DNA from: a virus | Strand: one strand, 5' to 3' | DNA: 36,031 nucleotides | Virus record (IMG/VR): IMGVR_UViG_3300036985_001476 | Location: 1-36,031 of that record | Program-made: the position numbers and the translations under genes | In this document: positions 1 to 36,031 of the stretch, piece after piece | Layout of the letters: each line of letters begins with the position of its first letter | Numbering within the stretch: the stretch's first letter is position 1 | Notes under the pieces: generated by a model | Told to the model about the DNA's origin: nothing | Seen by the model: only the letters and a program-made list of their open reading frames with translations | The model's database searches: none

Positions 1-123
1 AGGTATGAATGAAGAAGAAGTCCTTAAACTTCTTGAGGAAGAAAAAACAGGTGCTAGACGTGCGATGGTTATGATACGGCTACATCAACGTTTTTGCACC
101 TTGAGGATGGCAAGGGAGCGCAA
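1..123. repeat. Terminal direct repeat, left copy
   Basis: These 123 bases are identical to 35909-36031. The repeat lies inside a protein-coding frame that reads continuously from the right end into the left end, so it is best read as the overlap left when a circular or terminally redundant molecule is assembled. A biological terminal repeat of this size cannot be excluded from sequence alone. Confidence 0.95.
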
Positions 124-148
124 TCAACTATTCGGAGAGCAACAATGA
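1..148 (+). CDS. Small charged protein, 3' part (starts at 35871)
   Basis: This is the end of the gene that begins at 35871. The reading frame enters at base 2 (GGT ATG AAT) and ends at TGA 146-148. The last four bases overlap the ATG of the next gene (ATGA at 145-148). The part seen only on this side encodes the C-terminal residues NQLFGEQQ. Confidence 0.8.
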   Translation, partial: GMNEEEVLKLLEEEKTGARRAMVMIRLHQRFCTLRMARERNQLFGEQQ

Positions 149-492
149 TATTCTATAACTGTGAAGAAATCGAACAAAAATTGTATAAATCACGATTAAT
201 GAGCCTATTTTTAATGGTTTTGCTTATTATATCGCTAATGTTTAATTTTAAAGACGCATTTTCGGCATCTTTATATGCCCCCGATGGAACGTATCTTGGT
301 GAAATGACTGCTAATCCAATGGCAATCAATTCAATCAGCAATCCCTTATCGCAATACGGATCGGAGTTTTCTAACACCAGTATCAATAATCCTTATTCGC
401 AGTACGGATCGAAGTTGAGCAATCAAAGTCCGAATACCCCGTATGCGTCTACTCCAACAGTAGAGCCGCTTCCTTCTCTCTACGAACAGTAA
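145..492 (+). CDS. Small exported protein with NPxSQYGS repeats
   Basis: The protein has 115 residues if translation starts at the ATG that overlaps the preceding stop (ATGA). An alternative ATG at 199 (residue 19) begins directly at the hydrophobic stretch and would give a classical signal peptide (SLFLMVLLIISLMF). The mature part starts with LYAPDGTYLGEMTANP and carries two copies of a NPxSQYGSxxSN motif near residues 65-95, with a degenerate third. Short secreted proteins with such repeats occur in many bacteria and phages, with no known function. Its 3' end overlaps the opposing lysozyme gene by 44 bases. Confidence 0.75.
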   Translation: MIFYNCEEIEQKLYKSRLMSLFLMVLLIISLMFNFKDAFSASLYAPDGTYLGEMTANPMAINSISNPLSQYGSEFSNTSINNPYSQYGSKLSNQSPNTPYASTPTVEPLPSLYEQ

Positions 493-880
493 GTCCTTTT
501 AGCACTTTCCCTGCGGCTTTATCCCAGCGTTTGATTTCAGACGCTGCGGACACCCAATCACCGACATCGACTTTCTTTTTTAGTGTTGAAGTAGCGTAGT
601 TACCAACGCCCAAATTATAGATAAAATCAGCGATTGCGGCTTGTTTTTCCATGTTAGCAGTCGCTAGTATAGGTGAATACTTTATCGCTCTGTTAAGCAC
701 TTCTAATGCGGTTTTTATCAAATCTTCATCGGCTTGGTTTTGCGTCCAAGTCATGCCTTGCTTGATGCCTTTAGTTTGCCCCCACCCGATTGTCCATATC
801 CCTGCAGGGCATTGGTATGCAGTTAATTTGCACCCTTCACTATCTCTAACCAACTTAAGCAATATTTCTAATGCCGACAT
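449..880 (-). CDS. Endolysin, GH24 lysozyme (muramidase)
   Basis: This enzyme cleaves the glycan strand of peptidoglycan at lysis. The protein has 143 residues, the usual length for a soluble phage GH24 lysozyme. The active-site pattern is E15-x8-C24-x5-T30 within DSEGCKLTAYQCPAGIWTIG. The middle position, Asp in T4 and P21 enzymes, is Cys here, a variant known in the family. There is no signal peptide or SAR helix at the N-terminus, so release should depend on a holin. The ATG overlaps the preceding TGA (TGATG), which is better than the in-frame TTG one codon upstream. It is the last gene of the lysis cassette. Confidence 0.93.
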   Translation of the reverse strand: MSALEILLKLVRDSEGCKLTAYQCPAGIWTIGWGQTKGIKQGMTWTQNQADEDLIKTALEVLNRAIKYSPILATANMEKQAAIADFIYNLGVGNYATSTLKKKVDVGDWVSAASEIKRWDKAAGKVLKGLTVRREKEAALLLE

Positions 881-1236
881 CAACTCAAGAACCGTAATTT
901 GTAAAGTGTAGATAGGTACGTTTCAACGGCTGTATCAATCAGATTCTGAATTGCAGTATCTTCTTTATCACATACTTTATAACGGTTGTCTTTGATCCAC
1001 TTCACTTGCGCTTGCAATTCGATAATGATTTCTTTGCTATCGGTGTAGCCAAGAATTTCAATGTTCTTCATCAAGCCATATTGACCTTGATACGCTTCAG
1101 CGATTGCATCTGCGTTCTCAACAATAGCGTCATAGAAGCTACCTAGTGCCATGTGCTGTGCAAACGATTTAGTTTTTAAGTGTTCTCGATGTGCTAAATC
1201 ACGCGCTAAAAACAGTAATGATATTAAATGTTCCAT
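880..1236 (-). CDS. DUF5856-like helical protein in the lysis cassette
   Basis: The protein has 118 residues and is predominantly helical, with motifs EHLISLLFLARDLAHREHL and TKSFAQHMALGSFYDAI. It resembles, from memory, phage proteins annotated as DUF5856, which are thought to have a ferritin/Dps-like helical bundle. His and Glu residues are frequent but I cannot assign a metal site. A clear AAGGA ribosome site lies 6 bases before the ATG. The gene sits between a membrane protein and the lysozyme and is coupled to both. Its role in lysis is not known. Confidence 0.7.
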   Translation of the reverse strand: MEHLISLLFLARDLAHREHLKTKSFAQHMALGSFYDAIVENADAIAEAYQGQYGLMKNIEILGYTDSKEIIIELQAQVKWIKDNRYKVCDKEDTAIQNLIDTAVETYLSTLYKLRFLS

Positions 1237-1238
1237 CT

Positions 1239-1466
1239 TTATCCTTTGGACGTTATGTAAACTATAAATGCAAATATAGCTGAAACGCTAAAAACTACAC
1301 CCCCAAAAAAACCTTTGTTGTTATTAGCATCTTTTTGGAGCGTTTCTAATGCCAGAAATATACGGTCAGAGCGTCTGCGCGAATCTTCCAGCTCTTTATG
1401 AAGTTCTTGGGTAAGCCCCTCAATCTTCTGCTCTACTTTAGCCACTCGGCAGTTAAGGTCTGTCAC
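1239..1466 (-). CDS. Coiled-coil plus C-terminal membrane helix protein (XhlA/holin-like)
   Basis: The protein has 75 residues and starts at GTG, with AGGA about 8 bases upstream. Residues 1-50 form a charged heptad-like coil (VAKVEQKIEGLTQELHKELE). Residues 54-72 form one membrane helix (FFGGVVFSVSAIFAFIVYI), followed by a short charged tail. This arrangement matches haemolysin XhlA-type and related lysis accessory proteins. The gene overlaps the 3' end of Rz by 14 bases. It may be a holin partner or regulator. Family membership is inferred from topology only. Confidence 0.6.
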   Translation of the reverse strand: MTDLNCRVAKVEQKIEGLTQELHKELEDSRRRSDRIFLALETLQKDANNNKGFFGGVVFSVSAIFAFIVYITSKG

Positions 1467-1929
1467 GATTTAATCCTATTATAAACTTTTGACATATTTT
1501 AGCATACTCTGCTACTTGGTCTGCTCTGTAGGCTTCAGACTTGAGAAATTCTGTAAGTTCATCTGAAAGTTCGTATCTATTTTCATCGGTTTTAGCAGCG
1601 GTGCTGGAATCACCAACTTTGGCTGCGGTGCAACTACTACCTTTCCTGCCGTTGTCGTACATGCGCTTAGACTTAAAAGAATCACGCTGAGTATTAATAG
1701 CTTTAATAGCTGATTCATTTGCGTCCTCCAGTTCTTTATTAAGCTGTAAAGCCTTTGCGTTGGCTTTATCAGCTTCTTCAGTAAGAGTAGCTAAGATCAA
1801 TTCAGCTTCTCGATTTTGCATGGCAATGCTATTTGCCATTTGGACTATCTCTGCTTTATCTATTTTATGAGATGTAAAGTATCCAGAAGCAAATCCAACA
1901 ATAAAAATAATAATAAAAATATAAGGCAT
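1453..1929 (-). CDS. Rz: Rz-like inner-membrane spanin subunit
   Basis: The protein has 158 residues: an N-terminal membrane anchor (residues 2-19, PYIFIIIFIVGFASGYFT), then a long alpha-helical periplasmic region rich in Ala, Glu and Lys. This is the standard topology of an i-spanin, which fuses inner and outer membranes at the final step of lysis. It is called because a complete lipoprotein gene (Rz1) is embedded in another frame at 1512-1718. Its ATG overlaps the stop of the small holin candidate (TAATG). Confidence 0.88.
   Translation of the reverse strand: MPYIFIIIFIVGFASGYFTSHKIDKAEIVQMANSIAMQNREAELILATLTEEADKANAKALQLNKELEDANESAIKAINTQRDSFKSKRMYDNGRKGSSCTAAKVGDSSTAAKTDENRYELSDELTEFLKSEAYRADQVAEYAKICQKFIIGLNRDRP
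1512..1718 (-). CDS. Rz1: Rz1-like outer-membrane lipoprotein spanin, nested in Rz
   Basis: The gene is 68 codons long, entirely inside Rz in a different frame. A strong internal ribosome site (GGAGGA) precedes its ATG by about 5 bases. The protein has a signal peptide (LLKLLILSVILLSLSAC) with lipobox LSAC, giving lipidation at Cys20, and a short Pro-rich mature part (VVAPQPKLVIPAPLLKP). These are hallmark features of an o-spanin that pairs with Rz across the periplasm. A fully nested Rz1 matches the lambda arrangement. Confidence 0.92.
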   Translation of the reverse strand: MNQLLKLLILSVILLSLSACTTTAGKVVVAPQPKLVIPAPLLKPMKIDTNFQMNLQNFSSLKPTEQTK

Positions 1930-2087
1930 TAGTCTTTTAACATAACACCAAGACCGCCAGCAACCCCACTAGCCAGTAATAACAACTGATCTATAGGTTT
2001 ACCTAAGAATATAAATACAGAGCCTGCGATAGCTGTAGATACCCAAATTAGACCACGTTTAGTTGAAGCTTCTGACCAATTTATCAT
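1929..2087 (-). CDS. Small two-helix membrane protein, candidate holin
   Basis: The protein has 52 residues, MINWSEASTKRGLIW... to ...LGVMLKD. Two hydrophobic segments (about residues 12-30 and 35-50) are separated by the short charged turn GKPID, giving a hairpin topology like small class II holins. The ATG is preceded closely by AGGAT. The stop TAA overlaps the Rz ATG. Its position, directly upstream of the spanins and downstream of the tail fibre, supports a holin that opens the inner membrane for the non-secreted lysozyme. No sequence-level family match is claimed. Confidence 0.72.
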   Translation of the reverse strand: MINWSEASTKRGLIWVSTAIAGSVFIFLGKPIDQLLLLASGVAGGLGVMLKD

Positions 2088-2092
2088 TATCC

Positions 2093-3148
2093 TTACTCGT
2101 ACATTATGTTAATAGAACCAGCATCAAAAGTGTCTGTAGGCGATCCAGTGGTACTACCTATGATTCGTAGTTGATCTATTGATCCTGAAACAGTGCATAA
2201 ACCAGAGTTTACACCTAAAGCACCAGCTCCGGCTTTATTTAACCCTCCTGTAGCTACAATAGATGTACTACTTTGTAAACATAGTTGTATTGCCCCAGAA
2301 GCTAAATCACCAATAGCTGTGCTTTGAGTTAAAATAAACCCTACGGTGCTACTATTAGTGCCTACCCCAGCTCCTATAGATGACGCTTGAGAAACATATC
2401 CTGTCGTTTGTATAGACCCTACTCCCACTTGAATTTGTAATGGGTTTGTTCCATTTGTACTAACCCCACTAAACATTACAGTCACACGTTTAACCCAAGA
2501 TGGGATTCCTGTAAAAGTTATTGATGTACCTGATGTTGAAGCTTGGGCTGTACCTGAAGTTAAAACTCCTACACCTGTTGGAGTTCCAGCTATAACAGGC
2601 GAAGTTAAAGTAGGCGAAGTTAAAGTAGGCGAAGTTAAAGTAGGCGAAGTTGCAAATACAGCAGACCCAGTACCTGTTTCATTTGTTAAAGCAGTTGCTA
2701 ATTGTGCAGAAGTAAAAGACCCTAGAGAACTAACATTACCTACAGAAGTTACAGCCCCAGTAAGATTAGCATTAGTAGTTACTGTAGCCGCATTACCTCC
2801 AATAGAAAGCCCTGCCGCTGTACCCGTACAATTAGTTAGCACTCCAGCAGAGGGTGTTCCTAAATTTGGGGTGACTAAGACTGGTGAAATTAAATCGGCT
2901 TTAAGTATTAATTCATCATATCGCGCTGAATCTCCGGCTACAGTTCCAGCCGCAAGCCCAGTAAGTTTAAAGTTACCCATCGGCAAGTTAGCCGTTGGCG
3001 GTGATTGACCATTTCGAGTAACCGCATTAGACAAACCATTAGCGATGTCGTTATTGGTGTTGTTAGTCGTAACTGACGATATTGTTGTTCCGGTAACAAC
3101 AGGATTGCCAGCCGGAAGGGTGAATGTCCCCGATCCATTGTACGGCAC
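2093..3148 (-). CDS. Tail fibre / receptor-binding protein with SPTLT repeats
   Basis: The protein has 351 residues and starts at GTG behind a strong GGGGGTG ribosome site. The N-terminal 80 residues (SNAVTRNGQSPPTANLPMGNFKLTGLAAGT) match the shaft-start module common in phage tail fibres, which I infer attaches to the virion. The middle is low-complexity Gly/Thr/Ser-rich and holds three and a half SPTLT units (residues about 167-183). The C-terminal 140 residues (from IPSWVKRVTVMFSGV) form a compact beta-rich domain ending FDAGSINIMYE, probably the receptor-binding tip. It is followed immediately by the lysis genes. Confidence 0.85.
   Translation of the reverse strand: MPYNGSGTFTLPAGNPVVTGTTISSVTTNNTNNDIANGLSNAVTRNGQSPPTANLPMGNFKLTGLAAGTVAGDSARYDELILKADLISPVLVTPNLGTPSAGVLTNCTGTAAGLSIGGNAATVTTNANLTGAVTSVGNVSSLGSFTSAQLATALTNETGTGSAVFATSPTLTSPTLTSPTLTSPVIAGTPTGVGVLTSGTAQASTSGTSITFTGIPSWVKRVTVMFSGVSTNGTNPLQIQVGVGSIQTTGYVSQASSIGAGVGTNSSTVGFILTQSTAIGDLASGAIQLCLQSSTSIVATGGLNKAGAGALGVNSGLCTVSGSIDQLRIIGSTTGSPTDTFDAGSINIMYE
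2597..2651. repeat. 15-bp tandem repeat inside the tail fibre gene
   Basis: Three perfect copies of AGGCGAAGTTAAAGT and a partial fourth copy (10 bases) lie at 2597-2611, 2612-2626, 2627-2641 and 2642-2651. The unit is in frame and encodes SPTLT on the minus strand. Perfect identity between copies suggests recent slippage, which would change fibre shaft length without breaking the frame. Confidence 0.95.
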
Positions 3149-3177
3149 TTTACACCCCCATCACAAAGGCATATAAT
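3149..3177 (+). promoter_or_regulatory. Strong sigma-70-type promoter for the HNH gene
   Basis: TTTACA at 3149-3154 and a perfect TATAAT at 3172-3177 are separated by exactly 17 bases. The HNH start codon follows about 33 bases downstream. This is the best sigma-70 match noticed in the window and reads against the surrounding late operon. Confidence 0.85.
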
Positions 3178-3209
3178 GAAGTTTTAAATTCATTAAAGGG
3201 TTTTAATTT

Positions 3210-3788
3210 ATGGGTTATAAAGTAGACGATTCCATCAAATGCGTTATCTGCGGTAGCGCTCCAATAATTGCTAGGCTTTTGTGTAGACCTTGTTACACTA
3301 TCGAAAGGCGTAAAAATAATTTGGCTAATCATGCTTTTATAACTCCTGAGAAAGCGTTTCATTTAAAATATGTAATTTCTGAAAACGGTTGCTGGGATTG
3401 GATAGCCTCTAAAAGAAAAGATGGCTATGGCATATTCAATCTTGCAAACGATAAAAAAGTAAGGGCGCATAGGTATTCTTACGAACTACACAACGGTAAA
3501 ATTAACGATGCGTTGAAAGTAGTCATGCACTCTTGCGATAATCCAAAATGTGTAAACCCCGCACATCTATCTTTAGGAACTAGAGGCGATAATCTTTTAG
3601 ACGCGTATGCTAAACATAGACGAACTACAGGCGATGAATCACATTTATCTAAAATTTCAGAATTACAAGCTTTAGCTATTCTATCAGATACACGCCCACA
3701 ATCACTAATAGCTAAAGAATATGGCTTACACCAAAGCCAAATAAGCCGTATAAAATCAGGAAAACGTAGAGCTAGATCAATTACATAG
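3210..3788 (+). CDS. HNH endonuclease with zinc ribbon and C-terminal HTH
   Basis: The protein has 192 residues. A zinc ribbon near the N-terminus uses C11-x2-C14 and C25-x2-C28. The HNH_3-type nuclease core runs about 60-125, with H87 (RAHRYSYELHNG), H107, N111 and H119 (MHSCDNPKCVNPAHL). The final part (about 164-184, SLIAKEYGLHQSQISRIKSG) looks like a helix-turn-helix for DNA recognition. AAAGGG precedes the ATG. The gene is opposite in strand to all its neighbours and carries its own promoter, which is typical of a free-standing homing-type nuclease. It could also act in packaging, but terL is far away. Confidence 0.9.
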   Translation: MGYKVDDSIKCVICGSAPIIARLLCRPCYTIERRKNNLANHAFITPEKAFHLKYVISENGCWDWIASKRKDGYGIFNLANDKKVRAHRYSYELHNGKINDALKVVMHSCDNPKCVNPAHLSLGTRGDNLLDAYAKHRRTTGDESHLSKISELQALAILSDTRPQSLIAKEYGLHQSQISRIKSGKRRARSIT

Positions 3789-3795
3789 GGCATCG

Positions 3796-5544
3796 TTATT
3801 CCTTATTGTTGCGTAATTGATTAGCTAAAGCTAAAGTTGATGCTCTAGCAGCAGTAGGCGCTATTTTATCCAAAGGCAAAGGTGGTTTTTGAACTAAATT
3901 CCTTTGTATTATTGGCGTTGAAGCTAAAGCTCTTGCAGCAGGTTTAGCTAATGCTGAAGCCCATAAAAGAGGTTGCCCTGATGCCAAAGAAAGTAATCCT
4001 CCAACGCCTACATCTCTTAAAGAAATAGTAGGTATACTACCTATTGTACTAGCCTCTTGAGAAGCTTTAGGAAACATTGATGCAAAAGATGCAATATCTT
4101 TAAGTTCTCCAGATATAGGACGTTTTCGTTTTAATAAATCTGCAAATTTTTTAGCTGACACATTTCCAGTATCACCAGCAAGTGTTTTTTCAATATCATA
4201 TGTCCGCGCAATCATTTCTCGCGCTTGTTTAAATTTATCTAATAATTCAGGCGCATTTATATCTTGCAAATGAGTTTCTACAGCGTCTTCTAAGGCCCGT
4301 GCAGCAGCTTTAGAAGCTTTTGCTACATCTGTGTTATTTGTTCTAAACGCGTCATCAGCCGCAGTTCTTAACTGTTTAATCTTTGCTATTGCAGCAGATG
4401 AATCAAAAGCTGGCGATTTTAAAGATTCAATTAAATCAATAACTGGACTAGGAGGTGCGCCAGGAAAACCTTGTGCAGATTTTAAAAATGGTTCTGCAAT
4501 TTTATCAAGTTTAGCTACATATTCCGCTTTGGGTTTTATAATCCCTACATCTCCTATAGCTGAATAAGCTTTACCAGCTTCATTTCGAACCGCGCTAAGT
4601 GTATCAAAATCAAGTTTAGTGCCTTCAGGAAGATTTATCGCCTTAGCCGCCAACGCATTAAACACAGGTTGATTTTGTTTACTGATAATTTGGGATATTG
4701 GAGTTTTTCCTCCTAAACCTTCAATTATTTCATTTCCAATAGATTGTTTAGCTGTAGCAGGAGGGATAACTAAACCTAAAGATTTAGCTTTTTTTATAGC
4801 CTCAATATCTACAGGTGTTTGTTCTGCGCCTCTTACAAATCTATGTAACCCTTTTACTAACTTACCAACAGTAGGCATAACCGCACCTATTTCAGCGGCA
4901 TTTTTAACATCTTCTGGATGAAGCATTGCTTCACTAGCTGCACCAGTTATTGCACCTGCTCCTGTACGAGCAGCGAAATTTGCTATCGCATTTGAACCTA
5001 TATCACCCGTCATACCGCCTGTACGAAGTAAATTTACTACTTTAGGTGCTGCGCCAAGCACTTTAGCCGTTGAGCCTAATATACCAGCGACAGGTGCAGT
5101 AATAGCAGTTTCACCTGCTAAAGTACCTACGTTATAAGCAGTAGATTCAGGATTAAACCCTGCATTAACCAGTTTATTTTTGGCGTATTGCGATACATTT
5201 TCAGTAGTTTCAGGCGCTATATGTTCGCCTATCATTTGCAATGGCCGAACAGCACCTTTAGCAATTCCGGCATACAAATTACTGACATTACCTAAAACTT
5301 CTTTACCATAAGAAACTATTGGGTTTTCTTCAACCGTATCTTTAGCTATATGCAATACAGGCTTATTAAATTCTTTAGCTTCTCTTCCATGCACTTGTTC
5401 AACCGTATCTTTAGCTATATGCAATACAGGCATATTAAATTCTTTAACTGCTCTTTCATGCACTTGTTCAGGAGTTATCCCTTCAGGCACATTTTCATAA
5501 ATATGCTGAGAATTATCGCCTAGAGTAACTGTTACATTTGCCAT
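3796..5544 (-). CDS. Putative internal virion / DNA ejection protein
   Basis: The protein has 582 residues from the ATG at 5544; an in-frame TTG three codons earlier is less likely. The N-terminal segment (ANVTVTLGDNSQHIYENVPEGITPEQVHERAVKEF) is a small module that I recall at the start of several podovirus virion proteins. It contains a duplicated 23-residue segment. Residues about 80-220 are Gly/Ala-rich and amphipathic, suited to membrane insertion. The remainder is helical. Size, composition and its place beside two other Ala/Gln-rich proteins suggest an ejected inner-core protein. No enzymatic motif is visible. Confidence 0.6.
   Translation of the reverse strand: MANVTVTLGDNSQHIYENVPEGITPEQVHERAVKEFNMPVLHIAKDTVEQVHGREAKEFNKPVLHIAKDTVEENPIVSYGKEVLGNVSNLYAGIAKGAVRPLQMIGEHIAPETTENVSQYAKNKLVNAGFNPESTAYNVGTLAGETAITAPVAGILGSTAKVLGAAPKVVNLLRTGGMTGDIGSNAIANFAARTGAGAITGAASEAMLHPEDVKNAAEIGAVMPTVGKLVKGLHRFVRGAEQTPVDIEAIKKAKSLGLVIPPATAKQSIGNEIIEGLGGKTPISQIISKQNQPVFNALAAKAINLPEGTKLDFDTLSAVRNEAGKAYSAIGDVGIIKPKAEYVAKLDKIAEPFLKSAQGFPGAPPSPVIDLIESLKSPAFDSSAAIAKIKQLRTAADDAFRTNNTDVAKASKAAARALEDAVETHLQDINAPELLDKFKQAREMIARTYDIEKTLAGDTGNVSAKKFADLLKRKRPISGELKDIASFASMFPKASQEASTIGSIPTISLRDVGVGGLLSLASGQPLLWASALAKPAARALASTPIIQRNLVQKPPLPLDKIAPTAARASTLALANQLRNNKE
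5330..5467. repeat. 69-bp in-frame tandem duplication in the ejection protein gene
   Basis: Units 5330-5398 and 5399-5467 are nearly identical, with only a few substitutions. They encode EQVHERAVKEFNMPVLHIAK (first copy) and EQVHGREAKEFNKPVLHIAK (second), each followed by DTV. The repeat length of exactly 23 codons keeps the frame open, so the duplication is tolerated or selected. Confidence 0.93.
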
Positions 5545-5546
5545 TG

Positions 5547-6878
5547 TTACCAACCTGATACAGTAGGTTTAGGCGCTTGATTAACTTCAGGCGCTGGGGG
5601 TTGTACATCATTTACATTAGTTGTTTGAGGCTGATAAGGTTGAAATTTTAAACCAAATCTTTTAGGGTCTTGTTCAATAACAGGCTGATATGTACGCTCA
5701 TAGGCTTGTTGCGTTCTACTACCTAAACGGTTTAATGACGCATCTACTTCATCTAAAGCTTCTATAGTCTTTTTTGTGCCTAATTTTACAGGGTCAATTT
5801 TAGCTATTGTATCTCTAAGAATACCCCATTCTTGAACCGCCATATTACCTACTGCGCCAGATGATGCGGCCACATCTTTCCCTAAAGATGTTATTTTACC
5901 CATAAGGCTATCGTATTTATTCTGGGCTTCTGAAGCTTCACTTTCAGGAAGATTAGGTAATATTCCTCGATACCCTGAAATCCCAGGTAACCCAGGTGAA
6001 GTTTTTAACTCATGAGAAGCTTTTTGAATTTCTTTTACTTTACTAAAGAGCGCTGACGCAGTATTAGCTTCTTCACCCGCGTCAACATTCATTTTTTGTT
6101 GCTGTTGAGGAGATACAGTGGTTAATGCATTAAATGGGACTTTTCCGAAAGATTCTTCCCTAGTTACATTAATAGGCTGTCCATTTGGCCCCATAATAGC
6201 TACAGGCATTTCAGGAGGTTTATTAGCTTGAATCATTGCTTGAATAGCGCGCTCAGTTTCTAATCTATCTGCAGCTATTTGTCTTTGTACGTCTAGTTTT
6301 TCAGTTTGTAATTCACGTTTTAAAGCAGCTTCATCAATTAACTTCTGCTTTGTTGCATCTCTAGTTGCTTGATGCTCTTTAATCGCCATGTATGCGGCAG
6401 CTTCAGTTGGAATGATACCTGCTGCATTAGACATAGCCATAGCTTGTTGTGCGGGAGTCAATGTTTCAAAATTAGCTACTGGCGGTTGTTGCATCGGTAC
6501 AGCAGGTGTGCCTTGAGGTTGAGCTTCACCAGTAAATAATGCTCCTGCACGTTTCCAAATTGAAGGTGATTGTGCAGGCGTACCTGCTGCTTCAAGCTCT
6601 TGCTGAGTTGCTGGAATACCTAAACCTTGTTTAGCTGCAATAACCTCTTTTAAACGTTGGGTTTCAAGATTTTTAAGCTCCTCTTGACCTTTCATTTCTC
6701 CGTAAATTCCAAGACCTTGTTTTAACCCTTGTGCTAAATGCTGAGTCCAAGAAGGCGCTACATAACGGTCACCGATCATCTGCCCTTGAAGCATATCTTG
6801 ACCGGATTCACGCAATTTTTGAGCTAAAGCAATCTTCTGCTTAGTCCCTAAAATCTTTTCATCATATAAGTTAGCCAT
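5547..6878 (-). CDS. Putative internal virion protein
   Basis: The protein has 443 residues. The N-terminal 90 residues are helical (QKIALAQKLRESGQDMLQGQ, then GLKQGLGIYGEMKGQEELKN). A Pro/Gln-rich linker follows, then a coiled-coil segment (about 180-215, ALKRELQTEKLDVQRQIAADR), and a helical C-terminal domain around ELKTSPGLPGISGYRG. The protein ends with a Pro-rich tail. The stop is two bases from the next ATG and the start overlaps the previous stop. Arrangement and composition match podovirus ejection proteins. The N-terminal segment with IGDRYVAPSWTQHLAQGL is typical of a phage family of unassigned function. Confidence 0.58.
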   Translation of the reverse strand: MANLYDEKILGTKQKIALAQKLRESGQDMLQGQMIGDRYVAPSWTQHLAQGLKQGLGIYGEMKGQEELKNLETQRLKEVIAAKQGLGIPATQQELEAAGTPAQSPSIWKRAGALFTGEAQPQGTPAVPMQQPPVANFETLTPAQQAMAMSNAAGIIPTEAAAYMAIKEHQATRDATKQKLIDEAALKRELQTEKLDVQRQIAADRLETERAIQAMIQANKPPEMPVAIMGPNGQPINVTREESFGKVPFNALTTVSPQQQQKMNVDAGEEANTASALFSKVKEIQKASHELKTSPGLPGISGYRGILPNLPESEASEAQNKYDSLMGKITSLGKDVAASSGAVGNMAVQEWGILRDTIAKIDPVKLGTKKTIEALDEVDASLNRLGSRTQQAYERTYQPVIEQDPKRFGLKFQPYQPQTTNVNDVQPPAPEVNQAPKPTVSGW

Positions 6879-7303
6879 TATCTTACTGCTCCTCTGTATC
6901 GGCTACCATCAAGATTAACACCAGCTACAGCATAAGGGTCTGAAAGACTACCACCATACATCCCACCTGTTTGAACGCCTGTTTGTGGAGGTGTTTGGCC
7001 TACAGGTGCAGTTACCGCTCCAGTAGGATTAGCATTGAAAGCAGGGTCATATTGACCAAACTCAGCTTGGTAATTATCAGCATAGATATTAGGATTTCCA
7101 ACACCCATTTTGTTTTTCATGCCTTCCCAAATACTACCATCTCCAGCGTCACTTAGTTTACTTAACCCTTTACCTATCCCTTGACCTTGTTTAAACGCAC
7201 CGCTTAAATCTATATTTGGTGAAGCGTATTGAGGCGTTTTTGGTGCGCCTGATCTTAATAAGTCAGCCAAAGCCATTCTTTGATCTTCTCCTAGCACTTC
7301 CAT
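6878..7303 (-). CDS. Uncharacterised virion-block protein, Gly-rich
   Basis: The protein has 141 residues. It begins with a short helix (EDQRMALADLLRSG), continues with a Gly/Lys helix (FKQGQGIGKGLSKLSDAG), and ends in a Pro/Gly/Thr-rich low-complexity half (PVGQTPPQTGVQTGGMYGGS). I do not recognise a family. Both ends overlap neighbours by one base, placing it in a run of three coupled putative ejection proteins. A small inner-core or assembly role is inferred from position only. Confidence 0.6.
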   Translation of the reverse strand: MEVLGEDQRMALADLLRSGAPKTPQYASPNIDLSGAFKQGQGIGKGLSKLSDAGDGSIWEGMKNKMGVGNPNIYADNYQAEFGQYDPAFNANPTGAVTAPVGQTPPQTGVQTGGMYGGSLSDPYAVAGVNLDGSRYRGAVR

Positions 7304-8220
7304 TATTTACCCCCTCCCAAAAATGCCCCGCCCATCATACCTCCAGCTTGACCTCCAAGTTGCATTAATCCTCCCATCATTGCGTTATTGCTTGCCATTT
7401 GTTGATTGTAAGTATTCATGTTGTACTGACCTTGAGCAGTTGCAGCGCCTAACATATCAGGGCCAGCTACTGCTTGAAGTGCAGCAGGATTAGACTGCCC
7501 AACTTGAGGCATCTGAGCTACTTGCATTTGTGAACCTGTACGAACAGCGTTAAGCATGTTCAAAGGGTTTTGTTGCAAAGCTTGTTGTTCGGCAATTTGT
7601 TGTTGACGAGTACCTAATGCTTGTTGATACTGTTGTTGACCGCCAGATAATCCTTGTATATAGGCTTGGTTTCTTGCGCTTTCATAGGCTTGCTGTTGTG
7701 CATTTCCCGCATTTAGCATAGCATTATTGTAAGCTTCTGAACCTTGAGTAATGCCTTGATTAGCTAATCTATTAGCTAATTGAGCATTAGATTGCTTAAA
7801 TTGAGGATCAAGATACTGAGCTGCATTTTGATATGCTGCATCGCTGGCTTGTTGTTGAAGCTGACCAGGGGTATAAAGTTGTTGATTTTGTGAAAAATCT
7901 AAAGGTTTATCAAGCGCATTTTGAACATATCCAACACCTGTTTGTGCAATATTACCAAGACTTTTATTAATATCTTGATTTTGATTGAATAACGCTTGTT
8001 GTTCTGGACTCAGCGTCACAGTTTGAGTCCATTGATTTAATGGATCACCTTGAGGCGTTTTTCCTACATTTTGAGCCGTATAGGCTACTTTACCATAAGG
8101 CGTAACCTGATTGGTCATAGACCCATATTGGGCTACTTGAGCTTGGGACGCATTTCCAGCAGATGTTTGCTGTGCTGCGGCTGCGTAATCGGGAGCAGGT
8201 GGAGCTGAAGGTTGACTCAT
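7303..8220 (-). CDS. Gln/Ala-rich putative internal virion / DNA-transfer protein
   Basis: The protein has 305 residues with very high Gln, Ala and Asn. The N-terminus MSQPSAPPAPDYAAAAQQTS and the motif SNAQLANRLANQGITQGSEAYNNA belong to a phage protein family often found beside the ejection genes in podoviruses. The C-terminus is a Gly/Met-rich amphipathic stretch (MMGGLMQLGGQAGGMMGGAF) that could insert in a membrane. It is first in a three-gene coupled run and is preceded by an 85-bp gap with a promoter-like sequence. Confidence 0.65.
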   Translation of the reverse strand: MSQPSAPPAPDYAAAAQQTSAGNASQAQVAQYGSMTNQVTPYGKVAYTAQNVGKTPQGDPLNQWTQTVTLSPEQQALFNQNQDINKSLGNIAQTGVGYVQNALDKPLDFSQNQQLYTPGQLQQQASDAAYQNAAQYLDPQFKQSNAQLANRLANQGITQGSEAYNNAMLNAGNAQQQAYESARNQAYIQGLSGGQQQYQQALGTRQQQIAEQQALQQNPLNMLNAVRTGSQMQVAQMPQVGQSNPAALQAVAGPDMLGAATAQGQYNMNTYNQQMASNNAMMGGLMQLGGQAGGMMGGAFLGGGK

Positions 8221-8275
8221 GTTTTAATGTCCTATGGGGTTCGGCATAAAAAACTGGGTCGCCAGATTTCACGCT

Positions 8276-8304
8276 AGTATATCAAATAAATCGTGTTTGC
8301 AATA
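8276..8304 (-). promoter_or_regulatory. Putative extended -10 promoter for the ejection-protein genes
   Basis: On the minus strand, TATACT (8276-8281) is preceded by TGA, giving an extended -10, and TATTGC lies 17 bases upstream (8299-8304). It is about 55 bases ahead of the 8220 start codon, in the only sizeable gap of this part of the late operon. AAATAAAT/ATTTATTT inverted arms overlap it and could form an operator. Confidence 0.5.
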
Positions 8305-8305
8305 T

Positions 8306-8710
8306 TTATTTCAAATATCGACACTGTTCTTTAGTCATTGTAAGTAGATGAAGATCACCATCAGGCGCTGCATCTTCTATAATGGCTTCTAACTTAAATC
8401 CAAAATGGTAGTCTAATCGTAAAGCTTTAGTATTCGTACTGGGTACAGGAGCGATAATCTTTTTCACTTCTAGCTCAATAAACGGGTAGTGAAACGCATA
8501 CCATAAAGCTTCTCTGTTGAATCGTCCGGTAATAGCAACGTGCATTTGAATACTTGTACCATTAAAGCAGTTATATCCTGTAGCAGCTACAATTTCACCG
8601 TGTGATTCCAAACCAATAAATGTCATCCCAATAGGTGAATATTCATTTCCATTGACTTCACAAAACCAAGCGCCTATACGTTCTTGGTCATCCGTAAAGA
8701 CACGGATCAT
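8306..8710 (-). CDS. GNAT-family acetyltransferase-like protein
   Basis: The protein has 134 residues. It shows the GNAT pattern of a central strand (IVAATGYNCFNGTSIQMHVAI) and a C-terminal acetyl-CoA-site region (VPSTNTKALRLDYHFGFKLE), in which N-x-KALRL..hGF is the typical motif B. Closely similar enzymes are common among structural genes of proteobacterial podoviruses; their substrate is unknown. Acetylation of a host or virion protein is inference. The start ATG overlaps the preceding TGA. Confidence 0.82.
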   Translation of the reverse strand: MIRVFTDDQERIGAWFCEVNGNEYSPIGMTFIGLESHGEIVAATGYNCFNGTSIQMHVAITGRFNREALWYAFHYPFIELEVKKIIAPVPSTNTKALRLDYHFGFKLEAIIEDAAPDGDLHLLTMTKEQCRYLK

Positions 8711-8859
8711 TTTTTACGCACTGCATCAGCTAATTTTCTTTTATCTGCAGATACATATTCTTGAGCAACTGATTGGGGGATATGCGCTTTTTTAGCAAAT
8801 TCAGGATTATGAGCTGCGGCTTGCATAAAATGTTTTTGTTTTTCACTTTTACTTGGCAT
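8707..8859 (-). CDS. Conserved 50-residue basic phage protein
   Basis: The gene encodes MPSKSEKQKHFMQAAAHNPE... to ...DAVRKK, which is Lys/Ala-rich and helical. It starts in a TAATG overlap with the upstream gene and ends in TGATG overlap with the GNAT gene, so it is certainly part of the coupled operon. The pattern MPSKSxxQxxFMxAAAHNPxFAKKxxIPQSVxxE recurs, from memory, in many phages and some bacteria. No function is known to me; DNA or RNA binding is possible given the charge. Confidence 0.8.
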   Translation of the reverse strand: MPSKSEKQKHFMQAAAHNPEFAKKAHIPQSVAQEYVSADKRKLADAVRKK

Positions 8860-9245
8860 TATCTTGATCCTTCAACTATCTGACCATTGGGTAAAGTTAT
8901 AAATGTATTTTTACGTTCTTCATTAGCAAAATAATCACTTAACTCTTTAACTGATCTATTTTGTAAATTTAGTTCTGAAGGTTGAAAATTCCATCTATCT
9001 TTACCGCCAGATTGCCATTGTCCACCTTGTATATCGGGAGCTGAATAAGATGACCCACTACTAAAGGTAATATGGTTAGGCATTTTAAATTCATCAGTTA
9101 AGTGCATCCCTGAACCTTGTGCAGACGCATAAGGCGCAGGTGCTTGAGGCTGTCCATATTTAGCTAAATACGCTTGCATATCGTAACCTTCATTATTATT
9201 TTCCGGCAATTGTCTTAATAACTGCGCTAATCTAACTGCGTCCAT
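8859..9245 (-). CDS. Conserved virion-block protein of unknown function
   Basis: The protein has 128 residues. After a helical start (DAVRLAQLLRQLPE) it is Gly/Ser/Gln-rich and contains MHLTDEFKMPNHITFSSGS and a later RWNFQPSELNLQNRSVKELS, which I associate with hypothetical proteins next to podovirus ejection genes. It is translationally coupled on both sides (one-base overlap with the nozzle gene, TAATG with the next gene). A virion-associated role is inferred. Confidence 0.7.
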   Translation of the reverse strand: MDAVRLAQLLRQLPENNNEGYDMQAYLAKYGQPQAPAPYASAQGSGMHLTDEFKMPNHITFSSGSSYSAPDIQGGQWQSGGKDRWNFQPSELNLQNRSVKELSDYFANEERKNTFITLPNGQIVEGSR

Positions 9246-10795
9246 TACAATACGCTTCCAGGCTCAAATACATAAGTTGTAGAATAATAACGTATATCGG
9301 TAATAGCGCTTGATGTTTTAATTCGATACGATCCGTAGTAGCCTAACCCACTAGCCATACTCCATTGCCTAAAGGGATAAATATTATCTGAACCCCATAC
9401 ACCTGTATCCCATACCCCCGTATCCCAAACGGTAGAGTCAGATACGACACCCGCATTAGGTACGTCACTTGAAGATATAAAATCAAAATCAAGATTTAAT
9501 AAAGTTGAATATGCAAATGCGCCATTTGACCCCATTGAAACCGATGCCATTGTCCAGCGTTTAATTCTGTTTCCAAACCCAAAAGTGCTAAAAGCAGGTA
9601 ATAGATCAGTAACAACGGGAACACCATTATCAGCTTGCGTATCCCACGCTTTACAGACTTTTCCAGCCGTACCAAAATATAAATTCTCATTGGCAAAATA
9701 CCAACAATAAGCAGGAATGTTAGTCCATCTTGACCATGCACCTGAAATAGTGTTCATAACATACTGATAACTAACCGTACTACTAACCGGAATATTTACC
9801 AACAACATATTTTGCGGAGGGTAAAGAAGCAAATCCCAGTTTGCATTATCTTTGTATAAAGTAGTATCTGAGGCAATTTGATTCTGAATTTTATCAGTAA
9901 TCATTAAATGCGTATTAACACGGCTAGACATTAATGATTTTGACAAAGGGATTAATCCATCCTTGTTCAAAAACATAACGTCGCCACCATATTTACAGGT
10001 GCAACGTGTACCTACAGGAGAACCAACTAAATACACCCCTACTAAAGCCCATTCAGCAGCATTAGATGGATCAGTACCTTTGTAAACGGCTATTTGACCT
10101 GAAGATGTAATGACGACAAAATAATCATCCATGCCATAGCCGGCATCCAATGACCAAGTATCAATCTTAGTAATCGAACCACCTAATTCAAAGATAGGCC
10201 CGAAATCAAATACAGTTGCTGCACCAGCAATCGCATCGGTGCCTAAGTACCAGCATTTTAAAGATTGTTTTTGTATGAACCAATTACGTCTTTTATGCGT
10301 GTGAACATCGATTAAACTGGTTGTTGCAATACCTGTAATGGCATAAGGCGTAGACACTCCTGTAACCGTGTAATATGTCGTACCATCATAGATACGCATA
10401 TAATCAGTACCATTAACGGCTAGAAGAAACGAACCTCCAGAAGTAGCAAATTGAACGTGTTGCCATCTAGCACTAGAAAGGCCTGTAATAATAGGTGATC
10501 CTACAGCGCCTTGCGAAGTTACATCGTAAAGTTTACCTGTACTTGTAGTAGCAAAAAGCTTTTCTGTACCACTTGGAGCATCATAATCAATTAAGGTTGT
10601 TACATCCCCATCGAGGCCTGTTGCCCATTCAGAATAACCTTTACGAGTCCTTAATTCAGTAGGCGTACAAAACCAGTTGTCCAAAATAACAGCATCAGTC
10701 GGTTTCATTTCCGCTAAAGGATCGCGAGCGTTCCACCCACCTGTAGGAGCGGTTACAGTAACTGTTCTTGCATTTTGCCTTCTTGGTTGTAACAT
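9245..10795 (-). CDS. Putative tail nozzle / tail hub protein
   Basis: The protein has 516 residues and is beta-rich throughout. The start is typical of podovirus tail-hub proteins (VTAPTGGWNARDPLAEMKPTD then LDNWFCTPTELRTRKGYSEW), followed by repeated strand pairs and aromatic-rich loops. A WDTGVWDTGVWG segment lies near residue 465. It follows the adaptor gene directly, the order expected for portal-adaptor-nozzle assembly. AGGAA precedes the ATG. By analogy it closes the short tail and contacts fibres; the closest named analogues are P22 gp10- or T7 gp12-like proteins, not verified. Confidence 0.72.
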   Translation of the reverse strand: MLQPRRQNARTVTVTAPTGGWNARDPLAEMKPTDAVILDNWFCTPTELRTRKGYSEWATGLDGDVTTLIDYDAPSGTEKLFATTSTGKLYDVTSQGAVGSPIITGLSSARWQHVQFATSGGSFLLAVNGTDYMRIYDGTTYYTVTGVSTPYAITGIATTSLIDVHTHKRRNWFIQKQSLKCWYLGTDAIAGAATVFDFGPIFELGGSITKIDTWSLDAGYGMDDYFVVITSSGQIAVYKGTDPSNAAEWALVGVYLVGSPVGTRCTCKYGGDVMFLNKDGLIPLSKSLMSSRVNTHLMITDKIQNQIASDTTLYKDNANWDLLLYPPQNMLLVNIPVSSTVSYQYVMNTISGAWSRWTNIPAYCWYFANENLYFGTAGKVCKAWDTQADNGVPVVTDLLPAFSTFGFGNRIKRWTMASVSMGSNGAFAYSTLLNLDFDFISSSDVPNAGVVSDSTVWDTGVWDTGVWGSDNIYPFRQWSMASGLGYYGSYRIKTSSAITDIRYYSTTYVFEPGSVL

Positions 10796-10805
10796 TTATT
10801 AGTTC

Positions 10806-11714
10806 CTAAGAAGTAGTGTTGCCATAACCAGTATCAGGTAGGTTGTTCTGTGTGAGTAGAATGTTTGGATATCTTGGAGCAAGTGACAACGTATCAGCAC
10901 CAGATTCAGAAGCTTTCCATTTATCTAATTCACGTGTGTAATCTTGAAGAACGGCTGTCGTATCAAACCCTTTAATTTCAAATAGTTTGAGTTTAGTACC
11001 TAATATTAAAACTCTATCAGGAAATCGGCTGGTATCAGTATCAGCAGAATATTTAGTTTTAAGCGTTCCATCAGCTGCGTAAACCCATGCATTAGACACA
11101 TATTCAAACCCTAAAACCAATGTAGCAGTTGGCATAGGCCATAATGTAAACTTATCCCCCATCATGCGGAAACGCATACGAGGGCCAGTTGTTACATAAC
11201 TAGCTTTAAGCCATTGCCATTCCTGAGCATCTTTAGGGCCTATAATTGACCATCGGTTAGATTTATTGTACTGAGTTTTATCTACCATACGAGCGTAATC
11301 GCTGGGCATATCATATTTGGCTTGACCAAAAGTGATAGTGATTCCGGTAGCAGATTCAGTAGAGGGGATAGACATTTCAGCAGTAGTAGTACCCACAGCA
11401 GTTAAAAAACTGTCTTGTTGAATACCTGTGCCAGTCGCCATAAATTCAGTAGATAGTCCTACTACTGAACTTAAGTTAGTAATTGTTGTTGATCCTGCCG
11501 TTACATCACCCGTATATTGGTAATATACTGTTTCAAATCGATATTCTGAAGCCAAAGTCTGCCAATCCCTATCAGTTGATAGGGTATCGCCAGTTCGGTT
11601 CATCAGTGCCATTATTTGAAGCACTTGAGGGTCTGCGGAGGAAGCCACCGCATTAGGGATAACCAACCCTAGTTCTAAACAGACATCTTGAACGTTTGAT
11701 AAAAGGGTTGCCAT
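10806..11714 (-). CDS. Putative head-tail adaptor protein
   Basis: The protein has 302 residues. The N-terminal helix pair (LLSNVQDVCLELGL, LQIMALMNRTGDTLSTDRDW) is typical of phage adaptor proteins that dock below the portal. An inserted beta region (about 65-130, DVTAGSTTITNLSSV) is followed by YDMPSDYARMVDKTQY and WSIIGPKDAQEWQWLKA, sequence types I associate with podovirus adaptor/tail-tube A proteins. C-terminal helices end the chain. AGGAA precedes the ATG. It sits just before the nozzle gene, as expected. Confidence 0.72.
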   Translation of the reverse strand: MATLLSNVQDVCLELGLVIPNAVASSADPQVLQIMALMNRTGDTLSTDRDWQTLASEYRFETVYYQYTGDVTAGSTTITNLSSVVGLSTEFMATGTGIQQDSFLTAVGTTTAEMSIPSTESATGITITFGQAKYDMPSDYARMVDKTQYNKSNRWSIIGPKDAQEWQWLKASYVTTGPRMRFRMMGDKFTLWPMPTATLVLGFEYVSNAWVYAADGTLKTKYSADTDTSRFPDRVLILGTKLKLFEIKGFDTTAVLQDYTRELDKWKASESGADTLSLAPRYPNILLTQNNLPDTGYGNTTS

Positions 11715-11723
11715 ATTATGTTC

Positions 11724-12272
11724 CTATGCTATTGGTACTTCTGGATCAATTTCAGTAGCTTCAATGCTTTTTCGAGTGCGTTTAGGCTTCTCGATGTTCA
11801 TTGTAGTCATCAAAAGCTTCATCTGTTCTTGAAGTTCTGCTATTTGGTCGTTTTGTTGCTGAATTATAACATCAGCATCAATTTTACCTCTATTTAAAAA
11901 AGCTTGCGCTTTTGTTCTTAATTGCATACCCCCCATCATTCTAGCAAAAGCTGAATCCGGTGCGCTTGCAACTTGTTCTATAAATCTGAAGCCTTGATAG
12001 GCTAATTCATGGCGCAACGATTCGGATATTTCTAACCATTCAACCATTGGCGTTCCTTTTATGTCTTTTAGTCCTTTATATGCGTCCCATTGCCTTGCAA
12101 ATCTCCGTTTGTGTGAATCTTCAACCATTGTATCAATAGTTAAGGATTTATCACCTGGTACTCCGATTCTGATAAAATCTTCTTCTTTACCTTCGTAAAT
12201 ACCTTCGTAAAACGATACATCTAAATACGCATCGCCACCTACATCACCTACATAACTAATATCATCAGCCAT
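11724..12272 (-). CDS. Uncharacterised head-tail region protein with coiled coil
   Basis: The protein has 182 residues, mixed alpha/beta, with acidic N-terminus (MADDISYVGDVGGDAYLDVS). Residues about 132-158 form a coil (VIIQQQNDQIAELQEQMKLL) and a basic stretch follows (EKPKRTRKS). The segment DSHKRRFARQWDAYKG is likewise charged. Family not recognised with certainty. It lies between the decoration-like gene and the adaptor, and a scaffold-like or head-completion role is plausible from position only. Confidence 0.55.
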   Translation of the reverse strand: MADDISYVGDVGGDAYLDVSFYEGIYEGKEEDFIRIGVPGDKSLTIDTMVEDSHKRRFARQWDAYKGLKDIKGTPMVEWLEISESLRHELAYQGFRFIEQVASAPDSAFARMMGGMQLRTKAQAFLNRGKIDADVIIQQQNDQIAELQEQMKLLMTTMNIEKPKRTRKSIEATEIDPEVPIA

Positions 12273-12300
12273 TTTTAAAGCATCCCGTTTAGGAGTTAAA

Positions 12301-12329
12301 ATAGGAGGGCTAGTTTTAACCCTCCCTAT
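12301..12329 (-). terminator. Putative terminator after the capsid genes
   Basis: ATAGGAGGGC at 12301-12310 and CCCTCCCTAT at 12320-12329 form a GC-rich hairpin with one bulged base, and on the minus strand it is followed by TTTAA. It lies between the decoration-like gene and the next late gene, where partial termination would raise capsid expression over downstream tail genes. Confidence 0.6.
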
Positions 12330-12340
12330 ATTACATCAGA

Positions 12341-12835
12341 TTATACTACTTGACCTTGATGGAAAGGACGGTTGATTTCAATCAACGCCAATCCAGTTGA
12401 AGGAGTACCAGTTGTAGTACTAACTTTAGCGTTAAGAATTTGCTCACCGTTGACGGCAGCATCATCTACAGAGCCTGGAGTTGCAGCTAAAGAAAATACT
12501 TCAGCGCCAACAACCATAGCGTTTGGAGCTTTAACAGCGGCAACACCAGCTATTTGATACCAACCGTATTGGCTGGCAACGTTAGCTGACATAGCGACTG
12601 CAACAGGGCCAAAACCTCCAGTAGCAGGTGATAGAGCAGTTACGCCTAAATAGCTATCATAATCAACCATTGAACCTACAGCTGTAGACGCAATGCCTTT
12701 TAGATAGATAAATTCACCAGCACCGTAAGAAGGGTCTTCAGCTCGGACGATAGTACCAAGTTGATGATTTTGAACAGTGTCAGTCACTACGATAGGTTGT
12801 GCGCCTATCAAAGGATCAGTAATTTTATAAGCCAT
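12341..12835 (-). CDS. Putative head decoration protein
   Basis: The protein has 164 residues and is rich in Ala, Val, Gly and Thr, with a beta-sandwich-like pattern. It contains TVQNHQLGTIVRAEDPSYGA and ANVASQYGWYQIAGVAAVKA; the xSQYGWYQIAGVA segment is characteristic of proteins encoded directly after the coat gene in many phages. It is 18 bases downstream of the major capsid stop and is followed by a hairpin. Decoration of the capsid is inferred. Confidence 0.62.
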   Translation of the reverse strand: MAYKITDPLIGAQPIVVTDTVQNHQLGTIVRAEDPSYGAGEFIYLKGIASTAVGSMVDYDSYLGVTALSPATGGFGPVAVAMSANVASQYGWYQIAGVAAVKAPNAMVVGAEVFSLAATPGSVDDAAVNGEQILNAKVSTTTGTPSTGLALIEINRPFHQGQVV

Positions 12836-12853
12836 TTGAGTTAAACCTTCTGA

Positions 12854-13852
12854 TTACAGAGTTGAGAAAGTAGCGTTGAATTGAGCGCCTGAGCAAGTTA
12901 ATGCGCCAGAGAAGCCAATTAAACGAACGATTGCATCTTGGTTTACCGCTTGGCGATCACCACCGATAGGAACAAAGTTGCGGTCTTTGTGTGGACGGAA
13001 ATAAACGTATTTAGTGTTTATGAAGTCCATACGAGTTGCAGTTTGGTTTCCACCGATACCACCACCCAGTACAACGTCAGCAGAACCAGCACCGCCATAG
13101 AATTTCAATGCACTGAAACCAGCTGCACCTAATTTATCGTCAGTGATACGTTGAATAGCTTGTAAAGATGACAAATAAACAGAGTATGCAGTTGAACCAG
13201 CATAGATCAAGTCAACATGGTCAGTACCACGAACAACAGATAATGCTACAGTGTTCATGCTGTTTTGGATGTTAGCAGCAGTAGCGCCTGTGCCAGCCAA
13301 CCCAGTAGAAGTGTATGCACCATTGCGCCAGAAAGCCCAAGTAGCACGATCAATACCACCGTAAGTACCAGTAGTAGGAGTAGTGCTAATCATAGCAGCT
13401 AAACCGACTAAGTTCTTACCAGCATTACCAGTTCCATCGCCATGTAAATCAGTGTCAATTTTGTTGCGTAAACGAGCTTCAGCAATTTCAACACGAGTTG
13501 CAAGCAATTCAATCATTTGCTCTTTACCACTGTTTTGTAACATTTCAGGGCCTGAAATAGTTACTGCATCGGCATAGTGTTTTAAGTTAAATTGAGCAGC
13601 ACTGATAGGACTGTCAGGTGAAATATTAATAGTTTCATAACCGGAGTATGAAGCTGCATAGTTTGTGTTAGGGTCGTTATAGAACAATTCTTGTAAAATT
13701 GTTGAACCACCAGAAATAGTTTTGATATTCCCACGCTCTGACAACCTCATCAATAAAGCGTTGTTGTTAGACAAGTTGTTTTGAGCCGATTTAGTACGGG
13801 ATTCAATGGTTGTAGCGATAATATCGCTGATTGCACTGTTGGCGAAAGCCAT
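12854..13852 (-). CDS. Major capsid protein
   Basis: The protein has 332 residues, the size of HK97-fold coat proteins without a long delta domain. The N-terminus (AFANSAISDIIATTIESRTK, then LSNNNALLMRLSERGNIKTI) and the later EMIELLA-type helix (residues about 105-135, KEQMIELLATRVEIAEARLR) are typical of podovirus coat proteins. The C-terminal part contains YVYFRPHKDRNFVPIGGDRQ. AGAGGA precedes the ATG, and TATAAT on the minus strand lies about 20 bases further upstream. It follows the scaffold gene by 20 bases, the standard order. Confidence 0.88.
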   Translation of the reverse strand: MAFANSAISDIIATTIESRTKSAQNNLSNNNALLMRLSERGNIKTISGGSTILQELFYNDPNTNYAASYSGYETINISPDSPISAAQFNLKHYADAVTISGPEMLQNSGKEQMIELLATRVEIAEARLRNKIDTDLHGDGTGNAGKNLVGLAAMISTTPTTGTYGGIDRATWAFWRNGAYTSTGLAGTGATAANIQNSMNTVALSVVRGTDHVDLIYAGSTAYSVYLSSLQAIQRITDDKLGAAGFSALKFYGGAGSADVVLGGGIGGNQTATRMDFINTKYVYFRPHKDRNFVPIGGDRQAVNQDAIVRLIGFSGALTCSGAQFNATFSTL

Positions 13853-13872
13853 AATAGTATTCCTCTAAAAAA

Positions 13873-14838
13873 TTATAAACCGTGTAAGCGCATGGCTTGA
13901 CGAACGGCATCTTCAGTTGATGCAGGTGTAACTGAACGGGTCACTCCAGCAGGAGCGCCTTTTACAGATACGGCTGCGGCCTTTGCAGCCTGAGCTGCTT
14001 GATTTGCCTGTTCTAAATGTTGACGATTAACTCCACCTTGTTGTTGAGCAATGGTTTTATTAAATACGTTATCATCTAGTCGTATGGCTTTCGCATAAGC
14101 ATCATCCAAATCGTTTGCAAATCCACGTTCTAGCAGGTCGGCCATCGTAGCTTGTACGTCTGTAAAATGTTCGTGCGATTGTGCAAATTCATCAATAGTA
14201 GACTGAATTTGTACATCCTCTTGGCTTTGTCTAAAGTTGTTAGAGGCTTGCAGTTGACTTTGGGTATATTCCAACTGCGCTTTTAAGTTGTGCATGTTAG
14301 GATCGTAAGGCACTCCGGCTAGAGCGTTCAAATCAATCTGATAGTCATGCGCTAATTTTTGCAACATTTCCGCTTTTTCTTGGAATGACCCCATTCTAAG
14401 CGTATGTTCAGTTTTAAGTAAATTGGTAAATGCCACGTCAGGTGTCACGCCCAAATTACTCATGTAATCTTTATAAGGGGATATAGCCCTATCTATGGTT
14501 TTAGCATAGTTGGCTGCTTCCTTATATTGCTCAATCCCTTTATGAAATTGAGTTTCGCGTTCGATTATATACTTCTGCGTTTCCTCAGGCAACTTTTCCA
14601 GCACTTTTGCTGCTTCAGCCTTCCATGATTTCCACGGTGAGCGTTCAGATGCTACTGGTTTTGGTTCTTCAGGTGCTTTTTCTTCAGGTTTTTCAGTTTC
14701 TTCAGGGGTTAATTTATCTAATTCCCTGCCTATTATATCATGGGTCGTTTCAGGCTCAGTTGAAGCAGTTGATGTTGATTCTTCTACTTCAGAAGATTCT
14801 ACTTGGCTTGAGTCGTCAAGCATTGTATCGTCACTCAT
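13873..14838 (-). CDS. Scaffolding protein
   Basis: The protein has 321 residues. The first 65 residues are very acidic and Ser/Thr/Pro/Glu-rich (SQVESSEVEESTSTASTEPE, then PEETEKPEEKAPEEPKP). A long helical and Gln-rich middle follows (LEYTQSQLQASNNFRQSQED), and the end is basic with a short helix (EDAVRQAMRLHGL). This layout and its place immediately upstream of the major capsid gene identify a procapsid scaffold whose C-terminal basic tail should contact coat subunits. AAGGAA precedes the ATG. Confidence 0.85.
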   Translation of the reverse strand: MSDDTMLDDSSQVESSEVEESTSTASTEPETTHDIIGRELDKLTPEETEKPEEKAPEEPKPVASERSPWKSWKAEAAKVLEKLPEETQKYIIERETQFHKGIEQYKEAANYAKTIDRAISPYKDYMSNLGVTPDVAFTNLLKTEHTLRMGSFQEKAEMLQKLAHDYQIDLNALAGVPYDPNMHNLKAQLEYTQSQLQASNNFRQSQEDVQIQSTIDEFAQSHEHFTDVQATMADLLERGFANDLDDAYAKAIRLDDNVFNKTIAQQQGGVNRQHLEQANQAAQAAKAAAVSVKGAPAGVTRSVTPASTEDAVRQAMRLHGL

Positions 14839-14854
14839 AAATTTCCTTAGTTAA

Positions 14855-15181
14855 TTAATTAATTTTTTCAGCTATTTCTTTACGTAAAGCTTCTTTTTTA
14901 CGTTTGATTGCAAAATGGTCAACTTGAGGCGTATGATTATCGTTGCCAACTTCGCGTACATTATGGGTTATCAAATGCTTACGATGTTGGCTTCGGCTAG
15001 TAATCATTTCACCAGTTACCATAGATTTATAAGGTTTTATATCTTCAAATACCGCTGGAGCAGATAAAACTCGACTTGTGGGTTCGCCACAGCAGTCCGG
15101 TAAATTATCCCAATCAGCTAATTTGCGAAAAATATCTTGATGTTCTCCGCAAACTCGACATTTGATTTCATATAAAGGCAT
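14855..15181 (-). CDS. FmdB-type zinc ribbon protein
   Basis: The protein has 108 residues from the ATG that overlaps the preceding stop (TAATG). The start MPLYEIKCRVCGEHQD with C8-x2-C11 and a C30-C31 pair matches the FmdB/CxxC_CxxC_SSSS regulatory zinc ribbon family. The remaining 70 residues are basic and end in a Lys-rich helix. Its role in phages is unknown. Position between a beta-rich structural protein and the scaffold hints at a virion-assembly or late regulatory role. Confidence 0.8.
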   Translation of the reverse strand: MPLYEIKCRVCGEHQDIFRKLADWDNLPDCCGEPTSRVLSAPAVFEDIKPYKSMVTGEMITSRSQHRKHLITHNVREVGNDNHTPQVDHFAIKRKKEALRKEIAEKIN

Positions 15182-15780
15182 TAAATAGTATCCTCTGTCC
15201 ATTCAATAAGCATATATAATGATGCTCCTGTAGGGACAGCAGCTCCAGCAAAATTAAATGCTATAGATTCAGCTACACCACGTAATACAGGGGCTTTATC
15301 ATTTCTATTTCCAAATACAATATCTCTTATCGTACCTGAACCAGCAGGAGCTGATCCTGCAGGTAAATAAACTTTAGTACCCTCTAAAGTTGATCCCGTA
15401 CCTAAAGCTGATGGGTTAGCGGTATATAATGCTAATGTTGCTGTAGCAGCTGCGTCAGCGGAATCAGAAGATGTAGGCGTAGGAGCAGTTGAAGTGCCTC
15501 CAGTATTAGCAGTTGTACGTTTAGTCAGATATAAATCATAAATAGCTGCTGATGTTGCAGACCCTAATATACTTGCTCTAGTAACCCTAACTATTTTGGT
15601 AGCAGACCCTTTTAAAACTAAAACATCAGTAGCTGTTGCTACAGGCGTAATATCTATTGCAGTATACCTAAAAGTAGGTTTTGGACTATTTGTACTTACG
15701 CACAAAATTGATCCGTCATTTCCTGCTGATTGAGGTGCGTTTCCATTAGAAGCGCCTGTTATTTGTGCTGTTCCTGCCAT
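15181..15780 (-). CDS. Beta-rich structural protein of unknown role
   Basis: The protein has 199 residues and is rich in Ala, Thr, Ser and Gly. It contains TFRYTAIDITPVATATDVLV and the segment KIVRVTRASILGSAT, which looks like a small beta-sandwich, and ends LYMLIEWTEDTI. The composition resembles virion surface or fibre-associated proteins. The stop overlaps the start of the zinc ribbon gene. I do not recognise a named family. Confidence 0.6.
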   Translation of the reverse strand: MAGTAQITGASNGNAPQSAGNDGSILCVSTNSPKPTFRYTAIDITPVATATDVLVLKGSATKIVRVTRASILGSATSAAIYDLYLTKRTTANTGGTSTAPTPTSSDSADAAATATLALYTANPSALGTGSTLEGTKVYLPAGSAPAGSGTIRDIVFGNRNDKAPVLRGVAESIAFNFAGAAVPTGASLYMLIEWTEDTI

Positions 15781-15789
15781 TGTCTATAC

Positions 15790-16626
15790 CTATAAAAGTA
15801 ACATGAGTGATTCTTCATCATCTAATTCAGCTTGAATTAGAAGGTCTATTTCAGCTTGAAGCAGTTGGGCTTGAGCTTCTAAAAATTGTTCTTGAAGTTT
15901 AGCTTTTCGATCTTCTTCGATAGCTTTATCTTCATCAACCTTAATTTCAATTATAGGTTCAGATATTTTATCTTCACCTGTAACTTTAGCTATGGCTTTA
16001 GCTATATCATCTTCAACTTCTTGACGTGAATCTTTATAAACTTTAGATTGCGTCTTTTTCTTATCTATTCCGCCTTTAGTAACAGTTAAAATTCCATTGT
16101 TACTATAGAATAAGGTTGCGTCATTCCCTACAAATGAATATGTGCCGTTTCCTAAACTAAAACTCTTAGCAAATGTTAAAGTAGCATCATATCCTGTTTC
16201 GTTATAGTTTCCTCCAACTGCGATCATTTTATGACCGTCAGTTTCTATAATCGATGCTCCGGTAAATACATATGCTCCAGTAGAGCAGTTTAAAATCCTA
16301 TTAAACTTTAATACCGCGTTATTACCAGTTAGGGTATAGCTTCCAGCAGCTCCACTAAACTTCCGTGCGACTTTTAATGTTGCGTTATTACCAGTTAGGG
16401 TATAACTGCCAGCAGACCCTTGTAACTTCCTTCCTACAAGTAAAGTTGCTGCATTACCAGTTAAGGTATAGCTTCCAGCAGACCCTTGTAACTTTCTTCC
16501 TACAAGTAAAGTTGCTGCATTACCAGTTAAAGCATAACTTCCTGCTGAACAAGTTAAACTATATGCTACCCCAGTTACAGGTATATCAGTAAATGATACT
16601 TCAGCAAAAGTAGTTGTGCCAAACAC
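15790..16626 (-). CDS. Repeat protein: seven 22-residue beta repeats plus coiled coil
   Basis: The protein has 278 residues and starts at GTG about 10 bases after GGGGA. From residue 20 to about 175 it is built from roughly seven copies of a 22-residue unit with consensus GSAGSYTLTGNAATLLVGRK. The second and third copies are almost identical at DNA level. After residue 190 it changes to a charged linker and a Gln/Glu-rich coil (KLQEQFLEAQAQLLQAEIDL). The repeats should stack as beta strands. It lies between tail fibre and capsid genes, and an exposed virion or adhesion role is inferred. Confidence 0.7.
   Translation of the reverse strand: MFGTTTFAEVSFTDIPVTGVAYSLTCSAGSYALTGNAATLLVGRKLQGSAGSYTLTGNAATLLVGRKLQGSAGSYTLTGNNATLKVARKFSGAAGSYTLTGNNAVLKFNRILNCSTGAYVFTGASIIETDGHKMIAVGGNYNETGYDATLTFAKSFSLGNGTYSFVGNDATLFYSNNGILTVTKGGIDKKKTQSKVYKDSRQEVEDDIAKAIAKVTGEDKISEPIIEIKVDEDKAIEEDRKAKLQEQFLEAQAQLLQAEIDLLIQAELDDEESLMLLL
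16411..16542. repeat. 66-bp tandem repeats in the 15790-16626 gene
   Basis: Two 66-bp units, 16411-16476 and 16477-16542, are nearly identical. Flanking units on both sides have diverged more. Each unit encodes one 22-residue beta repeat, so copy number can change in frame by recombination. Confidence 0.92.
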
Positions 16627-16629
16627 GTT

Positions 16630-16665
16630 TTATTTTTCCCCGTTGCCGTTTAAAATATTACTCAT
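16630..16665 (-). CDS. 11-codon leader-like mini-ORF
   Basis: The mini-ORF encodes MSNILNGNGEK. Its ATG overlaps the stop of the upstream gene (TAATG) and its stop lies 3 bases before the GTG start of the repeat-protein gene. It may serve only to carry ribosomes to that weak GTG start. No product function is suggested. Confidence 0.3.
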   Translation of the reverse strand: MSNILNGNGEK

Positions 16666-17084
16666 TAATTATTTTTCAGTACAGGCAGCTGAACTGTTTT
16701 AAGTTCGTCAAGCGTAGTCAAGCTATCAACTTGTTTAGTTGCATCTCGTAATACTTGTTTTTTAGCTTCAATATCTGCTAGTACAACAGGATCAGACAAA
16801 TTCCTAAGTTGAACTACATCAAGTGCTTGAAGCAAAGGTGTGCGTTCTGTTCGCAGCCTATCTTTAGTGATTTCTTGTGCTTTTGAAAAGTCTACAGAAA
16901 CAACTGCACCATTCAAAACCCACGCATTGAAAAACTCGTTATATTCTTCAGGTAAAGTTGAATCATCAACAATAATTGCTCCAGCAGGGCAGTCTTTAGT
17001 TAATACTTCTTCAATAGGAAGTTCACCTGTTGGTGAGCAGACAGAAACATTACCTGTTTCGTTTATAAATATGATTACTCGCAT
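16665..17084 (-). CDS. Putative tail fibre assembly-like protein
   Basis: The protein has 139 residues. The N-terminal half is a beta domain (MRVIIFINETGNVSVCSPTG, then IIVDDSTLPEEYNEFFNAWV) and the C-terminal half is helical (ITKDRLRTERTPLLQALDVV, then VLADIEAKKQVLRDATKQVD). The helical half resembles the C-terminal region of phage tail fibre assembly chaperones. It lies 9 bases downstream of a tail fibre gene, the usual place for such a chaperone. AAGGAA precedes the ATG. Confidence 0.6.
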   Translation of the reverse strand: MRVIIFINETGNVSVCSPTGELPIEEVLTKDCPAGAIIVDDSTLPEEYNEFFNAWVLNGAVVSVDFSKAQEITKDRLRTERTPLLQALDVVQLRNLSDPVVLADIEAKKQVLRDATKQVDSLTTLDELKTVQLPVLKNN

Positions 17085-17093
17085 TTTTATTCC

Positions 17094-18329
17094 TTATCTG
17101 AAGATTGCGACAAAAAGAAACGCTCCATCAAATCTTGCTTGTGAACTGGAGTTGTTGCAGCTAACTTGACAAGTTGTTGTTGTTCTTGATGCCCCTTGAT
17201 ATGTACCAAACAAAGGAATACTATTAGGAGCTGATGAATCCCATGTTCCACTCCCTTTCACTGCATATAATGTATCTGATATAGCACTTGTAAAATTTAA
17301 AGTGTACAGCCCTGTTCCTGTTCTAGTTACTGAACTTACATTAAAAGAAGCATTAACTGCTCCTGATGACCCTACAAAATTTACCCAAGCCCTACAAATA
17401 CCACAAGATGTAGCTCCTGTACCGCCATTTGCTTGTGGCAATGTTCCAGTAACTTGAGAAGTTAAATTTACGCCACTTAATGCACCACCTAAAGTAACTG
17501 TACCACTTGTGGTAATTGTTCCCCCTGTTAATGTAATACCATTAACATTACCACTTGTTGCTACAGAAGTTACTGTTCCTGTATTTGCAGTTGCACCAGC
17601 AGCTATTCCATCTAATTTACTTGCATAAGTAGATGTCATATAACCATTAACTGCAGCAGTTGCAGCACTCATACTAATGGCAGGAGTAGTGCCACCTGAA
17701 GAAACTACTGGTGCTGTGCCTGTAACCCCTGTAACTGTGCCAGAACCTTTACCATTAAAAGTATTCCAATCAGTTGATGATAAATACCCACTTGTAGTAG
17801 TATTTGCAACTCCCATACCCGTCAATAATTGAGCAGTAGTAGATACAGAATAAGCATCTGTTCCGTTACCATATAAAACACCCGTCAGTGTTCCAGCTAC
17901 GCCTGTTCCTCCATTAGCGCTGGATAATGTTCCAGTGATACCTGTAGATAATGGTAATCCTGTTGCGTTTGTAGCTACAAAAGCGGCAGGTGTTCCTAAT
18001 GCAGTAGCATTACCAGAGGCATCAAGAATAACTACCTTTTTAGCAGGATAGGTACAAATAACTGTTGCGCCTGCTGCTACTGTAATTTTAGTTGTACCGC
18101 CAGCAGAGGAATACAATACTGTAGTACGACTTAATGTAGTGCCTGCTGAAGTATAAGTACCTATGCCTACTTCTGAGTCAGCTCCACTTATAATTCTGTA
18201 ATAGGTAGTATTTCCATCGCCTATAGCCGCAAAAGATTGGTAGTTAGTTACCGCTCCAGTTAAGGTAAGCGTGCCTGTACCTATAGTATTGGTAGTTTCC
18301 CGTACTAAATCCGCAAATACTAAAGCCAT
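17094..18329 (-). CDS. Tail fibre protein
   Basis: The protein has 411 residues. The N-terminal module (ALVFADLVRETTNTIGTGTL, then NTTYYRIISGADSEVGIGTY) is the typical virion-attachment start of many podovirus and siphovirus fibres. The shaft is Gly/Thr-rich with NGGTG motifs (LSSANGGTG, LPQANGGTG) and DWNTFNGKGSGTVT. The C-terminal 100 residues (from CRAWVNFVGSSGAVNASFNV) form a beta-rich tip of a type common in fibres. This is the second fibre gene of the genome, 14 kb from the first. Confidence 0.85.
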   Translation of the reverse strand: MALVFADLVRETTNTIGTGTLTLTGAVTNYQSFAAIGDGNTTYYRIISGADSEVGIGTYTSAGTTLSRTTVLYSSAGGTTKITVAAGATVICTYPAKKVVILDASGNATALGTPAAFVATNATGLPLSTGITGTLSSANGGTGVAGTLTGVLYGNGTDAYSVSTTAQLLTGMGVANTTTSGYLSSTDWNTFNGKGSGTVTGVTGTAPVVSSGGTTPAISMSAATAAVNGYMTSTYASKLDGIAAGATANTGTVTSVATSGNVNGITLTGGTITTSGTVTLGGALSGVNLTSQVTGTLPQANGGTGATSCGICRAWVNFVGSSGAVNASFNVSSVTRTGTGLYTLNFTSAISDTLYAVKGSGTWDSSAPNSIPLFGTYQGASRTTTTCQVSCNNSSSQARFDGAFLFVAIFR

Positions 18330-18330
18330 A

Positions 18331-18747
18331 TTAAGTTACCGAGAACACGCCATTAGTAGCGTCTAAGGTAATTGTAAATGTATCCCCATTAGTACCATTC
18401 ATAACTACGTTTGATCCATAATCCCAATACCCTACAGGTGTACTGGTAGTTGAATCCCATAGAATTGCATATCTAAATGTAAACCCTGCACCTGAGGCTG
18501 TCCATAATGTAGGACTGGCTAATACTAATTTATAAACCCCTGCGGTATTTGAACTAGAAGTTGTAGAACAGGTGTTTCCACCTTGCGTATATCCTGCACC
18601 AGTAGCTAAATCAGTAGTTCCAGGAGTAAATGTAGTATCAGCTACATTGACTGTTAGCGCCAACGCTACTTTCCATACATCTGACCCAGCATTAATACCT
18701 TCAACTAAAGCTTCTGATCCAGAAGTATATTTTGTAAAAGTGGCCAT
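18331..18747 (-). CDS. Small beta-rich virion protein
   Basis: The protein has 138 residues, starting MATFTKYTSGSEALVEGINA and containing FTFRYAILWDSTTSTPVGYW. Similar small proteins, rich in Thr and Gly with a DYGSNVVMNGTNGDTFTI-type end, are often encoded beside phage portal or fibre genes and are of unassigned structural role. GGAG precedes the ATG. It is one base from the portal stop and one base from the fibre start. Confidence 0.65.
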   Translation of the reverse strand: MATFTKYTSGSEALVEGINAGSDVWKVALALTVNVADTTFTPGTTDLATGAGYTQGGNTCSTTSSSNTAGVYKLVLASPTLWTASGAGFTFRYAILWDSTTSTPVGYWDYGSNVVMNGTNGDTFTITLDATNGVFSVT

Positions 18748-21009
18748 TTATTGAACTCCAATTATCTTACCATCCGCACCGCGGACTATTTGTTTAGGAC
18801 GTGACAGATTAGCCACCATTTCAGCTTGCTTTTGTAGCATAACTTCATTCTGCATAGTTGACATTTGAATCATCTGTGCATAGTTTTGATTAACTGCCTC
18901 GATCAATCCAGCTAAAGCACTGTTTGGTTGCTCGTCACCATTATCGTTAAGCTCTAAAATACCTTCTTGATCGCGAGCAGCATTTATAGTCATTGATGAC
19001 TGTTTCAAACTGGTTTTACTGCTCATTTCAGCAATCATTACGCGAGTATCTGCATCAAGTTGAGCTTTCCATTGCTCAAATTGAAGTTTTTGTGCTTCTA
19101 ATTGCTGTTCTGTTTGCAATTTAGCTTGTTCCAACTGCATTTTAGCTTGAGTAGTTTGTTGTTCTAATTGAATCTTAGCCTGTGCATTTTGAGATTCAGC
19201 TTGCGCTCTAATCATTTCAGGTGTTGGGGGAGGAGGCTGTGGAGGTTGAGCGGCTTTAGCTTTTTCTTGCTGATTCATCTGTGCAATAAATTGTTCAAAT
19301 GTACCTTCAATAGTTCGACCTATTTTAAAGCCTCTAATTCCAAATAATAACATTTCACCTAATAATGGAACTAACTCAGGTGCTTGTTGTCCCATTGGAA
19401 GGACTTTCTCTAAAAATGTACTGGCTGAAGTTAAGAATTCAATTCTACTTTGTTTTTCAGCTTGCTGATCTATTTGAACTAATGTATCAGTTTCGATGTC
19501 AATGTTAAAATTACGCATTGATTCGTTCTTCAACATCTGAATAGCTGGCTCAATAAACTGAGCATCAGGTGTGAAGTTAATACCTGACATTTGAATCAAT
19601 GTTTCAGGTTGGTATTTAGAACAAATGATTTCAGACTTCATTCTCAAAATGTCACGAGCAAATCGGCTCATGTCATCTTTCATACTATTCAAACGTAATG
19701 AAGCAAACTGTGATTTAATTTGTTGTGCAGTAGCAGTTTCTGATGCAACAGAAGCTCCACGCATAATATCGGACAAACCAGTTGTTTCATAGATGATTTG
19801 CTTACATGATTCACGAGCTTGATACAACTGTTGCAAGGCTTGTGCCACATCACGCAACGGCATGAATTGAACTGCACCTTGAAGGCCTCCTTTTTCAACA
19901 AATGCCGCCCAGTTCTTAACAGGGATCAGAACGCCATCATTGCCTTCCTTCATCAGACGTTCAATAGCTGGTTCGTCAGCCGCATAAATACCCATAACCT
20001 TCATGGCTTTGGTAAGATGCTTGATTCTGCCTGTTAGGTCGTCAATTTCATCTGCTTGATCTTGATATAGTAAGAAATCAGCAATAGGAACAAGCGAACC
20101 TGAAGTGGTAGTAGCAAAGTAAGGTTTTGGACATGGGAAGAAATCACATAATCCTAATGGGTCTTCACGATGGTCAAGGATAACGTCATAATTGTTCGCC
20201 ACCCAGTAGACACATTTAGTTGCTTTGCACCAAATTTCCCAAACTTCAGCTTTCTTTAATGATTGAGTTGATTCTTTCTCGCCATCTTGTCGATCAGGTG
20301 AATGAGTCAAAGGGACTTGATTAAATACCTCACCAAATCGCTCTTCTCCTTCCTCTAGCGACATATAAACTCGTCTAGCTACCCAAGTTACCTCTTCCCA
20401 AGTTCTCGCTGGTAGATGGGCGAAATCTTGCCAATAAACGTAATCAACAGGTGTAGTTTCAGAAGTAATGCGCTCATATTGGGCAGGTTGTTCACCTGCC
20501 AAGCCATTTTCTTCTAACGATTCACCTGTGGGAGCATATTCATCCCCACCTACCTCTTGGTAATTAGTAATCTGAGGTTCTGCATCAACTGATTCAATGA
20601 TCGGTTCATATCGTAACCAAGCCACACCACGCCCTGGTAACAATCTATCATCAACCACATTAGAAATAGAAGCGTGAAAATCAGGATATTGAGTAATTTC
20701 ATAGGATAAGACACGTTCTAAGATGTTAGAAGCAACACGAGCAACATCATTCTGATCGTCAAAGCGTCTTGATACTTCAGGATTAGGCGGTTTAGCATAA
20801 ATAGCTGGCTTTAACGTCTGAATGTTAGACCAAAAGATATTAAATCGTGCATCAGCTTGCTCAACGTCTTTTCGTTCATCGCGATACCGCTTGATGACCT
20901 TTTCGCCACGCTCAGTCCACTTCTTAAACGTTTGATTGTAGCGTGACAATTCATCGTGCCACGGCTGTGCTGATTTATCTGCTGATTCTTTTGCCATCGT
21001 GCCGCTCAT
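18748..21009 (-). CDS. Portal protein
   Basis: The protein has 753 residues and forms the dodecameric DNA channel at the capsid vertex. The N-terminal helical region (WHDELSRYNQTFKKWTERGE then FNIFWSNIQTLKPAIYAKPP) is the characteristic start of large podovirus portals. The stem/clip region follows, and AAQALQQLYQAR-type helices lie near 420. Residues about 610-690 form a long Gln-rich coiled coil (QAKIQLEQQTTQAKMQLEQA), like the barrel of P22-type portals. A second ATG at residue 5 (MAKES) is an equally possible start. Located right after terL. Confidence 0.9.
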   Translation of the reverse strand: MSGTMAKESADKSAQPWHDELSRYNQTFKKWTERGEKVIKRYRDERKDVEQADARFNIFWSNIQTLKPAIYAKPPNPEVSRRFDDQNDVARVASNILERVLSYEITQYPDFHASISNVVDDRLLPGRGVAWLRYEPIIESVDAEPQITNYQEVGGDEYAPTGESLEENGLAGEQPAQYERITSETTPVDYVYWQDFAHLPARTWEEVTWVARRVYMSLEEGEERFGEVFNQVPLTHSPDRQDGEKESTQSLKKAEVWEIWCKATKCVYWVANNYDVILDHREDPLGLCDFFPCPKPYFATTTSGSLVPIADFLLYQDQADEIDDLTGRIKHLTKAMKVMGIYAADEPAIERLMKEGNDGVLIPVKNWAAFVEKGGLQGAVQFMPLRDVAQALQQLYQARESCKQIIYETTGLSDIMRGASVASETATAQQIKSQFASLRLNSMKDDMSRFARDILRMKSEIICSKYQPETLIQMSGINFTPDAQFIEPAIQMLKNESMRNFNIDIETDTLVQIDQQAEKQSRIEFLTSASTFLEKVLPMGQQAPELVPLLGEMLLFGIRGFKIGRTIEGTFEQFIAQMNQQEKAKAAQPPQPPPPTPEMIRAQAESQNAQAKIQLEQQTTQAKMQLEQAKLQTEQQLEAQKLQFEQWKAQLDADTRVMIAEMSSKTSLKQSSMTINAARDQEGILELNDNGDEQPNSALAGLIEAVNQNYAQMIQMSTMQNEVMLQKQAEMVANLSRPKQIVRGADGKIIGVQ

Positions 21010-21026
21010 TTAAAAGGGTTTGGTTG

Positions 21027-21055
21027 ATTATACCGTTTTTCTACTAAAAGCAATA
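21027..21055 (-). promoter_or_regulatory. Putative promoter before the portal gene
   Basis: On the minus strand a perfect TATAAT (21027-21032) lies 17 bases after TATTGC (21050-21055), in the 47-bp gap between terL and portal. The same TATTGC-N17-TATAMT layout occurs at 8276-8304. The -35 element is poor for sigma-70. Confidence 0.45.
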
Positions 21056-21056
21056 C

Positions 21057-22358
21057 TTATATTCGTTTTCTAAATGGTTTTGTGCTAGATTCCCATAATT
21101 CGTTCAATGTTTGCTCCTGCCAATACTTAGGTTTCTTTATTTTTGGCTCTGGACGCTGTTCACGCCACGCTAAAGCTACATATCTAAATCCGTCCGCATA
21201 ATGAGAAGTCCAATCATGCTTTGGACGGTCATTGAATATCTTTTTATCCAGATTATACTCACGTTGATACTGTGTGAGGGCTTCCATGCCTTCTTTACAC
21301 TTAGGATCGAACCAACAATCCGCTAAAGTCAGACGTGCTGCTTGAATTCCATCCATCAGACTAACACTTGGCACGATTCTTGGTCGCCAACCTAGCGATC
21401 TGAACTGTTCTTCAATAGACCTGCCTGTTTGTAAACTTTTTGCCTTAGCATCGTGGGGTAAATATAGCCATTCTCCGTAATCGTAGCCTCTTCCTTTTAA
21501 TATCTCGTCATAATGACTGATAGGCATACCTGAATTTGAATAGCAATCGATTACCCGAAGCTCTCTCCCCACTACCTGATACCACCATATTGCAGTATCG
21601 TCACTCCACCCTAAGTCGAGAGCTGCATAAGTCTTTAACGAACGGTCATAACAAGGCTTCACGCGCCCAGATTCAGCCAATTCATACATTTCCTTACCGT
21701 ATATCGCCCCCGGTATTGCTGCATCAAAGTTACACTCCATTTCCTGTAGCCATGCATCCTCACTCAATTCGTTCTTAAGCTCGGCTAACTCCTCTGCGTC
21801 TAGCAATCCCGACTCCGAAGCCTTCAATATCAAGGTAAAGCAATTAGGATCAGTCTTACCCTGCTCATAACGCTCATAAAAAGCGTTCTTTCCTTTAGGC
21901 GTACCGATGATGATCGCCCAACCTTTTCGATCAGCCAATGCCGGACGGATAACATACGCCCACACGGAGGATTTCCAGTCACCATATTCATCCGCGATGA
22001 TGCCATCAAAATATAAACCTCGTAATCTGTCAGGATTATCCGCACCGAACAACTGCAATCGAGAACCATTAGGAAAGTCCAACCGCAATTCCGATTCATT
22101 TACCTTTATATTAGGTATCGGTTTGGTAAATGTCTTACAGTAATCCCAGATCACCTGTTTGGCTTGAGAGTAGTAAGGACAAATGTAGCCATAACGTCCA
22201 TCACCCGACACATCCTGACAGGCAGCGCGTATCAATTCATTGATGCACGACACAGACTTCCCTGCGCGTCTATGCGCCACCACAACCGCCCAGCGTTCCT
22301 TTCGATTGTGTAGCGGTTTGAATACTTCTCTAGGTTTATAAGGAAGCGTAACCTTCAT
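21057..22358 (-). CDS. terL: Terminase large subunit
   Basis: This is the packaging ATPase-nuclease, 433 residues. The start is the ATG overlapping the terS stop (ATGA); the in-frame TTG upstream is unlikely. Walker A is A28HRRAGKS35, Walker B is GIIADE with catalytic D123-E124, and the coupling motif is IGTPKGK near 152. The nuclease domain begins with ALDLGWSDD, with D248 as first metal ligand, and continues to the C-terminus with a conserved YADGFRYVALAW near 395. All motifs needed for activity are visible. Confidence 0.96.
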   Translation of the reverse strand: MKVTLPYKPREVFKPLHNRKERWAVVVAHRRAGKSVSCINELIRAACQDVSGDGRYGYICPYYSQAKQVIWDYCKTFTKPIPNIKVNESELRLDFPNGSRLQLFGADNPDRLRGLYFDGIIADEYGDWKSSVWAYVIRPALADRKGWAIIIGTPKGKNAFYERYEQGKTDPNCFTLILKASESGLLDAEELAELKNELSEDAWLQEMECNFDAAIPGAIYGKEMYELAESGRVKPCYDRSLKTYAALDLGWSDDTAIWWYQVVGRELRVIDCYSNSGMPISHYDEILKGRGYDYGEWLYLPHDAKAKSLQTGRSIEEQFRSLGWRPRIVPSVSLMDGIQAARLTLADCWFDPKCKEGMEALTQYQREYNLDKKIFNDRPKHDWTSHYADGFRYVALAWREQRPEPKIKKPKYWQEQTLNELWESSTKPFRKRI

Positions 22359-22732
22359 TCTTCCCAACCTATCACTAAATTCATAGCTGATCCATCAGCG
22401 TTAGTCAAACCAACCGCTACTCTTGTTGACTCCTTAGCAGTAGCCCAACCATGAGAGTGTTGCAAGATAGCCAGAGCTGCTTTGGAATCGCCATTCCGTG
22501 CAGCATCTCTCAACTGAGTTGACGCTTCCACTTCTGCATCAGCAGCGCCCTTCAAGGCGGCCAGTTCAACAGTAGGGTCTAGCTGACAGAGTTGGCGATA
22601 TTCGGAGGGCAACATGCCAGAGGCAAGCGCCAGCTTATCACCTTTTAAGCCAAGCTTGGCAGCTTCATATATTTGGGATAACCGCGCCTCTGTAGCTTGG
22701 AGTTCGCGTGGGGAATAGGGGAATGAAATCAT
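22355..22732 (-). CDS. terS: Terminase small subunit
   Basis: The protein has 125 residues and binds packaging sites in DNA. It begins with an N-terminal HTH-like helical region (LSQIYEAAKLGLKGDKLALA then GMLPSEYRQLCQLDP), typical of small terminases. A helical oligomerisation region follows (EVEASTQLRDAARNGDSKAA, then LAILQHSHGWATAKE). The gene is directly upstream of and coupled with terL. GGTGA precedes the ATG. As first gene of the late block it faces the iteron region. Confidence 0.88.
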   Translation of the reverse strand: MISFPYSPRELQATEARLSQIYEAAKLGLKGDKLALASGMLPSEYRQLCQLDPTVELAALKGAADAEVEASTQLRDAARNGDSKAALAILQHSHGWATAKESTRVAVGLTNADGSAMNLVIGWEE

Positions 22733-22764
22733 AAATCACCAGTTGTGGGTAGTTATATATAAAG

Positions 22765-22793
22765 ATAGTATCACACATTGTAATGTAAAACAA
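22765..22793 (-). promoter_or_regulatory. Putative extended -10 promoter of the late operon (terS)
   Basis: On the minus strand TACTAT (22765-22770) is preceded by TGA, an extended -10, and TTGTTT (22788-22793) lies 17 bases upstream. The terS ATG follows about 33 bases after the -10. The -35 side overlaps short palindromes (CATTGTAATG; ATTGT with ACAAT), which could be operators. Confidence 0.55.
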
Positions 22794-22855
22794 TCTTTGA
22801 CCTTCTAAATTTTTTTCAAAAAAAAATTGAAAATCACTTTTGTAACAGAAAACTG

Positions 22856-22872
22856 AAAATGCAAAAGATTTA
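22856..22872 (+). repeat. 17-bp direct repeat, copy 1
   Basis: AAAATGCAAAAGATTTA is repeated exactly at 22894-22910, a spacing of 38 bases start to start. Both lie upstream of the late promoter and beside C-tracts. Confidence 0.9.
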
Positions 22873-22893
22873 TGTGAATGCCCCCCCTATCTA

Positions 22894-22910
22894 AAAATGC
22901 AAAAGATTTA
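22894..22910 (+). repeat. 17-bp direct repeat, copy 2
   Basis: Exact copy of 22856-22872. Between the copies lies a run of seven C (22881-22887). Two similar spaced sites suggest a protein-binding pair. Confidence 0.9.
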
Positions 22911-23010
22911 CATATATAGCCCCGCCACCGCTCACGCAGGTAACCCCCCACTGCGACATGTCGATTTATTTAACGCCCCCCCCTATAACCTTACAAATAA
23001 AAAGATTATT

Positions 23011-23070
23011 AAGGGCAAGGGCAAGGGCAAGGGCAAGGGCAAGGGCAAGGGCAAGGGCAAGGGCAAGGGC
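23011..23070 (+). repeat. Ten perfect AAGGGC hexamers (G-quadruplex-prone)
   Basis: Ten uninterrupted copies of AAGGGC (GGGCAA register) run from 23011 to 23070, and AAGG continues to 23074. The plus strand thus holds ten GGG tracts with 3-base loops, fulfilling the canonical G3N3 quadruplex rule more than twice over. This is a striking base-composition break in an AT-rich genome. An open frame through it would encode a Lys-Gly run, but lacks a ribosome site. Confidence 0.97.
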
Positions 23071-23090
23071 AAGGCCATTACTTGGAACGT

Positions 23091-23460
23091 GTTAGCTATG
23101 TTAGCTATGTTAGCTATCAATAATAATTGAGTGCTTACAATCGCCTTAATGTCGGCCTTTATATGTTAGCAATGTTAGCTATTAAAAAACATTAGCTAAC
23201 ATTACTAACAATTAAGCAGTTTTATAAAATGTTAGCAATGTTAGCAATGTAATCATGCAAAAAAAATTGGTGGCGGTCGACATTCCGTATATTTATTTCC
23301 CACAATATTATTATGGTTATTATTATTATTATTATTTCTTTATTAATATAAAATAATAACTAACATTATAAACAAATAGCTCAAAGCCCCGCTAGGTCTA
23401 GGCTGGAACGTATGCAATCTTGTTGAATTTTATAGCTAACATTCAACTAACATTACTAAC
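23091..23460. repeat. Array of 9-bp GTTAGYWAT iterons in opposed clusters
   Basis: Forward copies lie at 23091, 23100, 23109 (GTTAGCTAT x3), 23165 and 23174, and 23231 and 23240 (GTTAGCAAT x2). Reverse copies lie at 23192-23209 (two), 23356-23364, 23432-23440, an imperfect one with 2 extra bases at 23441-23451, and 23452-23460. Units inside a cluster are directly abutted with 9-bp period. Consensus is GTTAG(C/T)(A/T)AT, read by eye. This is the format of initiator-protein iterons, though repeated operators would look alike. Confidence 0.88.
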
Positions 23461-23484
23461 ACGTTAATAAATGTAAAAGATTAC

Positions 23485-23512
23485 TTTACAAAAGATAAAA
23501 AAGGTGTATATT
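23485..23512 (+). promoter_or_regulatory. Rightward sigma-70-type promoter
   Basis: TTTACA (23485-23490) and TATATT (23507-23512) are 16 bases apart, 25 bases after the last iteron and about 54 bases before the first gene of the plus-strand module. The iteron cluster at 23432-23460 is placed where an activator or repressor of this promoter would bind. Confidence 0.62.
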
Positions 23513-23522
23513 TCAAATCAGG

Positions 23523-23540
23523 CCAAGCAATTCCGCTTGG
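23523..23540 (+). promoter_or_regulatory. Leader stem-loop
   Basis: CCAAGC (23523-23528) and GCTTGG (23535-23540) pair around loop AATTCC, in the 5' leader of the 23566 gene. No T-run follows, so it is more likely an mRNA stabiliser or translation control element than a terminator. Confidence 0.5.
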
Positions 23541-23565
23541 TAGAGAACAAAAAGAGAACACTAAA

Positions 23566-23811
23566 ATGGAAAACTTACTAATTAATCAAGATTCACTATT
23601 AACAACTATTGCTAAATTACGCGGTTTTAAAGTATCAGGGTTATATGATAATGGTGTAACTTTGGAACGTGCTAGATACAAAAAAGATATAGCAAGCGAA
23701 CAAGCTAGATTATCAGAGTTAAAACTAGATTTAAGATTGTTGCTAGATTCTAAAATTAGTTTTAAAGCTAGTATTTACACATCTAATATAACTATAGAGC
23801 TAATAAAATGA
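23566..23811 (+). CDS. Uncharacterised 81-residue protein
   Basis: First gene of the plus-strand module downstream of the iterons. The protein is mixed, with a helical charged middle (RARYKKDIASEQARLSELKL) that may form a short coil, and a strand-like end. I recognise no family. The ribosome site is weak (GAGA about 9 bases before ATG). Its stop overlaps the next start (ATGA), so the following membrane peptide is coupled to it. Regulation by the promoter and leader hairpin just upstream is likely. Confidence 0.65.
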   Translation: MENLLINQDSLLTTIAKLRGFKVSGLYDNGVTLERARYKKDIASEQARLSELKLDLRLLLDSKISFKASIYTSNITIELIK

Positions 23812-23885
23812 ATCAAATAATACTGTTTGGAATTGCGATATTATTTATAGCATTAGCAGAAAATGTTTTAAATTATTTAATGTAA
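23808..23885 (+). CDS. 25-residue single-helix membrane peptide
   Basis: The gene encodes MNQIILFGIAILFIALAENV then LNYLM. It is one hydrophobic helix with a negative charge near its end. The ATG overlaps the stop of the upstream gene (ATGA), and a terminator-like hairpin follows the stop by 7 bases. The tight packing makes translation likely although the peptide is very small. Function unknown. Confidence 0.5.
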   Translation: MNQIILFGIAILFIALAENVLNYLM

Positions 23886-23892
23886 ATCAATC

Positions 23893-23916
23893 AAGGCCGT
23901 CATTAGGCGGCCTTTT
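23893..23916 (+). terminator. Terminator/attenuator inside the small-gene module
   Basis: AAGGCCG (23893-23899) pairs with CGGCCTT (23908-23914) around an 8-base loop, followed by TT and an AT-rich stretch. The run of T is short (four), so partial termination between 23885 and 23934 is likely. Confidence 0.65.
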
Positions 23917-23933
23917 AATAAAGGTAAACTAAA

Positions 23934-24149
23934 ATGACTAAAGTAGAATTGATAAAACACTTAAACACTTTAAGAAAAAGCAATAAAAATGCTTGGGTAT
24001 ATTGGAACGGTATTTATAACGGCCATACAGTAAGTTATAAAGCTTATAAAACATGGGTTCAATACTTAACAATTGACGGGTTAAAACATTCTAGTTTATG
24101 CGATTGTAAACCTACTCAATTTATAGACTTTTTGAATGAGGCCCTATAA
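23934..24149 (+). CDS. Uncharacterised 71-residue protein
   Basis: The protein starts MTKVELIKHLNTLRKSNKNA and is rich in Lys, Tyr and Trp (WVYWNGIYNGHTVSYKAYKT). AAGG lies 10 bases before the ATG. Its TAA overlaps the start of the cysteine-rich gene (TAATG), which makes the two co-expressed. No family recognised; basic and aromatic content would suit nucleic acid binding, but this is only a composition argument. Confidence 0.65.
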   Translation: MTKVELIKHLNTLRKSNKNAWVYWNGIYNGHTVSYKAYKTWVQYLTIDGLKHSSLCDCKPTQFIDFLNEAL

Positions 24150-24835
24150 TGTCAAAATATCACTTAACTAAAGTATCGAGCAATGCTAAAACTGGCCCGA
24201 TCGCAGTGTCTACCAGTTCCAAGTCTACTTGCCCCGATGATTGCCCAATAAAAGAAAAAGGCTGTTATGCGGGCAATGGCCCGTTAAATTTACACTGGCA
24301 AAAGGTAACAAATGGGGAACGCGGCGTTTCTTTTGATGATTTCCTTTTGCAAGTGCAAGCATTGCCAATTAATTCAGAATATCGTCATAATCAGGCCGGC
24401 GACTTACCAGGTGAAAATGGCCAGATTGACGCGCCAAAATTGGCACGTTTAGCAGCTACAACAAAAAAGCGTAAATTACGCGCGTTCACTTATACGCATT
24501 ACAATGTGTTAACTAATATCAATAATAGATTGGCTATACAAGCAGCCAATAACGTCGGTTTTACGATTAATCTAAGCGCTAATCATATAAACGAAGTGGA
24601 TAATCTACTTGCACTCAATATCGCGCCTGTAGCTGTCATTATGCCAATAAACGCGCCTAAAGTATCTTATACTGCAGCGGGTAACAAAGTGGTTATTTGC
24701 CCAGCACAAACAAATGACGAAACAAGATGTATTGATTGCATGTTGTGCGCTAAAAATGATCGATCATTTAGCATCGGTTTTATTGCTCATGGTACAAGCG
24801 CCAAAAAAGCAGCGTTTTCAACTAATAATATTTAA
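24149..24835 (+). CDS. Cysteine-cluster phage protein (DUF7227-like)
   Basis: The protein has 228 residues and resembles a family found in proteobacterial phages and plasmids, annotated I believe as DUF7227 (not verified). Two cysteine clusters stand at the ends: C28-x3-C32-x6-C39 (CPDDCPIKEKGCYA) and C184 with C194-x2-C197-x2-C200 (CIDCMLC). Conserved-looking motifs between are YRHNQAGDLPG (about 78-88) and FTYTHYN (113-119), and GFIAHG follows at 210-215. The Cys patterns suggest a metal or Fe-S site; the central part may be a small alpha/beta barrel-like fold. The reaction is unknown. More conserved than the other module genes. Confidence 0.75.
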   Translation: MSKYHLTKVSSNAKTGPIAVSTSSKSTCPDDCPIKEKGCYAGNGPLNLHWQKVTNGERGVSFDDFLLQVQALPINSEYRHNQAGDLPGENGQIDAPKLARLAATTKKRKLRAFTYTHYNVLTNINNRLAIQAANNVGFTINLSANHINEVDNLLALNIAPVAVIMPINAPKVSYTAAGNKVVICPAQTNDETRCIDCMLCAKNDRSFSIGFIAHGTSAKKAAFSTNNI

Positions 24836-24851
24836 CTTAGGATAATATAAA

Positions 24852-25058
24852 ATGAAAAATTTAAACTATGTCGCTGCAGCTTTAATTTTAATAATCTTTA
24901 TTGGCGCGTTATGTATGGTAGATAGCACACCAAGTTACAAGATTCATAAAACAAGAAGTGGTGATTTTATAATCATCGACAAAGAAGGCGCTAACAATTC
25001 CAGAATCTATGAATTAGTAGAATTGCCAACAAATAGGGTAAGCGAGGCCGTCAAATGA
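24852..25058 (+). CDS. Small membrane-anchored protein
   Basis: The protein has 68 residues. Residues 5-23 (NYVAAALILIIFIGALCMV) form one membrane helix. The rest is a small soluble domain with a beta pattern (SYKIHKTRSGDFIIIDKEGA). AGGA lies 10 bases before the ATG. The stop overlaps the start of another tiny membrane peptide. It follows the cysteine-cluster gene by 16 bases and may anchor a complex at the inner membrane; that is speculation. Confidence 0.65.
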   Translation: MKNLNYVAAALILIIFIGALCMVDSTPSYKIHKTRSGDFIIIDKEGANNSRIYELVELPTNRVSEAVK

Positions 25059-25117
25059 TAGTCGCGCTTGTAACAGTAGTTCTGATAGAGTTGATAGCCT
25101 TAACTCTATCAGAATAA
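25055..25117 (+). CDS. 20-residue hydrophobic peptide
   Basis: The gene encodes MIVALVTVVLIELIALTLSE, a single membrane-spanning helix. Its ATG overlaps the upstream stop (ATGA). The second half of the gene is also an arm-loop-arm inverted repeat (25080-25114), so the sequence may be constrained by RNA structure rather than by the peptide. Coupling and position favour translation, but size makes this tentative. Confidence 0.4.
   Translation: MIVALVTVVLIELIALTLSE
25080..25114 (+). terminator. 13-bp perfect inverted repeat at the module end
   Basis: TTCTGATAGAGTT (25080-25092) pairs perfectly with AACTCTATCAGAA (25102-25114) around a 9-base loop. It overlaps the last small gene and is followed at once by a second hairpin with T-run. 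It may be a terminator companion, an mRNA end stabiliser, or an operator. Confidence 0.6.
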
Positions 25118-25144
25118 AAAAAGGGCCTTAACCGGCCCTTTTTT
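25117..25144. terminator. Strong bidirectional rho-independent terminator
   Basis: An A-run, GGGCC, a 6-base loop, GGCCC and a T-run make an 11-bp stem flanked by A and T tracts on either side. It works in both directions, at the meeting point of the plus-strand module and the minus-strand replication operon. Confidence 0.9.
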
Positions 25145-25176
25145 ATTGCCTAACGTTTTATAAATTTACGTTTTAA

Positions 25177-25228
25177 GGCGTGATAATTGTTTACCTATAC
25201 CAAAGTATACCTTGTCAATTATCGCGCC
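25177..25228. repeat. Large imperfect inverted repeat between convergent operons
   Basis: GGCGTGATAATTG (25177-25189) faces CAATTATCGCGCC (25216-25228): 12 of 13 positions pair normally and the other can be G-U. Inside lies a smaller TATAC/GTATA hairpin. It begins 6 bases after the stop codon side of the primase-helicase gene on the minus strand. It may be a second terminator or a cruciform site. Confidence 0.8.
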
Positions 25229-25233
25229 TGTAA

Positions 25234-27540
25234 TCACTTAACTAGAGCCAATTTTTTAATTGCATCAGGCTCAACCATACGCCTTAATTCCGATTTGCTT
25301 AACGAATCAATATCAGGATCAGGCGCACAAAAGATATGCTTTGCGCTTGTGTAATCCCTTGACGCAATCCGGCCTTTATCTATCCAACCGGCTTCTTTAA
25401 GAGCATGTAAAAACGCTGGCTGTGGTATCTTAATATTACCTGGCGCACTATTAGCTATCCGGTCGCATATCGCGTGAAAAGGCGATGCAATCACACCATT
25501 TGCAAATTCACCGACTCTGAGGCGCATTAAATCGACTAGATAACTCTCAGCACTACTCATGCCTTGTTCGATCAAATTTAGTTTAAATTCGGTCATCATG
25601 GGCGCTGCACTCGGGTTAAACTTTGACACGTCACGCGCATAAAGCCAACTAGCGATTGCTTCATATCCACCACCAGTTTTGAACCATGCCCACATTTTTT
25701 GTGCTTCATCATAGTTCATGCGGGGCGCATGTGACCAAACACAGAACCAACGCCTATCTTGCGATTCTAGTTGAATCGGCACTGGATCGTTAGAGAAGGC
25801 AAGAACAAACAATCGATTAACCATGTCATAGGGGTGCAGTCCTTTACGATTAATCGACAATGTCTCAGGTGGTGCAGCTATGATCGGTTTTAACTTGTTA
25901 GCAAGCGCGCGTCTTTCGCGTGCGTCTGTTTCTTTCAGCTCATTCAGGATCAGGATCTCACATTCTAAAGCGTACCCGAACTGGCTGGCCATAGAATCGT
26001 TATCGATATAACCCCTATTTTTCAAATGTGTTCCACATACCGCCCAAATAAAAGGGGCGTACATAGTATCTTTACCCAGCCCTTGATCGCCACCATGTAG
26101 AATCGCATGGTTAATCTTGACATTAGGGTTTTGTACTTTATAAGCCATCACGTTAAAAATATGCTCTAATTCGTCATGGTTTGGCACTAATGTCTTGCAA
26201 TGATCTAGCCATGCAGTAACGTTTCCAGCTTTACCCTTAACATCAGGGCGTGCATCTCGCCAACGATTGCCGTACAAATCACCGTCAAGAGTAGTCAACA
26301 TGGAATCGCCCGCAGCGTAGGTAATCCCGACAAGCGCATGTGCGCCTGATGCATGTCTATTTTCATCAAAGCAAACCGATGCTTCTATCTTGCGCCCATT
26401 GTGAATCGATTTGCACTCGATATGTCTAAACAAAGCATTAAAAGTTGATCGGCTTACTTCACGTCTTGCTTGTAAGTCAAAATATGACTCGTCTGCCTGA
26501 TTGTAGGCAAACCGTTTAAACCAATCTTTTTTTTCAAGCCGTCCAAGCTCTTTGCGCTCGACTGCTGCAACTATATCATCTGCATCATGGCTGAACATGT
26601 CTGATGGCTCAAGTTTTGCTAATGTTTCATTCATAACGGTTGCTAATAATTCATCACGCAAGCCGTGATGATGTTTCGGGCCACCTTCGGCCTGCACCCA
26701 TTCAAGGTAAGTTTTACTATCTAAGTGCTGGCAAGACTCGTGAAAGCACATGTACGAACGGTTCAAAGGCTGATAACGCGCCATAGGGTTACCGTCCGAG
26801 TGCGCTAAAGCGTTGATGCAAGTCACGCCAACCCAGCCTTCACCATTAGCGCCCTCGATCACGTCCCCACGCTCAACAAGCCATGTCAACACGTCATCTT
26901 TGCCATCGTCAATCAGATCGATACGTTTAACAGTTGCGGTGTCGGCTTCTGCAGGTGTAACACCTAACGCGGTGCATATCTGCGGTAAAGTAAACTCTAA
27001 TGCCGGATCAAACGACACTAACTTAGATTTAAAATTGTCGCGATCAGGCTTAAGATTGACAGAATCAGGAAGCCTGAAATTACGAACGGGGTTAATAGCG
27101 CCCCCATCTGTATACCCTGCATCAGCAATCGCTTTAATAGCTGCACTGAAATCCCCTTTTGTTGGTTGATCGTCAAGGCTGAACGTGTAGCCGTATTGGT
27201 AATTGTTAGGCGACGTTTCCATGATCCAAGTAGGTGCAATCTCAGGTGTTTTAGACTTTGTACCGACATCATCTAACACAAGGAACGCTACTAACTCACA
27301 GTTGGTTGCAGAAGCACTTGGTTTGCCATCTTTAAAACGATTAATGATAAAACTGGCGGTGTTACAGTACCACGCACCTTTTTTATCATACTTAGTTGGA
27401 AGGTAAGCTGGCCAAGCGCATTGTTGTGCGCCATCTTTATGGAATAAATCAGGTTTAGGAATTTGTTTTACAAAGAGGACAGTTTCCCCTTCAGGTGCTA
27501 TACTAACCAAGTAATCTATAAATTTCATATTATTTTCCAT
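25234..27540 (-). CDS. Primase-helicase (RepB-like primase plus SF3/DUF5906 helicase)
   Basis: The protein has 768 residues; an ATG at residue 5 (27528, MKFIDY) with GGAA upstream is the likelier start. The N-terminal 200 residues resemble an archaeo-eukaryotic/RepB-type primase, with LVLDDVG (D90, D91) as metal site and NPVRNFRLPDS (about 150-160). A Cys/His stretch follows (YMCFHESCQH, 263-272). The helicase has Walker A GGDQGLGKDT (483-492), Walker B ILILNE (529-534) and SNDPVP-type sensor near 600. It should unwind and prime the phage genome. Overlaps the polymerase stop. Confidence 0.88.
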   Translation of the reverse strand: MENNMKFIDYLVSIAPEGETVLFVKQIPKPDLFHKDGAQQCAWPAYLPTKYDKKGAWYCNTASFIINRFKDGKPSASATNCELVAFLVLDDVGTKSKTPEIAPTWIMETSPNNYQYGYTFSLDDQPTKGDFSAAIKAIADAGYTDGGAINPVRNFRLPDSVNLKPDRDNFKSKLVSFDPALEFTLPQICTALGVTPAEADTATVKRIDLIDDGKDDVLTWLVERGDVIEGANGEGWVGVTCINALAHSDGNPMARYQPLNRSYMCFHESCQHLDSKTYLEWVQAEGGPKHHHGLRDELLATVMNETLAKLEPSDMFSHDADDIVAAVERKELGRLEKKDWFKRFAYNQADESYFDLQARREVSRSTFNALFRHIECKSIHNGRKIEASVCFDENRHASGAHALVGITYAAGDSMLTTLDGDLYGNRWRDARPDVKGKAGNVTAWLDHCKTLVPNHDELEHIFNVMAYKVQNPNVKINHAILHGGDQGLGKDTMYAPFIWAVCGTHLKNRGYIDNDSMASQFGYALECEILILNELKETDARERRALANKLKPIIAAPPETLSINRKGLHPYDMVNRLFVLAFSNDPVPIQLESQDRRWFCVWSHAPRMNYDEAQKMWAWFKTGGGYEAIASWLYARDVSKFNPSAAPMMTEFKLNLIEQGMSSAESYLVDLMRLRVGEFANGVIASPFHAICDRIANSAPGNIKIPQPAFLHALKEAGWIDKGRIASRDYTSAKHIFCAPDPDIDSLSKSELRRMVEPDAIKKLALVK

Positions 27541-29404
27541 ATCTAGTCATAGTTGCAATCTCGACATCTAATGGTATTCCTTCAGCCCAAACTGGAGGAG
27601 TACACATCACCGATATCATTCTTTTTGTTGTTTCTTCAGCGTCATCAATAGCACATTCAACCACAATTTCATCATGGATATGCGCGATAACGTTATCTAA
27701 TTGGCGTAGCGAGTATCTTAGTAGATCATTAGCGGTTGCTTGAGCGCAGTTTTCTTGTGCAATACCTTGCCACAGTCTAGCGCGAGGCCATTCCTCAGCA
27801 TCAGAGGCAGGTTTGAACGCTGCCTTAAGATAAGTAACAGCGCCATCTTCTAATCGAGCGAATGGGTAACAGAGTATACGACCTGACGGTAAAATATACC
27901 AGAGGTGATTGCCATCAAAAAGATAAGTCACACGCCCAGCCGAGAACTCATGCCCCTTGTGACGCATGGCGCTCATGTAAGCGCGTTCCAAATCTTGGCC
28001 GTAAGGTATGCACCACGGATTTGCCACGCGCCAACCATTAATCATGCGCTTGATTTGGTGTTCAGGCATCTCAAGTCCGTAAATCCTCGCCATTGATGCA
28101 AACGCACCAGCTCCACCCGAATATCCTAAGGCCAACTCCTGAACTTTACCGATGAAACGCTGATCTTTAGTGACTTCTTTAACATTGAAAGTAGACTTAG
28201 CGTTCTCGACATACACATCGCCACCGGATCGGAAGATGTCAAGCTTTGCTTCCGATGCTGCGTGATTAGATAACCACGGATTACATCTCGCTTCAATACC
28301 TGCCCAATCAGCCACAACTAAAACATTACCTTTAGCAGGGATAATAGCAGGTCTAATCATGCCTTTTAAGACATCTGTAACACGATTGCCAAACGCACCA
28401 AGATCATCACCTGCCATCATAGCTGAACGCACAGCGACAGGGTCTTTAGCGCAGATTCTAGCCATGTTTTGAAGCTGTACACCGTACGAACTGGCTCTAC
28501 CCGTAGCAGAACCGCCATTAAAGACAAACGCACCACGAACGCGGCCATCTTCAATATCAGCCAGCTCCGACATGCGTTTAAACTTAGCAACTGATGATGC
28601 ACTGATGTCATCAATACACTGAACAACGTCCAGCACTTCATCAGGTAAATCCATTTGCAGTAAAGCAGTCCGAGTCGCTTTGTTCAAAGATAACTTCTCA
28701 TCCACCATCATCAGTTCAGGATCAATTCGATCTGCTACCCATTCTTTTAACTTAGGCGAACGTGCAGAAGCGATGCCTGTAATATCTTTGACTAACGTTT
28801 GAATATCCTCCAATTCAGCCGTAGCGTAGCCGATAGCGGCACGGCATAATGGCACATCAATCAGCAGTCCTTTATCATTGATGCGCTCATTCATGTGATA
28901 GTCAAGCAGTTCATCATCAGATAGTTGACGAAGTGCCAAACTAACTTCACGCATTGCCCGAACGTCTTGCTCACAATAATGGATCAGTTCAGGCAACAAC
29001 GCAGTATTGTACGGAGGTACGCAACATTGACGGATTAACTGCTTACCTCGATGATCTTTCTTCATCTTGGCTGACATCGCCCGTCCGATATCTTCAAGAC
29101 TTCCAGGCAAGCAATTAGCCCTAGCTTGTGTAGCGGTGCAATAGAACTGCTCCAACTCGAAGTTAATGCCTAACACATACCAAAAAATCAAACGTTCAAA
29201 TGCCGCGTTATGCGCCCTTATCTGACCTTTAAAGTTTCTGACACGTTCAGGGAATGGTTGATCTGGTGTCCAAGTTTGGACATCTTCATCATCAAAAGCA
29301 TAAGACATGCACAACACTTCAGTGCTTCTGTCTTGCGCGTAATTGTAAACCCCATGCTTCTTTAAGTCACAGGCGCTCTTTGTTTCGAAATCTATAAATA
29401 GCAT
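27530..29404 (-). CDS. DNA polymerase, family A, with 3'-5' exonuclease
   Basis: The protein has 624 residues. Exonuclease motifs are D5FET (Exo I), N65 region RAHNAAFE (Exo II) and Y143CEQD147 (Exo III). Polymerase motif A is VVADWAGIEAR with D366, motif B runs R416FIGKVQELALGY428, and motif C is H577DE579. All catalytic acids are present, so it should be an active replicative enzyme. There is no 5'-3' exonuclease domain. The start codon directly follows a terminator T-run and has no visible ribosome site, which is unusual. Confidence 0.95.
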   Translation of the reverse strand: MLFIDFETKSACDLKKHGVYNYAQDRSTEVLCMSYAFDDEDVQTWTPDQPFPERVRNFKGQIRAHNAAFERLIFWYVLGINFELEQFYCTATQARANCLPGSLEDIGRAMSAKMKKDHRGKQLIRQCCVPPYNTALLPELIHYCEQDVRAMREVSLALRQLSDDELLDYHMNERINDKGLLIDVPLCRAAIGYATAELEDIQTLVKDITGIASARSPKLKEWVADRIDPELMMVDEKLSLNKATRTALLQMDLPDEVLDVVQCIDDISASSVAKFKRMSELADIEDGRVRGAFVFNGGSATGRASSYGVQLQNMARICAKDPVAVRSAMMAGDDLGAFGNRVTDVLKGMIRPAIIPAKGNVLVVADWAGIEARCNPWLSNHAASEAKLDIFRSGGDVYVENAKSTFNVKEVTKDQRFIGKVQELALGYSGGAGAFASMARIYGLEMPEHQIKRMINGWRVANPWCIPYGQDLERAYMSAMRHKGHEFSAGRVTYLFDGNHLWYILPSGRILCYPFARLEDGAVTYLKAAFKPASDAEEWPRARLWQGIAQENCAQATANDLLRYSLRQLDNVIAHIHDEIVVECAIDDAEETTKRMISVMCTPPVWAEGIPLDVEIATMTRYGK

Positions 29405-29408
29405 AGCT

Positions 29409-29431
29409 AAAAAAAGCCCCTTTCGGGGCTT
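29409..29431 (-). terminator. Rho-independent terminator abutting the polymerase start
   Basis: On the minus strand AAGCCCC-GAAA-GGGGCTT (29414-29431) makes a 7-bp stem with a GNRA tetraloop and is followed by a run of seven T. It ends 5 bases before the DNA polymerase ATG. It should cut most transcripts coming from the upstream gene. Confidence 0.9.
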
Positions 29432-29439
29432 CTCCTTAC

Positions 29440-30075
29440 TTAGACTGAACGTCTACGTCTGCCTGATTCTTCAGGTGCTTCATCTGCTTCAGCAGAAGCT
29501 TCACCATCTAAACCAACCCATTCAACAACTTCAAACACTGGAGTATAAATCTTACCGTACGCTTTGTGTTGGTAAAATTCTTTCTTCAGGTTGATAACTG
29601 GAACAGGTTTATCTTGATCGGCATCTACTTGCGCTGCAATAGCAACTGCAAGAGTCTGTACTGAACGTTTACCACCAACTGAAGTGGTTGAGTAACGAAC
29701 TTCCAAGCCTTTATCTTCACCGGACAAGCATTTTAAGCTCATGCCGACTTGAGTTTCCCATCCACGCTTACCACCAGCAGGCGCAGCATCAAGTTCAGGT
29801 AATGGAGATGTAATACTTACCATCTTTTCACCTAAAACTTCACCTTCACCCCAGCAGATAAAACCGTGAACAAAAGAGAACGGATTAACCGCCCATGTAG
29901 AGTCTGATTCAACTTCAGATTCACCTGCACCAAACACCCAATGACCTGTGCGATCCATTTTAAGGATAGCAGAACCATTGTTACCACCAACTTCAGTTTC
30001 CAAAGAACGAAGTGCAGTAGAGAGTGAAGTAACAGAAGGAAGATTAGAACCAGAAAACGCTACTAAGTTTGACAT
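29440..30075 (-). CDS. Putative ssDNA-binding protein (position-based)
   Basis: The protein has 211 residues, beta-rich in the middle and with a disordered acidic tail (GEASAEADEAPEESG) followed by basic RRRRSV. Characteristic motifs are ILKMDRTGHWVFGAGESEVE and WAVNPFSFVHGFICWGEGEV. It lies between the DUF2800-like nuclease and polymerase, exactly where many phages encode the SSB-like DUF2815 protein, so ssDNA binding is inferred. The acidic tail would fit SSB partners. No direct OB-fold motif can be shown. AAGGT precedes the ATG; a strong terminator follows. Confidence 0.6.
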   Translation of the reverse strand: MSNLVAFSGSNLPSVTSLSTALRSLETEVGGNNGSAILKMDRTGHWVFGAGESEVESDSTWAVNPFSFVHGFICWGEGEVLGEKMVSITSPLPELDAAPAGGKRGWETQVGMSLKCLSGEDKGLEVRYSTTSVGGKRSVQTLAVAIAAQVDADQDKPVPVINLKKEFYQHKAYGKIYTPVFEVVEWVGLDGEASAEADEAPEESGRRRRSV

Positions 30076-30086
30076 AATATTGTACC

Positions 30087-31208
30087 TTATTGAAGTTTAG
30101 TAAGAGCAGCAGACAACTGTTGCCCGATTAACAGCACAGCAGGACGAGGATCGTCTACATGTGCCATTGTGTTACCCGATGAAATAGAAACGGTTGATCC
30201 TTCTGGTAAAGGCTGTTTAAGCTTCTTGAGCTTCTTTTCAGCCTGAGCAGGAGAGATAAACGATGCTTCCATCACATCAGATTCTGTTAAGCCAGTTGCA
30301 AGCAAGGCTTTCTTAGCCTCAACTTCGTCTGACCATTTACGGGTTGACCTTTTGGCAACCAGTTTGTAATTCGGTAAATCAGTACCAGATTCTAGCATAG
30401 TAAATGCTAAAGCTCGCAAGTCTTTTATCCATTCTTCTAAAATCTCAGCGTTCTGAAGGTAAGCATCAATAGTAGGGATGTCAATAGCATCAATCTTCAC
30501 TTTTAATGCGCGTTCAACTGCACCCGTCATTAAAGGACAAGTAGGCTTTGCCGCACACCATTTACAATGGCTACCTTCCCTGAGCGGTGCATCAAGTCTT
30601 TGTGATGCTTTGACTGCGCTCAGTAATTGCTGTTCAAACGCTTTAATGCGTTCTACAGTTGTCACCCAGCGTTTAATCATTGGAGGCTGGATAATGATTA
30701 GCTCGACTTCTTTTACGTCTTTAAAAGCCCATTTTGCATGTTCAGTACGCATTGCAGCAGCAGCGTAAAACATCAACTGCTCATTTTCTTTTGCTTCTAC
30801 GATAACGCCATTGCCAAACTTCCAATCCAAGACAATAGCACGATCACGTACACGACCAAGCAGATCGCAGCTGCCAAATACATCAGGCATGAAATCACCG
30901 AAATTAACTTCAACTTCGACTTCATAAACCATTTCATTTTCTGGATCAACTTCATCTAGTAACCCCAGTGCGACATTGATTTTTTCATCAATTAAATCTT
31001 GCGTCAGTATAACATCTTCATATTGATCCCCAACTACAGGTTTTGTACCAATACCTAAGTATTCAGCAATGGTGTTATGGAGAAGCGTGCCTTCATCAGC
31101 GTAAGAGCTGGAAGGCTTTTCAGGTGCTTCATTGCACAGCTTGACTGAGCCTGGGCAGTTGATAACACGTTTGGCAGTAGAACCACCGACTATTTTACTG
31201 TGTGCCAT
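30087..31208 (-). CDS. Cas4/RecB-like PD-(D/E)XK nuclease with Fe-S cysteines (DUF2800)
   Basis: The protein has 373 residues. The nuclease core shows H44 (GTLLHNTIAEYL), D115 (FGSCDLLG), D128-W-K130 (VLDWKFG) and Q144 (ENEQLMFYAA), the RecB/Cas4 signature. Four cysteines, C18 and C215-x2-C218-x5-C224 (HCKWCAAKPTC), match the iron-sulphur staple of AddB and Cas4. It probably processes DNA ends in replication or recombination. It is the second gene of the minus-strand replication operon. Confidence 0.9.
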   Translation of the reverse strand: MAHSKIVGGSTAKRVINCPGSVKLCNEAPEKPSSSYADEGTLLHNTIAEYLGIGTKPVVGDQYEDVILTQDLIDEKINVALGLLDEVDPENEMVYEVEVEVNFGDFMPDVFGSCDLLGRVRDRAIVLDWKFGNGVIVEAKENEQLMFYAAAAMRTEHAKWAFKDVKEVELIIIQPPMIKRWVTTVERIKAFEQQLLSAVKASQRLDAPLREGSHCKWCAAKPTCPLMTGAVERALKVKIDAIDIPTIDAYLQNAEILEEWIKDLRALAFTMLESGTDLPNYKLVAKRSTRKWSDEVEAKKALLATGLTESDVMEASFISPAQAEKKLKKLKQPLPEGSTVSISSGNTMAHVDDPRPAVLLIGQQLSAALTKLQ

Positions 31209-31213
31209 TATGA

Positions 31214-31462
31214 TTAAACCCCAAATTCAGAGTTAAAACATTCTATAGGATCGACAATTCTATCAGGCCAAGCCATTTTAGCCGCATGAGCTACTTGATC
31301 TTCTAAATGAAAAAACAAATAGTAAGGATCATCATGACACGCATATAATCCGTTAAATTCATACGCAACCCCTCGAACCATCATTAATCCCCAATCGTCA
31401 TGCTCAATAATACTTCCTACATAAAGGGGTTTACCGTGTAAAGCGCCTAGACAATAACTCAT
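31214..31462 (-). CDS. Uncharacterised 82-residue protein, first of replication operon
   Basis: The protein starts MSYCLGALHGKPLYVGSIIE and contains DDWGLMMVRGVAYEFNGLYA and DDPYYLFFHLEDQVAHAAKM. It is mixed alpha/beta with many aromatic and acidic residues. No family recognised. GGAAA lies about 12 bases before the ATG and a promoter candidate precedes it, so it is the first gene to be transcribed leftward from the 31.5-kb divergent region. Confidence 0.65.
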   Translation of the reverse strand: MSYCLGALHGKPLYVGSIIEHDDWGLMMVRGVAYEFNGLYACHDDPYYLFFHLEDQVAHAAKMAWPDRIVDPIECFNSEFGV

Positions 31463-31495
31463 TTAATATATTTCCGTTTCGTTTAAAGTGAATCT

Positions 31496-31524
31496 ATTAT
31501 TTCACAAAAAAATATATTGTACAA
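31496..31524 (-). promoter_or_regulatory. Putative leftward promoter of the replication operon
   Basis: On the minus strand AATAAT (31496-31501) lies 17 bases after TTGTAC (31519-31524). The -35 side is part of the palindrome TTGTACAA (31517-31524), at the centre of the divergent region, so one regulator could affect both directions. Confidence 0.5.
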
Positions 31525-31572
31525 ATGTTTTTTACAGTGATAAGCTATAACCTCACTAAACGAGAGATCAAT

Positions 31573-31860
31573 ATGCTAGAACGTGACATTGAAAAATATT
31601 TTAAATGGATAGTTGAAACTCATGGAGGAAAGACGTATAAATTCACTTCACCTGCACATAGAGGGGCATCAGATAGGATTGCTTGCATGTCAGATGGTTC
31701 GTGCTGGTTTGTGGAACTTAAAACAAAAGGGGGTAGATTATCAGAATTACAAAAACTATTTGCACTAGAAATGATAAGGCTTAACCAAAACTATGCGTGT
31801 CTTTGGACAATAGAACAGATTGATAATTGGGCAATAGAATGTTTGGGATTACATATTTAA
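31573..31860 (+). CDS. VRR-NUC domain nuclease
   Basis: The protein has 95 residues from the ATG behind GAGAG; an in-frame ATG at 31525 lacks a ribosome site. The sequence is a minimal stand-alone VRR-NUC: acidic N-terminal helix (ERDIEKYF), G31ASD34R with the metal-binding Asp, then F-V-E48-L-K50 and Q60, completing the D...ExK...Q PD-(D/E)XK core. Such nucleases cut branched or flapped DNA in repair and phage replication. It is first in the rightward early operon, which ends with an SNF2 helicase, a common partner in phages. Confidence 0.9.
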   Translation: MLERDIEKYFKWIVETHGGKTYKFTSPAHRGASDRIACMSDGSCWFVELKTKGGRLSELQKLFALEMIRLNQNYACLWTIEQIDNWAIECLGLHI

Positions 31861-31943
31861 TTAGATTGATTATATGTTTAGTAATTTTAACGGTCATGCT
31901 TCCGCTGGCCATCATTAACTTATGGGTAACAAAATGGAAATAG
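31839..31943 (+). CDS. 34-residue single-helix membrane protein
   Basis: The gene encodes MFGITYLIRLIICLVILTVM and continues LPLAIINLWVTKWK. It has one membrane helix with positive charges at both ends. It overlaps the VRR-NUC end by 22 bases and its stop overlaps the start of the next gene. The ribosome site is poor. Position and hydrophobic pattern support a real small phage membrane protein. Confidence 0.5.
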   Translation: MFGITYLIRLIICLVILTVMLPLAIINLWVTKWK

Positions 31944-32110
31944 ATCAAGACATAGACTGGTTGTATGCACAAGTTGTAAAAGGAGGGCTTAAACGTCCGA
32001 CTGAGAAACAGGAAGACGAATTTGATTATCTGGTAAGCCGATATAGAAGGTTGTTAGGTCTAACTGTATCTTCAGCCAGAACACGAGCTTTTAAGGAAGT
32101 CATGATGTGA
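31934..32110 (+). CDS. Small acidic-basic protein of unknown function
   Basis: The protein has 58 residues from MEIDQDIDWLYAQVV (ATG at 31934, overlapping the stop of the upstream membrane peptide); an ATG at 31922 would add four residues. It is helical with charged clusters (RPTEKQEDEFDYLVSRYRRL). No family recognised. It ends VMM just before the DUF3310-like gene. Confidence 0.55.
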   Translation: MEIDQDIDWLYAQVVKGGLKRPTEKQEDEFDYLVSRYRRLLGLTVSSARTRAFKEVMM

Positions 32111-32157
32111 TCTGGCCGGAATTAACTTTTCCACCAATAAACTTATGGAGTTATCCA

Positions 32158-32373
32158 ATGCCCGACAAAAAGATGGTTGGGGGTAAGCACTACTTATTAC
32201 CGATCCAACCCGTTACTTACATACACGCTAACAAACTACCGTTTATGGAAGGTAACATAATAAAGTACATTACGCGCCATCGAAGCAAGAATGGCGCAGA
32301 AGATATAAAGAAAATCATACACTACTGTGAACTAATCTTGGAGCTTGAATACAATGAACGACCTACAACGTGA
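32158..32373 (+). CDS. DUF3310-like protein (SaV-type)
   Basis: The protein has 71 residues from MPDKKMVGGKHY, chosen because GGAG stands 8 bases before this ATG; an in-frame GTG at 32107 would extend it by 17 residues. Motifs IQPVTYIHANKLPFMEGNII and KYITRHRSKNGAEDIKKIIH match the DUF3310 pattern (HY...P.e.i......f..GN.iKY..R...K...eDl.Ka). The family is frequent in phage early regions and has been linked to nucleotide metabolism, unproven. Confidence 0.82.
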   Translation: MPDKKMVGGKHYLLPIQPVTYIHANKLPFMEGNIIKYITRHRSKNGAEDIKKIIHYCELILELEYNERPTT

Positions 32374-32833
32374 AGCACAACGAAAAAGATGCCTTGAGTA
32401 TTACCATAAGAACAAAAAAGCCATACACGAACGAGTTATGTTGAAACGCAAAGCGGATAAATTAAAAAAACGCATAGCGGAAACTTCAATTCTTCCTCCA
32501 GTACCTCAAAAAAGCATCACCAAGAAAGAAATAATGGCTTTAATCGGTATTAAAGCATTGATGCTCGATAAGATCGTGAAAGACCCTCGCTATTGTATGC
32601 CTAAGCATGTCGCCACCCATATTGACGGATCAATTCTATACAACCGATCTGAGATCATGGATTGGCTTCCATATATCAGAGAAGTCTGCGCGTTCATGTA
32701 TAAACGTCCCCCGATCAAATTAACTGGAATGGCAGCGCAAATTGTCCAATTCATGCACCGAAGTAAAGACATGGAGTTGTATTGTGATGAATTAAGACGT
32801 AAACAATTAGATAGGCGGATTAACAATGGCTAG
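32354..32833 (+). CDS. Basic protein with AlpA/MerR-like HTH
   Basis: The protein has 159 residues from the ATG at 32354 (GGAG upstream); a TTG nine bases earlier is less likely. Residues 1-45 are very basic and helical (REAQRKRCLEYYHKNKKAIH, then LKRKADKLKKRIAE). Residues about 53-105 look like a winged HTH of the excisionase/AlpA type: TKKEIMALIGIKALMLDKIV and a later LYNRSEIMDWLPYI. A helical tail follows. It is likely a DNA-binding regulator of early genes. Overlaps the DUF3310-like gene by 20 bases. Confidence 0.68.
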   Translation: MNDLQREAQRKRCLEYYHKNKKAIHERVMLKRKADKLKKRIAETSILPPVPQKSITKKEIMALIGIKALMLDKIVKDPRYCMPKHVATHIDGSILYNRSEIMDWLPYIREVCAFMYKRPPIKLTGMAAQIVQFMHRSKDMELYCDELRRKQLDRRINNG

Positions 32834-33104
32834 GGATGTAGACTACGCCCTCATATTGCAAGTGCTTTATAGCAGAGGCTACACCTTAGCCAGTATATCA
32901 AAAGTTACAGGCACAGCGGTAAGCTCGTTATCTAATGTAAAACAAGAAACTAAACCAGTACCAACTGGCTGGCATGATGGCTGGGAAGGAATGGCATTGC
33001 AAGACTATTACCGTAAAGCATTAGGTGAAGCACCACCCCATGTTGGGGATTACATTGAACTTGGAGAATATTGTGAAGAAAATGAAATATCCGCTACCTC
33101 ATGA
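32826..33104 (+). CDS. Small HTH protein, candidate regulator
   Basis: The protein has 92 residues. Residues 6-38 (DYALILQVLYSRGYTLASIS, then KVTGTAVSSLSNVKQE) form a clear helix-turn-helix with a Cro/XRE-like spacing. The C-terminal part has GWHDGWEGMALQDYYRKALG, seen in small phage regulators. It overlaps the previous gene by 8 bases. It may repress or activate early phage promoters, for example through the 9-bp repeats at 23.1-23.5 kb, but no link is shown. Confidence 0.66.
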   Translation: MARDVDYALILQVLYSRGYTLASISKVTGTAVSSLSNVKQETKPVPTGWHDGWEGMALQDYYRKALGEAPPHVGDYIELGEYCEENEISATS

Positions 33105-33276
33105 AAATGCCAGATGCTTAGGAAGCAACTGCGACAAAAAAGAAAACTGCTCACGTTATCTATCTATTGAAGTAGATACAAAAGATTTCATGTGGCATGG
33201 CGACTTCAAGAAAGAACTGAACCAACTTGAATGTGACCTTTTTATTGACTTTAGGGACAATTACTATGAGCATTGA
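33082..33276 (+). CDS. Small cysteine-containing protein
   Basis: The protein has 64 residues from MKYPLPHENARCLGSNCDKK. Four Cys are visible (C12, C17 and C23 in CLGSNCDKKENC, and one near residue 52, LECDLF), possibly a zinc site. An in-frame ATG at 33025 would lengthen it inside the upstream gene. Similar short CxGxxCxxxxxCxRY proteins occur in proteobacterial phages. Overlaps the previous gene. Confidence 0.6.
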   Translation: MKYPLPHENARCLGSNCDKKENCSRYLSIEVDTKDFMWHGDFKKELNQLECDLFIDFRDNYYEH

Positions 33277-33559
33277 GCAACAACCTGAAGCGTGGATAGT
33301 TATCAATAAAGAAACAGGTTACAGAACACAAGTAAGTTATTTTCCAGATTTGTATAATAAAGATATGTTTGAAGTAATACCGCTATATACTCATCCAAAA
33401 CCTGAGCAAGAGCCTGTGGCTTGGATGGTAGAAACCCATTTTAATAATGAGCCTATCAAAGAGTTTCATACGGTTAAACCAATGGAACGAGTTTATAAAT
33501 ATTGTAAAGTTACAGAGCTATTCGCTGAAAAACATCACGGCATTGGAGGTTGGGAATGA
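33266..33559 (+). CDS. Phage protein with repeated PxAW motif
   Basis: The protein has 97 residues from MSIEQQPEAWIVINKETGYR; the ATG overlaps the upstream stop region. It contains EVIPLYTHPKPEQEPVAWMV, typical of a modular family common in enterobacterial phages (PVAWM...PLYTHP), so it is probably built from two related PxAW units. Function unknown. Ends in ATGA overlap with the next gene. Confidence 0.62.
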   Translation: MSIEQQPEAWIVINKETGYRTQVSYFPDLYNKDMFEVIPLYTHPKPEQEPVAWMVETHFNNEPIKEFHTVKPMERVYKYCKVTELFAEKHHGIGGWE

Positions 33560-33777
33560 GTAAAGAAATAAATGATCTTAAGCAACAAATAATGTGGCTA
33601 CAAAATCAAAATGCTTTCCTTAAAAATAGAGAAGAAGCACTCCGTGACCATTTTGCTGGAATGGCTATGCAGGGGTTATTGTCTTCAGATAAAGATGCTA
33701 AATGGGCTGAAGACGATATTGCTTTGATTGCTTATGGTCAAGCTGATTCAATGTTAGAAAGAAGGGGGAAAAAATAA
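33556..33777 (+). CDS. Small coiled-coil protein of unknown function
   Basis: The protein has 73 residues from the ATG behind GGAGG and overlapping the upstream TGA. The N-terminal 30 residues form a coil (KEINDLKQQIMWLQNQNAFL), followed by FAGMAMQGLLS and DDIALIAYGQADSMLERRGK. The AMQGLL and A-YxQADxML pattern recurs, from memory, in phage hypothetical proteins. Ends in TAATG overlap with the next gene. Confidence 0.65.
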   Translation: MSKEINDLKQQIMWLQNQNAFLKNREEALRDHFAGMAMQGLLSSDKDAKWAEDDIALIAYGQADSMLERRGKK

Positions 33778-34352
33778 TGATTTACATTAAATGGTTCATA
33801 TTACTGATTATAAACTTAGTAACAAACCTACTATCTTTACCTTTAGCGCCATTTGTAGCTTTGTTTGCAAATGAGGAAGGTTGGTTGCCAAAATGGTTGT
33901 ATTATTTTCAGACACAGGACAATCCCATCGATGGTGATGAAGGGTTTAAAACACTTTATGCGCCTTTTATTCCTGTTAAGAATAAGTACCAACGTTGGCG
34001 CAACAGAACTGCATGGCTGTGGAGAAACAAGTTGTATTATTTCTCATATAAAGTTTTGAGCGTGAGATACAATCCTTTAAAAGAAATCTTAGTAGACTCA
34101 GGCGATGATGGTGTCGGCAATGGCGCACCCAACGTGCCGGGATCAGGTAAGTCTGGACTATCAGTAGCAAAACTGTACCGAGGCAAAAAATTAATAGCGT
34201 TTAAATATTACTACATAAGGCAATACAAAAGCCATCCTGATAAGTGCATTAGACTACTTATCGGTTGGAAACTTGCTGGATATATTGATGGTGATGAACG
34301 AGTGGCTACATTCGGATTTTCACCAAGCCCTTGGATGCACTTTATTAAATAA
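33777..34352 (+). CDS. Membrane-anchored phage protein (DUF7338-like)
   Basis: The protein has 191 residues. Residues 5-30 (KWFILLIINLVTNLLSLPLA then PFVALF) form a membrane segment. The soluble part starts GWLPKWLYYFQTQDNPIDGD, which I associate with a phage family annotated as DUF7338 (from memory). It is Trp/Tyr-rich and basic in the middle (KNKYQRWRNRTAWLWRNKLY) and ends WMHFIK. A role at the inner face of the membrane is inferred. Coupled to the upstream gene by TAATG. Confidence 0.7.
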   Translation: MIYIKWFILLIINLVTNLLSLPLAPFVALFANEEGWLPKWLYYFQTQDNPIDGDEGFKTLYAPFIPVKNKYQRWRNRTAWLWRNKLYYFSYKVLSVRYNPLKEILVDSGDDGVGNGAPNVPGSGKSGLSVAKLYRGKKLIAFKYYYIRQYKSHPDKCIRLLIGWKLAGYIDGDERVATFGFSPSPWMHFIK

Positions 34353-34356
34353 TTAT

Positions 34357-34437
34357 ATGGCTAATAAGACAACTAATAAACAACGTAAGAAAAACGTTTT
34401 TAAAGCTAACGAGCGTAGTTATGAAACCAAAAATTAA
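34357..34437 (+). CDS. 26-residue strongly basic peptide
   Basis: The gene encodes MANKTTNKQRKKNVFKANER then SYETKN. It is rich in Lys, Arg and Asn and probably disordered. It lies in the gap after the membrane protein gene and overlaps the next small gene. No ribosome site is obvious. A nucleic acid binding role would fit the charge; this is a tentative call. Confidence 0.4.
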   Translation: MANKTTNKQRKKNVFKANERSYETKN

Positions 34438-34540
34438 ACGAGTAGGACGATTTTGGGTATGTGGAGGGCCTTACGAAATTGCAGGATATGGACGCACTCC
34501 TTGTGAAGCTTATTTAAATTGGAGAAACCAATGGTTTTAA
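34421..34540 (+). CDS. Small conserved phage protein, 39 residues
   Basis: The gene encodes MKPKIKRVGRFWVCGGPYEI and then AGYGRTPCEAYLNWRNQWF. The pattern RRVGxFWVC...GYGxTPxEAYxxW is, from memory, common in small phage proteins of unknown function. It overlaps the upstream basic peptide by 17 bases and the helicase by 10, and its end contains the helicase ribosome site. Confidence 0.6.
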   Translation: MKPKIKRVGRFWVCGGPYEIAGYGRTPCEAYLNWRNQWF

Positions 34541-35874
34541 GACCTTATCAGGATGAAGCTGCTGATTTCTTGTACAGCCGTGATCGAGCAATGATCCTTG
34601 CACCTGTTGGTGCTGGCAAGACGGCCATCACTCTAACAGCTATGCAGGCGATGATTCAGGACGGGCATGTTAAGCGTTTTCTAGTGCTTGCACCTAAACG
34701 TGTGTGTACAGATGTTTGGAGGCAGGAGGGCTTAAAATGGTCGCCTAAATTAACGATTAAAGTAGCAGTAGGGCTAACAAAAATTAGAGTGGGGGCATTT
34801 TTATCGTGTTCAGATATTGTCGTAACGAATTACGATAATTTGCTATGGTTATGCCGTGAACGTCCTGACTTGCTTCAAGGCTTTGACGGTATTGTTTTTG
34901 ACGAGCTGACACGTTTGAAAAACCCATCTGGATCACGTTTTAAAGCATTGTTCAAAGTGATAGACCTGTTCAAGATACGTTGGGGCTTGACCGGATCATT
35001 CACTAGCAATGGTTTAGAAGATGTGTTTGGACAATGTAAAGTAGTAGACCAATCATTGCTAGGCAGAAGCAAAAACGCTTTCCTACAACAATATTTTGTT
35101 CTGATGAATCGTGATTATGGTGAATGGGCTGCACGTCCTGATTCCTTACCTAAGATTATGAAAACTATCAAACCTGCTACCTATCTGTTGGATGCAGGTG
35201 ATTACGCTGATCTGATGCCACCTTTGCACATGGTTGAGATTAAGTGCAAGATGGACATGGAGCATTATAATACTATGAAGAAGGACTTAGTGGTAGCGTT
35301 TCCCAGTGCAACTGCGATTGCAACTAATTTGGCTGTAGTAACAGGTAAGCTTCAGCAAATGAGTTCTGGGTTTGTATATCACACGACTTCTACGCCTAGT
35401 AAGTCTCCAGGTAAGTTTAACACTTCCACACAATCAATATGGTTTTCTAGCCATAAATTCGACAGATTAGAAGAATTGCTTGCAGAAAATCAAAGAGACT
35501 GTACAATGATTTTTTACACCTACAAGGAAGAACTCGAAGAACTTAAACGGAGATACCCTTACGCGCAGACATTAGATGATGATAATGCTGTTGAGCGTTG
35601 GAATACAGGGCAGATTGAGTTGTTGTTGGCGCACCCTAAAAGCGCAGGGCATGGCTTGAATCTTCAGCATCACGGCAATAAGATTGTGTTCTTATCGTTG
35701 CCGTGGTCACGGGAGCTTTATGAACAAGCAATTGGGCGTATACATCGGAGTGGTCAAAAACGTGAAGTGTGGTGCTATATATTAATGACTGAAAACACTA
35801 TAGACGAACGCATTTATTCGGTATTACAAGAAAAATGCACATTATCTGAAATTGCAATAGAGGCGTTACGATGA
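34531..35874 (+). CDS. SNF2-family DEAD-like helicase
   Basis: The protein has 447 residues from the ATG at 34531, with GGAG 7 bases upstream (a TTG at 34519 is rejected). Motif Q-like RPYQDEA, Walker A APVGAGKT (24-31), motif II D124ELT127 (variant of DEAH) and motif III LTGSFTSN (about 155) form the first RecA lobe. The second lobe has AGHGLNLQHH and motif VI QAIGRIHRSGQ. Phage SNF2 helicases of this size usually accompany VRR-NUC genes and act in replication or recombination; both are here in one operon. Confidence 0.92.
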   Translation: MVLRPYQDEAADFLYSRDRAMILAPVGAGKTAITLTAMQAMIQDGHVKRFLVLAPKRVCTDVWRQEGLKWSPKLTIKVAVGLTKIRVGAFLSCSDIVVTNYDNLLWLCRERPDLLQGFDGIVFDELTRLKNPSGSRFKALFKVIDLFKIRWGLTGSFTSNGLEDVFGQCKVVDQSLLGRSKNAFLQQYFVLMNRDYGEWAARPDSLPKIMKTIKPATYLLDAGDYADLMPPLHMVEIKCKMDMEHYNTMKKDLVVAFPSATAIATNLAVVTGKLQQMSSGFVYHTTSTPSKSPGKFNTSTQSIWFSSHKFDRLEELLAENQRDCTMIFYTYKEELEELKRRYPYAQTLDDDNAVERWNTGQIELLLAHPKSAGHGLNLQHHGNKIVFLSLPWSRELYEQAIGRIHRSGQKREVWCYILMTENTIDERIYSVLQEKCTLSEIAIEALR

Positions 35875-36031
35875 AATTAAGTTGGAGAAGTTTAAACGAG
35901 GTATTGGCAGGTATGAATGAAGAAGAAGTCCTTAAACTTCTTGAGGAAGAAAAAACAGGTGCTAGACGTGCGATGGTTATGATACGGCTACATCAACGTT
36001 TTTGCACCTTGAGGATGGCAAGGGAGCGCAA
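35871..36031 (+). CDS. Small charged protein, 5' part (continues at the left end)
   Basis: The ATG overlaps the TGA of the helicase gene (ATGA), so translation is probably coupled to it. After circular joining the protein is 61 residues, starts MKLSWRSLNEVLAGMNEEEV and ends GEQQ. It is helical and highly charged, with an acidic EEEVLKLLEEEK segment followed by an Arg-rich half (RLHQRFCTLRMARER). Small proteins of this kind (EEEVLxLLEEE then RxxxLxRxHQRxxxLR) are, from memory, common in phage early regions. Their function is unknown to me. Confidence 0.8.
   Translation, partial: MKLSWRSLNEVLAGMNEEEVLKLLEEEKTGARRAMVMIRLHQRFCTLRMARER
35909..36031. repeat. Terminal direct repeat, right copy
   Basis: This is the exact second copy of bases 1-123. 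Joining the two copies restores a 61-residue gene that starts at 35871 and ends at 148, which supports circular closure. Confidence 0.95.

Follow-up and report, generated by a model that had tools for sequence, protein, structure and literature searches.

What does a phage gain from a compact module of six genes with no known structural or replication role? The module (23566-25117, plus strand) lies between TerS and a VirE-like primase in the window, by which we mean the whole 36,031-bp stretch analyzed here, an IMG/VR virus record (IMGVR_UViG_3300036985_001476). The window represents a freshwater-type phage. Its TerL is closest (about 40%-44%) to those of Rhodoferax phage P26218, environmental phages, and Pelagibacter phages such as HTVC010P, and the nearest relative of its primase (52%) is that of podovirus ctNMl277 from Manatee Spring. 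An earlier note on this DNA had found no structural or replication role for the gene set, and our analysis supports that assessment. We place about even confidence in the explanation that the module is an accessory ("cargo") host-takeover operon of a podovirus-like phage family, whose soluble cargo is exchangeable and set among membrane micropeptides. For reference, we compared genes B-F with those of L001, a close relative that holds TerS and ends before the primase. The features of the locus are as follows:

22355-22732, minus strand: TerS, the upstream neighbor of the module
23098-23453, both orientations: array of the repeat ATGTTAGY, 10 copies, partly tandem with period 9
23485-23512, plus strand: candidate sigma-70-type promoter, TTTACA-16-TATATT, 10 of 12 matches, a top-scoring site
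23522-23541 (about), plus strand: leader hairpin, z -2.3, absent from L001
23566-23811, plus strand: gene A, 81 aa, soluble orphan
23808-23885, plus strand: gene B, 25 aa, one membrane helix
23893-23914, plus strand: internal hairpin ("attenuator"), z -5.1, absent from L001
23934-24149, plus strand: gene C, 71 aa, soluble orphan
24149-24835, plus strand: gene D, 228 aa, cysteine protein, DUF7227 (PF23872)
24852-25058, plus strand: gene E, 68 aa, membrane helix at the N terminus, conserved tail Y-I-HKTRSGDF
25055-25117, plus strand: gene F, 20 aa, one membrane helix, the last gene
25079-25144, plus strand: double hairpin, two stacked hairpins, -37.2 kcal/mol, z -8.3
25117-25144, plus strand: second terminal hairpin, U-runs on both strands, identical in L001
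25234-27540, minus strand: VirE-like primase, converging on the module

The six genes are a real operon, and its described layout was largely confirmed. It runs opposite to both neighbors. The gene junctions reported in the earlier note are present, with ATGA overlaps at 23808 (A/B) and 25055 (E/F) and TAATG at 24147 (C/D), and we recovered the same three small membrane-helix products (B, E, and F) and two orphan soluble proteins (A and C). Gene A had no significant family in Pfam, PHROGs, NCBIfam, or PADLOC, and the latter two gave no assignment to A, C, D, or E. A 49-aa membrane protein occupies the place of gene A in L001, where the gene C product is 62% identical; 16 of the 25 residues of gene B are invariant across four lineages. 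Genes B-F are under protein-level purifying selection. Their dN/dS values relative to L001 were 0.08 (B), 0.40 (C), 0.08 (D), 0.17 (E), and 0.08 (F), with one-sided p-values from 0.004 (gene C) to 7e-29; over 20-25 codons such values are noisy for single genes, and the pooled micropeptide test given below is stronger. Since B and F show fewer nonsynonymous than synonymous changes, these micropeptides are very probably translated. Gene F overlaps the first terminal hairpin, several stem pairs of which are disrupted in L001 by mostly synonymous changes. The F peptide is preserved (90% identical), so what is conserved is the coding sequence and not the hairpin pairing alone.

Signals proposed to control the operon fared unevenly. 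The candidate promoter is a top-scoring site and both of its hexamers are preserved in L001, but promoter-like sites in this region were no more numerous than in shuffles. The leader hairpin and attenuator both fold as had been described. However, both are missing from L001 and are therefore not conserved parts of the operon, and we rejected them as conserved regulators. An Rfam search of the window returned no family. The double terminator at the end of the module was recovered as the two stacked hairpins listed above, and the second of these is a bidirectional intrinsic-terminator-type site that can serve both converging operons.

To place the operon among its relatives, we used 97 loci, comprising 95 with both flanks from TerS, primase, and DUF7227 scans, together with the window and L001. 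We note that each scan contributed no more than 80 loci, and that the sample leans towards close relatives. Across these loci, the TerS-primase interval measures 1.9-4.7 kb and holds a plus-strand operon whose contents vary. DUF7227 occurs in 3 of the 85 loci that were found by their flanks. The commonest large cargo is a beta-clamp-like protein, exemplified by a 184-aa product in L188 (1686-2240, slot coordinates in module orientation) and found in 31 other slots; these 32 proteins match the central domain of DNA polymerase III beta just below the cut-off, and the 184-aa protein is a possible clamp or clamp mimic. GP88 is encoded in at least five slots (L210, L213, L254, L269, and L284), another GP88-related cysteine protein in three, DUF932 in L273 (beside DUF7227), and DUF7249 in L260. 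The equivalent slot of ctNMl277 contains a gene annotated as a cytosine-5 DNA methyltransferase. A close comparison is L149, whose TerS and primase are 100% and 98% identical, respectively, to those of the window; there, a clamp-like gene replaces DUF7227 and genes E and F are retained. These differing contents and the swap in L149 identify the slot as a cargo locus, with DUF7227 as one optional cargo. Phage accessory-gene (host-takeover) regions similarly hold small, mostly unknown genes that differ among close relatives, whereas the present locus adds a fixed site by a repeat-rich putative origin and conserved membrane micropeptides.

The repeats on the TerS side recur beyond this phage. ATGTTAGY has 14 matches in the whole window, compared with 3.9 expected, and 10 of them fall inside 23098-23453. 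Tandem repeats with a period of 9 were found on the TerS side of the slot in 59 of the 97 loci, compared with none in simple shuffles. We interpret the array as a putative origin or regulatory region, and the period-9 repeats would fit an iteron origin adjoining the operon. Simple-sequence arrays also flank the operon and differ between close relatives, with (GGCAAG)n at 23012-23075 of the window and other units at about 4670-4830 and 7090-7330 of L001.

The largest gene of the module belongs to a widespread family with no described function. Gene D is a full-length DUF7227 (residues 3-222, E 5e-89, scoring 298 bits where the cut-off is 27) and also matches PHROG 2554 (E 2e-45). The family was present in 185 phage records, of which 166 are Pseudomonas phages and the others include cyanophages, and on bacterial contigs, where a tyrosine-recombinase-like (integrase-like) gene was seen by eye close to several copies. 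In P-SSP7, DUF7227 is the first annotated gene, upstream of RNA polymerase. This position and the integrase-like neighbors in bacterial islands show the gene behaving as an accessory gene elsewhere too. The position in P-SSP7, together with the promoter-like site and the direction opposite to the virion genes, suggests that the operon is perhaps expressed early. A search for a recurrent partner of at least 40 aa outside the phage family found none that was general. In the literature collection searched, we found no paper on DUF7227 or DUF5131, and work on TcmP, on the early genes of P-SSP7 and Pakpunavirus, and on phage small proteins likewise yielded nothing on the module genes.

Conserved residues and predicted structure both point to a specific type of protein. 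In 76 aligned sequences, three N-terminal cysteines (C28, C32, and C39) and four C-terminal cysteines (C184, C194, C197, and C200) are invariant, which bears out the description of a two-cluster cysteine protein. Also invariant are R79, H80, Q82-A-G-D85 (an RH-QAGD motif in all 76), Y115, H117, N141, and S143. Structure prediction with AlphaFold2, which had been suggested for this product, gave a confident alpha/beta barrel (pLDDT 94.8, pTM 0.92). The top 15 VIA matches to this model were all radical-SAM enzymes (Z 7.0-5.8), led by PFL-activating enzyme and viperin (both Z 7.0) and including EpeE, QueE, lysine aminomutase, and SuiB; these lie below Z 8, from which level upward matches become distinct from commonly shared arrangements. 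The top Foldseek match was HydE (E 0.009). The three N-terminal cysteines come after strand 19-23, and invariant G84-D85 closes strand 77-83, the second core strand. DUF7227 appears to resemble the radical SAM superfamily (PFL-activating enzyme, viperin, QueE, HydE) in its predicted barrel, its cysteines after a core strand, and the following GD, but it has CX3CX6-13C and GD where that superfamily has CX3CX2C and GGE. The radical-SAM profile PF04055 did not match gene D up to E 1, and PDB searches with the protein and with the 76-sequence profile gave nothing significant. Because of the fold ranking, the place of the three cysteines, and the GD that closes the core strand following them, we consider DUF7227 most likely to be an iron-sulfur protein with a radical-SAM-type barrel.

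Profile-profile comparison by hhalign, another step proposed for this product, connected DUF7227 to other cysteine proteins and gave no direct link to PF04055 (E 0.037 across 12 columns). DUF7227 matched GP88 (PF17338; E 6e-6) and GP88 matched DUF5131 (Gp37-Gp68, PF07505; E 1.5e-5), with controls against TerS and primase at E 0.09-0.23. The direct match between DUF7227 and DUF5131 was E 0.17, so the two are connected only via GP88. One GP88 protein matched the DUF7227 model alone, at 27.5 bits (cut-off 27). GP88 and DUF5131 have in common with DUF7227 a CYA cysteine motif followed by G-D or S-D, but the aligned DUF5131 sequences are without the C-terminal cysteine cluster. Structure prediction for GP88 reached pLDDT 48.6, from an alignment that was too uniform. 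Through the links to GP88 and DUF5131, assigning DUF7227 as radical-SAM-like would point to a chemistry for all three families together.

Membrane peptides are the most constant part of the slot, and they and the operon framework persist in more loci than any one soluble cargo gene does. A hydrophobic peptide of 19-21 aa, preceded by a ribosome-binding-type sequence, was found near the end of the operon in 52-53 of 97 slots, depending on settings, compared with 0 on the reverse strand and 0.1 in shuffles. The scan required an ATG start, a minimum hydropathy, and a match to a permissive ribosome-binding pattern, and the counts depend on these settings; the F homologue of L001, for example, was missed. 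Most terminal peptides were 19 aa (31) or 20 aa (20) long, with two of 21 aa. Their sequence is nearly pure hydrophobic, and the penultimate residue is mostly acidic (35 of 51 have D or E there). When slots were grouped at 70% DNA identity, 33 of 52 groups had a terminal peptide. Across 20 non-overlapping nearest pairs, we counted 132 of 317 synonymous (pS 0.42) and 52 of 781 nonsynonymous (pN 0.07) differences. The peptides share place, length, and selection, and may or may not have a single ancestor, their sequences being so short and hydrophobic. A second class of membrane peptide, 23-45 aa long and further upstream, was found in 57 slots, compared with 4 on the reverse strand. Genes so small can therefore be recognized by comparative selection tests, and the 19-21-aa peptides form a defined set for testing in host takeover or exclusion.

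How the parts relate to each other bears on whether the cysteine protein and the membrane peptides work together as a single membrane-localized redox/metal or exclusion system, as the earlier note had proposed. The genes appear co-transcribed and translationally coupled, and in 9 of 12 loci of the phage family a membrane micropeptide is encoded no more than 1 kb from DUF7227. By scan, 10 of 15 DUF7227 slots have a terminal peptide. However, 43 of the 53 slots with a terminal peptide are without DUF7227, and L149 keeps E and F without D. Outside the phage family, membrane peptides (17-45 aa, same strand, within 1 kb) do occur near DUF7227, in 17 of 63 loci compared with 1 on the opposite strand. 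The co-occurrence anticipated in the earlier note is thus real, but it is loose, with the other 46 loci having no such peptide. Since the parts separate so freely and DUF7227 is rare among flank-found loci, we regard a single machine as highly improbable. The terminal peptides could instead act on their own as small hydrophobic toxins that depolarize or arrest the host. Bacterial Ibs toxins are hydrophobic peptides of comparable size, and the length, composition, and mostly acidic penultimate residue of the phage peptides would be in keeping with such a role. The phage peptides differ in standing last in an ordinary multi-gene operon, often overlapping the preceding gene, and we consider the toxin reading unlikely.

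Two further readings concern the soluble proteins. The cysteine clusters of DUF7227 could be structural zinc sites in a non-enzymatic binding protein built on a TIM-like fold. This would agree with the non-canonical N-terminal spacing and the missing PF04055 match, and the VIA ranking continues from Z 5.7 downward with other TIM barrels, tryptophan synthase alpha among them. Against it are the radical-SAM enzymes that fill the top VIA ranks, the positions of the invariant cysteines and GD relative to the core strands, and the similar CYA and G-D/G-E motifs kept by GP88 and the third cysteine family in the slot; we find the zinc reading rather doubtful. The main rival, compatible with the slot, is counter-defense. 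DUF7227 and its slot-mates (GP88 and the third cysteine family) would then modify a nucleotide or base, shielding phage DNA or disabling a host defense, and slot variability would reflect an arms race. Close relatives do differ in cargo, the ctNMl277 slot holds the cytosine-5 DNA methyltransferase gene, and the gene after DUF7227 in P-SSP7 is annotated as a DNA methyltransferase. In bacteria, DUF7227 has type I restriction genes close by in two loci (L095 and L104), and integrase-like genes are also near. But PADLOC gave no match to A, C, D, or E, DUF7227 has no recurrent partner, and the restriction genes are near only those two loci. We treat counter-defense as a genuine minority possibility.

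As a class of function, we still find host takeover the most probable, and it is a role that we infer. Under the takeover explanation, the operon would occupy a fixed slot from the repeat-rich region upstream of TerS to the convergent primase and would be transcribed from its own promoter after infection. At the mouth of the barrel, the three N-terminal cysteines of DUF7227 may hold a 4Fe-4S cluster that binds SAM, and the four C-terminal cysteines may hold an auxiliary cluster or zinc. The invariant GD that follows the second core strand would stand in for the GGE motif. DUF7227 would alter a host nucleotide, RNA, or protein in favor of the phage, and soluble cargo in general would act on host or phage macromolecules. 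The micropeptides would work apart from it at the inner membrane of the host, through inhibition of a host process or superinfection exclusion. The absent PF04055 match, the unusual cysteine spacing, and a best VIA score below 8 weigh against this explanation, as do the 44 of 97 slots in which the terminal peptide was undetected and may be absent or divergent. A more specific version, which strikes us as speculative, is a takeover cassette of a new kind, in which soluble cargo swaps, micropeptide classes stay, and the terminal peptide has an important membrane target of its own. If so, the cargo would comprise radical-SAM-like proteins (three related families), a beta-clamp-like protein, and a methyltransferase.

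Other features were observed in these genomes. In L002 (10484-11221, minus strand), about 246 in-frame codons inside DNA polymerase A begin with Cys and are intein-like (CVASDTLVMTDKGEVPISSL...), an insert absent from the polymerase of the window. Three relatives, L008 (9184-9687, minus strand), L005, and L022, have an ORF between their primase and polymerase genes that by eye resembles an HNH homing endonuclease. In the window, a 192-aa gene at 3210-3788 (plus strand) is HNH endonuclease-like by eye and runs in the direction opposite to the surrounding virion genes.
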